From a virus, in IMG/VR virus record IMGVR_UViG_3300037258_000038, positions 1 through 47,945 of that record: DNA of 47,945 nucleotides; one strand, given 5' to 3'. Shown in pieces: positions 1 to 47,945 of the stretch. A program made the position numbers and the translations under genes. The notes below the pieces were generated by a model. It saw nothing but the letters and a program-made list of their open reading frames with translations, did no database searches and was not told the origin of the DNA. The first letter of the stretch is position 1; the number at the start of each line of letters is the position of its first letter.

Positions 1-224
1 GTAAGGCGATGCAGGCCGAGGTCGACAAGCGGCTTGACGCTGAGCTGCAGAAGTACGGCATTCGCCGAGACGGCCAGGCAGGCACAGCGCCCACAGCGGC
101 ATCTGCGGCCAGCCTAGGACTAGGGCGACGGCCGGTCGAGTCGCTACGGGCTGGCTCCGCGCCGGTAAACACGACTCCCTCCAACCCCAACGACCTGTTC
201 CGGCAGATGACACGCAGGGGATAG
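1..224 (+). CDS. C-terminal end of probable scaffolding / capsid assembly protein (partial)
   Basis: The frame is open to the left edge: codons Lys and Ala precede the first ATG at 9, so this is the end of a longer gene and not a 71-residue protein. The visible part has a short charged helix (AEVDKRLDAELQKYG) followed by an Ala/Gly/Ser/Pro-rich, poorly ordered tail that ends in RQMTRRG. Position directly before the major capsid gene, a charged helix and low complexity are typical of siphovirus scaffold proteins or the scaffold part of a protease fusion. That function is inferred from position. No catalytic motif is visible in this fragment. Confidence 0.6.
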   Translation, partial: KAMQAEVDKRLDAELQKYGIRRDGQAGTAPTAASAASLGLGRRPVESLRAGSAPVNTTPSNPNDLFRQMTRRG

Positions 225-226
225 AT

Positions 227-255
227 TTACGGTTTGGCTCCCTAGGTGCTACGCT
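227..255 (+). promoter_or_regulatory. Candidate promoter before the major capsid gene
   Basis: TTACGG at 227-232 and TACGCT at 250-255 are separated by 17 bases, the usual spacing of a -35/-10 pair for a primary sigma factor. The match to consensus is moderate. It lies in the 116-base gap between the scaffold end and the capsid gene, where extra transcription for the most abundant virion protein would make sense. It shares TACGG, TAGGTG and GCTA elements with the motif before whiB at 19146. Confidence 0.35.
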
Positions 256-278
256 ATTGGGGAGAGTAGGACACGCCG

Positions 279-318
279 ACACGGCTACCACCCATTAGAT
301 ACGCGGCGGTAGCCGTGT
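279..318 (+). promoter_or_regulatory. Leader stem-loop before the capsid gene
   Basis: ACACGGCTACC at 279-289 and GGTAGCCGTGT at 308-318 form a perfect 11-bp stem with an 18-base loop. No T-run follows, so a simple intrinsic terminator is unlikely. The stem ends 22 bases before the capsid ATG at 341 and just before the ribosome binding site (GAAGG near 326). It may stabilise the capsid mRNA or mark a processing point. Confidence 0.55.
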
Positions 319-340
319 TCGACGTGAAGGGTTAAATGAA

Positions 341-1630
341 ATGACAAACTGGGCCGGTGGCACTACCGGTAGTCCGGGCGGGTATCAGCAGGGCATTGCC
401 CGTGTTGGTCCCGGATACGACGTCAATGGGACGGGCGATGCTCTTGTCCCTGAGCCCCTGGCGATGTCGATTATCCAGGAACTCCCCAAGCAGAGCGCGG
501 CGCTGTCCCTCTGCAAGAAGACTGTCCTCTCGACCAAGACTGAGCGCCTGCCGGTCCTGGACGTCCTGCCTATGGCCTACTGGGTCGGCGGCGACACGGG
601 GCTGAAGCAGACTTCCACTCAGGAGTGGAAGAATGTCGTGATGGTGGTTGAGGAACTCGCCTGCATCATCCCGATCCCCCAGGCGTACCTCGATGACGCT
701 GACGTCCCGATCTGGGATGAAGTGCAGCCCCGAATGACGGAGGCCGCCGGCAGTCTGATCGACCAGGCCGTGTTCTGGAACATCAATAAGCCGTCGACGT
801 GGGGAACGTCAATCGTCGGTGGCGCTGTCAACGCCGGCAACAAGGTGGTCGCCGGAACGGGCGTTGACTTCGGTCAGGACGTAACGGCGCTTGGCGACCT
901 GATGGCACAGACCGGCTACAACGTGAATGGCTTCGTCGGCCGACCGGGACTCAACTGGAAGCTCGCCGGACTTCGCTCCGCACAGGGCATCCCGATCTAC
1001 CAGTCGGTTACTGACGCCAGCCTGTCGAACAGCAGCTCGCTCGCGGGATCGCTCTACGGCTTCCCGATCGCCATGCCCGACAACGGCGCGTTCCAGGCCG
1101 GCCAGGCGCAGCTGATTGCCGGCGACTTCTCCAAGGCGATCATCGGCGTCCGACAGGACATCTCCTTCAAGCTGTTCACCGAGGGTGTTATTTCCGACGC
1201 GAACGGCGCGGTTGTCCTGAACCTCATGCAGCAGGACGCGGTGGCCATGCGAATGGTCATGCGGCTTGCGTACGCGACGGTCAACCCCGTCACGATCATG
1301 CAGCCTGGTAAGGGGATCACGACCCGTTGGCCATTCGGAGTCGTCGCTACCACTACCGCATCCGGCGGCGGGACGCCTTACCCGCGTACTGACGCCTCCA
1401 GCGTCGTGACCTCGGGTAGCGCGACTGTCGCTGACACGAACGTCCTCGCGACCGACGTCGGCCGCTCCGTCACCGGTACCGGCATTCCGACCGGCTCGTA
1501 TGTCGAGTCGATCGTGGCCGCCACGTCCTTCACGATGAACAACGTTGCCACCGCTGGTGCAACCGAGTCCGTCGTGATCGGCGCGACCTACGGCACCTCC
1601 AAGGATGGCGCTAGCGAGCCGAGTCTGTAG
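341..1630 (+). CDS. Major capsid protein (HK97-like) with C-terminal Ig-like domain
   Basis: A 429-residue protein that should form the icosahedral shell. The N-terminal ~330 residues look like an HK97-fold capsid protein: PEPLAMSIIQELPKQSA near residues 36-52, an ordered E-loop/P-domain region, and the late stretch VGVRQDISFKLFTEG. The last ~75 residues form a separate Thr/Ser/Val-rich beta domain with the signature VTGTGIPTGSYVESIVA, probably exposed on the capsid surface. The same type of domain occurs in the tail protein at 3423. The start follows a GAAGG box. Position after scaffold and before connectors agrees. I see no protease site. Confidence 0.88.
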   Translation: MTNWAGGTTGSPGGYQQGIARVGPGYDVNGTGDALVPEPLAMSIIQELPKQSAALSLCKKTVLSTKTERLPVLDVLPMAYWVGGDTGLKQTSTQEWKNVVMVVEELACIIPIPQAYLDDADVPIWDEVQPRMTEAAGSLIDQAVFWNINKPSTWGTSIVGGAVNAGNKVVAGTGVDFGQDVTALGDLMAQTGYNVNGFVGRPGLNWKLAGLRSAQGIPIYQSVTDASLSNSSSLAGSLYGFPIAMPDNGAFQAGQAQLIAGDFSKAIIGVRQDISFKLFTEGVISDANGAVVLNLMQQDAVAMRMVMRLAYATVNPVTIMQPGKGITTRWPFGVVATTTASGGGTPYPRTDASSVVTSGSATVADTNVLATDVGRSVTGTGIPTGSYVESIVAATSFTMNNVATAGATESVVIGATYGTSKDGASEPSL

Positions 1631-1668
1631 GAACAGCGCGGAGTACGGCTGAGGCGAAAGGAAATATC

Positions 1669-2304
1669 ATGGCGAGCTTGCCCCCACTAGCTAGCGTCCA
1701 GGATGTAACTGACCGTCTCGGCCGTCTCCTTACTGATGTAGAGCAGACGCGAGTAAATGCCCTGCTTGGCGATGCCTCGGCGCAGGTTCGCCGGTATTGT
1801 CGCAAGGACTTCCTATTCCATGCCGGCGATGTGATGGACATCAAGGGTGACGGGTCGGTAATCAAGCTCCCATACCGCCCGGTGACTGCTGTAACTTCCG
1901 TCATAGCGATATCTGGCCGGCCCGATATCCCGGACATTCCCGTTAGCTGGTGGGTGTTCGACGGGATCGATGAGGTATCCATCGCCGAGTCCTCGGCTTC
2001 CGGAGTGATAAACCTCCCGGAGGCCTGGTATGACTATGGAGCTTTCCCCGGAACCTTCCGCTGTACCTATGACCACGGGTACGCCGATGTGCCGGATGAA
2101 GTCGAGATGGTTGTGGCGAACGCGGTAATCGCCGTTCTCCTCGCTCCCACGATGGCCGCAGGCGTAATCGGCGAGACTGTAGGGGCGTACAGCTACCGGC
2201 TTGAAAGGTCCGGAGGCGGTATATCGGTTGCGCTGAGCCAGGGAGACCTGTCTTCACTCAATGACTACCGCGATCAGTACGGCTCCATGAAGATGGAGGC
2301 CTAA
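1669..2304 (+). CDS. Head-tail connector / adaptor protein
   Basis: 211 residues. The N-terminal helix-rich part (DVTDRLGRLLTDVEQTRVNALLGDASAQVRRYCRKDF) is the hallmark of gp6/gp15-type head-tail adaptors that dock below the portal as a ring. A beta-rich middle (DIKGDGSVIKLPYRPVTAVTSV) and a late helical segment with EVEMVVANAVIAVLLAP follow. Start ATG with GAAAGGA upstream. The stop overlaps the next gene's ATG by one base (TAATG), so translation is probably coupled. Family assignment rests on the N-terminal pattern and gene order. Confidence 0.75.
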   Translation: MASLPPLASVQDVTDRLGRLLTDVEQTRVNALLGDASAQVRRYCRKDFLFHAGDVMDIKGDGSVIKLPYRPVTAVTSVIAISGRPDIPDIPVSWWVFDGIDEVSIAESSASGVINLPEAWYDYGAFPGTFRCTYDHGYADVPDEVEMVVANAVIAVLLAPTMAAGVIGETVGAYSYRLERSGGGISVALSQGDLSSLNDYRDQYGSMKMEA

Positions 2305-2657
2305 TGCCTTACCTCCGGCAAGGGCAAACCGTGACGTTCGGTAACCGCATTGTTACCGGTACCGATGACTACGGCAACGATGTATACGGCACAGTAGAGG
2401 TGCAGGTGCCGGGCTGCGCTATCTCGCCCGGCAACTCTACGGAGAACTGGCAGGGCACCGAGCAAATCGTATCCGACGTTGTTGTGCACGCTCCGATAGC
2501 GACGGTTGTCGACCTGCCACTCGACTACATGAAGATTGCCGGGGTTGAGTACAACCTAGTCGGTAATCCGCGCAACTGGGTATCGCCATTTACCGGAACT
2601 GGAAGCCTCATGGAGATCCAGGGCCGTCAGGTAACGACTGGTGGTGCAGCGACGTGA
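2304..2657 (+). CDS. Head-tail stopper protein
   Basis: 117 residues, beta-rich, with the pattern RQGQTVTFGNRIVTGTDDYGNDVYG and, near the C-terminus, KIAGVEYNLVGNPRNWVSPFTGTGSLMEIQGRQ compressed into a small barrel. This fits stopper proteins (gp16/FII-like) that close the connector after DNA packaging. It is the second gene in the usual adaptor, stopper, neck, terminator order and overlaps both neighbours by 1-4 bases. Assignment is by size, predicted barrel character and order. Confidence 0.6.
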   Translation: MPYLRQGQTVTFGNRIVTGTDDYGNDVYGTVEVQVPGCAISPGNSTENWQGTEQIVSDVVVHAPIATVVDLPLDYMKIAGVEYNLVGNPRNWVSPFTGTGSLMEIQGRQVTTGGAAT

Positions 2658-2986
2658 GCGAGGCTAAGTTCACCGGCAGCTTTACCGGCATAGCCGCTCT
2701 GCTACGGTCAGAGATGGTAGGCGAGGCGCTCCTGGCACAGGCCGAGAAAGTGAAGGCGCGAGCCGAGGAACTAGCGCCGGTCGACACGAGCCAGTATGCA
2801 CAGCATAGCGGCCGGTACAAGGGAAGCTTTAGCACGCGGCTAGCTATGAACACGCGGCGTAACCGCATCGAGGCTGCCGTTGTGAATGACGCTCCTGAGG
2901 CGATCGACGTCGAAAAGGGAACGTCTAAGATGGATGGCCAGCATGTACTCATGCGGGCGCTCGACATTATACGTGGTGGTTTGTAA
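2654..2986 (+). CDS. Neck / HK97 gp10-like minor head-tail protein
   Basis: 110 residues with a GTG start that overlaps the previous stop (GTGA). The central part carries a charged helix (LLAQAEKVKARAEELAPVDTS), then a Tyr/Gly stretch with GRYKGSFSTRLAM and a C-terminal VLMRALDIIRGGL. HK97 gp10-like neck proteins have this helix followed by an APVDTG-type turn. The role would be joining tail to connector. Stop and next start overlap as TAATG. Confidence 0.65.
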   Translation: MSEAKFTGSFTGIAALLRSEMVGEALLAQAEKVKARAEELAPVDTSQYAQHSGRYKGSFSTRLAMNTRRNRIEAAVVNDAPEAIDVEKGTSKMDGQHVLMRALDIIRGGL

Positions 2987-3393
2987 TGGGTGCCGTTATT
3001 CCCGTCTTCCCCGACGTTGAGCTCATGCTCGTTGCCGGGCTAACACCGCTCATGCAGTCGGTGCTCGGAGACAACGGCGTCCGAATCGTCACGATCCTGC
3101 CAGCGTCGATATCCGTACCGACGCTGCGCATTAAACGTATCTCTGGTGCCTCCAGGACTATAGCCCTGGATAGGCCTATCCTGGACTTTGACGTGTTCTG
3201 GTCCAGTTATGGACAGGCCAGCCTGGTCGCCCGCCAAGCTAGCGCTTCGCTACTCGCGTTGCGCGGACAGATCCTACCGGTGAATGGAGTAGTCAGTAAT
3301 GTGAACGTGGTACAGGGGCCGCGATGGTTGCCTGACCCGGACCCGAACCTATTCAGGTTCAACGCCTCATACGAGGTGTATACGCATGGCTAA
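2986..3393 (+). CDS. Tail terminator protein
   Basis: 135 residues. The sequence begins with a helix after PDVELMLVAGLTPLMQ and continues with alternating strands (VRIVTILPASISVPTLRIKRISG, PILDFDVFWSS) and a late SYEVYTHG. Small alpha/beta proteins of this kind between neck protein and major tail protein usually cap the tail tube and set its length (lambda gpU-like). The evidence is gene order and secondary-structure pattern, with no unique motif. Confidence 0.6.
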   Translation: MGAVIPVFPDVELMLVAGLTPLMQSVLGDNGVRIVTILPASISVPTLRIKRISGASRTIALDRPILDFDVFWSSYGQASLVARQASASLLALRGQILPVNGVVSNVNVVQGPRWLPDPDPNLFRFNASYEVYTHG

Positions 3394-3422
3394 CCAGGCT
3401 GTGCCCAGTGGAAAGGTAAACC

Positions 3423-4337
3423 ATGTCTGAATCAACTCCGGATACTCCTCCGGCATTCGCCCGTCCTAAGTCCAAGCAGGGACTCGTCACGGCTGATGTC
3501 GTTGGCAAGCCCTACGGCCTGATTGGGGGCGCGGCCGACACTCGTAACGCCGACTACACCTACGCGGCTGGCGATGTTATCGCCTATATCGCTCAGGTCG
3601 GTACGACCGACCCCGCCGGATTCGAGACGCTGACGGCTGCCACTTGGCACTGCCTCGGCTGGCTCGACACGAATGGCGGCATCTTCAACCTCTCGCAGAC
3701 CACAAAGGACATCGGTGCCGCCGGTAGCCGCTCTGCGATCCGCACCGTGATCACCGGCGGCACGAAGACCCTGCAGTTCACGGCCCTTGAGCCGTTGAAC
3801 CCCTACACGCGTGCGTTGTATGATGACGTACCCGTCGCCACCCTTAAGCCAAATAGTCGTGTTGACGCAGGTAGCGGCACGACCTCGGCGAGCAATGTCG
3901 TTACCGACACGAATGCCGTCTCGAATGACGTCGGGTCCTCGGTTACCGGCACGGGCATCCCGGTCGGAGCGGTGATCACCTCGGTTACCTCTGGAACTTC
4001 CTTCGTCATGTCGACGAATGCGACCGCGACCTCCACGAACATCGCCGTCACGGTGAACTCGAACGTGAGCGCATACGTCCTGCCCGAGGTGCCGAATGAC
4101 AACCGCTATGCGGTTCTCCTCGACACTGTCGACGGCGCGAAGGCAATGCGACTGTTCTCGCCGAACGGCAAGATCACAGCGCGCGGGAACGACCAGGTGC
4201 AGCAGGCTGACGCCGAAATGCTGCAGATGACGTTCACGTTCTACCCGGCCACGATCGACGGCATTCGCGGCGAGCTCAAGCGCTACATCCAGTACCCGCC
4301 CGGTGAGGTTCCTGCTGACTTCAGCCTGACCTCCTGA
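3423..4337 (+). CDS. Major tail (tube) protein with C-terminal-half Ig-like insertion
   Basis: 304 residues. The N-terminal ~145 residues read like a tube protein: a repeated beta pattern, AWHCLGWLDTNGGIFNLSQTTKDI-type segment and LQFTALEPLNPYTRALYDD. A Thr/Ser/Val-rich domain follows at about residues 145-215 (VTDTNAVSNDVGSSVTGTGIP), then the tube fold resumes (YVLPEVPNDNRYAVLLDTVDGAKAMRLFSPNGKI). The inserted domain matches the capsid's C-terminal domain. Ribosome site GGAAAGG lies seven bases before the ATG. Location before the chaperones supports the call. Confidence 0.82.
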   Translation: MSESTPDTPPAFARPKSKQGLVTADVVGKPYGLIGGAADTRNADYTYAAGDVIAYIAQVGTTDPAGFETLTAATWHCLGWLDTNGGIFNLSQTTKDIGAAGSRSAIRTVITGGTKTLQFTALEPLNPYTRALYDDVPVATLKPNSRVDAGSGTTSASNVVTDTNAVSNDVGSSVTGTGIPVGAVITSVTSGTSFVMSTNATATSTNIAVTVNSNVSAYVLPEVPNDNRYAVLLDTVDGAKAMRLFSPNGKITARGNDQVQQADAEMLQMTFTFYPATIDGIRGELKRYIQYPPGEVPADFSLTS

Positions 4338-4369
4338 CCAACCGGCCGAACTAGCTACTGGAGAACAAA

Positions 4370-4702
4370 GTGGATGACGAGCAGTTCACCGATGAGGTCG
4401 TTGACCTTGACCTAACGGTTGAGGACAAGCGCCTCCGCGAGGCAGTGGGCAAGCCCACTACGGTTCGCATCGACGGTATGATTATTCATATCGCCCACGC
4501 GGCTGAGTGGCCTGCCTCCTCCATGCGGGCAGCGACACAGGGCAACTGGGAAGACTGGGCCGCAGGAGTTATCCCCGACGATGACGAGCGCGTCGCCTTT
4601 ATCGATGCCGACCTAGCCAACTACCAGCTTGAGGCAGTCTTCGAGCTGTGCGGCAAGGCGGCCAGCGCGAGCCGGGGAAAATCCAAGCGGTCGCGCAGGT
4701 AG
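4370..4702 (+). CDS. Tail assembly chaperone, short form (gpG-like)
   Basis: 110 residues, acidic (DDEQFTDEVVDLDLTVEDKRLREAVGKP at the N-terminus, slightly longer than shown here) and ending in a basic KSKRSRR tail. GTG start with GGAG six bases upstream. It sits between the major tail protein and the tape measure gene, where siphoviruses encode chaperones that coat the tape measure during tube assembly. This is the product when ribosomes do not shift at 4675-4681. Confidence 0.85.
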   Translation: MDDEQFTDEVVDLDLTVEDKRLREAVGKPTTVRIDGMIIHIAHAAEWPASSMRAATQGNWEDWAAGVIPDDDERVAFIDADLANYQLEAVFELCGKAASASRGKSKRSRR

Positions 4703-5133
4703 TCGAGCGATTTGCAGATGAGCTAGAAGCCGACCTCCAACGGTACTACCAAGTCGACCTCCTAGACCTTTACCGGCCTAAGAGCGGCTTGAGCTACCGG
4801 AAGATGTCCGTCTTCATAAGCTTCCTGCCCCCGGAGTCGGCGACAGCGACGGCGATACGCAATGCTGCCGTTGATTCCGGGGAGTCGCAAGACGGGCCAT
4901 CTCCCGATCCTTCTAAGGAATCCTGGTCGCAGGGAACCATGCTGATAGCTAGCCTGATAGATGAAGTCCGATGGCTAAGGCATGAGTTCCGTGGCGCTAA
5001 CAGTAACACCCCTGGCCCACCGCCTAGTCAAGTGGAGCGGCCCGGAGTGGGCGGCAAGAAGCGCCGCAAGAAGATGTCTATGCAGGACCGAATGAAGCTG
5101 GACCCGAGAATGCGTGGGGAGCGTGGCAACTAA
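4370..5133 (+). CDS. Tail assembly chaperone, -1 frameshift product (gpGT-like)
   Basis: The open frame from 4648 to 5133 has no good start of its own: its first codons lie inside the short chaperone gene in the -1 frame. A -1 slip at GGGAAAA (4675-4681) joins 104 codons of frame 0 to 150 codons of the second frame, giving about 254 residues. The junction reads SRGK then IQAVAQVVERFADELEAD. The extension is helical and ends in a basic tail (KKRRKKMSMQDRMK). Such GT fusions are needed in minority amounts for tail assembly. Its stop overlaps the tape measure ATG (TAATG). Confidence 0.88.
4675..4681 (+). other. Programmed -1 ribosomal frameshift site GGGAAAA
   Basis: In the chaperone frame the heptamer reads G GGA AAA, matching X XXY YYZ. 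After a -1 slip the codons are GGG AAA, so both tRNAs can re-pair. The zero frame ends at 4702 and the -1 frame stays open to 5133. This is the canonical position for the G/GT frameshift of siphoviruses. Confidence 0.9.
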
Positions 5134-8100
5134 TGGCTGATGAAATCTTCGTCGGTAGCGTCGCCGTTGGGCTTGTCCCATCCGCTGAAGGCTTCGCCGA
5201 AAAGGCGCGGAGCGCTCTTGTCCCGTCCGCCAGCTCCATCGGCGATGAATGGGGCAGTAACTGCTCCGATAGAATGCAAGCCGGTCTAGGCAACATCCTT
5301 TCGACTTGGGGCGCGAAGCAGACCGAGGTAGCCAAGACGACTGGCGCAGATGCCGGTACCGGGTATGCTGAGGCATTCAAAACCAAGGTTGACGAGATCT
5401 TGGCCGAGATCGACTCCGAGGTAAACGTCACCGGCAATACCGAGGAGGCGCAAGCTCAGGTCGATGAGCTCAAGGCGAGCTTGGAGGAGTTGAAGAGTAA
5501 GACTATCGGCGTTGACATGACCAACACAGAGGCCATGGATGCGATCGATCAGATCAAGGTTGCCATGGATGACCTGCAGAGCAAGGGCATCCTAATCGAG
5601 GCCGACAATAAGCCGGCCATCGCGGCGATCGATGAAGTCAAGACGGCTGCAGGAGCGCCGGTAGACGTCCCGGTCATCGCTAACACCAAGGCCGCTACTG
5701 CAGCGATTGACGAACTCCGCGCGATGGCTGCGAAGCCTGTGGTAGTGCCAGTTGAGACGGCCAGTACGGGCGCAGCCGCCTCTGGTGCGGCTAGCGGTGC
5801 AGCCTCAGACTCTGCGTTGGCAGGAGGTGCACTAGCGGCTGGCGCAGCCGACACCGAGAAGGAAGGTGAGGCCGCAGCCGAAACTTACGGCTCTGGCTTC
5901 ATGGCGAAGATCACCGGGTTTCTCGGCGCGGGCGGCTCGAAGCTGTCTGACATGCGCGAGTCCGGCGCGGAGAAGTTCGCTGACAGCGGCAAGGAAGCCG
6001 GTGGCGAGTTCGGAGGCGCGTTTAGCGGCATCCTCGGCTCAGTCATGAGCATAGGCGTTCCGGCTGCGATAGCAGGCGCTGCGCTGGCGGTATCGGCCGT
6101 ATACGGGGAGAAGCTTGAGGGGGCCGAGAACTCGCTTAAGGCCACCATGACGAATGCCGGGTATGTCTGGTCTGACTACTCCGACAAGGTCGAGGCCGTC
6201 AACAAGGACATGACGGAGTACGGCTTCACTTCCGATCAGGTCGAAGCTAGCTTGCAAAAGGTCCTGCAGCAGACCGGCTCTATGGCGGATGCGCTTGGGG
6301 CTGAGTCGACTATCGCCAAGCTAGCTACTGCGACTCACGTTAGCCTCGCCTCCGCAACGACGACATTCGACCGGGCGCTGACAGGCAATGCGAAGACCCT
6401 TAAGCAGTATGACATCATTCAGGCTAGCGGCGCGACGTCTGGTGCGGCTATGACTAAGGCCCAGCAGGACTTGGCCAACCAGATTAACCAGAGCGGCTCT
6501 ATGGCGGCATTCGCGGCCTCGAAGCACCTTAGCCTGGCACAGGCGCAGGACCTGGTAACCTCGGCTGCGGGCGAGTCCGCTCCTGCGCTTAGCAAGCTCT
6601 CCGACCTCGGATTGAGCTATACCTCGGCGACCAAGCTGCAGACTGACGCTATGTCCGGTAGCACGAAGGCGATGGCTACGCTCAAGAAGGATCACTTGAC
6701 GCTAGCTCAGCTCACTCAACTGAACACGGACTCGGTTTCCGGCAACATAGGTGCGTACAACAAGCTCGGCATCGAGGTCCTACCCAAGTCGGCGAGCGCT
6801 GCGCAGAACTATGCGCAGGTGCAAAGCATCCTGAATGATAAGCTCGGCGGTCAGGCTTCGGCCGTCACTGACTCATTCAGCGGTAAGATCCATGCTCTCG
6901 GCGCGGAGCTAATCGACGCGGCCGAGGGAATCGGTATCAAGGTCATGCCGGCGCTCGATGAGGTCATTGGGTTCCTGGTTAAGATGGTGCCGACTATCGA
7001 GGCGGTCATTAGTGCGATCAGCAAGTTCGGCGGCTCGTTCATAATCGTCTCCCTGTTCACGGGGGTTAGTACTATCCTCAAGGTGCTGCTTGGCGGGCCT
7101 ATGAGGGACATCACCCTTGCGATTGCAGGGCTAGTGATCGGATGGCTCGCGCTTAACGTAGCCATGGAGGTAAACCCGTTCATCGCTATCGGCACCGCCA
7201 TCGTGTTGCTGGTAGGCATTGTCGTCAAGTACCATGCCCAGATCGTGAGCGTGATTGAAGGTGCATGGAATACCGTCACCAACTTCCTCAAGCAGTGGTG
7301 GCCGCTAATAGCCGCCATCGTTACGGCCGGCATGTCGGTGATTGTTCAGCTAATAATCAAGTACCACCAGGACATAGTCAACGCCATCGAGGCGGCTTGG
7401 AATGCGGTCGTCGCTTTCATAAAGCAGTGGTGGCCTGTCTTCGCGGCTGTGGCCACTTCTGGAATGTCGCTGGTCGTGCAGATCATAGTGAAGTATCACC
7501 AGGACATAGTGAATGCATTCGAGACGGCTTGGAACACTATCAAGTCGACTGTGACGGCCGCATGGTCCTGGATGCAGGCGGCTTATAACGCGGCTACGTC
7601 GGCTATCTCTACGGCCTGGAAGACGGCCTGGGCCGCTATCGTTGCCTACTTCACGGCCGAGTGGACCGCTATCAAGACTGCTGTGACATCGGCGTGGAGC
7701 TGGGTGCAGGCGGCCTACAATGCCGCGCTCGCCGCAATCAAGGCCGCTTGGAATGCTGCTTGGCTCGCGGTCTACAACTACCTGAACACGACCTTCACGA
7801 ATGTCAAGAATGCCGTGACCGCTGTGTTCACGTGGATGAAGTCGACGTTCACCAGCGGCGTGTCGGCCATTAGTACGGCATGGAAGACTGGATGGACTGC
7901 CGTAACGTCTACCACTACCACGGTGATCAATACGATCAAGACCGCGTGGAATACATTCTTTAGCGGACTGCAGACTGCCTTCAAGGCGGCTGTGTCGGCT
8001 ATCGGGTCGATCTGGAATGGCGTGCAAGCCGCTGTCCAGAAGCCGGTGTCGTTCGTGATCAATAGCGTGTATGACCCGATCGCCAAGGTGTTCGACAGCG

Positions 8101-9833
8101 TGACGTCGTTCCTCGGCCTTGGGTCGCCTCTGCCGCAGGTAAAGATGGCATCCGGCGGTATCGTGCCTGGCGGCTACTCGCGCGATGACAATCAGCTAGT
8201 CTGGATGCGATCTGGTGAAGGCGTACTGCAGCCTGGTGCGGTAAGCGCACTCGGCGGCGAGAGCTTCATTAACTGGGCCAACTCTATGTTCGGTGATGTA
8301 CCGTCCTCGGGTAGCGGCAATGGCCACTTTGCCGGAGGCGGTGTTGTGCCGACTGCCGCACCGGGCCGAGGTGGCGCGCTAGGCGCTGTTAACCCGACTG
8401 GCGGCAACCTTAACCCGATTGCCCAGATTGCCGGCGACGTCGTGAGCTTCGGTAAGGAGCTAGGCCGCCTCGTGCGCGGAGCGCTTGCGGGCGCAGTCGG
8501 CCCGATCCTTACCTCGATCGCTGACGTCACCGCTAATGAGGGTGGCGGCACTTGGGGCAAGGCCGTAGCGAAGATCCCTAGCGTCCTCGTCAAAGATATG
8601 ATCTCCTGGATAACCGGGCAGGATGCGAATGACGCTGGCGATGGCGGAGGTGGCTCCGGGGCCGAGGTGGCGCAGTATGCCGCTAGCTTCTCTACCGGCC
8701 TAGGGCACCCGTATGTAACTGGCGGGCAAGGCCCCGGGGGATGGGACTGTTCCGGCTTTAGCGCCTATGTGTATGAGCACTTTGGCTACTTCCCTGGCGG
8801 GCAGAAGGAGCGCTATGGGACGTCCGAGTCGCAGTACTCCAGCTCGCTTCTGCAGGAAAGCGGCGCGACTCCCGGAGCGCTCGTGTTCTTCGATGACAAC
8901 TTCTACCCAGACCCCGGTCACGTCGGCGTACTGCTCAGCGCCAATAGCTACGTCGGCGCTGACTCGCCCGCAGTCGGAACTACCACTCACGGCATTGCCG
9001 GGGCGGTTGGCTTCCGAATCCCCAAGGGCGGCTTTCAGAAGCAAGACCCGAGTGGTAGTAATGGTAGCGAGCTAGGCAACGGCGCGGAGGTCTACAAGTA
9101 CCTGCTAGCCGACCTATTCGGCGGCAACAAGATAGCGGCGGCAGGAGCTACCGCCTCGATCTGGGGCGAGTCGATGTGGAATCCGGAATCGCAGGGCACG
9201 GGCGGCCGGGGACTAATCGGATGGACACCGGTTAGTACTCTTCCGAACTCGGCCTTCACTGGTAATGCTGCGAAGGACATGGCCGCGCAGCTGCCGCTTA
9301 TCCTCAAGTTCGTCACTAGTTCCGGAGACAGTTCTGTTATCGCTCAGATGTTCCAGGCCGCTTCGATATCCCAGGCCGCGCAGCTCTGGATGCAGGGGGT
9401 TGAGCGAGCTGGAGTTACCGACGTTCACTCGACCGGCCTTGCTCTCGCTACTCAGATCATGAATGGTTATGCCCGGGGGACTAAGGGCGCTGCGCCCGGT
9501 TGGGCAATGGTCGGCGAGCAGGGTATGGAGCTAGTGAAGTTCAACGGGGGCGAGGAAGTCCTAAGTCACGACCAGAGCATGTCCGCACTCGGCGGCCTAG
9601 GGGCCATTCCCGGTGCGGGGTACTGGCAGGGCACGGCTACCGGAACTCCTGCGGGCGACTTTGCCTCGGCGGGTGCTGCGTCGTTTAAGAGTGCTCTCGC
9701 AGGCGTGGAGGCTAAGCTGGACGCCGTGGTTAAGGCGACGAAGAACGTAGGCTCTGACGTAGGCGGAACGATTAACGCTGCCGGCCGTAGGGCTGGAAGC
9801 GCTGGGAACTTCAATAACGTTGGGAGGCGGTAA
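5133..9833 (+). CDS. Tape measure protein with NlpC/P60-like and lysozyme-like domains
   Basis: 1566 residues, the second longest gene, as expected for the tail-length ruler. The N-terminal third is Ala/Lys/Glu-rich coiled coil; residues ~600-1000 hold hydrophobic segments and repeated KQWWPxxAAxxTxGMSxxVQxIxKYHQDIVNA and AWNTxK/AWxxA units. Residues ~1185-1290 look like an NlpC/P60 peptidase: GWDCSGF puts the probable catalytic Cys near 1206, and GHVGV puts the His near 1263. Residues ~1315-1440 (ASIWGESMWNPES, GGRGLIGWTP) resemble a phage tail lysozyme. These domains would open the cell wall during DNA entry. ATG overlaps the chaperone stop. Confidence 0.9.
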   Translation: MADEIFVGSVAVGLVPSAEGFAEKARSALVPSASSIGDEWGSNCSDRMQAGLGNILSTWGAKQTEVAKTTGADAGTGYAEAFKTKVDEILAEIDSEVNVTGNTEEAQAQVDELKASLEELKSKTIGVDMTNTEAMDAIDQIKVAMDDLQSKGILIEADNKPAIAAIDEVKTAAGAPVDVPVIANTKAATAAIDELRAMAAKPVVVPVETASTGAAASGAASGAASDSALAGGALAAGAADTEKEGEAAAETYGSGFMAKITGFLGAGGSKLSDMRESGAEKFADSGKEAGGEFGGAFSGILGSVMSIGVPAAIAGAALAVSAVYGEKLEGAENSLKATMTNAGYVWSDYSDKVEAVNKDMTEYGFTSDQVEASLQKVLQQTGSMADALGAESTIAKLATATHVSLASATTTFDRALTGNAKTLKQYDIIQASGATSGAAMTKAQQDLANQINQSGSMAAFAASKHLSLAQAQDLVTSAAGESAPALSKLSDLGLSYTSATKLQTDAMSGSTKAMATLKKDHLTLAQLTQLNTDSVSGNIGAYNKLGIEVLPKSASAAQNYAQVQSILNDKLGGQASAVTDSFSGKIHALGAELIDAAEGIGIKVMPALDEVIGFLVKMVPTIEAVISAISKFGGSFIIVSLFTGVSTILKVLLGGPMRDITLAIAGLVIGWLALNVAMEVNPFIAIGTAIVLLVGIVVKYHAQIVSVIEGAWNTVTNFLKQWWPLIAAIVTAGMSVIVQLIIKYHQDIVNAIEAAWNAVVAFIKQWWPVFAAVATSGMSLVVQIIVKYHQDIVNAFETAWNTIKSTVTAAWSWMQAAYNAATSAISTAWKTAWAAIVAYFTAEWTAIKTAVTSAWSWVQAAYNAALAAIKAAWNAAWLAVYNYLNTTFTNVKNAVTAVFTWMKSTFTSGVSAISTAWKTGWTAVTSTTTTVINTIKTAWNTFFSGLQTAFKAAVSAIGSIWNGVQAAVQKPVSFVINSVYDPIAKVFDSVTSFLGLGSPLPQVKMASGGIVPGGYSRDDNQLVWMRSGEGVLQPGAVSALGGESFINWANSMFGDVPSSGSGNGHFAGGGVVPTAAPGRGGALGAVNPTGGNLNPIAQIAGDVVSFGKELGRLVRGALAGAVGPILTSIADVTANEGGGTWGKAVAKIPSVLVKDMISWITGQDANDAGDGGGGSGAEVAQYAASFSTGLGHPYVTGGQGPGGWDCSGFSAYVYEHFGYFPGGQKERYGTSESQYSSSLLQESGATPGALVFFDDNFYPDPGHVGVLLSANSYVGADSPAVGTTTHGIAGAVGFRIPKGGFQKQDPSGSNGSELGNGAEVYKYLLADLFGGNKIAAAGATASIWGESMWNPESQGTGGRGLIGWTPVSTLPNSAFTGNAAKDMAAQLPLILKFVTSSGDSSVIAQMFQAASISQAAQLWMQGVERAGVTDVHSTGLALATQIMNGYARGTKGAAPGWAMVGEQGMELVKFNGGEEVLSHDQSMSALGGLGAIPGAGYWQGTATGTPAGDFASAGAASFKSALAGVEAKLDAVVKATKNVGSDVGGTINAAGRRAGSAGNFNNVGRR

Positions 9834-9961
9834 TGGCTAAACGCGGTCGTAAGCCGGGTTCTGTGCCATGGAACAAAGGTTTGAAAGGCACGCACGTAGC
9901 TAGTGATGAAACACCCGTCAAGCGCGCTAGGATTATTAACGCTCAGAAAGAGGGTGTTTAA
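9833..9961 (+). CDS. Small basic protein, NUMOD3-like motif
   Basis: 42 residues starting MAKRGRKPGSVPWNKGLKG. It is very basic at the N-terminus, and its ATG overlaps the tape measure stop (TAATG), so it is well placed for coupled translation. The PWNKGLKG part resembles the NUMOD3 DNA-binding motif found next to homing endonucleases. It may be a trimmed remnant of such a gene or a small DNA/RNA-binding protein. It ends two bases before the most likely start of the next tail gene. Confidence 0.5.
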   Translation: MAKRGRKPGSVPWNKGLKGTHVASDETPVKRARIINAQKEGV

Positions 9962-9962
9962 A

Positions 9963-12900
9963 ATCGCTGATAGCCTGGTGCTGGCCAATATGATCCAGCT
10001 GATGATGGGCGATAATGGCCCGGTCAAGAGCATTATCCCAGGGCTAGAGAATACGACATTTGCCCTTGACGACCAGAACAATACCTACAGCCTTGGCGCG
10101 CCGCAGCCGACTGTCGACATCCTCGCCTCGCTTATCACCGATGGCGAGCGCCCGCAAGGACGCCGCGCCTCAAACCGGACGCTTAGCGTTCCGATCGCCA
10201 TTCTCTCTGACACGCGCGATAACCTGAGCTATGCGCGAGAGATGGTGTTCTCGCTAGCCGACCAGGAGCAGTTCACGCTTCGCTATACGCGTGATGGCTC
10301 GACCGTTGGGCCGATGGTGCTCGACTGCTGGCGAGCCGAGCCAGCTGATGTGACGTATGAGCCGCTAGTCGAGCAGCAATTCGCTTGCCAGCTCGTGCTA
10401 AACTTCGAGGCGCTTCCGTATGGGCATGCCGACTCGCCGAACTCAATTAGCTTCAAGTCCCCTGCGGCTGGTTCCAACCCGCCACCCGGTCCCATTCAGA
10501 TCGACGGCTTTAGCTCGGTTGCTTCCGGGCAGTCTTCGCCCTGGCAGACATCGCCGGTATCGATCAGCGGGAACAACTCCATCTTTGCGGTGCCTGGTGG
10601 AAATATCTCGACTCCATTCTACCAGGTCAACTTCGAGCAAGCGCTTGACCTCACGACTGGCGGAGCTGGGCTGAACAATGTGTTTCAGTTCTGGTGTGGT
10701 TTCGCCTCCCAGCGCTACTATGACAACTGGGCCAACCACCGCTCTGAGATGACATTCAGCGTCAAGCTGCTCGATGCGAGCGGTAATGTATGCAACGGAA
10801 TGTTCCACACGACGCTAGATCATTCCAATGACCTGTCGCATCCCAAGTGGACGCATATCAGTTGCCGCATGCCGACGACTGATATCGAGTTTGACTATGC
10901 GCATTGCATCGGCTACTCAATCCGCTGCCATAACTACATCGACACGAAGGGCAACTTCTACCTCAAGGACAGTACGGTCTACCTTGACAATGCGGTAGTT
11001 GTCTCGCCGTCATCCTCGGTAGCCAACGTCACGCGCGGGTCTATCTACCTGCTCAACGGCATTGAGGGTAGCGTCCATACGGCGATCAACATTACGGCGA
11101 CGCAAGCGCCGTCAACCGGCTCTACCACTGATACGTTTGCCGGTACCGGCCTAGGCGGGTATATCCCCAAGCCTGGCGTTCTATCGGCCGATATCACGGC
11201 TATCGCGCCTGGCGGGCCGTCTGGTCCTTCTGCAGCGGATAACGGAGGTGGCGGAGGTGGGGAACGTATCTTTTGGCCCGGTGTGCCTCTTAGCCCCGGT
11301 ATTCCTTACACCCTAAGCTCTCCTGTGGCTGCCTTCCCGCTTGGGACAAGTCCGTTCGCCGGTACGGTTACCGCCTGCGGCACGTACAACTCGACCGGCT
11401 CTGTGACGTCGGTTAGCCAGCTATTCAGCGCTGCAGTCGCGGCCGGCAATACCGTGCTGATTCAGCTAGTGTTCCCTGAGGAACCGCAGGCGCTATCCGG
11501 TACTGTGACGGTAGCTGACGATGCCGGAAATGGCAACTACGTCTGGGTAGCAAACGCAGAAGCGCCGGACGGCACGTTCATGGCGCTGTATGCGAGCTTT
11601 AACATTCAGCATGCGATTGCGACTACCAACCACTTCACCGTCGTGGATACGCCGTCCCAACTCGGCGCGAGCGTGTATGCGCATTACATGCCTGGCTTCC
11701 TGTCATGCTTCCCCTCGGCGCAGAATAGCGGTAGCTCGGAGAACACCTATGTGTCGTCTGGAGGATGGCTAGACTCCGCGCATAGCGAAGTGTCTAGCTC
11801 GGCTACCGACCCGACCTGGTGGACGACTGCGGGCTGCACGTTGACGAATACGGCTACCCCGCCGGCCAACGGCGTGTCGACTAACGCGCTCGCTATGACG
11901 TCGACTGCGGCTAGCGGCACCGCCTCGATCACATCGGGCCTAACGCCGACAAACGACTCGACCATTCTCCTCCACGACATGCTGGCCAACTTCGCTATCG
12001 GGTCGAGCCGTGCCGTCACGGTAACGGTGACGTGGTACTCGGCTGCGCAGGCCTCACTCGGTACCGCGAGCTATACCGTGACGCTCACGGCGAATACCTG
12101 GCAATGGGCCTACGCGCTCTCAGGCTGGGCCACCTCGCTGACGCCCGTGTCAACGAGCGCGTTCGTGAACTACCAGATCGCCTGGACGCCTACGGCTATC
12201 GGCGACACCCTGAACATTCAGGCTAGCGGCTTCAAGTACGCCAGCAATGACAACCCCGTGTATGTGGCGATTGTCGGGAACAACTCCGGGCTGAATGTTG
12301 CTGCTGCGCCTCCCGGTTGGACGCATATCCAAGCCGCGAACAACGGCGCGGAGTTGTCATTCGATACGTACTTCATATCCACCAAGGGCCAAGGTGGCGC
12401 GATCTTCGGCAACCCGCTGATGTATGCCTCCTCCATACCGTGGGCCGCTACGATCTTCAAGCTGTCGGACTCGGCCGGATGGGCAGGAGTCGTCGGCACG
12501 GATGGCACGTCGGTCATCGCTCACGGAGGCCAGCCCGGCTCGACATCCTCGAAAGTTGGCGGCCTTGGCGGTAGCGGAGGTAACGCGCCGACTCACTCGC
12601 CCGGAGGAAACGGCGCGACCGGCGTAACGGTCGGAGGCGGTGGCGGTAGCTCGGGTGGTAACTCGACTATCTCTAGCTTTGACGACACGAGTTCGAACTT
12701 TACCTGGTGGGCTGCATCCGCGCCTCCGGTACAGATCACCTCCGACTGGGGACCAGCGAGCTACGCCAACTATGTCGGCACTCAGTACTATCCCGGCTTT
12801 CATTATGGCGGGTCATATAATAATGTGTCGATCAACGGCCTGATCGTCAGCGACCCGCAGATGACGCAGAATGACACTCTGCTGGTTGTCGTGATTGCCG

Positions 12901-14789
12901 ACTACTCTGGTTCGACTGTTACCCTTGACGACAGCGAGGGGAACGCCTACAAGCTCCTGTACAAGGTGCCAGTCGCCGGCACTGCCTGGCAAGCCCAGGT
13001 ATTCTACTGCAATGCCTCGACTAACGGTGGTCATGTCGTACCTCTGACTACATCCGACCAGATATGGGTCGACCAGAACTCGACAGAGAATGTCGACTAT
13101 GCGATCATGGCCTACATCTTCAAGAGCGCGTCTGTGGTCCAGGGAACCGGGCACGCGGTCAATGGCGAGGTCGACGGCACGTTTACGGGCACAACCGGCA
13201 GTGCTACGCTGTCCGGCCTAACGACTCCTCCCAACGGGCACTTCGGTGTGGCGATTGCCACGGACGGTGTGCTTACGACCCTGGGCTCAACCGACGCTCG
13301 CCGACACCAGCTAGGGAACGCCCAGTACCCCAAGCGAATCCCCTCTGGAGACCTAGCGTTCGGGAACTGGCCGAGTGGCACGCCGGTGATGCAGGCGTTC
13401 TGGAAGGATGCCGACTCCCAGGGCACGGCGACGTCTACGGCGCTAGCATTCTCGCGGCCGACGTCGGGCGCAGTCGCCTACCTCTTCACGACGCTCCATG
13501 CCGACACGACGGCCTGGGTTACCGGCGTGAACGCGAACTACCGGAGCGGCACGAGCCACCTCACGACGGTAGCCGGCAAGCGGACAACCTTGACGATTAC
13601 CTCGGCCGGTCAAATTCAGATCACCGGCAAGAAAGGCCCAGACCAGGGAATCATGCTGGTGTCGGTCGACAATGGGGCCTGGCAAGTTGTCGACAACTAC
13701 CGTTCCTCGGCCGCATACCAGACGGTGCTATTCGACACCGGGCCGATCACGACCGGCGCTCACGTGATCGATATCGCGACGACTGGGTTGCATAACCCGT
13801 CTTCCACGAACTGCACAATCGACCTCGATGGCTACAATACCGTAGCGAGCGGTCCTGGTGCAGGCGCGAACGGCTCTGGGTCAACCGGCGGTACTGCCCC
13901 TGCTGGTGGCGGTAGCGGCGGGAACGGTGCGACCTCGGCTGGGGCAGGCGTCGCTGGAGGATCGCCCGGTGGAGGTGGAGGCGGGCCGGACACGTCGGGT
14001 GCCGGGGCTAAGGGTGGCGCTGCGTCGGTTAGCCTGACATACTCCGGGGTGCAGCCTGCCTTTAAGACGCTAGTCCTCCACCGGCCGTTTATCGACGGCT
14101 CTAGAACACTGCTGCCTTATATCGCCTGCCAGTCGCAGGTGCCTCCAACGGCCGACCAGGTGCAGGGGATCTACCCGAACGTGCCGCCGCACTTCGACGG
14201 GACGTACTCGTTTGTCGTAGTCGCTAGCACGGTAAACAGCCCCTCGGCTTCGCGAACATGGACCGTAACCGTGAGCGAGTATGAGGACAACCCCGGAGGC
14301 GTTCTCCCCACAGCTACGGCAACGAGTTCTGTCGCGCGGACCTTTACCCCAACCGACCCTGCGCCGCTTGGCGCTCCCAATAACATGTGCACTGTCGGCG
14401 AGATGACACTGCCGAACAAGGACATCCCATCCGATAACATCCGCGCAGTCTATGTCGTAAGCGCGACTAGCTCCAATACCTCGGATCGCTTCCAGGACAT
14501 TATCATGCTAGATACGATGGGGCAGACGATTCTGGTCAATGAGGCGACGCTCAGCTACCCGCTGTATTTTGTTGACGAGCCCACGCCGGATGCCGACATC
14601 GGCCGAATCCTCGGCTCGCAGTTCGACCGGAGCTACGCGGTGAGCGTGCTAGACTCGGCGTTCCCGACCGGCGGCCCGCTAACGGTCGAGCCTGGCGACA
14701 ACGTGCTGTTCGCCTACTGCGTTGAAGGAGCGCCCGCGCTCGTGGCTACATACTTCCCCCGGTACTTCATCGATAAGACGGTGAGCTAG
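9963..14789 (+). CDS. Very large glycine-rich minor tail protein
   Basis: About 1610 residues. The N-terminal 160 residues (QPTVDILASLITDGERPQGRR, VPIAILSDTRDNL) resemble a distal-tail or minor-tail base domain. The rest is made of beta-sandwich modules divided by three glycine-rich stretches (near nucleotides 11215-11260, 12557-12665 and 13850-14020), suggesting a fibre or adhesin for host binding. The start is uncertain: GTG 9903 and ATG 9906 lie inside the previous ORF and ATG 9990 has no ribosome site, while ATC 9963 has AAAGAGGG eight bases upstream and gives a natural (M)ADSLVLANM start. I list from 9963. The gene itself is certain, the first codon is not. Confidence 0.85.
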   Translation: MADSLVLANMIQLMMGDNGPVKSIIPGLENTTFALDDQNNTYSLGAPQPTVDILASLITDGERPQGRRASNRTLSVPIAILSDTRDNLSYAREMVFSLADQEQFTLRYTRDGSTVGPMVLDCWRAEPADVTYEPLVEQQFACQLVLNFEALPYGHADSPNSISFKSPAAGSNPPPGPIQIDGFSSVASGQSSPWQTSPVSISGNNSIFAVPGGNISTPFYQVNFEQALDLTTGGAGLNNVFQFWCGFASQRYYDNWANHRSEMTFSVKLLDASGNVCNGMFHTTLDHSNDLSHPKWTHISCRMPTTDIEFDYAHCIGYSIRCHNYIDTKGNFYLKDSTVYLDNAVVVSPSSSVANVTRGSIYLLNGIEGSVHTAINITATQAPSTGSTTDTFAGTGLGGYIPKPGVLSADITAIAPGGPSGPSAADNGGGGGGERIFWPGVPLSPGIPYTLSSPVAAFPLGTSPFAGTVTACGTYNSTGSVTSVSQLFSAAVAAGNTVLIQLVFPEEPQALSGTVTVADDAGNGNYVWVANAEAPDGTFMALYASFNIQHAIATTNHFTVVDTPSQLGASVYAHYMPGFLSCFPSAQNSGSSENTYVSSGGWLDSAHSEVSSSATDPTWWTTAGCTLTNTATPPANGVSTNALAMTSTAASGTASITSGLTPTNDSTILLHDMLANFAIGSSRAVTVTVTWYSAAQASLGTASYTVTLTANTWQWAYALSGWATSLTPVSTSAFVNYQIAWTPTAIGDTLNIQASGFKYASNDNPVYVAIVGNNSGLNVAAAPPGWTHIQAANNGAELSFDTYFISTKGQGGAIFGNPLMYASSIPWAATIFKLSDSAGWAGVVGTDGTSVIAHGGQPGSTSSKVGGLGGSGGNAPTHSPGGNGATGVTVGGGGGSSGGNSTISSFDDTSSNFTWWAASAPPVQITSDWGPASYANYVGTQYYPGFHYGGSYNNVSINGLIVSDPQMTQNDTLLVVVIADYSGSTVTLDDSEGNAYKLLYKVPVAGTAWQAQVFYCNASTNGGHVVPLTTSDQIWVDQNSTENVDYAIMAYIFKSASVVQGTGHAVNGEVDGTFTGTTGSATLSGLTTPPNGHFGVAIATDGVLTTLGSTDARRHQLGNAQYPKRIPSGDLAFGNWPSGTPVMQAFWKDADSQGTATSTALAFSRPTSGAVAYLFTTLHADTTAWVTGVNANYRSGTSHLTTVAGKRTTLTITSAGQIQITGKKGPDQGIMLVSVDNGAWQVVDNYRSSAAYQTVLFDTGPITTGAHVIDIATTGLHNPSSTNCTIDLDGYNTVASGPGAGANGSGSTGGTAPAGGGSGGNGATSAGAGVAGGSPGGGGGGPDTSGAGAKGGAASVSLTYSGVQPAFKTLVLHRPFIDGSRTLLPYIACQSQVPPTADQVQGIYPNVPPHFDGTYSFVVVASTVNSPSASRTWTVTVSEYEDNPGGVLPTATATSSVARTFTPTDPAPLGAPNNMCTVGEMTLPNKDIPSDNIRAVYVVSATSSNTSDRFQDIIMLDTMGQTILVNEATLSYPLYFVDEPTPDADIGRILGSQFDRSYAVSVLDSAFPTGGPLTVEPGDNVLFAYCVEGAPALVATYFPRYFIDKTVS

Positions 14790-15203
14790 ATGCAGGTAAC
14801 AACAGACCAGCTGAATGGCCGGCTGTCGCAGCAGGAGGCGGTCACTAGCTCTCAGGACCTCAACGCCTTGAACTCGACCTCGCTCAGTTATGCCTCTGGC
14901 ACTATCAGTAGCCCGCATAACATCTCGTCCAACGGCCAAGTGAATGCGAACCAGGGTGTAGCGGTCAACGGGTCGCAGGTTATCAGCAACGCCGGACTAG
15001 TTTCCGGCAACGCGATTAGCGGCGCAGTAGCGCTCGCCTCGGCCGCGACAACAGCCGGCCACGTAAGCGGCCTAACGCTCAGCGTCGGATCGCCAGGCGG
15101 ATATCCTCTGGGGACCGGAGTCAACATTAGTCCGACTACAGGAGGCTTTGCGAACTTGATCAACGACATCGTGAGCAATTGCCAAGCAGCGGGAATCTTC
15201 TGA
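14790..15203 (+). CDS. Minor tail / fibre-associated protein
   Basis: 137 residues starting directly after the previous stop with no gap. The N-terminus (TTDQLNGRLSQQEAV) is helical. The rest is an Asn/Ser/Gly-rich repetitive region with short beta repeats (SSNGQVNANQGVAVNGSQVISNAG) like trimeric fibre shafts, ending in a helix NLINDIVSNCQAAGIF. Location between tail genes suggests a structural role. No family recognised. Confidence 0.65.
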   Translation: MQVTTDQLNGRLSQQEAVTSSQDLNALNSTSLSYASGTISSPHNISSNGQVNANQGVAVNGSQVISNAGLVSGNAISGAVALASAATTAGHVSGLTLSVGSPGGYPLGTGVNISPTTGGFANLINDIVSNCQAAGIF

Positions 15204-15472
15204 TGATACCAAACTTGGAAGTGAAGGACTCGGTAGTTGTCGCCTACTTCAAGCAAGAGGTCGGCGAGCTGGCGGCCGAGAAGGTCATGCTGCTTGCGCA
15301 TATCGAGTACATGAATGAGCAGAACAAGTACCTTGTCGAAGAACTGGGCAGGGCACGCCGAGAGCTACGTTTGGCCCAGGAGGCGATATGCCCACCAGTA
15401 GCGCCCAAGGCACGGCGCAAGTCTGTACCCTCACGCAGCAATATACCGATCGGAGATGGCTCGGTGCGATAG
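15203..15472 (+). CDS. Small coiled-coil protein overlapping the next tail gene
   Basis: 89 residues from ATG 15203, which overlaps the previous stop as TGATG. An upstream TTG at 15179 is in frame but less likely. Residues 10-58 are a continuous amphipathic helix with heptad spacing (EKVMLLAHIEYMNEQNKYLVEELGRAR), then a basic Pro/Arg tail. The last 85 bases overlap the gene at 15388 in another frame. A role as an oligomerising tail or fibre accessory protein is a guess from position. Confidence 0.6.
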   Translation: MIPNLEVKDSVVVAYFKQEVGELAAEKVMLLAHIEYMNEQNKYLVEELGRARRELRLAQEAICPPVAPKARRKSVPSRSNIPIGDGSVR

Positions 15473-16488
15473 CCCATATCAACGGGCTCAACTGGGACTT
15501 TGTCTACCCAGGCGGCTGCAATGGCATGAGCTGTACAATCGGCAAGCCGCCGACGTGGAGGCCGACTGCGCTCAACCCTGGCCGGGTAACCGAGATCTGG
15601 CGTGGAGGTAGCCGCATTTGGGAGGGCATCCTCGATGAAGGCGTGCCGGATACTTCCGGCTGGTCTATCTCAGCGCATGGAGCCGGGACGTATGGAACGT
15701 CACTTATGGCCGACTATGTGACGTGGAACATTGACAACCCGATTGACCTAGCAATCGCTAACCGGGGATTGCGCTGGAAGAAACCGACATTCGGCTCGAT
15801 TGGCTGGCTGCAGCAGCAAGCCGATAACGTCTCGACCACTATCACCGACTTTCTTAACAATGCGACGATTCAAGCCGGGCTACTCTGGAACATAGATACT
15901 CACCAGGGGAACCTACTACAGATCGGCACACCTCCGTCCCTAAAGACGCCGGACAGGCTTCTAGTGTGTACGGTGCCTAACCCCCGGACACTAGCGGCCG
16001 GTCTCAATACTCTGTGGTACAAGTACGTAAGCGCCCAGGACTCGTCTACCAGCTCCCAGACCTTTACGTACACGGCCGCCTCGAATGTCCCGTCCCAATT
16101 GCTGTACGGGAACCTAGAGCAGACGATTGACCTATCGGCCGCAGGGCTAATGACATCGGCCGCTGCTGCGTCGAATGCTAACAACGTACTTAACCAGTAT
16201 GTCCGCGCGAACTTCACGCAGGACTTCCAAGTACGGCATGGCCAGTACCTAACGACCGGTGGCCAGCCAGTCGACCTCGGCGCGGAGACGGCCTACCCGC
16301 ACGTTGCACGGCTTCTGCTTACGGATGGAAGCTACGGAGGCGAGGTTGTCGCGCTGCCGGTAGTCTTCGTTGTGGGCGGGTACAAGTTTGACCAAGACAG
16401 CGAGGTCGGTCAGGTAACGCCCTACCAGAGCTACAAGTCTGACCTAGCCACCCTGATAACCGCTGTGTTGCCGTCACTGCGGCAGTAG
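15388..16488 (+). CDS. Minor tail / baseplate hub-like protein
   Basis: 366 residues with CCAGGAGG six bases before the ATG. The sequence has a beta-rich N-terminal half with many Trp/Gly turns (WRGGSRIWEGILDEG, WSISAHGAGTYG), then a longer alpha/beta part with QTFTYTAASNVPSQL and a C-terminal VVALPVVFVVGGYKFDQDSEVGQV. This resembles actinophage minor tail proteins related to baseplate hub or upper-ring components. It lies between fibre genes and the lysis genes. Confidence 0.7.
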   Translation: MPTSSAQGTAQVCTLTQQYTDRRWLGAIAHINGLNWDFVYPGGCNGMSCTIGKPPTWRPTALNPGRVTEIWRGGSRIWEGILDEGVPDTSGWSISAHGAGTYGTSLMADYVTWNIDNPIDLAIANRGLRWKKPTFGSIGWLQQQADNVSTTITDFLNNATIQAGLLWNIDTHQGNLLQIGTPPSLKTPDRLLVCTVPNPRTLAAGLNTLWYKYVSAQDSSTSSQTFTYTAASNVPSQLLYGNLEQTIDLSAAGLMTSAAAASNANNVLNQYVRANFTQDFQVRHGQYLTTGGQPVDLGAETAYPHVARLLLTDGSYGGEVVALPVVFVVGGYKFDQDSEVGQVTPYQSYKSDLATLITAVLPSLRQ

Positions 16489-16496
16489 GAGATCCG

Positions 16497-17657
16497 ATGC
16501 CAAATATCCACTCAGCCGACTTCACCGAGGACGTCTATAAGCCTGGGCCGAATGGCCTGTACTTCCCCGACCAGCATCACGATCATGTTGTCGACCTCGT
16601 TCAGCTAGCCGGGGCGTCCAGCTACTTCATCATGCAGGATGACGCCGACTGGCGGCTCATGACTGGAGGTGCTGGCGCATACGCGACCTATGCCAACGGG
16701 CCATACGCGGCTGTCGGGCCGGTCAGCGCCCTGGCCAAGGCCGAGCACGCGGCCTTCTTCACGTATGCGATCGACGATTACCCGGTGGCCAACGCGATCG
16801 ACATCGAGACCGGTGCCGGCCAGCAATGGCAAGCTGTGCCGTTCTACCGGGGCAAAAGCGGTGAAGGCGTCTTCATGTACTCGGCGGCTTCGCGTATGGC
16901 GTCGATCTCGAATACGCTCGCGGCCTCAGGCATCGCGCGGAACAAGTACAAGTACATCGCGGCGCACTTCATCGGCTCGCATATCTGCGGCCCGCACTCC
17001 TGCGGCTATCCCCAGGCCGATGCTACCCAGTTCACCGAGACGTACCTCGGCCGCTCGCTTGACGCGACGCTGTGCCCGGCCAACCTCTTCTCCTGGGCTC
17101 CAGCCCCGGCATTCCCGCTTAGCGAAGGCATGGATGGCGACCTTGTCGCGACGGTCCAGAAGCTGCTGAACAAGTGGGCGGCAACGATCGACTTCGATCT
17201 GCTCAAAGTCGATGGCGACTTTGGCCCGGGCACAGAGGCCGCTGTCGTTCGCGCGCAGGAGTACTTCGGGCAGAAGGGCGTGACGGCAGGGATCGTTAAC
17301 ACGGCCCTGTACGCCGACCTCCAGAAGGCCCCGCCTCCGCCGGCCAACTGGGTCTTCGGCCCGGTTACCGGGTTGACGCTCAAGCCGGGTGCCTCCTCAT
17401 TCAGCATCCAATTCAGAAGCCCCTCGGCCCCGATGCCGCTTGGGATCGGTTACTACGAAGTAACCGTCACCGAGGGTGACAAGCTGGGAGCTGTCATCCC
17501 GCGCTACCCGCGCAAGATCCTCAAGGGCGGGAACCCGCAGACTTGGCAAGGTGGCGGTCTGGCCCCTGGCCACGGCTACATCATGGGAATCCGCGCTGTG
17601 GCAGCCGATGGAAGTCGGGCTGGCGGCTGGGTCACCGTGAACTTCCAGACCACCTAA
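16497..17657 (+). CDS. Endolysin: glycoside-hydrolase-like, PG-binding and FnIII domains
   Basis: 386 residues, three modules. Residues 1-200 look like a TIM-barrel glycoside-hydrolase domain: strand-end acidic motif NAIDIETGAG near residue 100, then YKYIAAHFIGSHICGPHSCG and a final YLGRSLDATLC. Residues ~215-280 are a peptidoglycan-binding domain type 1 (VQKLLNKW, VDGDFGPGTEAAVVRAQ). Residues ~285-386 are a fibronectin type III-like sandwich. AGGAG precedes the ATG and a holin-like gene follows, so an endolysin role is likely. The exact bond cut is not certain; I favour muramidase-like activity. Confidence 0.75.
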   Translation: MPNIHSADFTEDVYKPGPNGLYFPDQHHDHVVDLVQLAGASSYFIMQDDADWRLMTGGAGAYATYANGPYAAVGPVSALAKAEHAAFFTYAIDDYPVANAIDIETGAGQQWQAVPFYRGKSGEGVFMYSAASRMASISNTLAASGIARNKYKYIAAHFIGSHICGPHSCGYPQADATQFTETYLGRSLDATLCPANLFSWAPAPAFPLSEGMDGDLVATVQKLLNKWAATIDFDLLKVDGDFGPGTEAAVVRAQEYFGQKGVTAGIVNTALYADLQKAPPPPANWVFGPVTGLTLKPGASSFSIQFRSPSAPMPLGIGYYEVTVTEGDKLGAVIPRYPRKILKGGNPQTWQGGGLAPGHGYIMGIRAVAADGSRAGGWVTVNFQTT

Positions 17658-17693
17658 ACGCGCGAATGAGTCGTGCGATAAGAAAGAGGGAAG

Positions 17694-18074
17694 ATGACTA
17701 CTCCAGTACCGGCCCCAGCGCCGAATCCGCTTCTGAACATCCTCAAGACTGAGCCTGCGCTCTTTACGGCTCTCCTCGGCGCGGCTGCCGCTCTGCTCGC
17801 GGCATTCCCGGTCGGCGTGAGCCAGTCCCAGGAGGCCGCCATTGTAACGATTGGCACGGCCGTCATCACGCTGTTCAACGCAGCGCTGGCGAGGCCGGTC
17901 ACCGTTAGCCTCCTGACCGGCGCAGTTGCGACGGGGCTAACCGCTGCTGCTGCGTTCGGGCTCAAGCTCTCGCCGGAAGTCCTCGCCATGATCACGACGT
18001 CTCTGGGCTACTTCCTGCCTGGCTTCCTGCTGCGCCTTCACCTCACGCCGAATACGTCGCTGCGCGCACCGTAG
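17694..18074 (+). CDS. Holin
   Basis: 126 residues with three to four hydrophobic segments (about 23-42, 48-66, 70-90 and 96-116), a Pro-rich N-terminus (TTPVPAPAPNP) and a short polar C-terminus. GAGGG precedes the ATG. It follows the endolysin and precedes a strong terminator, the standard position for the membrane pore that times lysis. Holins lack a conserved sequence, so the call rests on topology and location. Confidence 0.75.
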   Translation: MTTPVPAPAPNPLLNILKTEPALFTALLGAAAALLAAFPVGVSQSQEAAIVTIGTAVITLFNAALARPVTVSLLTGAVATGLTAAAAFGLKLSPEVLAMITTSLGYFLPGFLLRLHLTPNTSLRAP

Positions 18075-18088
18075 AATCGGAACGTGAA

Positions 18089-18125
18089 GAAGCCCTGCCC
18101 GGTGAAAGCGGGCAGGGCTTCTTTT
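18089..18125 (+). terminator. Intrinsic terminator of the late operon
   Basis: GAAGCCCTGCCCG at 18089-18101 pairs perfectly with CGGGCAGGGCTTC at 18109-18121 (13 bp, 7-base loop) and is followed by TTTT. It sits 14 bases after the holin stop, closing the structural-lysis transcription unit. No T-run lies on the other side, so it works mainly for the plus strand. Confidence 0.9.
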
Positions 18126-18129
18126 CGTC

Positions 18130-18300
18130 TTAGCGGTCCAGCGCGCCGCGAAGCGGGTAGCGGGTGGCAACCATAGGCAGGGGCGTCGCGGCGAAGGCTT
18201 CGTCCAGGTTCTGGCTCGCGTCGCGGTACTCGGCCTGAGTCATTTCGCCAGCGAGGTAAAGCTTGTCCAGGTCCATCTTCGCGATCATCAGGTCACTCAT
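18130..18300 (-). CDS. Small helical protein of unknown function
   Basis: 56 residues from the ATG at 18300, chosen because GGAGGG lies seven bases upstream; a longer frame from 18315 would place that box inside the gene. The sequence MSDLMIAKMDLDKLYLAGEM-TQAEYRD is a short helical pair resembling SHOCT-like C-terminal domains (LYxxGxITxxEY). It is the only minus-strand gene in this part, divergent from 18423. Function unknown. Confidence 0.6.
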   Translation of the reverse strand: MSDLMIAKMDLDKLYLAGEMTQAEYRDASQNLDEAFAATPLPMVATRYPLRGALDR

Positions 18301-18422
18301 TTTCGTTCCCTCCATCGGTTAAGCTCTTACTAACAGTATAACTGCATAGTCACCGAAAAGTATAGAGTAAGTGGCAGAAAACTTTCATGAGTTACTATGG
18401 CCCCATGACAACGGAGAGAACC
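18301..18422. promoter_or_regulatory. Divergent intergenic region with candidate promoters
   Basis: About 120 bases, A/T-richer than the surroundings, between the small minus-strand gene and the plus-strand gene starting at 18423. On the minus strand two TATACT-type -10 elements occur (complement of AGTATA at about 18336 and 18359). On the plus strand GGAGAGA at 18411-18417 is the ribosome site for 18423. It probably holds the start of the early or regulatory transcription units. Exact -35 boxes are not clear. Confidence 0.4.
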
Positions 18423-19064
18423 ATGGACATACAGCGCGTTGAACTCAAGCGAACGCCTCCGCGCGAGCCGTTGACCTCGCTCGAAGCGCTCGTGCGGGAC
18501 TTCAAGTGGCGCTTCCCCCGCGAGCGGCGCGACACCGTGTACACACTCTGTGCGACTGCGCCGAATCTCCGGGTGGCGATCAAGCTAGCCACCGACTCGA
18601 TCAAGGCCGATGGTAAGCATCACAACCACCAGGTGAAGGTGCGTAAGGAGTCGCGCGACAAGCTGGCAGGGATCTTGACCGGCTACGACAAGTTGAATTA
18701 CATGACGAACTTCCACGAGCTGTGGTCGCTGATCGACCTGGTCAAGCCGTGGGGCATCGGGCCGCTCACAGTCTATGACGTAGCGACGCGCATAGGCGCG
18801 TACCTCGGCCTTGAGCCTGAGTACTTGTACCTTCACACCGGCGCTCGCGCGGGGCTGATCGCCTTGGCCCGGTCAAGAAGGAATGGCTTCGTACCGGCCG
18901 CCTACCGAACGCAACCCTTCGTGATCCAGCGGCATATAGAGGACCTTGGCCTGCCCGGGATCTTGACGATGGATGAATGCGAAGACTTCCTGTGCACCTA
19001 CCGGACCATGTTTCTTGACATGTTCGGCGGGGTCCGCCAGAACTTCGAGCGTGTACCCGAATAG
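18423..19064 (+). CDS. Conserved hypothetical, HhH-like fold
   Basis: 213 residues from ATG 18423, preceded by GGAGAGA with 5-base spacing; ATGs at 18387 and 18405 lack such a site. The central part (FHELWSLIDLVKPWGIGPLTVYDVATRIGAYLGLEPEYLYLHTG, continuous over about residues 105-150) looks like a helix-hairpin-helix DNA-binding unit with GIGPLTVYD as hairpin, followed by a short helical C-terminal domain. Similar proteins are found in diverse bacteria and phages without a known role. A DNA-related function is inferred only from this motif. Confidence 0.6.
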   Translation: MDIQRVELKRTPPREPLTSLEALVRDFKWRFPRERRDTVYTLCATAPNLRVAIKLATDSIKADGKHHNHQVKVRKESRDKLAGILTGYDKLNYMTNFHELWSLIDLVKPWGIGPLTVYDVATRIGAYLGLEPEYLYLHTGARAGLIALARSRRNGFVPAAYRTQPFVIQRHIEDLGLPGILTMDECEDFLCTYRTMFLDMFGGVRQNFERVPE

Positions 19065-19145
19065 TCCGTTTAGTCGCAGACTGCATACGACCTGCACAAA
19101 TGTCAGTTTTCGTTTTTAGGCCCAACCGTACCAGGAGTGCACTCG

Positions 19146-19177
19146 ATGGCGTTACGGCCATTCTAAGTGTGCTAGCG
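19146..19177 (+). promoter_or_regulatory. Operator/promoter-like motif before whiB (copy 1)
   Basis: Contains the inverted repeat ATGGC-N6-GCCAT, followed by TTCTA and CTAGCG. 26 of 32 positions match a second copy at 42355-42386 on the opposite strand. It lies 33 bases before the whiB ATG. It may be a phage-specific promoter (CTAGCGT as -10) combined with a repressor or activator site. Confidence 0.55.
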
Positions 19178-19210
19178 TGCGGCGTCCGTTAAGTCCGGTT
19201 TAGGAGAGAC

Positions 19211-19621
19211 ATGCTCGACAGCTCATGGATGCCCAAGGCCCGCTGCATCGGCGCGGATGAAGCCATCATGTTCCCGCAGACGAAGGATGATGCCGACCGG
19301 GGCAAGCGCCTCTGCCGGGCCTGCCCGGTGCGGGCGCTCTGCCGCCAGTACGCGCTCGACATGCTAAAGGCCGGCAACGAGATCAGCGGCCTCTGGGGCG
19401 GCGAGCACGTCGCCGAACTTCGCCGTATCCCGACGTCGGGCGTCGTATACACCGACCGGCTCTGCGAGGCCGAGAACTGCGACAACCGCATCCCCGAGCA
19501 GAAGTACTGCAAGGGAGGGAACATGCAGAAGTTCTGCAGCCCGTACTGCCGCCAGAAGACGGGCAAGGCCCGCGCGTACCAGCGGCTAGTCGCCGCACAG
19601 GACATGCGCGCCTTGGCGTAA
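19211..19621 (+). CDS. whiB: WhiB-family iron-sulfur regulator with extra zinc finger
   Basis: 136 residues. The N-terminal 85 residues match WhiB proteins: Cys12, then C35-x2-C38-x5-C44, which bind a [4Fe-4S] cluster, and the GLWGG turn at 60-64 that contacts the principal sigma factor. A C-terminal extension (residues ~85-120) has a second Cys set: CEAENC, KYC, FCSPYC, resembling an FCS-type zinc finger. The protein probably redirects host RNA polymerase or host regulation. AGGAGAG lies before the ATG. Phage WhiB proteins usually lack the second finger, so this fusion is unusual. Confidence 0.88.
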   Translation: MLDSSWMPKARCIGADEAIMFPQTKDDADRGKRLCRACPVRALCRQYALDMLKAGNEISGLWGGEHVAELRRIPTSGVVYTDRLCEAENCDNRIPEQKYCKGGNMQKFCSPYCRQKTGKARAYQRLVAAQDMRALA

Positions 19622-19640
19622 AAAAGGTTGCCAGAAACTC

Positions 19641-19669
19641 TTCCGTTCTATGCATAAGAGGTCTATACT
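19641..19669 (+). promoter_or_regulatory. Candidate promoter for the 19707 gene
   Basis: TTCCGT (19641-19646) and TATACT (19664-19669) are spaced by 17 bases. The -10 is near consensus, the -35 weak. Transcription would begin near 19677, which excludes the in-frame ATG at 19650 and supports the start at 19707. Confidence 0.5.
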
Positions 19670-19706
19670 GAAGGTAGGTAGAAAAACCCGAACGGAAGAC
19701 GAGAAG

Positions 19707-19937
19707 ATGACTAAAGACGCACCGAGTGCCGAGGCGCTACTAAGGGCCAAGCTGGATGCCAAGGCCGCGCCGGTCGCCAAGCCTGCGAGTTCGATCTCGC
19801 TCCGCGCAGAGGCCCGGAAGATCCTGCTCAGCTCGATGCTCGAAACGATCGCACTCGCCCGGTCGCATAACCCGGAACTCGCCGACATGATGTTCGCTCA
19901 GTACGAGCGCGCTGCGCGGACGTTCGGTCAGCTCTGA
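19707..19937 (+). CDS. Small helical hypothetical protein
   Basis: 76 residues from ATG 19707 (GGAAG upstream, inside the predicted transcript). An alternative ATG at 19650 lies before the candidate -10 box. The sequence has an Ala/Lys-rich N-terminus and an amphipathic C-terminal half (LRAEARKILLSSMLETIALARSHN is one helix of about 24 residues, shown here only in part). It stands alone between a promoter and a terminator, which suggests high, separate expression. Function unknown. Confidence 0.65.
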   Translation: MTKDAPSAEALLRAKLDAKAAPVAKPASSISLRAEARKILLSSMLETIALARSHNPELADMMFAQYERAARTFGQL

Positions 19938-19946
19938 AAAATAAAC

Positions 19947-19972
19947 GGCCCCCGTTCCGGCGGGGGCCTTTT
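19947..19972 (+). terminator. Intrinsic terminator
   Basis: GGCCCCCG (19947-19954) pairs with CGGGGGCC (19961-19968), 6-base loop, followed by TTTT. It closes the single-gene unit at 19707-19937. Confidence 0.85.
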
Positions 19973-20162
19973 CATATGCAGAAGCATGGCGTAGGGTCAA
20001 GTTGTATGGTGAAACTGAATACGGGAAGCGAAGCCAGAAGGATGCCTCTGTGACGGGGTTGGCCGGCTCTGCTGACTCCGGTGACTCGCGTTCGGCGCGT
20101 ACGAATCCGGTCGGCACCCGACAGCGGCGAGCTACCCTAGCCCCAGAGAGGCAAGGCAAGTC
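19973..20162 (+). other. 190-base leader with small hairpins, no clear gene
   Basis: Between the terminator and the first gene of the next operon. It holds no convincing ORF (a 15-codon ATG ORF at 20006 has no ribosome site). Short stems are present: CGCG-TTCGG-CGCG near 20090 and GTCGG-CAC-CCGAC near 20110. It probably carries the promoter and 5' leader of the 20163-21459 operon; GAGAGGCAAGG lies before the first ATG. Confidence 0.4.
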
Positions 20163-20330
20163 ATGAGCGACTTTGAATCGATTATCGCCAGGAACTTCAC
20201 CCAATCCGAATCCGACCAGGCCGAGGTCCGTAGCCTGCGGCTGACCGAGGACCTGTTCGGCCGCTACGTCGCCGGATTCGCCGAGGCAGTCGGCAACGAC
20301 CCCGCCGCAATCGCCCGGTGGACGGCATGA
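20163..20330 (+). CDS. Small acidic hypothetical protein
   Basis: 55 residues (MSDFESIIARNFTQSESDQAE... ending AIARWTA), with AAGG before the ATG. It is the first gene of a six-gene operon in which each stop overlaps the next start. The sequence is a likely helix-turn-helix arrangement of two short helices (VRSLRLTEDLFGRYVAGFAE). No family recognised. Confidence 0.65.
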   Translation: MSDFESIIARNFTQSESDQAEVRSLRLTEDLFGRYVAGFAEAVGNDPAAIARWTA

Positions 20331-20563
20331 GCGCGATCGTTCACAACCTCGGACTCCCTGTCACCGCTGAATGGGAGGACGGCCACGCCGCAGGGATGCA
20401 GGATGCTGCGGATGGCGCTCTCAACTTCCGGCCTTACCGGAACGCTGGCGACGACTGGCAGCGCGGATACAACGACGCGTACGACACGATGTCCCCTCGG
20501 CGAACTTGCCCTGGCGGCTTCGACTACGCGGGCCACGTGTGCGACGCTGAGTGCGCGTCATGA
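20327..20563 (+). CDS. Small hypothetical protein
   Basis: 78 residues from ATG 20327, which overlaps the previous stop by four bases (ATGA). The middle (WEDGHAAGMQDAADGALNFRPY, DDWQRGYNDAYD) has repeated GxxxG/AxDG and RGYNDAY patterns that often mark small phage proteins with duplicated helical units. The C-terminus carries three Cys (TCPGGFDYAGHVCDAEC), possibly a metal site. Function unknown. Confidence 0.7.
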   Translation: MSAIVHNLGLPVTAEWEDGHAAGMQDAADGALNFRPYRNAGDDWQRGYNDAYDTMSPRRTCPGGFDYAGHVCDAECAS

Positions 20564-20682
20564 ATGAATTCCCCTACCTCGGCGCGAACGAGACCTGGGA
20601 AGAGTTCGCGGATGCGCAGCTCGACCATGAGCCGACCCTGGCCCAGGCCCTGCTCCACGTAGCTACCGGCCTGGAGGCGTGA
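20560..20682 (+). CDS. 40-residue acidic micro-protein
   Basis: Starts at ATG 20560 (ATGA overlap) and ends in TGATG shared with the next gene. It is acidic and helical (NETWEEFADAQLDHEPTLAQ within it). Overlap on both sides and coding character in frame with the operon argue that it is real despite its length. Confidence 0.6.
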   Translation: MNEFPYLGANETWEEFADAQLDHEPTLAQALLHVATGLEA

Positions 20683-20891
20683 TGGACTACTCGACCGGCC
20701 GTTGGGCGCTAACCCCTGGCCAGCGCGACCAGCGCTCGCGCGCCGCTCTCAACCAGCTCGGGATTCGCCTCCGCGTCAACGAGCGCCAATGGACTGCCGA
20801 GATCGAGCAACTGGCCCAGCTCGCAGTCTCACTCGGCTTCACGACCTGGGCCGCTACCCGTTCGGCATCGCTTGTGGAAGGAAAGTCATGA
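20682..20891 (+). CDS. Small helical hypothetical protein
   Basis: 69 residues from ATG 20682 (TGATG overlap). The N-terminus is basic and Arg-rich (GRWALTPGQRDQRSRAALNQLG), followed by a helix-rich region with ERQWTAEIEQLAQLAVSLGF, suggesting a DNA- or protein-binding helical bundle. Function unknown. Confidence 0.65.
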   Translation: MDYSTGRWALTPGQRDQRSRAALNQLGIRLRVNERQWTAEIEQLAQLAVSLGFTTWAATRSASLVEGKS

Positions 20892-21052
20892 GCGTGATCC
20901 TGCTCGCCATCGCCATCGGAATCGTCGCAGGCTTCCTGGCCGCCCGCAAGGGCTACGGTACGGGGCTGTGCGTCTTGCTCGGCCTATTCGGAATCATCGG
21001 CGTGATCGTCGCGCTGGTCCTGCCCCGTCGCAACAAGGAGATTAAGTCATGA
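20888..21052 (+). CDS. Small membrane protein
   Basis: 54 residues from ATG 20888 (GGAAAG upstream, ATGA overlap). Two hydrophobic segments (VILLAIAIGIVAGFLAA and CVLLGLFGIIGVIVALVL) flank RKGYGTG, with a positive tail (PRRNKEIKS). This hairpin topology resembles small bacterial membrane proteins of the PLDc_N/DUF type. It is the only clear membrane gene of this operon. Confidence 0.7.
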   Translation: MSVILLAIAIGIVAGFLAARKGYGTGLCVLLGLFGIIGVIVALVLPRRNKEIKS

Positions 21053-21459
21053 AAGTCACGAACAAGTTCCGCACCGCCGATGGCGCGCTGATCGAGATCA
21101 GCGAGGCCGGCATCACCGAGGTCAAGCTGACCGTGGGCAACCTGATCCTCGGCCGGACCAAGCGCTTCATCCCGCGAGCCGAGGTCGTCGGCGTAGTCGT
21201 CGGTGACGCCAACCGCCAGTACGCGACCGGCAAGCGTGCCGTGGGCGTAGTCCTGACCGGCGGTGCAGCTCTCCTCGCCCCTAGCCGACTGCGGGCGAAC
21301 ATCGCCGTGTCGCTCGCTGACGGCAGCGCGCGGATGTGGACCCTGGACCGGAGCGGCGCAAATAACATCCAGCTCCATGAGGCTTCGTTCCGCGCCCTTG
21401 GCTACCCGGTCGGCAACGTCGCGGTGCCTAGCGACTTCTCTAGCCGCGCCGACGACTAG
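21049..21459 (+). CDS. Hypothetical protein, PH-like beta barrel
   Basis: 136 residues, last gene of the operon, ATGA overlap with the membrane gene. It begins with beta strands (KFRTADGALIEISEAGITEVKL) and has IPRAEVVGVVVGD and a hydrophobic AVGVVLTGGAALLAP segment, then ANIAVSLADGSARMWTLDR. The order of strands resembles bacterial PH-like domains (bPH), often membrane-associated. This is inference from pattern only. Confidence 0.6.
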   Translation: MKVTNKFRTADGALIEISEAGITEVKLTVGNLILGRTKRFIPRAEVVGVVVGDANRQYATGKRAVGVVLTGGAALLAPSRLRANIAVSLADGSARMWTLDRSGANNIQLHEASFRALGYPVGNVAVPSDFSSRADD

Positions 21460-21481
21460 GATGGGCCTAGAACTCAACGAG

Positions 21482-21518
21482 ACAGCCCCGCAGGTCCTAG
21501 GACCTTACGGGGCTGTTT
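21482..21518 (+). terminator. Terminator with internal palindrome
   Basis: ACAGCCCCG (21482-21490) pairs with CGGGGCTGT (21508-21516), followed by TTT. The loop holds a perfect 14-base palindrome AGGTCCTAGGACCT that can form its own stem, so the structure is branched. It separates the plus-strand operon from the convergent minus-strand genes. Confidence 0.75.
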
Positions 21519-21555
21519 CATTGGCTCTCTGTGCCTTCTCACACGGCGACGGGGC

Positions 21556-21792
21556 TCACTCGGCGTAGTACCAGTCGTTGTCCTTCCCTGACGCCGGCCA
21601 GCCCCACATCGACCAGACCTCGCCCTTGACTTCGCGCTCGTACACGACTAGGCCGCGCAACGCTGGGTCATGATGAATCGTGCCACCTGCTGGGTCCATC
21701 GTCTGATGCCGGTCGAATGCCGACACACAGGTGAAGACCTCTTCACAGCCGCCACATCCGGCCGCGCTCTTGCCAGGAGGAATCTCTACCAT
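21556..21792 (-). CDS. FDxHR-type zinc-binding protein
   Basis: 78 residues from ATG 21792. A TTG six bases... codons upstream (21798) has better ribosome-site spacing (AGGGAG), so the start is not settled. The core C-GG-C-EEVF--VSAFDRHQ carries CxxC, an FDRH motif and a later Cys-free His pair (TIHHDP), matching the small FDxHR zinc proteins common in Streptomyces phages. Function unknown; probably DNA or protein binding. It is the last gene of the minus-strand block, after a hairpin. Confidence 0.7.
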   Translation of the reverse strand: MVEIPPGKSAAGCGGCEEVFTCVSAFDRHQTMDPAGGTIHHDPALRGLVVYEREVKGEVWSMWGWPASGKDNDWYYAE

Positions 21793-21817
21793 GCTCAATC
21801 TGTCTCCCTTGACTTGA

Positions 21818-21860
21818 AAGGCCCGATGCCCGCGATCCATTCTCGCCAGCATCGGGCCTT
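21818..21860 (-). terminator. Hairpin terminator after the papain-like gene
   Basis: AAGGCCCGATGC (21818-21829) and GCATCGGGCCTT (21849-21860) form a 12-bp perfect stem with a 19-base loop. On the minus strand TTTC follows the stem. It lies between the stop at 21870 and the FDxHR gene, so it probably reduces read-through into that gene. Confidence 0.65.
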
Positions 21861-21869
21861 GTACCTAGG

Positions 21870-22877
21870 TTAACCGCCGAGGTTAGCCCAGAATTCCCTG
21901 ACGTTGTCGGCGACGTCATCCCAGAGCCGGTCGATCAGGTCATACTGCCAGGCGGCTAGCTTCCGCCGATGGCGCTGGTGAAACGACTGGCCGGTCAGCT
22001 CCTGGTACTGCGCGGCGAGCGCGGTGACATTCACCCCCGCCAGGAAGTTAGGGTGAGTGAGATGGCAGGGGAGGATGATTGCGAATCCCTGGTCGAGCTG
22101 ATGCGAGACGAATGAGTCGGTTGTCTCGACCGGTAGCTGCCAGGTGATGACCTCTTCGTCGGGGCCGGAAGTCTTCCCGGTGTAAGCCGCGCCGAGGATT
22201 GCATGACCGCCCCATTCGGCCGAGGGTGACCAGTCCCAGAGGCCGGCACCCGTCTGCGTCTGCTGCGAGACGTCTAGGGTGACGCCGAGTTCCGCGCCTC
22301 CAAAGATCGCCGTGGCCCGCCGGACTTCATCTATGTTCGCCGTGTTGAGCGCCGCGAATGCGACTGGCGTGACGAGTTCGGTAGTCCCGGCTGGCGTGGC
22401 AGGGGGCGCGCTGTTCGGACCCCATACGGCCGGATTGATGACGCCGGTGTGCGTAACCTCTAGGCCGATCTTGAGCGCCTGGGTCAGCATGTAGTTGAGG
22501 TCGACGCCGTTATCGGGCGTGGGCGGGAATCCTGCATTCCCGCTCGCCGCGTACAACTTCCAGACCGCTGCATCAGTCACGGTCACCTGGAGGCCGAGAA
22601 GATTCCAGTAGACCATGGTGATGTAGTTGGCGAGCGCGGTCGGGCCGCACGTGCCATACTGGTCGTTGCCGCCGAGGTTCCAGGCCGGAACTCCGGTGAT
22701 GTGATCGTCGCTGACCGGAATCGGTAGCTCCGCGCCTGGGATGGCGATGTCGCCGAACTTGATGGCCGGCCGTCCCTGATCCGGCAAGAGGCCGAGACGA
22801 TGGCCGCTGTAGACCGTGTTCTCATTACCGGCTGTACCGAGTGGTACATTCGGCGCGGAGTAGTCGAGATTGACCAT
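21870..22877 (-). CDS. Papain-fold (C39-like) cysteine peptidase-like protein
   Basis: 335 residues from ATG 22877, with AAGGAG four bases upstream and a TAATG overlap with the previous gene. The motif NDQYGTCGPTALANY places the likely catalytic Cys at residue 77 with a Gln four residues earlier as oxyanion helper. GGHAILGAAYTG near 217 supplies the His, and VITWQLP may supply the third residue. The C-terminal ~70 residues are helical. The fold fits C39/papain-like enzymes. It could cut a host or virion protein, or act on wall peptides. Its place at the end of the replication operon is unusual. Confidence 0.65.
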   Translation of the reverse strand: MVNLDYSAPNVPLGTAGNENTVYSGHRLGLLPDQGRPAIKFGDIAIPGAELPIPVSDDHITGVPAWNLGGNDQYGTCGPTALANYITMVYWNLLGLQVTVTDAAVWKLYAASGNAGFPPTPDNGVDLNYMLTQALKIGLEVTHTGVINPAVWGPNSAPPATPAGTTELVTPVAFAALNTANIDEVRRATAIFGGAELGVTLDVSQQTQTGAGLWDWSPSAEWGGHAILGAAYTGKTSGPDEEVITWQLPVETTDSFVSHQLDQGFAIILPCHLTHPNFLAGVNVTALAAQYQELTGQSFHQRHRRKLAAWQYDLIDRLWDDVADNVREFWANLGG

Positions 22878-23173
22878 TACTCTCCTTCTGGGTCCTGCCA
22901 CGGCTGGTCGCCATGGTCATGGGTGTGATTGAGGTTCGCCGAGGATGGCCCGGCTTGCCCCTCGTGAGCCTGCCGATGGAACGCACGGAATGTCGCGATC
23001 TGGTCGGGCCACGAAGTCAAATGGTCGATAGGCCCCTGGCGGCTTACGCCGCCGGTATGGCGGGCGTTGAAGTGCTTGATGAACGTTTGGTCGTCCATCA
23101 AGCTGGGAGGCGCAACTAGCGGGCGCTCTGGCTCGGCGACGATTACCGGCGGCCTAGTCTTTCTAGCGGTCAT
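22877..23173 (-). CDS. His-rich hypothetical protein
   Basis: 98 residues; AGGAG eight bases before the ATG, GTC-type 4-base overlap with the gene upstream and TAATG overlap with the gene downstream. It has a Pro/Arg-rich N-terminus, a central helical part (DDQTFIKHFNARHTGG, ATFRAFHRQAHEG) and a His/Asp-rich tail (NHTHDHGDQPW) that might bind metal. No family recognised. Confidence 0.65.
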   Translation of the reverse strand: MTARKTRPPVIVAEPERPLVAPPSLMDDQTFIKHFNARHTGGVSRQGPIDHLTSWPDQIATFRAFHRQAHEGQAGPSSANLNHTHDHGDQPWQDPEGE

Positions 23174-23385
23174 CTCTTTGGCTCCTGCACTAGTGGGTCG
23201 GCTGTTCCGTCGACGTCGGCCCCATCGCCAGCGCGCCGGATCATGGAGGTGTACTTGCCCGCCGGTCCAGGGCTATTCATCGGATGCGTGTCGCCGCATA
23301 GCGAGTAAGGCGCGCGATGTTCATCGCACCATTCCTCGTTGTCCTGGCGTTCTAGGCCGAGGTGATCATTCACCATGTCGGCCAT
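23170..23385 (-). CDS. Small Cys/His hypothetical protein
   Basis: 71 residues from ATG 23385; the longer frame to 23568 would lie inside the upstream gene and reads like shadow sequence. The motif WCDEHRAPYSLCGDTH (C-x2-H ... C-x3-H) suggests one zinc ion. ATG 23376 is an alternative start. It overlaps the M23-like gene by 16 bases. Confidence 0.6.
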   Translation of the reverse strand: MADMVNDHLGLERQDNEEWCDEHRAPYSLCGDTHPMNSPGPAGKYTSMIRRAGDGADVDGTADPLVQEPKR

Positions 23386-24263
23386 CCGGCCGGTAGGAGT
23401 CCTCCGGGCGGCAGAGTGAGATTGTTCGCAGCCGGTATGCCAAGGCTGACAAGAAGTTGATCCATGTTTCGGCCGATGAGCGTTCCGCCGAGTGGGAGAT
23501 TCGCGCCGCTGATACTGCCCGCCTCCGGTTGCTGGGACTCGGGAAGGAGTCCATCGGCTCGCGCCCATCCAATCTCTATACCGTTGTCGCCATTGAACAT
23601 CGTGCCGATCTGCTGGCCGGCCTTAAGCGGACTTCCGGCTACGAGCCCATAGGCCATGGCGAACGACTTAATACCACGGGTCGACTTGCGGGTCTGCACG
23701 ATCGCCTTGTCGTTCGGGGTGATGTCGAGAGTCAGGATCTCGATGTCCTCGGCGACGTACACACAGAGGCCAGCTGCACGGCCACTAGACAGCCGGTAAG
23801 AGAAGAACGGGCCTCCGGGCCAGCCTGGCCCATTCGTCTCGATTACTGTGCCGTCCCCCAGCGCGAAGACAGGCCCGGCACCCGCGAAGTCAACCCCCTG
23901 GTCGACGCGCTCGCAGACTAGGCCGGTCACCTTGGAAAATGGGTTGACGTACAGTCCCGCAGTACTCACGGTCGCGGTAGCCCAGGGCGAGGCGTGTGAT
24001 CCATCGCTCAACTCCGCGCGGACACCGACCGTGTACTGAGTGTCCGGATTAAATCCCGGCCCGTACTGGACTGCATAATGCAGGCCGCCGCCGCTGATGT
24101 ACTCGTTGAACAGGACCTTGCCGAGTGCTGCTCCCGGGCAGAACACGACCTGGTAGCGATCTGGCGACGGCGAGTGTGAGAGTTCGGGGAAAGCGACGGT
24201 GATAGAAGTCTGGTCGGTCGTGACGCTGAGGTTTTGCATCCTCGGAAAGGTCCATGTAGCCAT
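23370..24263 (-). CDS. FnIII + degenerate M23-like peptidase-fold protein
   Basis: 297 residues with GAGGA six bases before the ATG and only two bases after the DNA polymerase stop. Residues ~8-100 look like a fibronectin type III domain (TSITVAFPELSHSPSPDRYQ, TQYTVGVRAELSDGSHA). Residues ~105-270 follow the M23/LytM pattern (VDQGVDFAGAGPVFALGDGTV, LKAGQQIGTMFN, GIEIGWARADG), but the zinc ligands are missing: the first His of HxxxD is Asp and the HxH is IEI. It probably binds the wall or substitutes as a structural domain, not a zinc peptidase. Confidence 0.65.
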   Translation of the reverse strand: MATWTFPRMQNLSVTTDQTSITVAFPELSHSPSPDRYQVVFCPGAALGKVLFNEYISGGGLHYAVQYGPGFNPDTQYTVGVRAELSDGSHASPWATATVSTAGLYVNPFSKVTGLVCERVDQGVDFAGAGPVFALGDGTVIETNGPGWPGGPFFSYRLSSGRAAGLCVYVAEDIEILTLDITPNDKAIVQTRKSTRGIKSFAMAYGLVAGSPLKAGQQIGTMFNGDNGIEIGWARADGLLPESQQPEAGSISGANLPLGGTLIGRNMDQLLVSLGIPAANNLTLPPGGLLPAGWPTW

Positions 24264-24265
24264 GA

Positions 24266-26566
24266 TCAGTCCTCTGGGTCTATGACGTATATTTCATCAG
24301 CGAATACTGACGTCCCAAAGCCGGGCGACTTCCGGCCCCGCACAACGACGATATCCCTACTAACGGCGATTGACTCTAGGATCTTCCGGAACTTGGGGAA
24401 GGTGAACCGGGTAGTACGCACATACACCTCTTCATCGCCATCATCGAAGCAGCGCAGTACGCAGTAGTCCTGCAGCTCCGGGCGCTTCATCCTCTTGAGG
24501 ATATCCGGTAGCTCATCGCCCGTCCGCGAGCGGTCGTTCTCTGCGGCGTTCTGGTACTCACGAGACTTCACGATCCCCATGTATACGACGAATGACCCGG
24601 AAGTCCTCTTCCACGTCGACTGGCGAGCGCCGCGCTTGTCAACGCCAAGCTGCTTGTCATATTTATCCATGACGGCCATCTCGTTGCCGGTTGTGTTCGG
24701 CTTTGGCACCGGGATGTCGCCCGCGTCGATTGCGTCGCGGACTTTACCGAGGACGGTAGCCGCGTGCGTTAGGCCAAATGGGTCGTGGCCGGAACAGAAC
24801 GCGTCCCAAGCCTGGACCTTCTTAGGCCCGATGCCGGGGATCGCCTCAAGGTCGTGCCAGGTCGAGTACTCGCCATTCTCCTCGCGGAACGCGTCAATCT
24901 TCTCCGCGATTTTGTCGCCCAGTCCAGGGATTGTTGACCAGCCCGCTAGAACTGATGGACGCCCGTCGTAGTCGATCGCTATCGGCCTCCAGCGGCTTGT
25001 ACTCTGGCTCACATGCGGCGGCCTCACTCGGATCTCGTGCTTCTGCGCGTCCTTCATGAGACGGAATGCGGCATCCTCGTGCGAGGCTTTCGACAGGGAC
25101 GCAGCATAGAACTCCGCAGGATGGTGAACTTTGAGGTAGGCGCACCACCATGCCAACATAGAGTACGCCACGCTGTGGGCATTTACAAATGAGTAGGTCC
25201 CAGAGGTGACCAGCCGCTTCCATATGCGTTCCGCAAGGTCTGGTTCGATATCGTGCAGTCGCTTGGCACCCTCGACAAAGCTGCCCATGCTAACCTGGAA
25301 GGCAGCTTGGCCGAGTTTCTTCGAGATGATCCGCCTGATTTCGATTGAGTGGCCCCAGTCGAAGCCGCCAATCTCGCGGACAATCTTGAGGATCTGCTCC
25401 TGGTAGATAATGCAGCCCTTTGTGAGCGCCGTAATCTCGTCCACAACCGGGTGATAGCTCTCGGCCTCTTTGCGGCCGTGTTTGACTTCGCAGTAGTCAG
25501 CAGTCGTACCGCTGAATAGCGGGCCTGGACGCGCAAGTGCATTGACATCCGATACCTCAGCAAAGCTATCCGGATGTACATCTCGGTTGACGAGTCGTGT
25601 CGCGCGCCCTTCAAACTGGAAGAGTCCGACGACATCTCCATCCTGAAATACGGATAGAGTCTCTGGGTCATCGTCGGGAATCGCATACAAGTCATCCAAT
25701 GTTAGGCCGGCCATCTTGAGGCATAGCGAGATCATGCCCATAGTCGATAGGCCGAGGAAGTCCAGCTTGAGCATACCCGCGTACTCGCAGTCATACTTGT
25801 CGACCGAAAGCGCGCGGACCCCCTTCTGCTCATAGACTGCGCAGACGTCGGTGAGAGGCGAGTTCGCGACGATGATGCCGGCCGCGTGAACTGACATACC
25901 CTTGGTGTTGCCTTCGAGGCGCGCAGCCTTCCAGAGATCGGGATGCCGCTCGAATACTTCCTTAGCATTCGGGAACATCTCCACGGTGTCCTCCAGAGAG
26001 GAGTCAAACCGTGAGTCGCCACCCGAACGCTCTATGATTAGGTCGCTGACAATCTTGACCTCGTGTTTGGGAATGCCATAGACAAGGCCGACGTCGTTGA
26101 GGGCATTCTTCGCTCGATAGCGAACAAAGTTGGCGATCTGCCCGACGTGATCCGCGCCATACTTCTCGGCTAGCCGGTCGCGGACTCGCCATCTATCTTC
26201 ATCTGAGCAGTCAATGTCGATGTCAGGCGGATCAGCCCGGTTGAGGTCGATGAAGCGCTCGAACATGAGAAGTGGATGTCTGATAGGATCAATCTCGGTG
26301 ATTCGGAGTAGCCAGCAAACAACACTCGCAGCGCTGCTTCCACGTCCTGGACCGAAGGATATCTCATTGCCCTTCCCCCATCTAATGATGTCAGACACGA
26401 ACAGAAGGTAGTCGGACAGGTCTTTCTCGGTAAAGATCCCCATCTCATACTTGGCTCTTGAGACATACCATTCTTGTTCGGCCTTTGGCCGTCCGTCAAG
26501 CGCGCGGAACTTCCAGCCGTAGCGGAGCCACTGCCATAGGAGTTCATTACCGGCTAGGATGTCCAC
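24266..26566 (-). CDS. dnaE: DNA polymerase III alpha, polymerase core (C-terminal part)
   Basis: 766 residues, the replicative C-family polymerase. The palm has GPGRGSSAASVV (72-83) and the catalytic D115-I-D-I-D119; LDFLGLSTM and YSFVNAHSVAYSMLAWW follow as finger motifs. A HhH unit (LEAIPGIGPKKVQAW, ~580) and a C-terminal OB-like domain are present. The PHP domain is in the previous ORF in another frame. GTG 26566 has GAGGAGG ten bases upstream, so it can start on its own, and it overlaps the PHP ORF by 13 bases. PHP plus core would give about 1075 residues, normal for DnaE. Confidence 0.9.
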   Translation of the reverse strand: MDILAGNELLWQWLRYGWKFRALDGRPKAEQEWYVSRAKYEMGIFTEKDLSDYLLFVSDIIRWGKGNEISFGPGRGSSAASVVCWLLRITEIDPIRHPLLMFERFIDLNRADPPDIDIDCSDEDRWRVRDRLAEKYGADHVGQIANFVRYRAKNALNDVGLVYGIPKHEVKIVSDLIIERSGGDSRFDSSLEDTVEMFPNAKEVFERHPDLWKAARLEGNTKGMSVHAAGIIVANSPLTDVCAVYEQKGVRALSVDKYDCEYAGMLKLDFLGLSTMGMISLCLKMAGLTLDDLYAIPDDDPETLSVFQDGDVVGLFQFEGRATRLVNRDVHPDSFAEVSDVNALARPGPLFSGTTADYCEVKHGRKEAESYHPVVDEITALTKGCIIYQEQILKIVREIGGFDWGHSIEIRRIISKKLGQAAFQVSMGSFVEGAKRLHDIEPDLAERIWKRLVTSGTYSFVNAHSVAYSMLAWWCAYLKVHHPAEFYAASLSKASHEDAAFRLMKDAQKHEIRVRPPHVSQSTSRWRPIAIDYDGRPSVLAGWSTIPGLGDKIAEKIDAFREENGEYSTWHDLEAIPGIGPKKVQAWDAFCSGHDPFGLTHAATVLGKVRDAIDAGDIPVPKPNTTGNEMAVMDKYDKQLGVDKRGARQSTWKRTSGSFVVYMGIVKSREYQNAAENDRSRTGDELPDILKRMKRPELQDYCVLRCFDDGDEEVYVRTTRFTFPKFRKILESIAVSRDIVVVRGRKSPGFGTSVFADEIYVIDPED

Positions 26567-27493
26567 GGGGCCATGTCCTCCTCGGTTGGGCGGTACTGGA
26601 GCCGGTCGGCCTTTGGCAGCGTCACATTGCAGAGGCTAGCAATATGTGCGGCCGACTCGATCGACTCTATAGCTGCGGCCCGGCTCAAGCCTGTGGCCCT
26701 GACCTTCCTCCACATGGCGTTGGTGTCGTCGGGCAACGTTAGCCGGACGTCGTACTCCCAGCCTTGGCTTTGCTGGTCGATGGTCTTCCCGCCCCGGTCG
26801 GCCGCGTGGATAATGACCTGCATCTCGTTATCATCCGGCATAGGGTAGTGGACATCCATAGTCGCGACTAGCGGGATGTCGAGTTCCTTGCCTATGATCT
26901 CATAGGCAGGATTGATCTTGCAGGTCTTCTCCAGCTCCGGGAATCCCTGCACTTCTAGGTAGTAGCGGTCGCCAAATAGCGCCTTGAAGCGTTCGGCTAT
27001 ACCTAGGGCCGCCTCCATGTTCATTCCACCAGCAGGTTCGGCAATGTCCTTGCCGCCTACTAGATTGCAGGCGAGCATAGACCCGGTACAGCCGGATAGG
27101 CAGATCAGGCCAGCGTTGTGCATCGCAAGGGCGCTCCCACCCACTGTTGGGTACTGATAGAAGTCCTTCCATGACTGCGTCACCACCTTGTTTAGGTTTG
27201 TGTATCCTGCGGAATCCATCGCGAGGAGTATGAGATGATACTTCGTCCGCTTGCGATTATCCAAGTCGACCGGCCCGGTGTAAGCCTCAAGGCCAAAGAT
27301 GGGCTTGATGCCATATTTGGCAGCGTCTTGCTCCGCGCGGAAGTGCGAAGATACATTGCCGTGCTCGGTGAAGGCCATAGCATCATAGCCAAGTTCCACC
27401 GCGCGTCTGATGTGATCGGCAGGCTGAGCATAACCGTCCTGCCTATTGGAATGAATACGTGGTATGGTGATGAAGAGAAACCCACTTAGTCAT
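26554..27493 (-). CDS. dnaE: DNA polymerase III alpha, PHP domain part, frame-interrupted
   Basis: The natural start is ATG 27493, overlapping the previous stop as ATGA. It reads MTKWVSLHHHTTYSFQ, the PHP motif I (HxH, then YS) of DnaE proteins, and then meets TAG at 27443-27445. The family sequence continues in another frame from GAC at 27438: DGYAQPADHIRRAVELGYDA, then MAFTEHGN and IKPIFGLEAYTG. Joining the two parts across 7 bases gives ~310 residues matching DnaE without a gap. An internal GTG at 27399 has no ribosome site and would lack motif I. Recoding, a disabling insertion or a sequence error remain possible. Confidence 0.8.
27436..27448 (-). other. Candidate 7-base translational hop (CAA-UAGG-CAG)
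   Basis: On the minus strand: TTC CAA TAG G CAG GAC GGT. CAA (27446-27448) is the last codon before the stop, CAG (27439-27441) is four bases further on and GAC resumes the PHP frame. One tRNA-Gln could leave CAA and re-pair with CAG, giving YSFQ-DGYAQP, which aligns with YSLLDG of DnaE. A +1 shift would add two residues and lacks a good re-pairing. Confidence 0.5.
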
Positions 27494-27702
27494 TCCGCCT
27501 CACCTGCCCCATCTTGCGATCCTGATTCGTTCGCATTGTTCGGGGAGCCTCCTTTGGCCCGCATTGAATTGTGGCAATGCCACAATTCGCTCCGAATGCC
27601 CTTCTTGACATCCCGGCAGTAGTCGCACAAGAGGTCTTCCTGCGTCATATTCCGAGGGCATCCGATCCATCCGCAACAGACTTTGCATTGGCAACTACCC
27701 AT
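27490..27702 (-). CDS. Small zinc-ribbon-like protein
   Basis: 70 residues from ATG 27702 (TGATG overlap with dCMP deaminase); the longer frame to 27957 is a shadow of that gene. The sequence CQCKVCCGWIGCPRN...LLCDYCRD has eight Cys in the first 40 residues, enough for one or two zinc sites, then a hydrophilic tail. It ends with ATGA shared with the polymerase start, so its translation is coupled to DNA polymerase. Possibly an accessory to replication. Confidence 0.7.
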   Translation of the reverse strand: MGSCQCKVCCGWIGCPRNMTQEDLLCDYCRDVKKGIRSELWHCHNSMRAKGGSPNNANESGSQDGAGEAE

Positions 27703-28103
27703 CAGAACACGATCTCGATGATATCGCCCGACTGATCCCGGTACACGATCTCGATGATACCGGCTCCACGAGCGAGGCGCGTGCAGAGGTAGCAAGGCGT
27801 GGAGTTGACAACCAGGATTGCGCCGTGACTCTGAGTAGTGCCAGCGCGGAGTAGCGCATTCATCTCGGCATGCACGGCTACACAGTCGCTGTAGTCGGGC
27901 CTTTTTTGTACCTTGCCATCTCTGTATGCGCCACGCGGGCAACCGCCCAGGACGCAAGCGTCATGCCCTGGCATAGTATTGCGCCCGACTGATACTACGT
28001 CGCCGCATTTGACCACTACCGCGCCGACGTCGCGTTGCGTACATAGATTGACGTATGATACCCGGTCGCACTCGGCGAGGTGCTTGGCGATGTTAGGGAT
28101 CAT
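27702..28103 (-). CDS. dCMP / deoxycytidylate deaminase
   Basis: 133 residues with the cytidine-deaminase zinc motifs H78-A-E80 and P103-C104-x2-C107. It lacks little of the usual dCMP deaminase length. The enzyme would make dUMP from dCMP as substrate for ThyX, which is encoded just upstream. The C-terminus carries an in-frame duplication: IIEIV-YRDQSGD-IIEIV. ATGA overlap with the DUF3310 gene. Confidence 0.88.
   Translation of the reverse strand: MIPNIAKHLAECDRVSYVNLCTQRDVGAVVVKCGDVVSVGRNTMPGHDACVLGGCPRGAYRDGKVQKRPDYSDCVAVHAEMNALLRAGTTQSHGAILVVNSTPCYLCTRLARGAGIIEIVYRDQSGDIIEIVF
27707..27759 (-). repeat. 17-base direct repeat, 36-base period, in dCMP deaminase
   Basis: ACACGATCTCGATGATA occurs at 27707-27723 and 27743-27759. 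The 36-base period is 12 codons, so it duplicates IIEIV at the protein C-terminus without changing the frame. Confidence 0.9.
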
Positions 28104-28567
28104 AGTTCCTCGCCAGGGTACCTACGGGCGAACTCGGCCTTGATGTAGAAGACTGCCTCCCGCAAGTCCTTGCGGCCGTCCTGGCCAGGCTTACGGCCAT
28201 TACGCGTGAGGTACTTGATCGCCATGAGTACCAGGAAGCCTAGGCCGAACATCTCCTCCCAGGCGATGGCGACCTTAAGGACCTCGTATGGCGTGTCGCC
28301 GCCATAGTAGGACGGATGATTGACCTCATCCTCGGCCGCTTGTGCTCCGTGGGTTAGTTGGATCGTCGGGTATTGACGATCCTTCCATTCAGCCCATGAT
28401 TCGCTCTTGTCTAGCCGGTTGTCAAACTGGCGTACGAATGCCGGGTCCCATCGGTTATCCGTGAGGTACGGCGCGCAAACGCTGCAACCGCATCCGCGAA
28501 TATGATTGCTCATCATTTCCTCCCGGATACGTTGCTCTAGATCTTCAGTGATCTTCCGGATGCTCAT
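28100..28567 (-). CDS. DUF3310 protein
   Basis: 155 residues from ATG 28567, which overlaps the ThyX stop (ATGA). The C-terminal half is the DUF3310 pattern: VNHPSYYGGDTPYEVLKVA, LGFLVLMAIKYLTRNGRK, DLREAVFYIKAEF. Phage DUF3310 proteins are often called nucleotide kinases, but the biochemical role is unproven. The N-terminal part has two CxC/CxxC elements (RGCGCSVCAPY) that may bind zinc. Location among dNTP genes supports a nucleotide-metabolism role. Confidence 0.75.
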   Translation of the reverse strand: MSIRKITEDLEQRIREEMMSNHIRGCGCSVCAPYLTDNRWDPAFVRQFDNRLDKSESWAEWKDRQYPTIQLTHGAQAAEDEVNHPSYYGGDTPYEVLKVAIAWEEMFGLGFLVLMAIKYLTRNGRKPGQDGRKDLREAVFYIKAEFARRYPGEEL

Positions 28568-29481
28568 AGCGCTGTCTTCCGTTCGCCTAGGTAGGTCTTG
28601 GGCCGGAACACCCGGTTGTCCTCCTTGGCCCACGGCAAGGTACATTGCCCCTCCACCGGCTCTGGCCCCTGATAGGTGCACTTCTTTGGCTTCTCACACG
28701 ACACCAGGATGTGTTCCATTAGATACGGATGCGACTCTATCAGAAGAGTGCGCATCGCGGTAATCGTGTGGACGTACTCATCCTGGAACATCACGCAGCC
28801 CCGGTAGGCATATGTCTCGATGAAGGTGCGGAGCGAGTACTCACAGAGGATGAAGTTGGTCGTGCCCTCAGGCAGAATGTACCGTGCATCCTCGTATGGC
28901 ACGTCATATTGGACCGCCACGCTGTAGGCGCGATGGGCGACCATCAGGGCCTCCACCCAGACACGCCGGACATCCTGGTTGATCCACACCGACTCCGGCA
29001 TCCTAAATTCCGGCATGTCGCCGTAGTAGGAGTCGCGCTGCGACTGCTGCTTGAAAGCCGCTTGGCGAGTTCGCACGAGTTGATGGGTAAGCGCCCGGCT
29101 CGCGCCGCGAACCGCGAATGCCACGCGGAAGTCTTCGAGCGATTGCTTGGCGAGTCCTCCGCGCAGGAACTGACTCGGGTCCTCGCTCGCGCGGATATCA
29201 TCCGGCGCTCCCACGGAGGCGGCCTGCGAGTAGCGGCCGACCACCTCCAGGTCCTCATCGCGGAAGTCCTGCACCAGGGCTACCTCTATGCCGTCACAGC
29301 CGACCTGGATCACGCCGTTGTTCGATGGCGAGACCGACCGGCCCCGGTCGCTGCTGAGCCGCTTGGCCGCGATCGACACCGCGCCGTGGTATGAGAGGTC
29401 GGTGGTTTCGCGGGAAGTCTTGCGCGCGTTCGGGCCGCGAAACGGGTCCGTGTACTTGCCGAACCATACATCTGCCATCAT
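28564..29481 (-). CDS. thyX: Flavin-dependent thymidylate synthase ThyX
   Basis: 305 residues. The ThyX motif RHRx7S appears near residue 136 as RTRQAAFKQQSQR: Arg-x-Arg and the Ser are kept, but the His is Thr. Further family elements are TNFILCEYSLRTFIETYAYRGCVMFQDEYV (in parts) with R and Q residues of the flavin/dUMP site. It makes dTMP from dUMP with FAD and folate. The protein is longer than usual by about 60 residues at both ends. ATG 29481 overlaps the previous stop, with a second ATG next to it. Confidence 0.85.
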   Translation of the reverse strand: MMADVWFGKYTDPFRGPNARKTSRETTDLSYHGAVSIAAKRLSSDRGRSVSPSNNGVIQVGCDGIEVALVQDFRDEDLEVVGRYSQAASVGAPDDIRASEDPSQFLRGGLAKQSLEDFRVAFAVRGASRALTHQLVRTRQAAFKQQSQRDSYYGDMPEFRMPESVWINQDVRRVWVEALMVAHRAYSVAVQYDVPYEDARYILPEGTTNFILCEYSLRTFIETYAYRGCVMFQDEYVHTITAMRTLLIESHPYLMEHILVSCEKPKKCTYQGPEPVEGQCTLPWAKEDNRVFRPKTYLGERKTAL

Positions 29482-30224
29482 GCATCCTTTGGGGCGTGTC
29501 GCCAGTCATGCAGGTTTTGAAGCATTTTCGCCTCGATAACGCCAAGGCTGCCGATCCTAGTTAGCCCATCAGTATTCACGCCCTTGCCATTGTACGGCTG
29601 CGCGCGGAGGTAAAGGTTCTTGATGCCAAAGCTTTTGGCATCCTGTAGTTGCGGAGCCAGATCGTCTACCACCGCCACGATCCGGTCCAGCCCGACTTGG
29701 CGAATCAATTCCGCATACTTGCCGGTGATCTCGTCTTCGTACGGGTCATCGAATATAACCGCGTCATACTCGATATCATTCCGCCGCAGCCACTCGCGCG
29801 TGTCGGGGTCGATATTGTCAAGGCGAAGATACGGTCTAGTGGTGCAGATCCATACCTCGGCCCCTACAGACCGCAACAAGCGCGTCAAGTCGGCCGCGCC
29901 GAGGTAGGCCGGCATAGTCCGCTTCAAGCCGCCCTGGCGGTAGGCAAGCTTGCAGTCCCGGTAGTCGCGATGATCGATCTCCATGAACTCGCTGAGACGC
30001 CGGCCAGGATTGATCTCATCAGGCGACGGGAATGGCCGGCCGAAATATCCTTCGGCGAACTGCAAGAAATGGCCGTGGTAGTCGCCGAGGGTGCCATCTA
30101 TGTCGATGCCGAATACCGGCTTGCCGTCGCCGTTGCGGAAGACCTGGCTATGCGATTGGTCGTCCGCGATGCGGTCCCAGTGGCCATAGTCGAAAGATCC
30201 CACGCCCATTCTTGCGCCGCTCAC
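29478..30224 (-). CDS. HAD-family (deoxy)nucleotidase
   Basis: 248 residues with a GTG start (GTGA overlap). HAD motif I is D41-I-D-G-T, motif II is CTTRP with Thr, motif III has TGKYAEL with Lys, and motif IV is VVDD. The cap inserted after motif I fits NT5C-like 5'-nucleotidases. It may break down host or unwanted dNMPs or shape the dUMP/dTMP balance beside ThyX. The N-terminal 30 residues are extra. Confidence 0.8.
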   Translation of the reverse strand: MSGARMGVGSFDYGHWDRIADDQSHSQVFRNGDGKPVFGIDIDGTLGDYHGHFLQFAEGYFGRPFPSPDEINPGRRLSEFMEIDHRDYRDCKLAYRQGGLKRTMPAYLGAADLTRLLRSVGAEVWICTTRPYLRLDNIDPDTREWLRRNDIEYDAVIFDDPYEDEITGKYAELIRQVGLDRIVAVVDDLAPQLQDAKSFGIKNLYLRAQPYNGKGVNTDGLTRIGSLGVIEAKMLQNLHDWRHAPKDA

Positions 30225-30442
30225 CCTATGATGACCACATTGGCAGCGTCCTCGGCCGAGGAGTAGACCTTGATAGACGTCGGACTCTCGACACGGACGA
30301 ACGCGTTGATGTCGAGAACTCCGGTAGCCCGGTAGACCTGAACGATGACCGACACCGTGTTCAGGGGATGGGTGATCAGTTCGTCCGTGTAGTCGAATGA
30401 CAGAACCCTTGCGGCCTTCACGGTAACGATTTTAGGCGTCAT
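30221..30442 (-). CDS. Small beta-rich hypothetical protein
   Basis: 73 residues from ATG 30442 (ATGA overlap with the oxidoreductase stop). It has alternating strands (KIVTVKAARVLSFDYT, NTVSVIVQVYRATGV, AFVRVESPTSIKVYSS) and ends ANVVIIG. It may be an OB- or swapped-hairpin-type small barrel. No family recognised. Confidence 0.65.
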   Translation of the reverse strand: MTPKIVTVKAARVLSFDYTDELITHPLNTVSVIVQVYRATGVLDINAFVRVESPTSIKVYSSAEDAANVVIIG

Positions 30443-31266
30443 GCCCATTCTCCATTCATAAGTTTCTCGGCGGCCTGGAATACCTGGTGTACCAGGACGC
30501 CTTTCTTCCACTGGCCATACCGGCCTAGCCGGATGATCTCGGGATGGCAGTCACAGTCGGTCTGCAGGGGCTTACGCACAGAGACGATTGGCAGGCCGCC
30601 TATACCGGGCCGGAATGTCCTCGGCCACTCCGTTGTGCGGTACCCGAACACTACGGCACTACGGTACCACGCTACCGCGTCGGTGCCGTCGCACACGATC
30701 ACATCACCCTCGGTATCGCCGAATGGGTAGCCTTCACGGCCGCCACGGGCCTTAACCGAGTGCGAGGCAAAGTAATGACCTTCTTGAGCCGGATGATGCA
30801 CGGCCTGATCGCAGAGCGCGAAAGCAGGGATAGTCGATATGACGTGCGCATACCGGCTGAGCGCTGTCGTACTCGCGGCAAGCCAGCTCGCGGTAATCCC
30901 AACCGGGTATATGGACACGCGCTTGTTGCTGGTGATTATGCTCCAGAGCGCGTCATACGTCGCGCGGATGTCCCAGGCGTAATGCTCGCCTTCAAGGTCT
31001 TCCGGCGAGACGCGGCCCTTGTATGAGCCGCCATATACCTTTGCGCGGTACTCCTCGGCCGTGCCGACCAACTTGTACTCGACCTTGGCACTGGCGATGT
31101 TGTACGACCTCGGCAACGGGATTGGCGCATGAAGGTACTGGCAGCCGAACAGCTGGCTCTTGTCTAGGCCCTTGGCATAGAAGTCGACGTCATGCCCCGC
31201 GCGGAGCGCGGCCCAGGCAGCCGCCATACCTGACGGGCCTATCCCAAATACTGCAACCTTACTCAT
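30439..31266 (-). CDS. FAD/NAD-binding oxidoreductase-like protein
   Basis: 275 residues from ATG 31266, with AGGAGG five bases upstream. The N-terminus KVAVFGIGPSGMAAAWAALRAGHDVDFY is a Rossmann dinucleotide-binding fold with G8-x-G10-x2-G13 and a DVDFY end (shown in summary). Later parts include HVISTIPAFALC and VIVCDGTDAVAWYR, like flavin amine oxidase relatives, but the protein is short and lacks a clear substrate domain. It leads a long operon with ThyX; it could reduce a flavin, act on a modified base or have a separate role. The function is open. Confidence 0.7.
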   Translation of the reverse strand: MSKVAVFGIGPSGMAAAWAALRAGHDVDFYAKGLDKSQLFGCQYLHAPIPLPRSYNIASAKVEYKLVGTAEEYRAKVYGGSYKGRVSPEDLEGEHYAWDIRATYDALWSIITSNKRVSIYPVGITASWLAASTTALSRYAHVISTIPAFALCDQAVHHPAQEGHYFASHSVKARGGREGYPFGDTEGDVIVCDGTDAVAWYRSAVVFGYRTTEWPRTFRPGIGGLPIVSVRKPLQTDCDCHPEIIRLGRYGQWKKGVLVHQVFQAAEKLMNGEWA

Positions 31267-31283
31267 CTTGCCTCCTGGGGTAA

Positions 31284-31326
31284 CCAGCCCGGCCGTGGTC
31301 TGAAACACTTCCACCGACCGGGCTGG
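31284..31326 (-). promoter_or_regulatory. Intergenic stem-loop before the ThyX-PolIII operon
   Basis: CCAGCCCGG (31284-31292) pairs with CCGGGCTGG (31318-31326); 25-base loop. It lies between the SSB-like gene stop and the AGGAGGCAAG ribosome site of the oxidoreductase. Only TT follows it on the minus strand, so it may be a weak terminator, an attenuator or an mRNA processing site. Confidence 0.55.
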
Positions 31327-31347
31327 AGTCTAAATGTTACCGCCTAT

Positions 31348-32169
31348 CTAGAACGGCGCTTCATCATCGTCATCCGCAGGCTTGCGGCGGGTAGTCCGAG
31401 TGGCCGGCTTAGCCGCTGGCTTCTTGGCTGCAGCGGTGCCCCTAGAGGCAGGTTTACGGACAGGCTTGGCCGGCGGTGCCTCGTCCTCCTCTTCAACATC
31501 CTCTTCGGCTTCCTCGACCTCTTCCTCGACCTCTTCGTCTTCCTCTTCCGGCTCAGGATCGGGCTTGCGCCGTCCACCGTGGTGTACAGCGAGACGGCGC
31601 TGCTCCGGTGTTTTGGCGCCACGAGTCCGGGTAGGAACGGGTGCCTCTTCCTCTTCCTCCTCTTCATCGTCGAGTTCGGGATCTTCCACGAACTTGCCGA
31701 CCTTGACACGCGACTCGCCTTCGTACTTCTCACGCTTGGTGATGACGCCAATCCGCGCGTCCTCGCCCGGCACCATCTTGGCAATCCAGTTGATCGGGCA
31801 GCCGACGTTGTCATCCTCTTCGGCGACGTCCATCTTCTTGAAGACGTCGCGGAGGGTAATACCGAGGACCTGAAGGAATGGGCCATAGCGGAAACTGGCC
31901 TTAGGCGTGAACACGATCTGGTCCCAGATCGGCAGGCCGTTGAACTCCTCGGTCTTGCCGGTGTTTCCCTCAGCGACCCACAACACCTTGATCATGGCAT
32001 TGTCATTGCTGGAGAACGTCCACCACATCTTCTTGCAGTAGCCGCGTAGGAGGATGTTCGACTTGGGGAGTTCGCCGTCATACGGCTCATAGTCGTCGTT
32101 GTCAGACCACTCGACATCTAGCTCATCCGGGTCGAATGAGCCGTAGTCTTCTGCCTTGAGTTTTGCCAT
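31348..32169 (-). CDS. SSB-like single-stranded DNA-binding protein
   Basis: 273 residues. The N-terminal ~150 residues are a beta-rich domain with aromatic surface residues (CKKMWWTFSSNDNAMIKVLWV, PKASFRYGPFLQVLGITL), compatible with an OB fold. The rest is disordered: acidic runs (DDEEEEEEEAP, EEEDEEVEEEVEE) then Lys/Pro/Ala-rich repeats, ending DDDDEAPF, the acidic tip by which SSB recruits repair and replication partners. It sits beside Sak4, Cas4-like nuclease and PolIII. GAAAGG lies before the ATG. Confidence 0.7.
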   Translation of the reverse strand: MAKLKAEDYGSFDPDELDVEWSDNDDYEPYDGELPKSNILLRGYCKKMWWTFSSNDNAMIKVLWVAEGNTGKTEEFNGLPIWDQIVFTPKASFRYGPFLQVLGITLRDVFKKMDVAEEDDNVGCPINWIAKMVPGEDARIGVITKREKYEGESRVKVGKFVEDPELDDEEEEEEEAPVPTRTRGAKTPEQRRLAVHHGGRRKPDPEPEEEDEEVEEEVEEAEEDVEEEDEAPPAKPVRKPASRGTAAAKKPAAKPATRTTRRKPADDDDEAPF

Positions 32170-32201
32170 TGTTAACCTTTCAGTTGGCTAGCAGGCCGAG
32201 C

Positions 32202-33038
32202 CTACTCGCTGCCTACCGGGAGTTCCATCTGCTGGATGACCCAGTCCATGATGTCATACTCGCCATCCTCGAAGTCCACGAACTTCGGCAAAGTGCCAGA
32301 GTAGCGGTTCTTGGCGAAGTATGGCGGCTGGCTATCGGTGAGAATGCGGCGTAGTTGTGCCTCGCCTTTCTTCGCCTTTGGCTTGCCGAGGTAGAACACG
32401 CTGTCGGCTTGCGCACAGACGTAGTTGGCTATCTGCAATGGGTCCTTGTTGGAGCCCATCAGCGCGGGGACGATGATCGGCTCGCCTTCGACATCTTCGA
32501 GATGCATAGCCGTAGCGACCATCAGGGTGTTGTACCTCGCGTCAATCATCCGGTCGATGAAGCGCTTGTACATGTTCCACCACTTGGGATAGTGCTGGAG
32601 TTGAGGCGTGTCGAGGTCGGAGTCACGCATATCATGCTCGGCCTCTAGGATCCAGCGCAGCAGCAGGTGCTGCATTCGGCTGATCGAGTCAGGGATGAGC
32701 CAGTCGTTCTCGCCCAACTCCTCGTCGGCCTTGTCCAGGCTCGCCTCAACATGGTCCCAGTCCATTGCACGGTAAAGGCCGGCAATCGAGCCAGTTCGCT
32801 TAGCCGATACCGCGCCGCGCTCCGTAGACATGAGGACTGTGCGACGCTCGGCCGTAGCGATGCCAGCGGCAGCGACTGTCTTCCCGATTCCGCTGTCGCC
32901 GTATAGGAGGATGTTCTTGCTCTCGTTGAAGTCGGCTAGCGACTCCTCCACGATCTGGATGGCAGGCCGGTCGGACTTGACGCGCGTCCGTAGCGGAGCG
33001 GCCCCGGCTGGCCGCTTGCGAGCGCCCCTAGGCGGCAT
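32202..33038 (-). CDS. Sak4/RecA-like AAA-ATPase
   Basis: 278 residues from ATG 33038 (TGATG overlap); the longer frame is a shadow. Walker A is GDSGIGKT at 47-54, Walker B-like ENDWLIPDSIS follows near 115-120, and RYNTLMVATAMHLEDVEG plus KRVxxK-like YFAKNRYSG appear later. This is the phage RecA-core family (Sak4) that anneals or exchanges strands with an SSB partner, which is encoded next. The Cas4-like nuclease upstream would make the ends. Confidence 0.82.
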   Translation of the reverse strand: MPPRGARKRPAGAAPLRTRVKSDRPAIQIVEESLADFNESKNILLYGDSGIGKTVAAAGIATAERRTVLMSTERGAVSAKRTGSIAGLYRAMDWDHVEASLDKADEELGENDWLIPDSISRMQHLLLRWILEAEHDMRDSDLDTPQLQHYPKWWNMYKRFIDRMIDARYNTLMVATAMHLEDVEGEPIIVPALMGSNKDPLQIANYVCAQADSVFYLGKPKAKKGEAQLRRILTDSQPPYFAKNRYSGTLPKFVDFEDGEYDIMDWVIQQMELPVGSE

Positions 33039-33340
33039 CAGGCGCCGTACATGGGCGGAACGACGTCGGTCTTGTAGTCCTCTATGCCGTATGCGCTCGC
33101 CTCTGGTTCGGCGTGGAAGCGCGTGACCTGCTCCAGCGTCCATTGACCCTGGAGGAGTGACGTCTCGACATGCGGGCACGTCGTACAGCCGAATAGCACG
33201 ATGGTGGTAGACGGCGTAAGCGGCGCATTGAACCCGCGCTGGCAATCGATTGCGTGTAGTTCGTGCTCGTGAGCCTTTGGCGGCCTATCCGGCGGCGTGT
33301 TCTCGGCTTGCGGCAGGTCCTTATTCCATTTGATCCACAT
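33038..33340 (-). CDS. Small Cys/His protein between Cas4-like and Sak4 genes
   Basis: 100 residues from ATG 33340 (MWIKWNKDLPQ). It has LHAIDCQRGFNAP and GCTTCPHVETSLLQGQWTLEQV, with CxxC-H and an upstream Cys/His that may form one zinc site. Coding signal is clear in this frame, yet the upstream nuclease frame runs through it for 259 bases. It overlaps the Sak4 start (TGATG). Confidence 0.7.
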   Translation of the reverse strand: MWIKWNKDLPQAENTPPDRPPKAHEHELHAIDCQRGFNAPLTPSTTIVLFGCTTCPHVETSLLQGQWTLEQVTRFHAEPEASAYGIEDYKTDVVPPMYGA

Positions 33341-34311
33341 AACTCGCTCGCTGACTTCCTGTGATCGGCGTAGGGGTCGACTGCGTTGAAGGAACTTCGC
33401 TTGTACGCCTTTACGGCTCGCTGATCCCCTTTCTCGTCCAGAACACAGAGGTCGAAGTAAGGGCATTTGGGACAGCGGTACGAAGTGTTCTTCGTAAGCG
33501 GAACCTTACCCTCACGAACGGCGCGCATGAGTAGCGCGTCATCGCGAATGCGGCTCAATTGCCGGTTGACCTCGCCCGGAGTGCGCTCGACAACCTCGCG
33601 ATGGAACTCGGCTGGCGGCTGAACCTTGGAGCGCTCGCCATTCTTATTCAGGTAGAAGCCTTGCGGGTCTTTCGGCCGCTCATCCGGTTTCGCTTTGCGG
33701 AGGTAGTTGTACAACACCCCGTCAATTGCATCGCCCGGCTCGATCAATTCCAGCGCGCGGAGTACTTGCGTTGCTACGGCGAAGTATGTCCCGGCTTGGT
33801 CGTCCAGCGCGAGGAATGCCGTAGCGATGTTAGCCGCTGTCTTGTGCTCCCAAAGGTAGATGCCATCATCCGAGTGATCCAGTAGCGCGCCGTCGAAAGT
33901 CCCCACAGCAGTGACGACATACTCGCCTTTCCCGTTGAGGATGTCAACCTGGAATGGTTGTTCGATCGCTAGCGTCTCTAGCTCGTCATCCTTGCCGTAG
34001 CGAGCTACGTAGCGCGTTAGCATGGACACGCCGAGTTCTAGTGCATCGGCGAACTGGGCCTGGCCCTGGTCGTTGTACCCGGCAGGAATGAGTTCGCTTT
34101 CCTGCGAGGCCATCCACTTCTTGAACGTCGTGACCGGGCGAGGTCCGCGACGGAAGCCGGGTTTGTACCACTCGGCGAGCGCGTAATGGACGGCTGTGCC
34201 GAACCAGAAATGCGGGGCTGGCCGGCCTTTGGGGCTAAGCCATTCCATGTAGCGCCACCACCAGGCCTGATGGCACTCACGGAACAGCTTGCGCTCGCTC
34301 GTGCGCAGCAT
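33082..34311 (-). CDS. Cas4/RecB-like PD-(D/E)XK nuclease, with run-on C-terminus
   Basis: 409 residues from ATG 34311; about 324 are family-like. Motifs: FRECHQAWWWRYMEWL with first Cys, GTAVHYALAEW, GTFDGALLDHSDDG--LWEHKT (the D-E-K nuclease centre), QxxxY-type YFAVATQVLRALE, and CPKCPYFDLC completing a possible Fe-S cluster. It would process DNA ends for Sak4. After ASEL the frame passes TGT at 33337-33339, where neighbouring junctions have TGA, and adds 86 Arg/Ser-rich residues. The start is uncertain; a TTG at about 34323 is also possible. Confidence 0.8.
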   Translation of the reverse strand: MLRTSERKLFRECHQAWWWRYMEWLSPKGRPAPHFWFGTAVHYALAEWYKPGFRRGPRPVTTFKKWMASQESELIPAGYNDQGQAQFADALELGVSMLTRYVARYGKDDELETLAIEQPFQVDILNGKGEYVVTAVGTFDGALLDHSDDGIYLWEHKTAANIATAFLALDDQAGTYFAVATQVLRALELIEPGDAIDGVLYNYLRKAKPDERPKDPQGFYLNKNGERSKVQPPAEFHREVVERTPGEVNRQLSRIRDDALLMRAVREGKVPLTKNTSYRCPKCPYFDLCVLDEKGDQRAVKAYKRSSFNAVDPYADHRKSASELCGSNGIRTCRKPRTRRRIGRQRLTSTNYTQSIASAGSMRRLRRLPPSCYSAVRRARMSRRHSSRVNGRWSRSRASTPNQRRAHTA

Positions 34312-34318
34312 AACCTCG

Positions 34319-35077
34319 TCAGTCAAAGTTATGTCCCGGCTGGATATCTTCCTCGACAATCTTGGCCTTGGGAGGCTTAGCCGCATGCGGCCAGTCGCTT
34401 TTGGCGTCGCTGATGTCATCGGGGTGCGCTTCCTCAGCAGCGCGCTTCTCCAGGGCAGCGCGCTGTACGGCGAATGGGTCGCCTGGCAGCGCGCCGACCA
34501 TGCGTTCACCGGGCGTGTAGCCAAGACCGTATGCATTGCCGGAATCCTCGCGGCCATACGTCGGTAGCGGAACTTTGTTTAGCCGGATAGCCGTTTCGGC
34601 CTTGTTGACCCAGCCGCGAGAGAAGATCACGCGCAGCTTGCGGGCTATAAGCGCGTTCAGCGTGTCGGCTTCGCCGGTGCCCGCATCCTTTGCATCGAGC
34701 CAGAGCGTGATCATGCAGAGAGTCGAGACGATGACATCGGCCATCTCGGCCTCGACATCTTCGTGCGATCCAGCGCGCCTAGCGAAACCACGCCAGCGCC
34801 GGTACGCGCCGATGAACTCGCCTGCCTCCTCGGCGACGCACATCGCCTGCTGGTCCATCCACTCCGTATTCGTCGCGCCCTGCATCGCGTGCGTTCGCAG
34901 TTCGCTAACGAGCAGGCCGATGATCTCTGGCAAATTGCCGAGGTCTAGCGGCGTCTCCAAGGCAAATTCGGCCTCTTGCTTGGCCTTCGCTGCCTTGATC
35001 TCCCAGCGGCGCTTGGCGTTCATCGCCTTAAGCGCCTCATACGCTTCCTGCTCGCGTGACTTTCCTTGCTCTTCCAC
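34319..35077 (-). CDS. MazG-like nucleotide pyrophosphohydrolase
   Basis: 252 residues with GTG start at 35077, chosen because AGGAGG lies seven bases upstream; the longer frame from 35176 has no such site. The central domain has the MazG pattern: CVAEEAGEFIGAYRRW (EExxE-like) and EAEMADVIVSTL (ExxD), which bind Mg and (d)NTP. The N-terminus is a Lys/Glu-rich helix, the C-terminus Pro/Lys-rich and probably disordered. It would remove non-canonical or excess nucleotides or lower host (p)ppGpp signalling. Confidence 0.8.
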   Translation of the reverse strand: MEEQGKSREQEAYEALKAMNAKRRWEIKAAKAKQEAEFALETPLDLGNLPEIIGLLVSELRTHAMQGATNTEWMDQQAMCVAEEAGEFIGAYRRWRGFARRAGSHEDVEAEMADVIVSTLCMITLWLDAKDAGTGEADTLNALIARKLRVIFSRGWVNKAETAIRLNKVPLPTYGREDSGNAYGLGYTPGERMVGALPGDPFAVQRAALEKRAAEEAHPDDISDAKSDWPHAAKPPKAKIVEEDIQPGHNFD

Positions 35078-35097
35078 AGTCTTGCCTCCTGTGTGGC

Positions 35098-35322
35098 CTA
35101 TGCCCCTAGAACGGGCCGTAGCGCCAAGATTAGTAGGACTAGGGCGGCGAGTACCACCGGCAGGATTACGAGCCATAGGAACACTCTCCGCGTGGCGTAC
35201 GGCGCGTCGCCGGATACGTGTACCGTCCGGACACCAAGACTACGCCTAGACCGGACACCATCGAAGATCTCGCCCGGCTGGTCGTTCGCCGCAACGATCT
35301 CTACCTTCTGCACTTCTGGCAT
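35098..35322 (-). CDS. Small single-span membrane protein
   Basis: 74 residues, CCAGGAGG five bases before the ATG. A hydrophilic N-terminal part (KVEIVAANDQPGEIFDGVRSRR) precedes one strong transmembrane helix near residues 47-70 (FLWLVILPVVLAALVLLIL). Function unknown. It is the first gene after the strong hairpin at 35341-35392. Confidence 0.65.
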   Translation of the reverse strand: MPEVQKVEIVAANDQPGEIFDGVRSRRSLGVRTVHVSGDAPYATRRVFLWLVILPVVLAALVLLILALRPVLGA

Positions 35323-35340
35323 ATTCGCCTCCTGGGTGTT

Positions 35341-35392
35341 GAACGGGCGCTAGCCCCGACTACTACCGGCCGGTTGTCGCTAGCGCCCGTTC
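35341..35392 (-). terminator. Strong stem-loop between operon blocks
   Basis: GAACGGGCGCTAGC (35341-35354) pairs with GCTAGCGCCCGTTC (35379-35392): 14 bp, perfect. The 24-base loop holds the palindrome ACCGGCCGGT. No T-run follows on the minus strand (AACACC), so it may be a factor-dependent terminator, a processing site or a protein target. Confidence 0.6.
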
Positions 35393-35402
35393 GGGCCTAA
35401 CT

Positions 35403-35870
35403 CTAGTAGGGCGCGGCCGCAGGCGAGTCGTTCGCGGGCTTGCCACGGCGGCCAGTGCGCGGAGTAGTGGCAGGCTTCGAGGCGGGTGCCTTCTCGGCGG
35501 CCGCAGCGCCGCGACGCGTAGTGGCCGCAGGCTTGGGAGCAGGAGTCTTCGCGGCAGGCTTGGCCGGGGCAGGCTTCGACTTGGGCGCGGCGGCAGCGGG
35601 GGTCTTCTTGGCAGCAGGCTTAGGCGCAGGCTTCGGGGCGGCCTGGCCGGTCGCGTTCCTCGCTCGCGGCGAGCCGTTCTCCCGCATGTCGGTCTGGAAC
35701 TCCGCGCCGAGGGTCTTGGCGAGCTTCACCGAGGTCAGGTCCAGCTTGGCGTAGCCGGTACGCTCCTTGAGCCACTCGAAGTACTGCTGGACAGCCGGGG
35801 TGACAGGCTTTCCGACGTACGCGGTGAGATCCTTCGAGCCGTCTTCATTCTTGGCGACAGTCCTGGGCAT
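35403..35870 (-). CDS. Histone-H1-tail-like basic protein
   Basis: 155 residues from ATG 35870; a GTG three codons earlier (35879) with GAAAGAAA is possible. The N-terminal ~65 residues are a small folded part (DLTAYVGKPVTPAVQQYFEWLKERTGYA). The remaining ~90 are Ala/Pro/Lys repeats (AKKTPAAAAPKSKPAPAKPA), like the tails of actinobacterial HU proteins and histone H1, which bind DNA non-specifically. It may organise phage DNA or bind nucleoid. It follows the regulator-like gene at 36604. Confidence 0.65.
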   Translation of the reverse strand: MPRTVAKNEDGSKDLTAYVGKPVTPAVQQYFEWLKERTGYAKLDLTSVKLAKTLGAEFQTDMRENGSPRARNATGQAAPKPAPKPAAKKTPAAAAPKSKPAPAKPAAKTPAPKPAATTRRGAAAAEKAPASKPATTPRTGRRGKPANDSPAAAPY

Positions 35871-35941
35871 TCGAATCACTTTCTTTCGGTTCGTTTCTCT
35901 GGTAAGTAGATCTTGACCCTACCTGACGGAATCAGGTATGG

Positions 35942-36604
35942 CTAATCGGCAGAGTCGCCAGCGGCCTCACGGAGCGAGTCTAGCCAGGACTCCAGCGTCT
36001 TGATGAGTAGCGAGATGTGTTCGGCATCCTGCCCGTGAATCACATGCGCGGGGTCGGCGCGGTCAAGGACCTTGAGGAACTGGTCGAGCATGGTCGACTC
36101 TTTCGAGGCCGACCGCTCGCGGCTATTCCCGCCGCGAGAGGGCACATCCTCCACATCCGAGTCGTCCTCGGCGTCTTCTTGGTCGTCGGCATCCTCGGGT
36201 GCGTCTAGCGGCTCTGCATCCTTGTCTCGGCCGTAAAGCGTCGGCACGTCAGGGAAGTCATCGATCGGCAACTCTATCCGCTGGCCGGCTTCCGGGGCCG
36301 GCAAGCCGCTGATGTCCCAGGCCCGGAGATAGGCGCGAATCGAGTCCTGGCTACGCAGGCCGAATATGCCTTTGGAAGCCAGTTCACGAATCGATATCCG
36401 GTCGGCGCTATTCGCACGACCCGTTCCTGCGTTTTTTGCCGGTCGGCCAGGCTTGCCGCGCTGACAGATCATTGCGACGATAGCGGCAGTCTCCCATTGA
36501 CGCCGACTGACGCCCCATGAAATCGTCGCCAGCTTGTTGACCGAGGAATAGACATCCTTCGGCATGAATACGACTTCATGCCCGTTAGCCGAGGTCTCAC
36601 GCAT
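35942..36604 (-). CDS. Hypothetical DNA-binding-like protein
   Basis: 220 residues from ATG 36604 with AGGAG six bases upstream; the start overlaps the previous stop by eight bases. The N-terminal half has helices and RQWETAAIVAMICQRGKPGRPAKN, an AT-hook-like GRP core, followed by ISIRELASKGIFGLRSQDSIRAYLRAW, a possible helix-turn-helix. An acidic stretch (EDADDQEDAEDDSDVEDV) separates a helical C-terminus. A regulator or replication-initiation role is possible but unproven. Confidence 0.6.
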   Translation of the reverse strand: MRETSANGHEVVFMPKDVYSSVNKLATISWGVSRRQWETAAIVAMICQRGKPGRPAKNAGTGRANSADRISIRELASKGIFGLRSQDSIRAYLRAWDISGLPAPEAGQRIELPIDDFPDVPTLYGRDKDAEPLDAPEDADDQEDAEDDSDVEDVPSRGGNSRERSASKESTMLDQFLKVLDRADPAHVIHGQDAEHISLLIKTLESWLDSLREAAGDSAD

Positions 36605-37157
36605 TGGCTTCTCCTGACTTGAGCATCCCGCGTATGTCATCGCGTGGTTCCGGGTAGTTGAAGTATGCTAGGGCCGTTCGCTGGATTTCGCGTTTGGAGT
36701 AACCAGCCTTGAGAAGTTCCCTGGAGAAGTCGGCCGGCAAAGTGACCTGAATTCCGGATGTACCGTCATTCCTGGAATCACGTCGCTTGTTAGCGGCATT
36801 AGGGGTTTTGCCGCGAGCCCAGTACTGAGTGACGCTGTACCAGTTGCCGTATTCCTCGGTCAAGTCGCGGAGTTGTGATTCATCCTTGATCTTTGCGGCC
36901 GCATTGCGAGCCTGTTGTATAGAAGTGACGCCTTTGCCTTCCTTGTATTGCAGGCCTATGACGTCGGCATATTCTTGCTGATCTGAAACTGGCATTCCGT
37001 TGCCTCGTCCAGGCCCATCAGGTATTCCGTATATCTCATTGAACCTGATGCCTATCATCCACCAGTTATATGCCGTCTCCCAGTGGCCGGCCTTGACCTT
37101 TTCCGATGCCGCTTGGATAGCAGCGACATACGGCTTTATCCATTTCATGTCAAGCAT
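36597..37157 (-). CDS. Hypothetical protein
   Basis: 186 residues from ATG 37157 with GGAGG four bases upstream (ATG 37148 is an alternative). It is mostly helical: MKWIKPYVAAIQAASEKVK, WETAYNWWMIGIRFNEIYG, SIQQARNAAAKIKDESQLRDL. The C-terminal part has VTLPADFSRELLKAGYSKREIQRTAL, which could be a helix-turn-helix. It is coupled to the 36604 gene, so both may act together. No family recognised. Confidence 0.6.
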   Translation of the reverse strand: MLDMKWIKPYVAAIQAASEKVKAGHWETAYNWWMIGIRFNEIYGIPDGPGRGNGMPVSDQQEYADVIGLQYKEGKGVTSIQQARNAAAKIKDESQLRDLTEEYGNWYSVTQYWARGKTPNAANKRRDSRNDGTSGIQVTLPADFSRELLKAGYSKREIQRTALAYFNYPEPRDDIRGMLKSGEANA

Positions 37158-37422
37158 GGTTCCTCCGCGCATGGCGAAGGATTGCCGCTGGGCCGTTAGC
37201 GATCCGGAACCGCTGGCCACAGTCCGGAATAACTTCGGTCTCGATGGTCGTGTACCGCGTTTTGCGGCCCAACTTGTCGAGTTTCGGGACGCGCCGCTCG
37301 ATAATGACCGGCTGGTGGCAGTAGTAGAACGTCCCCCCACGGGAGGCTTTCGGCGGCCAAGTCGCCGAGTAGTCGGCGCGGTAGTTGGCCCATTGGTCGG
37401 TGCTGGGAACTTCGGTTACCAT
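37150..37422 (-). CDS. Small C2H2-like hypothetical protein
   Basis: 90 residues; AAAGG before the ATG at 37422. It has FYYCHQPVIIERRV and PDCGQRFRIANGPAAILRHARRNH: two Cys and two late His spaced like a C2H2 zinc finger (C-H/C...H-x4-H), suggesting nucleic acid binding. It overlaps the next gene by eight bases. Confidence 0.6.
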   Translation of the reverse strand: MVTEVPSTDQWANYRADYSATWPPKASRGGTFYYCHQPVIIERRVPKLDKLGRKTRYTTIETEVIPDCGQRFRIANGPAAILRHARRNHA

Positions 37423-37433
37423 TCTCTTGCCTT

Positions 37434-39362
37434 TCAGACTTCGAGGATTGAAGACAGGATCTTCCTGCCTTCGGGGCGAAGCGCCATTAGCGACGCTCGC
37501 TGGTCGTCGGTAAGTTCTGCGATCCGCTGGTCAACGGTGTCCAGACTTCCCAGCCGGTAGACCGTTACCGCGTGGATACGGCTAATGCGGTGGACGCGGT
37601 TCTCCATCTGCTGAATCTCATCATCGATCCAAGGCAGGTCGAGAAGGATCATGTCATCGGCCCGGTCAAGGGTGATCGCCTCTCCGCCAGCGCGGAGGTT
37701 GACGAATCCGATCCATGTCGGGTCATCAGGGTCTTGGATTCGCTCTTGGAAGATCTCGCGGTTCCGGTCGGACGTCTCGCCGGTCAACATAAGCGGCTGG
37801 TCGCGGTTCGTGAATGTCATGTCCTTGAGGAGGGCATTCGCGAAGACCTTGAGGAGTCCGGTGAACTGCGAGGCGATGATAACCTTGCCATCGAATCCTT
37901 CACGCTCTTGCAGGAAGTCGAGCGTCCAGTCATACTTGTTCGACGGCAACGCGGGCACCATAGCGTTCCGGCCGGTCGACTTGCCATAGCTACAAGCGAA
38001 TTGCTTAAGCCGCGTGAGCTCAGCGAGGACGCCGTTCGCCATAATGTTTCCCTCGTGGATGTTAGCGTCGGCCATTCTCGCCATCTGCGCGTAAGCCTTG
38101 GCCTGCGTCGGCTCCATCTCCAGCCAGACGCCGGTCGGGCCGTTCTCACCGTCGCTAGGCTCGCCAGCGTACGTGATCGCCGGTAGTTCGGGCGCAACCT
38201 CGGCCTTAGTCCGCGCGATCAAGTAGGGCCGCATCCGGTCGGCGAAGACCTCTGGGTCTGACGGCCTCTGTGAGACTTCTTTGGCATACCGTCCATCGGT
38301 CACGCTGAACAGTTCCTCGGCCCAGCGCCAGAAAGAGGAGAACGTCTTCGGCTGGAGCCAGTTCAACGTGCCCCACGCCTTCTGCGCCTTAGACCTGTAG
38401 GGCGTGCCAGAGAGGCCAAGTTTGTAGCCGTTCGCGGCTAGCGGTAGCCGCATCGCGCCGAGACGGATCTGGGTGATATTAGCGCTCTGAACATTGTACC
38501 GCGACGCGAGCGCATGATGGCACTCGTCCATCAGGATGAAGTTCCAGTCACGACCGAACAACTCCGGGTACTCGGGGTAGTAGCGAGCCGTATGGCCGTG
38601 GGCATCGGGATACTGGCAGCCGCCCTTCTTGCCGGGAGGCTTGCCGTACTCAGTACCATCTATGGCGGCAAGTTCACAGCGCCACATCCGCTTGACGCGG
38701 ATCATCTCCTTGTTGACGACTAGCGCCGCGACGTGATCGCTGTTCATGGCGGCGAACGTCTCGGCCCGGCCATTGAACTCCGCTATGGCGGCCTCACGCT
38801 GCGCTCGCGTGCCCTGGGCAACGATCGCCGTCATAGTCGGGGCGAGGCGCTTAATATGCGAGGCCCAGACGGTGCGTACGGCCGTTCGCGGGCAGATGAT
38901 CAGGATTCGCTTCGCCCGTGACTCCACGAGTGCGCCTAGGCCCTGGTACGTCTTGCCGAGTCCAGGCTGGTCGCCGTTCAAGACGTTCCGCCCGGTGATG
39001 GCGAACGCGACACCGGCCGCCTGGTATGGCCGGCTCATGACGGCCTTGAAGAGTTCCGGCGCGAGTTCGCGGAGGTTTGGCAGAGCGTCCTCCCCCATCT
39101 CGCCGACCCGCAGGGCTTCGAGTTCCGCGCGCTTGCGGCGCTCATCCCATGCCCAGTCCTTCAACGGGTCGGCGATCACGAGTCGTCGGCCGAACATCGC
39201 GCGGAGTTCAACGCACTTCTCCAGCGACAGCGGTAGCCGCCATGACTTCGTTGAGTTATGCCAGCTCGCACCAGCCGATTTGACTAGCTCAACGTCATGG
39301 TCGGAGAACGGGAACTTGGCGGCGATCCGCTCGCCGATCCGCGTGACGAGTATGATACTCAT
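37434..39362 (-). CDS. SNF2-type DNA helicase/translocase
   Basis: 642 residues from the second ATG (39362), which has better spacing to AGGAGG than the first (39365). Residues 1-75 resemble a HARP-like DNA-binding region. Motif I GDQPGLGKT is at 131-139, motif II is DECH (LMDECHHALA), motif III SGTPYR, and helicase C-terminal motifs are VIIASQFTG, GEAITLDRADDMI and ENRVHRISR. It is a superfamily 2 translocase of the SNF2 group, probably for fork remodelling, recombination or late transcription. Complete, with no broken motif. Confidence 0.9.
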   Translation of the reverse strand: MSIILVTRIGERIAAKFPFSDHDVELVKSAGASWHNSTKSWRLPLSLEKCVELRAMFGRRLVIADPLKDWAWDERRKRAELEALRVGEMGEDALPNLRELAPELFKAVMSRPYQAAGVAFAITGRNVLNGDQPGLGKTYQGLGALVESRAKRILIICPRTAVRTVWASHIKRLAPTMTAIVAQGTRAQREAAIAEFNGRAETFAAMNSDHVAALVVNKEMIRVKRMWRCELAAIDGTEYGKPPGKKGGCQYPDAHGHTARYYPEYPELFGRDWNFILMDECHHALASRYNVQSANITQIRLGAMRLPLAANGYKLGLSGTPYRSKAQKAWGTLNWLQPKTFSSFWRWAEELFSVTDGRYAKEVSQRPSDPEVFADRMRPYLIARTKAEVAPELPAITYAGEPSDGENGPTGVWLEMEPTQAKAYAQMARMADANIHEGNIMANGVLAELTRLKQFACSYGKSTGRNAMVPALPSNKYDWTLDFLQEREGFDGKVIIASQFTGLLKVFANALLKDMTFTNRDQPLMLTGETSDRNREIFQERIQDPDDPTWIGFVNLRAGGEAITLDRADDMILLDLPWIDDEIQQMENRVHRISRIHAVTVYRLGSLDTVDQRIAELTDDQRASLMALRPEGRKILSSILEV

Positions 39363-39393
39363 CATTTCCTCCTGGGTTCTTGCCGAGATTCAA

Positions 39394-39419
39394 GACTACG
39401 CCATAGTTATGGCGACGTC
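39394..39419 (-). promoter_or_regulatory. Small stem-loop before the SNF2 gene
   Basis: GAC-TA-CGCCATA-GT-TATGGCG-AC-GTC: a 7-bp central stem extended by a 3-bp outer stem across a mismatch. It lies just after the stop of the small membrane gene and before the CCCAGGAGG ribosome site, the same arrangement as at 31284, 35341 and 41985. Confidence 0.45.
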
Positions 39420-39571
39420 TAGAGGAACCTATGCACGAGCGGGGCGTATGCGCCCATGGCTGCCATCAGCATGACCCAGAACGCTTGCGGGCCACCGTAG
39501 TAGAACACAACCATGCACTTCCAGCCGAACAGGAACACGCCCGCTACGAGCGGCGGTAGGTTAGCCATCAT
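39419..39571 (-). CDS. 50-residue membrane micro-protein
   Basis: Starts at ATG 39571 or the adjoining ATG 39568, overlapping the previous stop. Two hydrophobic stretches (LVAGVFLFGWKCMVVFYY and AFWVMLMAAMGAYAPLV) with a GGPQ turn suggest a hairpin in the membrane. It is too short for usual gene callers but fits the operon's coupling pattern. Function unknown. Confidence 0.55.
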   Translation of the reverse strand: MMANLPPLVAGVFLFGWKCMVVFYYGGPQAFWVMLMAAMGAYAPLVHRFL

Positions 39572-40020
39572 GATACATCACTCTCCGTACTCTCTTTGCC
39601 ATGGCACTCTCCATCTCCGCAGTGTATGCCGCACTCCTCGGCATAGCCGCACGGGCAGACGCTACGGCCGAACTTGTCGACGTCCACCACGGCACGCCCA
39701 TAGTAAACTCCTCTCCTGCCCCTCCTCTGCTGTATGCCTTCTTTGTCCCTCCACCACTGTATGCCTTCTTGATATCGCTCATAGTCGTTGGGCTGGCGCA
39801 TCGCCTCGATCGCCTCATCCAGCGAGACGCGCTCGTGCCGGACGCCTGGCTCGTGTAGATGCGAATGCGAGGCGCGGTAACACATCGGCGATTCCCACAA
39901 GTCATCGCGGAAGCGCTGGAGCGCGTTCACAGGCCGGAAGCCAGCGATGGCCAGGCCCAATCGGGCGCAGGCCAGACCGATCCAGCGAGGACCGATCTGG
40001 ACCTGCAGTCGACGGCTCAC
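39568..40020 (-). CDS. Hypothetical protein with C-terminal Cys/His cluster
   Basis: 150 residues from GTG 40020, whose GTGA overlaps the previous stop; a GTG at 40044 is an alternative. The N-terminal part is hydrophobic-basic (RWIGLACARLGLAIAGFRP), the middle helical (VSLDEAIEAMRQPNDYERYQE), and the end has SVCPCGYAEECGIHCGDGECHG, five Cys and two His likely to bind zinc. No family recognised. Confidence 0.6.
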   Translation of the reverse strand: MSRRLQVQIGPRWIGLACARLGLAIAGFRPVNALQRFRDDLWESPMCYRASHSHLHEPGVRHERVSLDEAIEAMRQPNDYERYQEGIQWWRDKEGIQQRRGRRGVYYGRAVVDVDKFGRSVCPCGYAEECGIHCGDGECHGKESTESDVS

Positions 40021-40712
40021 GCGCCGCTCATCCTCGAAGCGCACACCGGGCCTATTCCGGACTTGCGCGATTCCTCATCGGTAAGTTCGCGGTTGCAGAT
40101 ACCGCAGCGGCCGATAGACCGGCCGTACATAGCCTGGCTCTCGGCTACGCGGCCCTGGACGCACTTAAGCCACGTCTCGGCCGTCCTGCGCGGAACGCGC
40201 TCAGTACGCGTCTCGTTGTCGCCGTAGCCACCGCCGAGGACGCGCTTGACGAAGATGCAGCCCTTCCATTTGCCGTCCTCTGGCGCATCCACTCTGAAGA
40301 AGTCGATCTGGCCGGTAGTCTCGTTGGCCTGGATCACGTCGCTGCCCGTTCGCCGCGTACCGAGGTTCATAACCGCGTAGTAGCCGCTCGTGATCGTCGG
40401 CCAGTCGGCCGCCTGGATAGATGCCGGCCTAGGCGATCCCGCTGCGGCTATGTCCCGCTGGATCAGGGTATTGATTAGCTCGCTGACCGTGCGCTTCGTG
40501 TAGCTCGCGGCCTCACGGTCGGTCAGGACGTGTATGCCGAGTCCGGCCTGCATCTTCCGCGCGAAGGCTACCTGCTTGTCGGTCGCGCGCATAGACCTTG
40601 GCGCGTCACCGGCTGAGTCGAGAACCGCAGGCTTTCCGCCATTGTAGCACTCGCGAACGGCTAGGGCGGATTCGTGGTAGCACTGGCACCTACCGCACTT
40701 GACGGCGCTCAT
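40017..40712 (-). CDS. DUF6011-like zinc-ribbon protein
   Basis: 231 residues. An N-terminal CGRCQCYH finger, a helical ATDKQVAFARKMQAG segment, a central beta domain (GYYAVMNLG, IDFFRVDAPEDGKWKGCIFVKRV) and a C-terminal ribbon GRCGICNRELTDEESRKSGIGPVC. This C-terminal ribbon with GIGPxC is a hallmark of a family widespread in actinophages. It probably binds nucleic acid. ATGA overlap with the micro-gene upstream. Confidence 0.75.
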   Translation of the reverse strand: MSAVKCGRCQCYHESALAVRECYNGGKPAVLDSAGDAPRSMRATDKQVAFARKMQAGLGIHVLTDREAASYTKRTVSELINTLIQRDIAAAGSPRPASIQAADWPTITSGYYAVMNLGTRRTGSDVIQANETTGQIDFFRVDAPEDGKWKGCIFVKRVLGGGYGDNETRTERVPRRTAETWLKCVQGRVAESQAMYGRSIGRCGICNRELTDEESRKSGIGPVCASRMSGA

Positions 40713-40837
40713 GCGATCGAGTCCGTAACCCGCTGGTACTGGTCTTCCTGCGTCTCCAGAGCGCTAGAGCGCTTAGCCTCCTCGGCCGCCCACCACTCGG
40801 CGAAGTCCGCATCGGTCATCCGACTAACGTTCATCAT
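40709..40837 (-). CDS. 42-residue micro-protein
   Basis: ATG 40837 (ATGATG) with AAAGG five bases upstream, ending in ATGA shared with the DUF6011-like gene. It is an acidic single helix (DADFAEWWAAEEAKRS, ALETQEDQYQRV). Ribosome site, coupling and coding frame support it. Confidence 0.6.
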   Translation of the reverse strand: MMNVSRMTDADFAEWWAAEEAKRSSALETQEDQYQRVTDSIA

Positions 40838-40867
40838 CTTGCCTTTCGCTGGGTCACCATCAACCTC

Positions 40868-40896
40868 AGTCTACCCCATCATATGACGAAAGTAAA
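40868..40896 (-). promoter_or_regulatory. Candidate minus-strand promoter
   Basis: TTTACT (40896-40891) and TAGACT (40873-40868) with 17-base spacing, on the minus strand, 31 bases before the ATG at 40837. The -35 overlaps the end of the terminator-like stem. Confidence 0.4.
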
Positions 40897-40965
40897 CCCC
40901 ACGCCTGTCTCGGTAGCCGTTTAGTCCGGGTACACCGGTCGTTTAGGCTCAGGCGCGGGGTTTAC
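40892..40965 (-). terminator. Long stem-loop after the DUF2786 gene
   Basis: GTAAACCCCACGCCTG (40892-40907) pairs with CAGGCGCGGGGTTTAC (40950-40965), 16 bp with one mismatch and a 42-base loop. TTT follows on the minus strand. It ends five bases after the DUF2786 stop, so it is likely its terminator. Confidence 0.65.
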
Positions 40966-40969
40966 GGCT

Positions 40970-41959
40970 CTAGCGGAGTGCGCCAGCGACGCGAGCGGCT
41001 ACGCCGGTCCCGCCGATGTCGGCCGCATCAGCGTGACGGTTGCCGGCATTCCAAGCAGCCTTGTTGAACGGGACATCCTGGTCTAGCGATTCCATGTTCG
41101 TCAGGTTCTTGTGCTCGGCATTGATCATCCGGTTGATCTCGTCCATAGAGGACTTCAAGACGATTTCGCTGCCGGTCGTGCGGGCGTTGCGGGCATTCCA
41201 GAGGCGTCGCTGCAGAGTCGCCACGTAGGACCTGGCGAAGTTCAGTCGCCAGATCTTCCGGGCCTCATCGGTCACCTTGGCGGGGATGTGGATGGCTTCT
41301 TCGCCACGACGGCGCGTCTCGCGCATCGCGGCACGCTTCCAGTAGCCGGTGAACCTCATGTAGTTCGACTGGTCGCCATCCCAGCCGTACTTGTGACGCC
41401 TGCCGTAGAAGATCCGCGCGATCTCGCCCCAGTTGAGTCCAGCGGCGCGGAGGTTGTAGGAGTTGAGCTCATCGGACAAGCTCGCGTCCGGCTTCGGGTC
41501 GATGCCGTTGCTCATGTGGAGGAGAAGCGTCGTGTACAGAATCTCGAAGTACTTGAGGTCCGACTCGAAGCCGTACACATAGGCCTGCACCATCTTCGGG
41601 CCTTCACCCTTGTTCCGCCGGTACTGGTTGACGGCCTCAGCGACGTCGGCCGGTATGCCCGCCCCAGTTATGACGGACTTAGTTCGCGTGTGTTCGGTCA
41701 CGACCGCGATCAGCATTATGAAGTTGTTCTCATACAGGCTCGCGGCCTCGACCAGATCCACCTTGGCCTTGCCCGGCTTCTGCCGCTCGTTGACCGGCTG
41801 CGAGTCGCGCAGCATCGCGGCGTCAACCGCGTACTTCAGCATCATCGCGTCGGCCAGTTGCCGCGCGGTGTCGGCCTCGTGCGGCGGCGTATCGGGGTGC
41901 TCTGCCTTCGCGACTAGGCCGCGAACCTTACCGAGAATCGAGTCGAGTTTGTCGCTCAC
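40970..41959 (-). CDS. DUF2786 protein
   Basis: 329 residues, GTG start with GGAGG seven bases upstream. The N-terminal 45 residues (ILGKVRGLVAKAEHPDTPPHEADTAR, LADAMMLKYAVD) are the DUF2786 pattern. The central part (FIMLIAVVTEHTRTKSV, YGFESDLKYFEILYTTLL) continues as in larger DUF2786 phage proteins, with a helical, basic C-terminal half. Function unknown; DUF2786 proteins are common in actinophages. It forms a single-gene unit flanked by stem-loops. Confidence 0.82.
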   Translation of the reverse strand: MSDKLDSILGKVRGLVAKAEHPDTPPHEADTARQLADAMMLKYAVDAAMLRDSQPVNERQKPGKAKVDLVEAASLYENNFIMLIAVVTEHTRTKSVITGAGIPADVAEAVNQYRRNKGEGPKMVQAYVYGFESDLKYFEILYTTLLLHMSNGIDPKPDASLSDELNSYNLRAAGLNWGEIARIFYGRRHKYGWDGDQSNYMRFTGYWKRAAMRETRRRGEEAIHIPAKVTDEARKIWRLNFARSYVATLQRRLWNARNARTTGSEIVLKSSMDEINRMINAEHKNLTNMESLDQDVPFNKAAWNAGNRHADAADIGGTGVAARVAGALR

Positions 41960-41984
41960 GGTCTTGCCTCCGTGTCTAGAGTTA

Positions 41985-42050
41985 GTAGCGAGCCACGACC
42001 TAATCGCCTGACGCCGGCAACGGACCTTTCGGACACCGGCGACTCGCTAC
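41985..42050 (-). promoter_or_regulatory. Two-tier stem-loop before the DUF2786 gene
   Basis: GTAGCGAG (41985-41992) pairs with CTCGCTAC (42043-42050), and inside CGCCGG (42012-42017) pairs with CCGGCG (42036-42041). CACGGAGGCAAG, the ribosome site, follows on the minus strand. The region 41960-42077 holds no gene. Confidence 0.5.
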
Positions 42051-42077
42051 ACCATCACCCTAAGAGTACGCCATGAA

Positions 42078-42323
42078 TCATGAGCCGTCTACCGGCGTGA
42101 TCATCAGGTAATCCTCGCGGTACTCGACTATGACCGGGTCACACTCGTCCTCGGTAGCCAGCACCGTGTGCGAGCGCTTGCCGTCGCAGTAGAACTCCAT
42201 CTTGTACCAGCCGTTCGTCATGAAGTCCGTCATGAGCGATCCTGCGCTCGCGTAGTCCTTGACTTCATGCCATACACGCGGCTCGCCGGAATCATACCAC
42301 ACGCACGCTTCTACCTTCACCAT
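42078..42323 (-). CDS. Small hypothetical protein
   Basis: 81 residues from ATG 42323; the next codon is GTG (42320) and has better spacing to AGGAG, so either may be used. The sequence is beta-rich with aromatic residues (VEACVWYDSGEPRVWHEV, WYKMEFYCDGKRSH, VIVEYREDYLMITPV). No family recognised. The 32-base motif at 42355-42386 lies just upstream. Confidence 0.6.
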   Translation of the reverse strand: MVKVEACVWYDSGEPRVWHEVKDYASAGSLMTDFMTNGWYKMEFYCDGKRSHTVLATEDECDPVIVEYREDYLMITPVDGS

Positions 42324-42354
42324 ACTCCTAAACTGGGAGGAACTGGACTTCGGC

Positions 42355-42386
42355 CGCTAGTGCATCTAGAATGGCCGTAGAGCCAT
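42355..42386 (-). promoter_or_regulatory. Operator/promoter-like motif (copy 2)
   Basis: On the minus strand: ATGGC, two variable bases, TACGGCCATTCTA, then TG and CTAGCG. 26 of 32 bases match the copy before whiB (19146-19177), including the inverted repeat ATGGC-N6-GCCAT. It starts two bases after the stop of the gene at 42388 and 32 bases before the ATG at 42323, a promoter-like position. Confidence 0.55.
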
Positions 42387-42387
42387 T

Positions 42388-42681
42388 TTACCCTGCTGAC
42401 GTGTCGTCGTCCGTAAAATCAAAAACTGACATTTGCCCTGGTCGGAGTGCACGAATACAGTCGTTCGCGGTCGCCTGCATGAAACGCACGGGATCTTGGT
42501 CACTCGGCAGGAAGAGATGCATCGTGAGTCCAGCCCAGACGCCGTAGATGACCGGGCCAGCTAGGCGATGACGAGCTAGTGACCGGAACGTTGTGCTCAT
42601 GGTTCGGTCACCATACTTATCGGCGATGGCGACAACCGCGACGATCGTGCACCAGCCAAGCCAGTGACTATGGCGCTTCAC
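42388..42681 (-). CDS. Small membrane-associated protein
   Basis: 97 residues from GTG 42681, which forms a GTGA overlap with the previous stop and has GGAAAGAG eight bases upstream. Hydrophobic segments LGWCTIVAVVAIA and AGPVIYGVWAGLTMHLFL suggest one or two membrane spans; the C-terminus is acidic (DFTDDDTS). Function unknown. Confidence 0.6.
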   Translation of the reverse strand: MKRHSHWLGWCTIVAVVAIADKYGDRTMSTTFRSLARHRLAGPVIYGVWAGLTMHLFLPSDQDPVRFMQATANDCIRALRPGQMSVFDFTDDDTSAG

Positions 42682-43127
42682 GGCGACCACTCTTTCCCTT
42701 GACTCGTAGTTCCATCCGAGGTCTTGTAGCCGGCATCAAGCAGTCGCTTGCGCTTGTGAAGGTGATGAACAACCTTGAGCCGCTCGATGTCCATCTTCTC
42801 CGTGCCGGTGATCTCGGCGTGATGTACGCGACAGACGCGGTAGTCGCCGACCGGGAAGGAGCCGACTCGCCAGCAACCATGAGCGTGGCAGTTATTCCGC
42901 TTGACGAGATGGTATAGGCCAGTCATCACGCCTAGTATGATGACGTACTCGCCGAGATCACTACCGAACCCGGAGAAGAACCCGTAGTATGATCCCGGCT
43001 CGTTGCCTGTCCCGGTGTGGATCCACAGCCATGAGGAGATAATGCCCCAGTTGCCGCCTGCGAATACGATCGCGTAGATGAAGCAGAATACCGCCAGGAT
43101 GATGAAGAACGCGCGGAGTCTACTCAT
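42678..43127 (-). CDS. Membrane protein with cytoplasmic Cys/His module
   Basis: 149 residues. Two hydrophobic segments (AFFIILAVFCFIYAIVFAG and GEYVIILGVMTGLYHLV) are followed by NNCHAHGCWRVGSFPVGDYRVCRVHH, with Cys/His spacing of a zinc site, and a charged helix (EKMDIERLKVVHHLHKRKRLL). Such proteins recur in actinophages. Role unknown, possibly at the inner membrane. ATGA overlap with 43124. Confidence 0.65.
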   Translation of the reverse strand: MSRLRAFFIILAVFCFIYAIVFAGGNWGIISSWLWIHTGTGNEPGSYYGFFSGFGSDLGEYVIILGVMTGLYHLVKRNNCHAHGCWRVGSFPVGDYRVCRVHHAEITGTEKMDIERLKVVHHLHKRKRLLDAGYKTSDGTTSQGKEWSP

Positions 43128-43309
43128 GTGAACTCAATTGAGTAGATGCCATGGGATGGCGACACTCGCGTGAACTCGATGATCAAACGTTCTTCCGCAC
43201 TTACGTGACGGCCGGTGATCTCGGCATAGTCGAGTAGTTTGACATTGCTTATGCCTATGAGGCGTATTGCGGCATCGCGGAGTATGCCGGCGTAGTAAGT
43301 GCCGCTCAC
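43124..43309 (-). CDS. Small hypothetical protein
   Basis: 61 residues, GTG start overlapping the previous stop (GTGA). It is alpha/beta (YYAGILRDAAIRLIGISNVKLLDYAE, ERLIIEFTRVSPSHGIYSIEFT). No family recognised. Its two overlaps with neighbours support it. Confidence 0.55.
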   Translation of the reverse strand: MSGTYYAGILRDAAIRLIGISNVKLLDYAEITGRHVSAEERLIIEFTRVSPSHGIYSIEFT

Positions 43310-43596
43310 GAGATGTACGGCCTTACCGAGTCCAAAGGTACCTCGAAGAATGGGTAAAGAAGTGAGCCGTGTTCGCTCACAAGTAGGCCGCCCGGCAATG
43401 GCCCGGCACCATAATGATTGCCGGTGAATTTGTAGACCCTCTCACCGGCAATGATAACGCGGTCACCATAGTAACCGCGCTCACCAGGAATGATGTTGCG
43501 CGTGAATTCGTACATTATCCTCGGCTTTGTCTCTGGCACTGGGTCTGGTGCCGTTGGCTTGAATGGATTGAATTCATCGAGTATCAACTTCGTCAT
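43306..43596 (-). CDS. Small hypothetical protein
   Basis: 96 residues from ATG 43596. GGGAGG directly abuts this ATG, which is too close; a TTG at 43587 would have 9-base spacing and may be the real start. Sequence is Pro-rich at first (NPFKPTAPDPVPETKPR) and then beta-rich with Gly/Tyr (GERGYYGDRVIIAGERVYKFTG). No family recognised. It overlaps the RuvC-like gene by 23 bases. Confidence 0.6.
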   Translation of the reverse strand: MTKLILDEFNPFKPTAPDPVPETKPRIMYEFTRNIIPGERGYYGDRVIIAGERVYKFTGNHYGAGPLPGGLLVSEHGSLLYPFFEVPLDSVRPYIS

Positions 43597-44200
43597 CCTC
43601 CCATATGTCGCTAGCTAGGACGCTGCCCGAGCTAATCCTGCGTACCATTGTTATGGCATGCCGTGTCGCATCGCGCTTATGATCGCTACCGACATCCCAC
43701 ATGCCCCAGGCCTTTAGCCGCTCGTCCTTTGCGGTCGTGAAGGCGAGTGTACGGCCTTGGTACACCAGGACCGCGTTACCAGCGTGGCCGCATTCGACCG
43801 CATGCTGTAGCGCGGCACCTCCGCGCAGGGAGGCTACAACATCGGCCTCGCTGCCTGCGCCGGTAAGCCGGTTGCCGCCTAGATCGAAGTCCTCGCAGAC
43901 CATCAGGCATGGCGACGTCGGCATACTCACGCGGAGCGCGATTGACGTGATATGCCGGATTTGCATCCGCATAGAGCCGGTGAGTTCCCAGGTATGCCGC
44001 GAGAGAATGGACCGGGGCGCGTTGCCGAATATCGAGGCGCGCGGGATCGACATAAGGCAAACGCCTGTGGTTTTGCCATAGTCGATGCCCTGGATCCACA
44101 AGCGCCGTGGAATGTGCTTTGTAAGCTCAGCATCGAGCGCGTCGTATGTGAGCTTGTAGTCGCCCGGCATATGCTGCCAAGTTGTATCGCGCCTAATCAT
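43574..44200 (-). CDS. RuvC-like Holliday junction resolvase
   Basis: 208 residues from ATG 44200 (overlapping the previous stop); ATG 44218 is an alternative. RNase-H-fold motifs are present: IQGIDYGKTTG with catalytic D40, CLMVCEDFDL with Glu near 104, and DVGSDHKRDATRHAITMVRR, the HKRDA-type last motif. It would resolve branched DNA before packaging. The spacing of the acidic residues fits phage RuvC-like nucleases. Confidence 0.8.
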   Translation of the reverse strand: MIRRDTTWQHMPGDYKLTYDALDAELTKHIPRRLWIQGIDYGKTTGVCLMSIPRASIFGNAPRSILSRHTWELTGSMRMQIRHITSIALRVSMPTSPCLMVCEDFDLGGNRLTGAGSEADVVASLRGGAALQHAVECGHAGNAVLVYQGRTLAFTTAKDERLKAWGMWDVGSDHKRDATRHAITMVRRISSGSVLASDIWEDDEVDTR

Positions 44201-44348
44201 GATGCCTACAAGTCGCATAGTGGTTTGGCCACGTATGGGCACATACGCGGCATCGGCGAATGGGCGAGTACTTATAGCCCTTGAGCCAGTTCCGGATAGC
44301 CCATGCGCGGTACACGGTTGGGCGGCAGTTCTTGAAGAAGCCGGTCAT
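44193..44348 (-). CDS. 51-residue zinc-finger-like micro-protein
   Basis: From ATG 44348, which shares ATGA with the micro-gene upstream; the longer frame to 44423 is a shadow. A basic N-terminus (TGFFKNCRPTVYRAWAIRNW) is followed by RRCRVCAHTWPNHYATCRHH, a C-x2-C...H...C-x-HH arrangement for zinc. Probably nucleic acid binding. Confidence 0.6.
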   Translation of the reverse strand: MTGFFKNCRPTVYRAWAIRNWLKGYKYSPIRRCRVCAHTWPNHYATCRHHD

Positions 44349-44443
44349 TTGTTCCTGTTCCTCCATGCCATTAGGCAAGGCGTGCAATGCACGCGGTCGG
44401 CGAGCCATAGCCATCGCCCGCATCTATGACAGTAGTGTGTCAT
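44345..44443 (-). CDS. 32-residue zinc-ribbon micro-protein
   Basis: MTHYCHRCGRWLWLADRV then HCTPCLMAWRNRNK: two CxxC knuckles 14 residues apart, the minimum zinc ribbon. It overlaps the zinc gene upstream by 20 bases and shares ATGA with the next. Too short for common gene finders. The doubled CxxC in a coupled frame is hard to explain as chance. Confidence 0.6.
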   Translation of the reverse strand: MTHYCHRCGRWLWLADRVHCTPCLMAWRNRNK

Positions 44444-44591
44444 TCGCATCCTCATCGTAGATCACGATTTCGCCATCCGGCCATCGCTCTGGGTTTGCAT
44501 CAGTATCTGGATGAAATAGCCTGATGTGATGCAAAAGGTTCTCTACATCATCGAACTCGTATAGCGAGTCGCAGACTGAGCAAAAGAACAC
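44424..44591 (-). CDS. 55-residue C2H2 zinc-finger micro-protein
   Basis: GTG 44591 with CCAGGAG six bases upstream. FFCSVCDSLYEFDDVENLL then HHIRLFHPD gives C-x2-C-x12-13-H-x4-5-H, a classic C2H2 finger, rare in bacteria but recurrent in actinophages. The C-terminus is acidic (DEDANDTLLS). It is the first gene of the minus-strand block and may act as an early regulator. Confidence 0.65.
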   Translation of the reverse strand: MFFCSVCDSLYEFDDVENLLHHIRLFHPDTDANPERWPDGEIVIYDEDANDTLLS

Positions 44592-44634
44592 GGTAGCTCC
44601 TGGGTTTTGTAGCTAGGCCGATAATAGTGTGATG

Positions 44635-44673
44635 GAGGCCGGTAGTGAGGGCAAGAGTCTCACTACCGGCCTC
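44635..44673. terminator. 15-bp stem-loop between divergent blocks
   Basis: GAGGCCGGTAGTGAG (44635-44649) and CTCACTACCGGCCTC (44659-44673) pair perfectly with a 9-base loop. No T-run on either side. It lies between the first minus-strand gene and the plus-strand primase gene, upstream of both. It may be a leader structure, a cruciform or an origin element. Confidence 0.55.
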
Positions 44674-44807
44674 AAGCCGTCGCTAGCGGATGGTGGACGC
44701 TAGTCTCGGCGAGCGCGCTCCACGGGCCCAGTTCCCGTTCCGGCGCGTACAACGCAACTATACCGGACAAGAAACACACGACTAGATCGTGCGATAGCGG
44801 AGGATAC
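44674..44807 (+). promoter_or_regulatory. Upstream region of the primase gene
   Basis: No gene seen. A TATACC element near 44759 may be a -10 box, though its -35 partner (TTCCGG, 15 bases upstream) is poor. GCGGAGGATAC before the ATG at 44808 is an excellent ribosome site. Divergent transcription towards 44591 probably starts between here and the stem-loop at 44635. Confidence 0.35.
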
Positions 44808-46967
44808 ATGAAGATAGGCCCGTTCGTTGAAGGCGCATCCGGGTACACGGCGAATGGCTGGCCTGTGGTGCCAGTCGAGACCGGCGGCAAGCGAGTCGCT
44901 GTGGACGGGTGGACCGGTCACGACGGCAAGTACCCTTCGCGCGCTAATGTGCGCTCGTGGGTCCGTGACTTCCCGGCCCACAACATCGCCATACGCCTGC
45001 CGGCGAGTGTGATAGGCATCGATGTAGACGCCTACGACGATAAGGCTGGCCTTGAGTCGATTCAGCGGCTAGAGAGTGAGCTAGGCGCACTACCGGCCAC
45101 ATACGTCTCTAGCTCGCGCGACGATGGAATCAGCGGCATACGATTGTACCGCGTGCCTGTGAGTGATGTACCGGCCTCGTGGAAGGGCAAAGCGGCCGAG
45201 GGCATCGACGTAATCTGCTGGCACTACCGCTACATAGTCTGCGCGCCGTCTGTGCACCCAGAAGGAGGCATATACGCGTGGTACCAGGAGAACGACGATA
45301 ACAGCAACCTTACGCCTAGCGATATGCCGAATGTATCAGGCCTTCCAGACTTGCCAGAGGCGTGGATTGAGTTCCTGTCACGCGAAGCGGCCGGCATGAA
45401 GACTGGCAAACTACTCCGCGCCGACATAACATCATGGCTAAAGCGCGTTGGCGCTGGTAAGCCGTGTGACATGATGACCGAGACGTGCGATCATTGGCGC
45501 GCGGAGTTGGATGGTGCTCGTGGCGATGGCGGCGCTCACGATGCCATGCTGAATGGCGTGAAGGCTGTGATCGGCGACGCGGTAGCTGGCCATAGCGGCA
45601 TGTACGGCGAGCTAACGCGCCTCCGGAACGCGTTCATAGCTGCTGTGTCCTCGCGCCGCGACCGGGACGCGATTGACAGCGAATGGCGGCGTGCAATCTA
45701 TGGCGCTGTGCGTATGTACTACGACTCGGCTGTGGAGGAGGACGACCCATGCGCCGATGAGACGCTCATGTCTATGAACAACGTCACAACCCTAAGCGGC
45801 CGGGTGCTGTCGCCAGAGTCGTTCCGCAAGAACAAGGTTGCCGCCGAGGATTCCAAACTTCGCAAGGCAGTCGACGGTGCACGATGGAATATGAAGGTGC
45901 AGACGCTAGCTAGGCGCGAGGAACTTCTAGAGCATGCTGCGTCAGCTCCTGAAATGATGCCTATGGATCTCTGGATGGAGCGCGATATTGAGTCGCCTAG
46001 GCCGCTGGTTAAGAGCCTTATGTCCATGGACGGTCACACACTCCTCGTGGCGCAGCCCAAAGCCGGTAAGACTCGGCTAGCCCACAACCTAATCCGGTCG
46101 GTTGCCGATGATGAGCCATTCCTGGATGTCCTTGACGTTATGCGGCTTCCAGACCGGCGCAAGATAGTGTTGTTGGACTTTGAAATGCAGGAAGGCAATC
46201 TTCGCGACTGGCTGGCTGAGCAAAAAGTCAAGAACCCCAGTCGCGTAGCGGTTAGCTCGCTCGTGAACAGCGCAAGCTCTTTCAACATAATGGACCCGTT
46301 CACTATGATGGAATGGGCGAGGAAGATCGAGGCCATGCATGCGGGATATGTGATATTCGACTGCTGTGCGCCCGCATGGGCCGCAATCGGCCTAGACGAG
46401 AACAGCAACTCGGAACAGGGCGCATGGCTCGATATGTACGTGCAGATGATTCAGCGAAGTGGCGCTAGTGGATCGCTAGTTATCCACCACACCGGTAGGC
46501 AAGGCGATCACGCTCGCGGAGCGTCGCGAATTGAAGGATGGGCTAGCGACTTGTTCCGGCTAACCTTGCAGGGAAATGGCGAGGATGATGACGGAAAGTT
46601 CGTGCGAGCTGACAGGTTCCTCTCAGCTCGTGGAAGGATGATCCGCGAGGAATTCGAGGTAATGCTGTCATTCGATGGCGCGCGCTTGAGCGTTGGCGGC
46701 GGCAACAAGATGGAGGTTGCCTCTGACAGGGCGAGGCCAGAAGTTATCGCCTATGTGAAGGCGAACCAGCCGTGTACCTCTATCGCAGCGATAGAGGACG
46801 CGGTAACAGGGCGGAGCGAAGTTATCCGGCGCGTAATCCGCGAGCTACTAGCCGACGAAACGTTGTGTGATCACGGCCTAAAAGCTGCAGGAAAAGCTAA
46901 CCGCTACTGCTTGTTCCTTGACTGCGAGGACGAAGCTTTTCACACTGCTAAACTCAAGGTTCGCTAG
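44808..46967 (+). CDS. Bifunctional primase-polymerase / RepA-like helicase
   Basis: 719 residues. Residues ~1-180 are a primase-polymerase (prim-pol) domain: strand YTANGWPVVPV, catalytic IGIDVDAY (D72, D74) and SVHPEGGIYAWY near 148-159. A helical linker follows. Residues ~395-600 are a RecA-like ATPase: Walker A QPKAGKTR near 416-422, Walker B KIVLLDFEMQ, and VIHHTGRQGDHARGASR as sensor motif, as in RepA-type helicases. The C-terminus has a winged-helix-like part. It primes and unwinds for PolIII. GGAGG precedes the ATG. Confidence 0.88.
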   Translation: MKIGPFVEGASGYTANGWPVVPVETGGKRVAVDGWTGHDGKYPSRANVRSWVRDFPAHNIAIRLPASVIGIDVDAYDDKAGLESIQRLESELGALPATYVSSSRDDGISGIRLYRVPVSDVPASWKGKAAEGIDVICWHYRYIVCAPSVHPEGGIYAWYQENDDNSNLTPSDMPNVSGLPDLPEAWIEFLSREAAGMKTGKLLRADITSWLKRVGAGKPCDMMTETCDHWRAELDGARGDGGAHDAMLNGVKAVIGDAVAGHSGMYGELTRLRNAFIAAVSSRRDRDAIDSEWRRAIYGAVRMYYDSAVEEDDPCADETLMSMNNVTTLSGRVLSPESFRKNKVAAEDSKLRKAVDGARWNMKVQTLARREELLEHAASAPEMMPMDLWMERDIESPRPLVKSLMSMDGHTLLVAQPKAGKTRLAHNLIRSVADDEPFLDVLDVMRLPDRRKIVLLDFEMQEGNLRDWLAEQKVKNPSRVAVSSLVNSASSFNIMDPFTMMEWARKIEAMHAGYVIFDCCAPAWAAIGLDENSNSEQGAWLDMYVQMIQRSGASGSLVIHHTGRQGDHARGASRIEGWASDLFRLTLQGNGEDDDGKFVRADRFLSARGRMIREEFEVMLSFDGARLSVGGGNKMEVASDRARPEVIAYVKANQPCTSIAAIEDAVTGRSEVIRRVIRELLADETLCDHGLKAAGKANRYCLFLDCEDEAFHTAKLKVR

Positions 46968-46968
46968 G

Positions 46969-46991
46969 GTCGTCCCGTGCATCGGGACGAC
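46969..46991 (+). promoter_or_regulatory. Stem-loop at the start of the next ORF
   Basis: GTCGTCCCG (46969-46977) pairs with CGGGACGAC (46983-46991), 5-base loop. The candidate GTG start (46977) lies at the top of the stem, so folding could hide it. The right arm GGGACGAC recurs at 47069-47076 and 47123-47130. Confidence 0.5.
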
Positions 46992-47147
46992 TGGGACGGC
47001 AACCCAAATCGCCACAAAGCCAGGGCCAAGTCCCGAGTGTTTATAGACGGCGGAGCCGTATACACTTGGGACGACCCGCCGTGGACCCGCGAATTCATCA
47101 TAAATACCACGTCCCGCCCGATGGGACGACACAGGAGGAAATCGTGA
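46977..47147 (+). CDS. 56-residue basic hypothetical protein
   Basis: GTG at 46977 with no good ribosome site, but the ORF ends in GTGA shared with the next gene and has a sensible sequence: DDWDGNPNRHKARAKSRVF, IDGGAVYTWDDPPWTREF and a basic tail. Real start uncertain. No family recognised. Confidence 0.45.
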   Translation: MHRDDWDGNPNRHKARAKSRVFIDGGAVYTWDDPPWTREFIINTTSRPMGRHRRKS

Positions 47148-47335
47148 TATATGAAGTCGAGTTCGAGCAACTGAGAATGGAGCTGTGTCACGCCAAAGAG
47201 CGCATAGCTAAGATGGAGGAAATTCTCGGCTTGGATAAGCCTGCCGATAAAACGCAAGAAGAACAAGTTGCAGAACTTGTATATCGTCTGCATGTTAAAT
47301 CAGAGGCAAAGCGCCGAATGCGGTCAGGCAGGTAA
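47144..47335 (+). CDS. Small coiled-coil protein
   Basis: 63 residues from GTG 47144, with AGGAGG five bases upstream; the longer frame from 47066 is less likely. The sequence is a helix with heptads (EVEFEQLRMELCHAKERIAKM), a loop (GLDKPADKTQ) and a basic C-terminal helix. Function unknown. Confidence 0.65.
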   Translation: MIYEVEFEQLRMELCHAKERIAKMEEILGLDKPADKTQEEQVAELVYRLHVKSEAKRRMRSGR

Positions 47336-47360
47336 ACTCGATTGCGAGAGGATGTGAGCT

Positions 47361-47477
47361 ATGAGTGACAAGCTCGTTGACGTTCTGGTTGGCGTCGCGA
47401 TTGGGATTGTGTTTATGACGGTTGTGGCCGTTGTAGCGTGGTTTGTGTTCGCGTGGAGGATGTGGAAGTCGTCATGA
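47361..47477 (+). CDS. 38-residue membrane micro-protein
   Basis: ATG 47361 with GAGAGGATG upstream, ATGA overlap with the next gene. One transmembrane helix (VLVGVAIGIVFMTVVAVVAW) and a short basic end (RMWKSS). Function unknown. Confidence 0.6.
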   Translation: MSDKLVDVLVGVAIGIVFMTVVAVVAWFVFAWRMWKSS

Positions 47478-47659
47478 TCGATAACTTCCCGATTGCGCAC
47501 AACCACGATGATGTGATGTTGTGCAATTATCGTTGCCCGGTATGGAATGCAATCCGTGATAGGCAGATCGATGCCATCATTGATGCGAATGTCTTGAAGA
47601 ACTCGGCTCGCGATGTCAAGGTTGTAGCTACTGATGATGATGGAGAGGAGCTACTGTGA
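47474..47659 (+). CDS. Small hypothetical protein
   Basis: 61 residues from ATG 47474 (ATGA overlap). It starts with IDNFPIAHNHDDVMLCNYRCPVW, with two Cys and several His, followed by a helix and a mixed, acidic C-terminus (VVATDDDGEELL). No family recognised. Confidence 0.6.
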   Translation: MIDNFPIAHNHDDVMLCNYRCPVWNAIRDRQIDAIIDANVLKNSARDVKVVATDDDGEELL

Positions 47660-47883
47660 AGGACCGCAAGAACCATGGCTTTGTGAACCGCCCATTTCCA
47701 GTTCTATGCTTTCATTGCGGCCAGGCTGTGATTCATCGCCATTGCGATTCACATTCCTGCCGCTGGATGACTTGTGATGTATGCAAGGCAACTAGTGGAT
47801 GGGTGATTGAAAGGCATCATGAAAAGCCTGAGCTGGTTGTGCCTGTGAAGAAGTTCATCACTTACCCGTTGACGAGCTTGTAG
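47656..47883 (+). CDS. Zinc-ribbon-like protein
   Basis: 75 residues, GTG start overlapping the previous stop (GTGA). CFHCGQAVIHRHCDSHSC and MTCDVCKATSGW give three CxxC-like pairs plus His residues, enough for one or two zinc ions. A beta-rich end (ELVVPVKKFITYPL) follows. Probably nucleic acid binding. Confidence 0.65.
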   Translation: MKDRKNHGFVNRPFPVLCFHCGQAVIHRHCDSHSCRWMTCDVCKATSGWVIERHHEKPELVVPVKKFITYPLTSL

Positions 47884-47886
47884 CTC

Positions 47887-47945
47887 ATGGGCCGTGGAAC
47901 ATGGCGGTCAGAATCGCTTCCACCCGGATGGAACCGCATTCGCCA
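47887..47945 (+). CDS. HNH endonuclease, start only (partial)
   Basis: The last 59 bases read MGRGTWRSESLPPGWNRIR and run off the window. LPPGWxRIR just after the start is the usual opening of phage HNH endonucleases encoded beside the terminase genes, which they help at the packaging step. The HNH core itself is not visible, so this is a pattern-based call. Confidence 0.55.
   Translation, partial: MGRGTWRSESLPPGWNRIR

Follow-up and report, generated by a model that had tools for sequence, protein, structure and literature searches.

To our knowledge, gene 60 of phage T4 is the only well-established natural translational bypass in bacteria and their phages. Precedents for ribosomes crossing a gap include this gene with its homing endonuclease, stop-hops, and the two-of-three pairing of Magnusiomyces mitochondria (PMC5009743, PMC2988022), and slow codons in the A site are a known condition for hopping (PMC5009743). 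Here we analyse a window of viral DNA (the whole 47,945-nucleotide stretch of IMG/VR record IMGVR_UViG_3300037258_000038), for which an earlier sequence-only reading had proposed a T4-like hop over a UAG in the DNA polymerase gene dnaE, and compare it with dnaE loci from other viral contigs and from cultured phages. A literature search found no paper describing such dnaE interruptions.

Results

The dnaE gene of the window is interrupted within the PHP motif

The LHxH...DG and TEHGN motifs that characterize the PHP domain of bacterial and phage DnaE are both present in the window, but in two reading frames of the minus strand. The ATG of the first piece (27493-27491) overlaps the TGA of the upstream gene (27492-27490), and the locus is composed of the following elements.

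27490..27702, minus strand: Cys-rich ORF of 70 amino acids upstream of dnaE, family unassigned, no HNH match
27446..27493, minus strand: dnaE 5' piece, MTKWVSLHHHTTYSFQ, 16 codons, from alignment with relatives; holds the HxH of the PHP metal site
27446..27448, minus strand: putative take-off codon CAA (Gln)
27439..27445, minus strand: 7-nt insertion TAGGCAG (equivalent placement AATAGGC), by comparison with the uninterrupted locus L016, TTCCAAGAC
27439..27441, minus strand: putative landing codon CAG (Gln), followed by the resume codon GAC (27438-27436)
26554..27438, minus strand: PHP domain continuation, DGYAQPADHIRRAVELGYDAMAFTEHGN / DGYAQPADHIRR, DGYAQP...EDMAPWTS and then a stop; a separate PHP gene, as in Wollypog and Pharpay
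24266..26566, minus strand: DnaE polymerase part, whose own GTG start overlaps the PHP gene stop; a natural split

An in-frame TAG (27445-27443), the first codon of the insertion, lies right after CAA, and the continuation frame opens at GAC 27438, exactly 7 nt past CAA, and closes at 26556-26554. The sequence-only reading had described an ATG at 27493 coupled to the previous stop and followed by TAG, with a continuation in another frame 7 bases after the last sense codon; these coordinates proved exact on the minus strand (CAA 27446 to GAC 27438). Its further claim, that both halves fit the PHP motif without a gap, is borne out by a protein alignment with seven phage DnaE, in which the LHxH...DG spacing is fixed, and by L016, the nearest relative at the site, which reads TTC CAA GAC with no interruption. 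The change in the window is therefore +7 nt, TAGGCAG. The second part lacks the first strand, as its match to Pfam PHP (PF02811; E=5e-29) does not begin until profile position 12. Because two histidines and an aspartate are metal ligands in DnaE/PHP domains, the insertion parts the ligands of a single site. Taken together, the two out-of-frame ORFs make up one conserved protein, as expected of a T4 gene 60-type interruption.

No ATG, GTG or TTG was found in the resumed frame from its preceding stop to GTG 27399, which, followed by ATG 27378, is the next start after the break. A hop over the gap predicts a single tryptic peptide, WVSLHHHTTYSFQDGYAQPADHIR (joined product YSFQ-DGYAQ), and a +1 shift predicts WVSLHHHTTYSFQR and QDGYAQPADHIR. 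A prfB-type +1 frameshift is not supported: no GGAG/AGGA-like Shine-Dalgarno element lies just before CAA 27448, the move from CAA to AAU would proceed without re-pairing, and RQ would be added within the invariant spacing. Folding of the region from -45 to +45 gave no sign of a take-off stem loop (z=0.17). An exact DNA search of viral contigs for the junction returned no match, and no close relative of the window was found at the nucleotide level.

The second break, at 26554/26566, was considered as an error or frameshift and rejected as such, since an ordinary split is found in relatives too: Wollypog, Pharpay and many viral contigs are divided at the same PHP/Pol place, and the C-terminus of the PHP gene (EDMAPWTS*) resembles that of Wollypog (EDLIPWTK*), with similar ends in Pharpay, L015 and L047. 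The split in relatives often has extra ORFs or an HNH gene between the parts. Elsewhere in the window (33038-34557), an exonuclease-like ORF appears to continue beyond KSASE, where its C-terminus would be expected, in a frame overlapping the next ORF, which may reflect a lost stop or a frameshift.

Insertions recur at the same site in dnaE

We surveyed 117 unique dnaE loci using the distance from LHxH to TEHG as a yardstick; it is exactly 99 nt in 106 of them. Plaque-isolated phages and further viral contigs also carry short insertions within the same ~10 codons, and the insertion lengths, 2-9 nt across the class, imply differing frame changes. The contig loci that depart from 99 nt include the following, besides the window (+7).

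L047 and L055: +2, TT, after HHHS
L062: +2, CT, after HHHS
L243: +7, TTATCGC, after HH
L037 and L049: +6, in frame, HH-TTA-HH
L015: +3, TTA

With the natural PHP/Pol split left out, frame breaks occur at five loci in the ~16 N-terminal codons and at one, L050, in the other ~1030 codons. Clustering of five of six breaks in ~16 of 1046 codons has p ~5e-9, or 3e-7 when L047 and L055, which may share one event, are counted once. Two polymerase genes carry additional sequence that may represent inteins, namely, in L062, an in-frame insert of ~270 aa within the polymerase part (4871-5682) and an excess of ~150 codons over its sisters in the dnaE of Wojtek (L327).

Among cultured phages, the interrupted plaque isolates are Leopard, Aikoy, Wojtek, OtterstedtS21, DoobyDoo, NovaSharks, Erutan, Ranch and Xenia2, with the alleles given below as first piece, insertion and continuation.

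Leopard (Mycobacterium phage): MEYVSLHHHS, TAGCC (+5), TFSYGDG; one HNH gene
Aikoy: MEYVSLHHHSTFSY, TGAAC (+5), GDGYG; another HNH gene, not that of Leopard
Wojtek: MGKKMHWVSLHTHSTFSY, TGAC (+4), GDGYG; HNH gene present
OtterstedtS21, DoobyDoo and NovaSharks: Wojtek-like, +4; HNH C-terminal remnant only
Erutan, Ranch and Xenia2: HTHSTFS, TAGGTGGCC (+9), YGDG; a third HNH gene

Onyinye, the sister of Leopard and Aikoy, has an intact site with no HNH gene beside it. Among the Gordonia phages of the genus Lambovirus, Lambo, the intact sister compared with Wojtek and Erutan, is uninterrupted as well. The allele of Erutan, Ranch and Xenia2 sits in three different downstream backbones. Xenia2 underwent three plaque purifications and was sequenced at 921-fold Illumina coverage (PMC11385102), so sequencing error is no general explanation. 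The sequence-only reading had allowed that a dying gene or an assembly error would look the same, which is unlikely as a general account given that the interrupted genomes are viable plaque isolates; in the comparison with related phages that it had proposed, the nearest relative is intact and other contigs and isolates are interrupted. Sixty phage DnaE records, sampled across the ranking, included no further truncated N-terminus, indicating that the interruption is rare.

In Leopard (gp82), Wojtek (gp72), OtterstedtS21 (gp79), DoobyDoo (gp78), NovaSharks (gp80) and Xenia2 (gp80) (loci L326, L327, L331-L333 and L336), the annotated DnaE starts downstream of the PHP motif, and an upstream dnaE ATG with a strong ribosome-binding site is unannotated. 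The interruption accounts for this downstream placement, and the DnaE start given in GenBank may be wrong for several phage genomes.

The insertions are linked to HNH genes and to a recoded gene start

Most insertions lie directly downstream of an HNH gene or an HNH remnant. Within the survey, an HNH ORF immediately precedes dnaE in L037, L044, L047, L055, L062, L198 and L243, corresponding to 5 of 8 inserted loci versus 2 of 109 others (Fisher p 7e-6). The gene adjoins the interruption itself in L037, L047, L055, L062 and L243, and likewise in Leopard, Aikoy, Wojtek, Erutan, Ranch and Xenia2. The Pfam matches above cut-off are HNH_3 for Erutan and Aikoy and NUMOD3 for Wojtek, the other HNH calls being sub-threshold or motif-based. 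No HNH match was found in the window, and HNH scans of viral contigs yielded no new dnaE-linked cassettes.

A truncated copy of the first codons of dnaE persists upstream of the HNH gene in L037 and L044. In L044 (798-860) it is an old dnaE start with HH-TTA-HH, and the working dnaE downstream has no insertion, an arrangement that suggests repeated cassette insertion at one site. In the Mycobacterium phages Wanda, Dove and Pound and their relatives, a relative of the Erutan HNH gene overlaps or adjoins a DNA primase/polymerase gene, which is a possible further target for such cassettes.

Comparison of the interrupted isolates with uninterrupted sisters revealed that the first piece differs by synonymous changes only: 7 of 10 codons for Onyinye/Leopard (7/0 synonymous/nonsynonymous), 10 of 14 for Onyinye/Aikoy (10/0), 6 of 12 for Lambo/Wojtek (6/0), 3 of 11 for Lambo/Erutan (3/0) and 5 of 11 for DumpTruck/Xenia2 (5/0). 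Past the insertion, just 3/224 and 6/224 codons differ in the Onyinye group. A recoded start joined to a near-identical remainder indicates that the HNH cassette brought in a foreign copy of the first codons together with a ribosome-binding site of its own; this copy ends at the insertion. Carrying such a copy of the dnaE start resembles a rescue of the targeted gene, and the synonymous divergence may have built up in the donor gene before the insertion arose.

Slow codons lead the insertions

The leading codon of the insertion is UAG, UGA, UUA or CUA in all nine events compared, distributed as follows.

UAG: Leopard, the Erutan class and the window
UGA: Aikoy and the Wojtek class
UUA: L047/L055, L243 and L037/L049 (and a tenth event, L015)
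CUA: L062

A stop lies directly after the take-off codon in the window (UAG) and in four isolate alleles, and UUA is rare in the surveyed dnaE genes (15/20,551 codons). These slow-codon classes were picked post hoc; allowing a factor of three for each event still leaves a binomial probability of ~2e-6.

The flanking codons follow no single rule. The sequence-only reading had stressed matched Gln codons, and in the window CAA and CAG do encode the same amino acid; flanks are identical in L062, L037 and L049, the HH-UUA-HH alleles having CAT/CAT in L037 and CAC/CAC in L049 and in the remnant of L044. These latter alleles share the logic of a classical hop, with nine bases giving one amino acid. 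As a general account, a codon-matched hop was rejected, since it fails at base 1 in Leopard, Aikoy, Wojtek and Erutan, where the landing codon matches the take-off codon at positions 2 and 3 only. One possible source of such matching is two-of-three pairing of the kind proposed for yeast mitochondria; another is a 2-nt overhang duplicated during break repair. Across the insertion alleles there was no consistent signal of conserved RNA structure and no shared stimulator, and a nascent-peptide signal like that of T4 is unlikely given the short nascent chain.

Discussion

We judge it an evenly balanced proposition that the allele of the window belongs to a recurring class of insertions made by HNH homing cassettes, with ribosomes probably crossing the gap. 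In the proposed mechanism, HNH homing-endonuclease cassettes would place insertions of 2-9 nt at the conserved PHP motif and re-supply a synonymously diverged ribosome-binding site, start and first 10-14 codons of dnaE. The small junction insertion left behind would probably also make the site resistant to the endonuclease. Ribosomes would then slow when a stop or a rare UUA/CUA occupies the A site, a fraction of them would slip or hop by way of the peptidyl-tRNA (from CAA to CAG over UAGG in the window), and translation would resume in the downstream frame to yield a full-length PHP domain. The homing component, with an endonuclease target and immunity conferred by the insertion, is modelled on T4 mobA/gene 60 (PMC5009743, PMC2988022). 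We infer gap crossing from conservation on both sides of the break, the slow codons, the viability of the isolates, the spread between backbones and the persistence after HNH loss. The window lacks both an HNH gene and a close sister; its allele is assigned to this class because the insertion resembles the others in kind, lies at the shared motif and starts with UAG, and it probably shares the origin of the HNH-linked alleles. More tentatively, and falling somewhat short of an even judgement, actinobacteriophages may harbour 'home-and-rescue' cassettes, in which an HNH endonuclease aimed at an essential polymerase travels with a synonymously recoded start and several unrelated cassettes converge on tiny insertions, led by a stop or UUA, that ribosomes cross; a single gene of bacterial viruses would then hold many short natural bypasses.

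The strongest rival, above all for Erutan and the window, is that translation stops and restarts, the first piece being a leader and DnaE being made from a downstream start with a PHP domain devoid of its first strand and HxH ligands. Annotators chose such downstream starts, five events begin with a real stop, Erutan, Ranch and Xenia2 contain UAG-GUG, and plaques may form without PHP activity. Restart fits poorly with L047, L055, L062 and L243, which have no stop at the break (it comes 15-180 codons further), and with L047 and L243 in particular, where 54-56 codons of the resumed frame pass before a start appears. In addition, the downstream starts, which sisters do not share (NovaSharks, Xenia2), are not preceded by a clear ribosome-binding site, and the strong ribosome-binding site of the cassette and the conserved N-terminal codons would be useless. 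We consider restart unlikely, if still a serious contender.

A recent disabling insertion, in a phage that uses the host polymerase or manages without PHP, is improbable. Random insertions would break the frame in 2/3 of cases, near the observed share, and the window allele has no sister from which to judge its age. Against such a loss of function, the remainder of dnaE is conserved and unbroken in every case, an allele has spread between backbones, one has outlasted HNH loss in three isolates, and the N-terminal copy changed synonymously only. Still less probable is a gene in pieces, in which a separate N-terminal peptide of 10-16 residues would complete the PHP barrel in trans; we know of no precedent at the ~10-residue size. 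DnaE of these phages often already consists of PHP and Pol chains, and functional split enzymes produced by HNH insertion are known (PMC2988022), but the piece here amounts to one strand of about ten residues, and alleles without an immediate stop would gain an unrelated tail. An artefact in the metagenome contig of the window, a single uncultured record with nothing close at the nucleotide level, is very improbable, as a 7-nt non-homopolymer insertion is an unusual platform error and the same insertion class occurs at the same motif in plaque-purified isolates, one at 921-fold coverage.

If ribosomes do cross these gaps, the insertions would constitute a second, repeated and much shorter set of bypasses, for which intact sister phages provide controls. 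The minimal requirements for ribosome hopping would become directly testable in cultured phages that grow on laboratory hosts, and the alleles would illustrate how homing endonucleases coexist with essential genes.

Comparison with known systems

Like T4 gene 60 with mobA, the dnaE alleles combine a short non-coding insertion in a replication gene, a UAG after the take-off codon, an out-of-frame continuation and a linked HNH gene. The T4 gap differs in spanning 50 nt between GGA codons, with a take-off stem loop and a nascent peptide signal, and its bypass has been demonstrated experimentally; the dnaE insertions are 2-9 nt long and often have unmatched landing codons, no stimulator was found, and their bypass is predicted from the DNA. 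The window also departs from the mobA/byp cassette in having no adjacent HNH gene, which its interrupted relatives do possess. The T4 logic invoked by the sequence-only reading thus gains from the same site being interrupted elsewhere, usually beside an HNH gene as gene 60 lies beside mobA, and the hop itself stays a prediction.

Synthetic stop-hops and hungry-codon hops in E. coli likewise use a slow A-site codon between flanks read by the same tRNA, which CAT-TTA-CAT and CAC-TTA-CAC fit exactly; the dnaE alleles are natural, reside in phages and in several cases would not permit full re-pairing. The candidate UUA bypass in the terminase of Streptomyces phage Hau3 also involves an actinophage gene, a short gap and UUA in the A site, although it concerns another gene, its source states no HNH link, and the dnaE sites also use stops. 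The byp elements of Magnusiomyces capitatus mitochondria are many short disabling inserts that are crossed in translation with imperfect landing codons, but there a mitochondrial ribosome traverses 81 sites, compared with one gene in bacterial phages. Finally, the split nrdA of phage Aeh1 (mobE) likewise has an HNH gene within an essential enzyme gene, and the PHP/Pol split of DnaE is similar. The pieces of NrdA are large, separate proteins, unlike the N-terminal piece of dnaE; split NrdA and the split gene 43 polymerase represent association in trans on a larger scale than the dnaE peptide.
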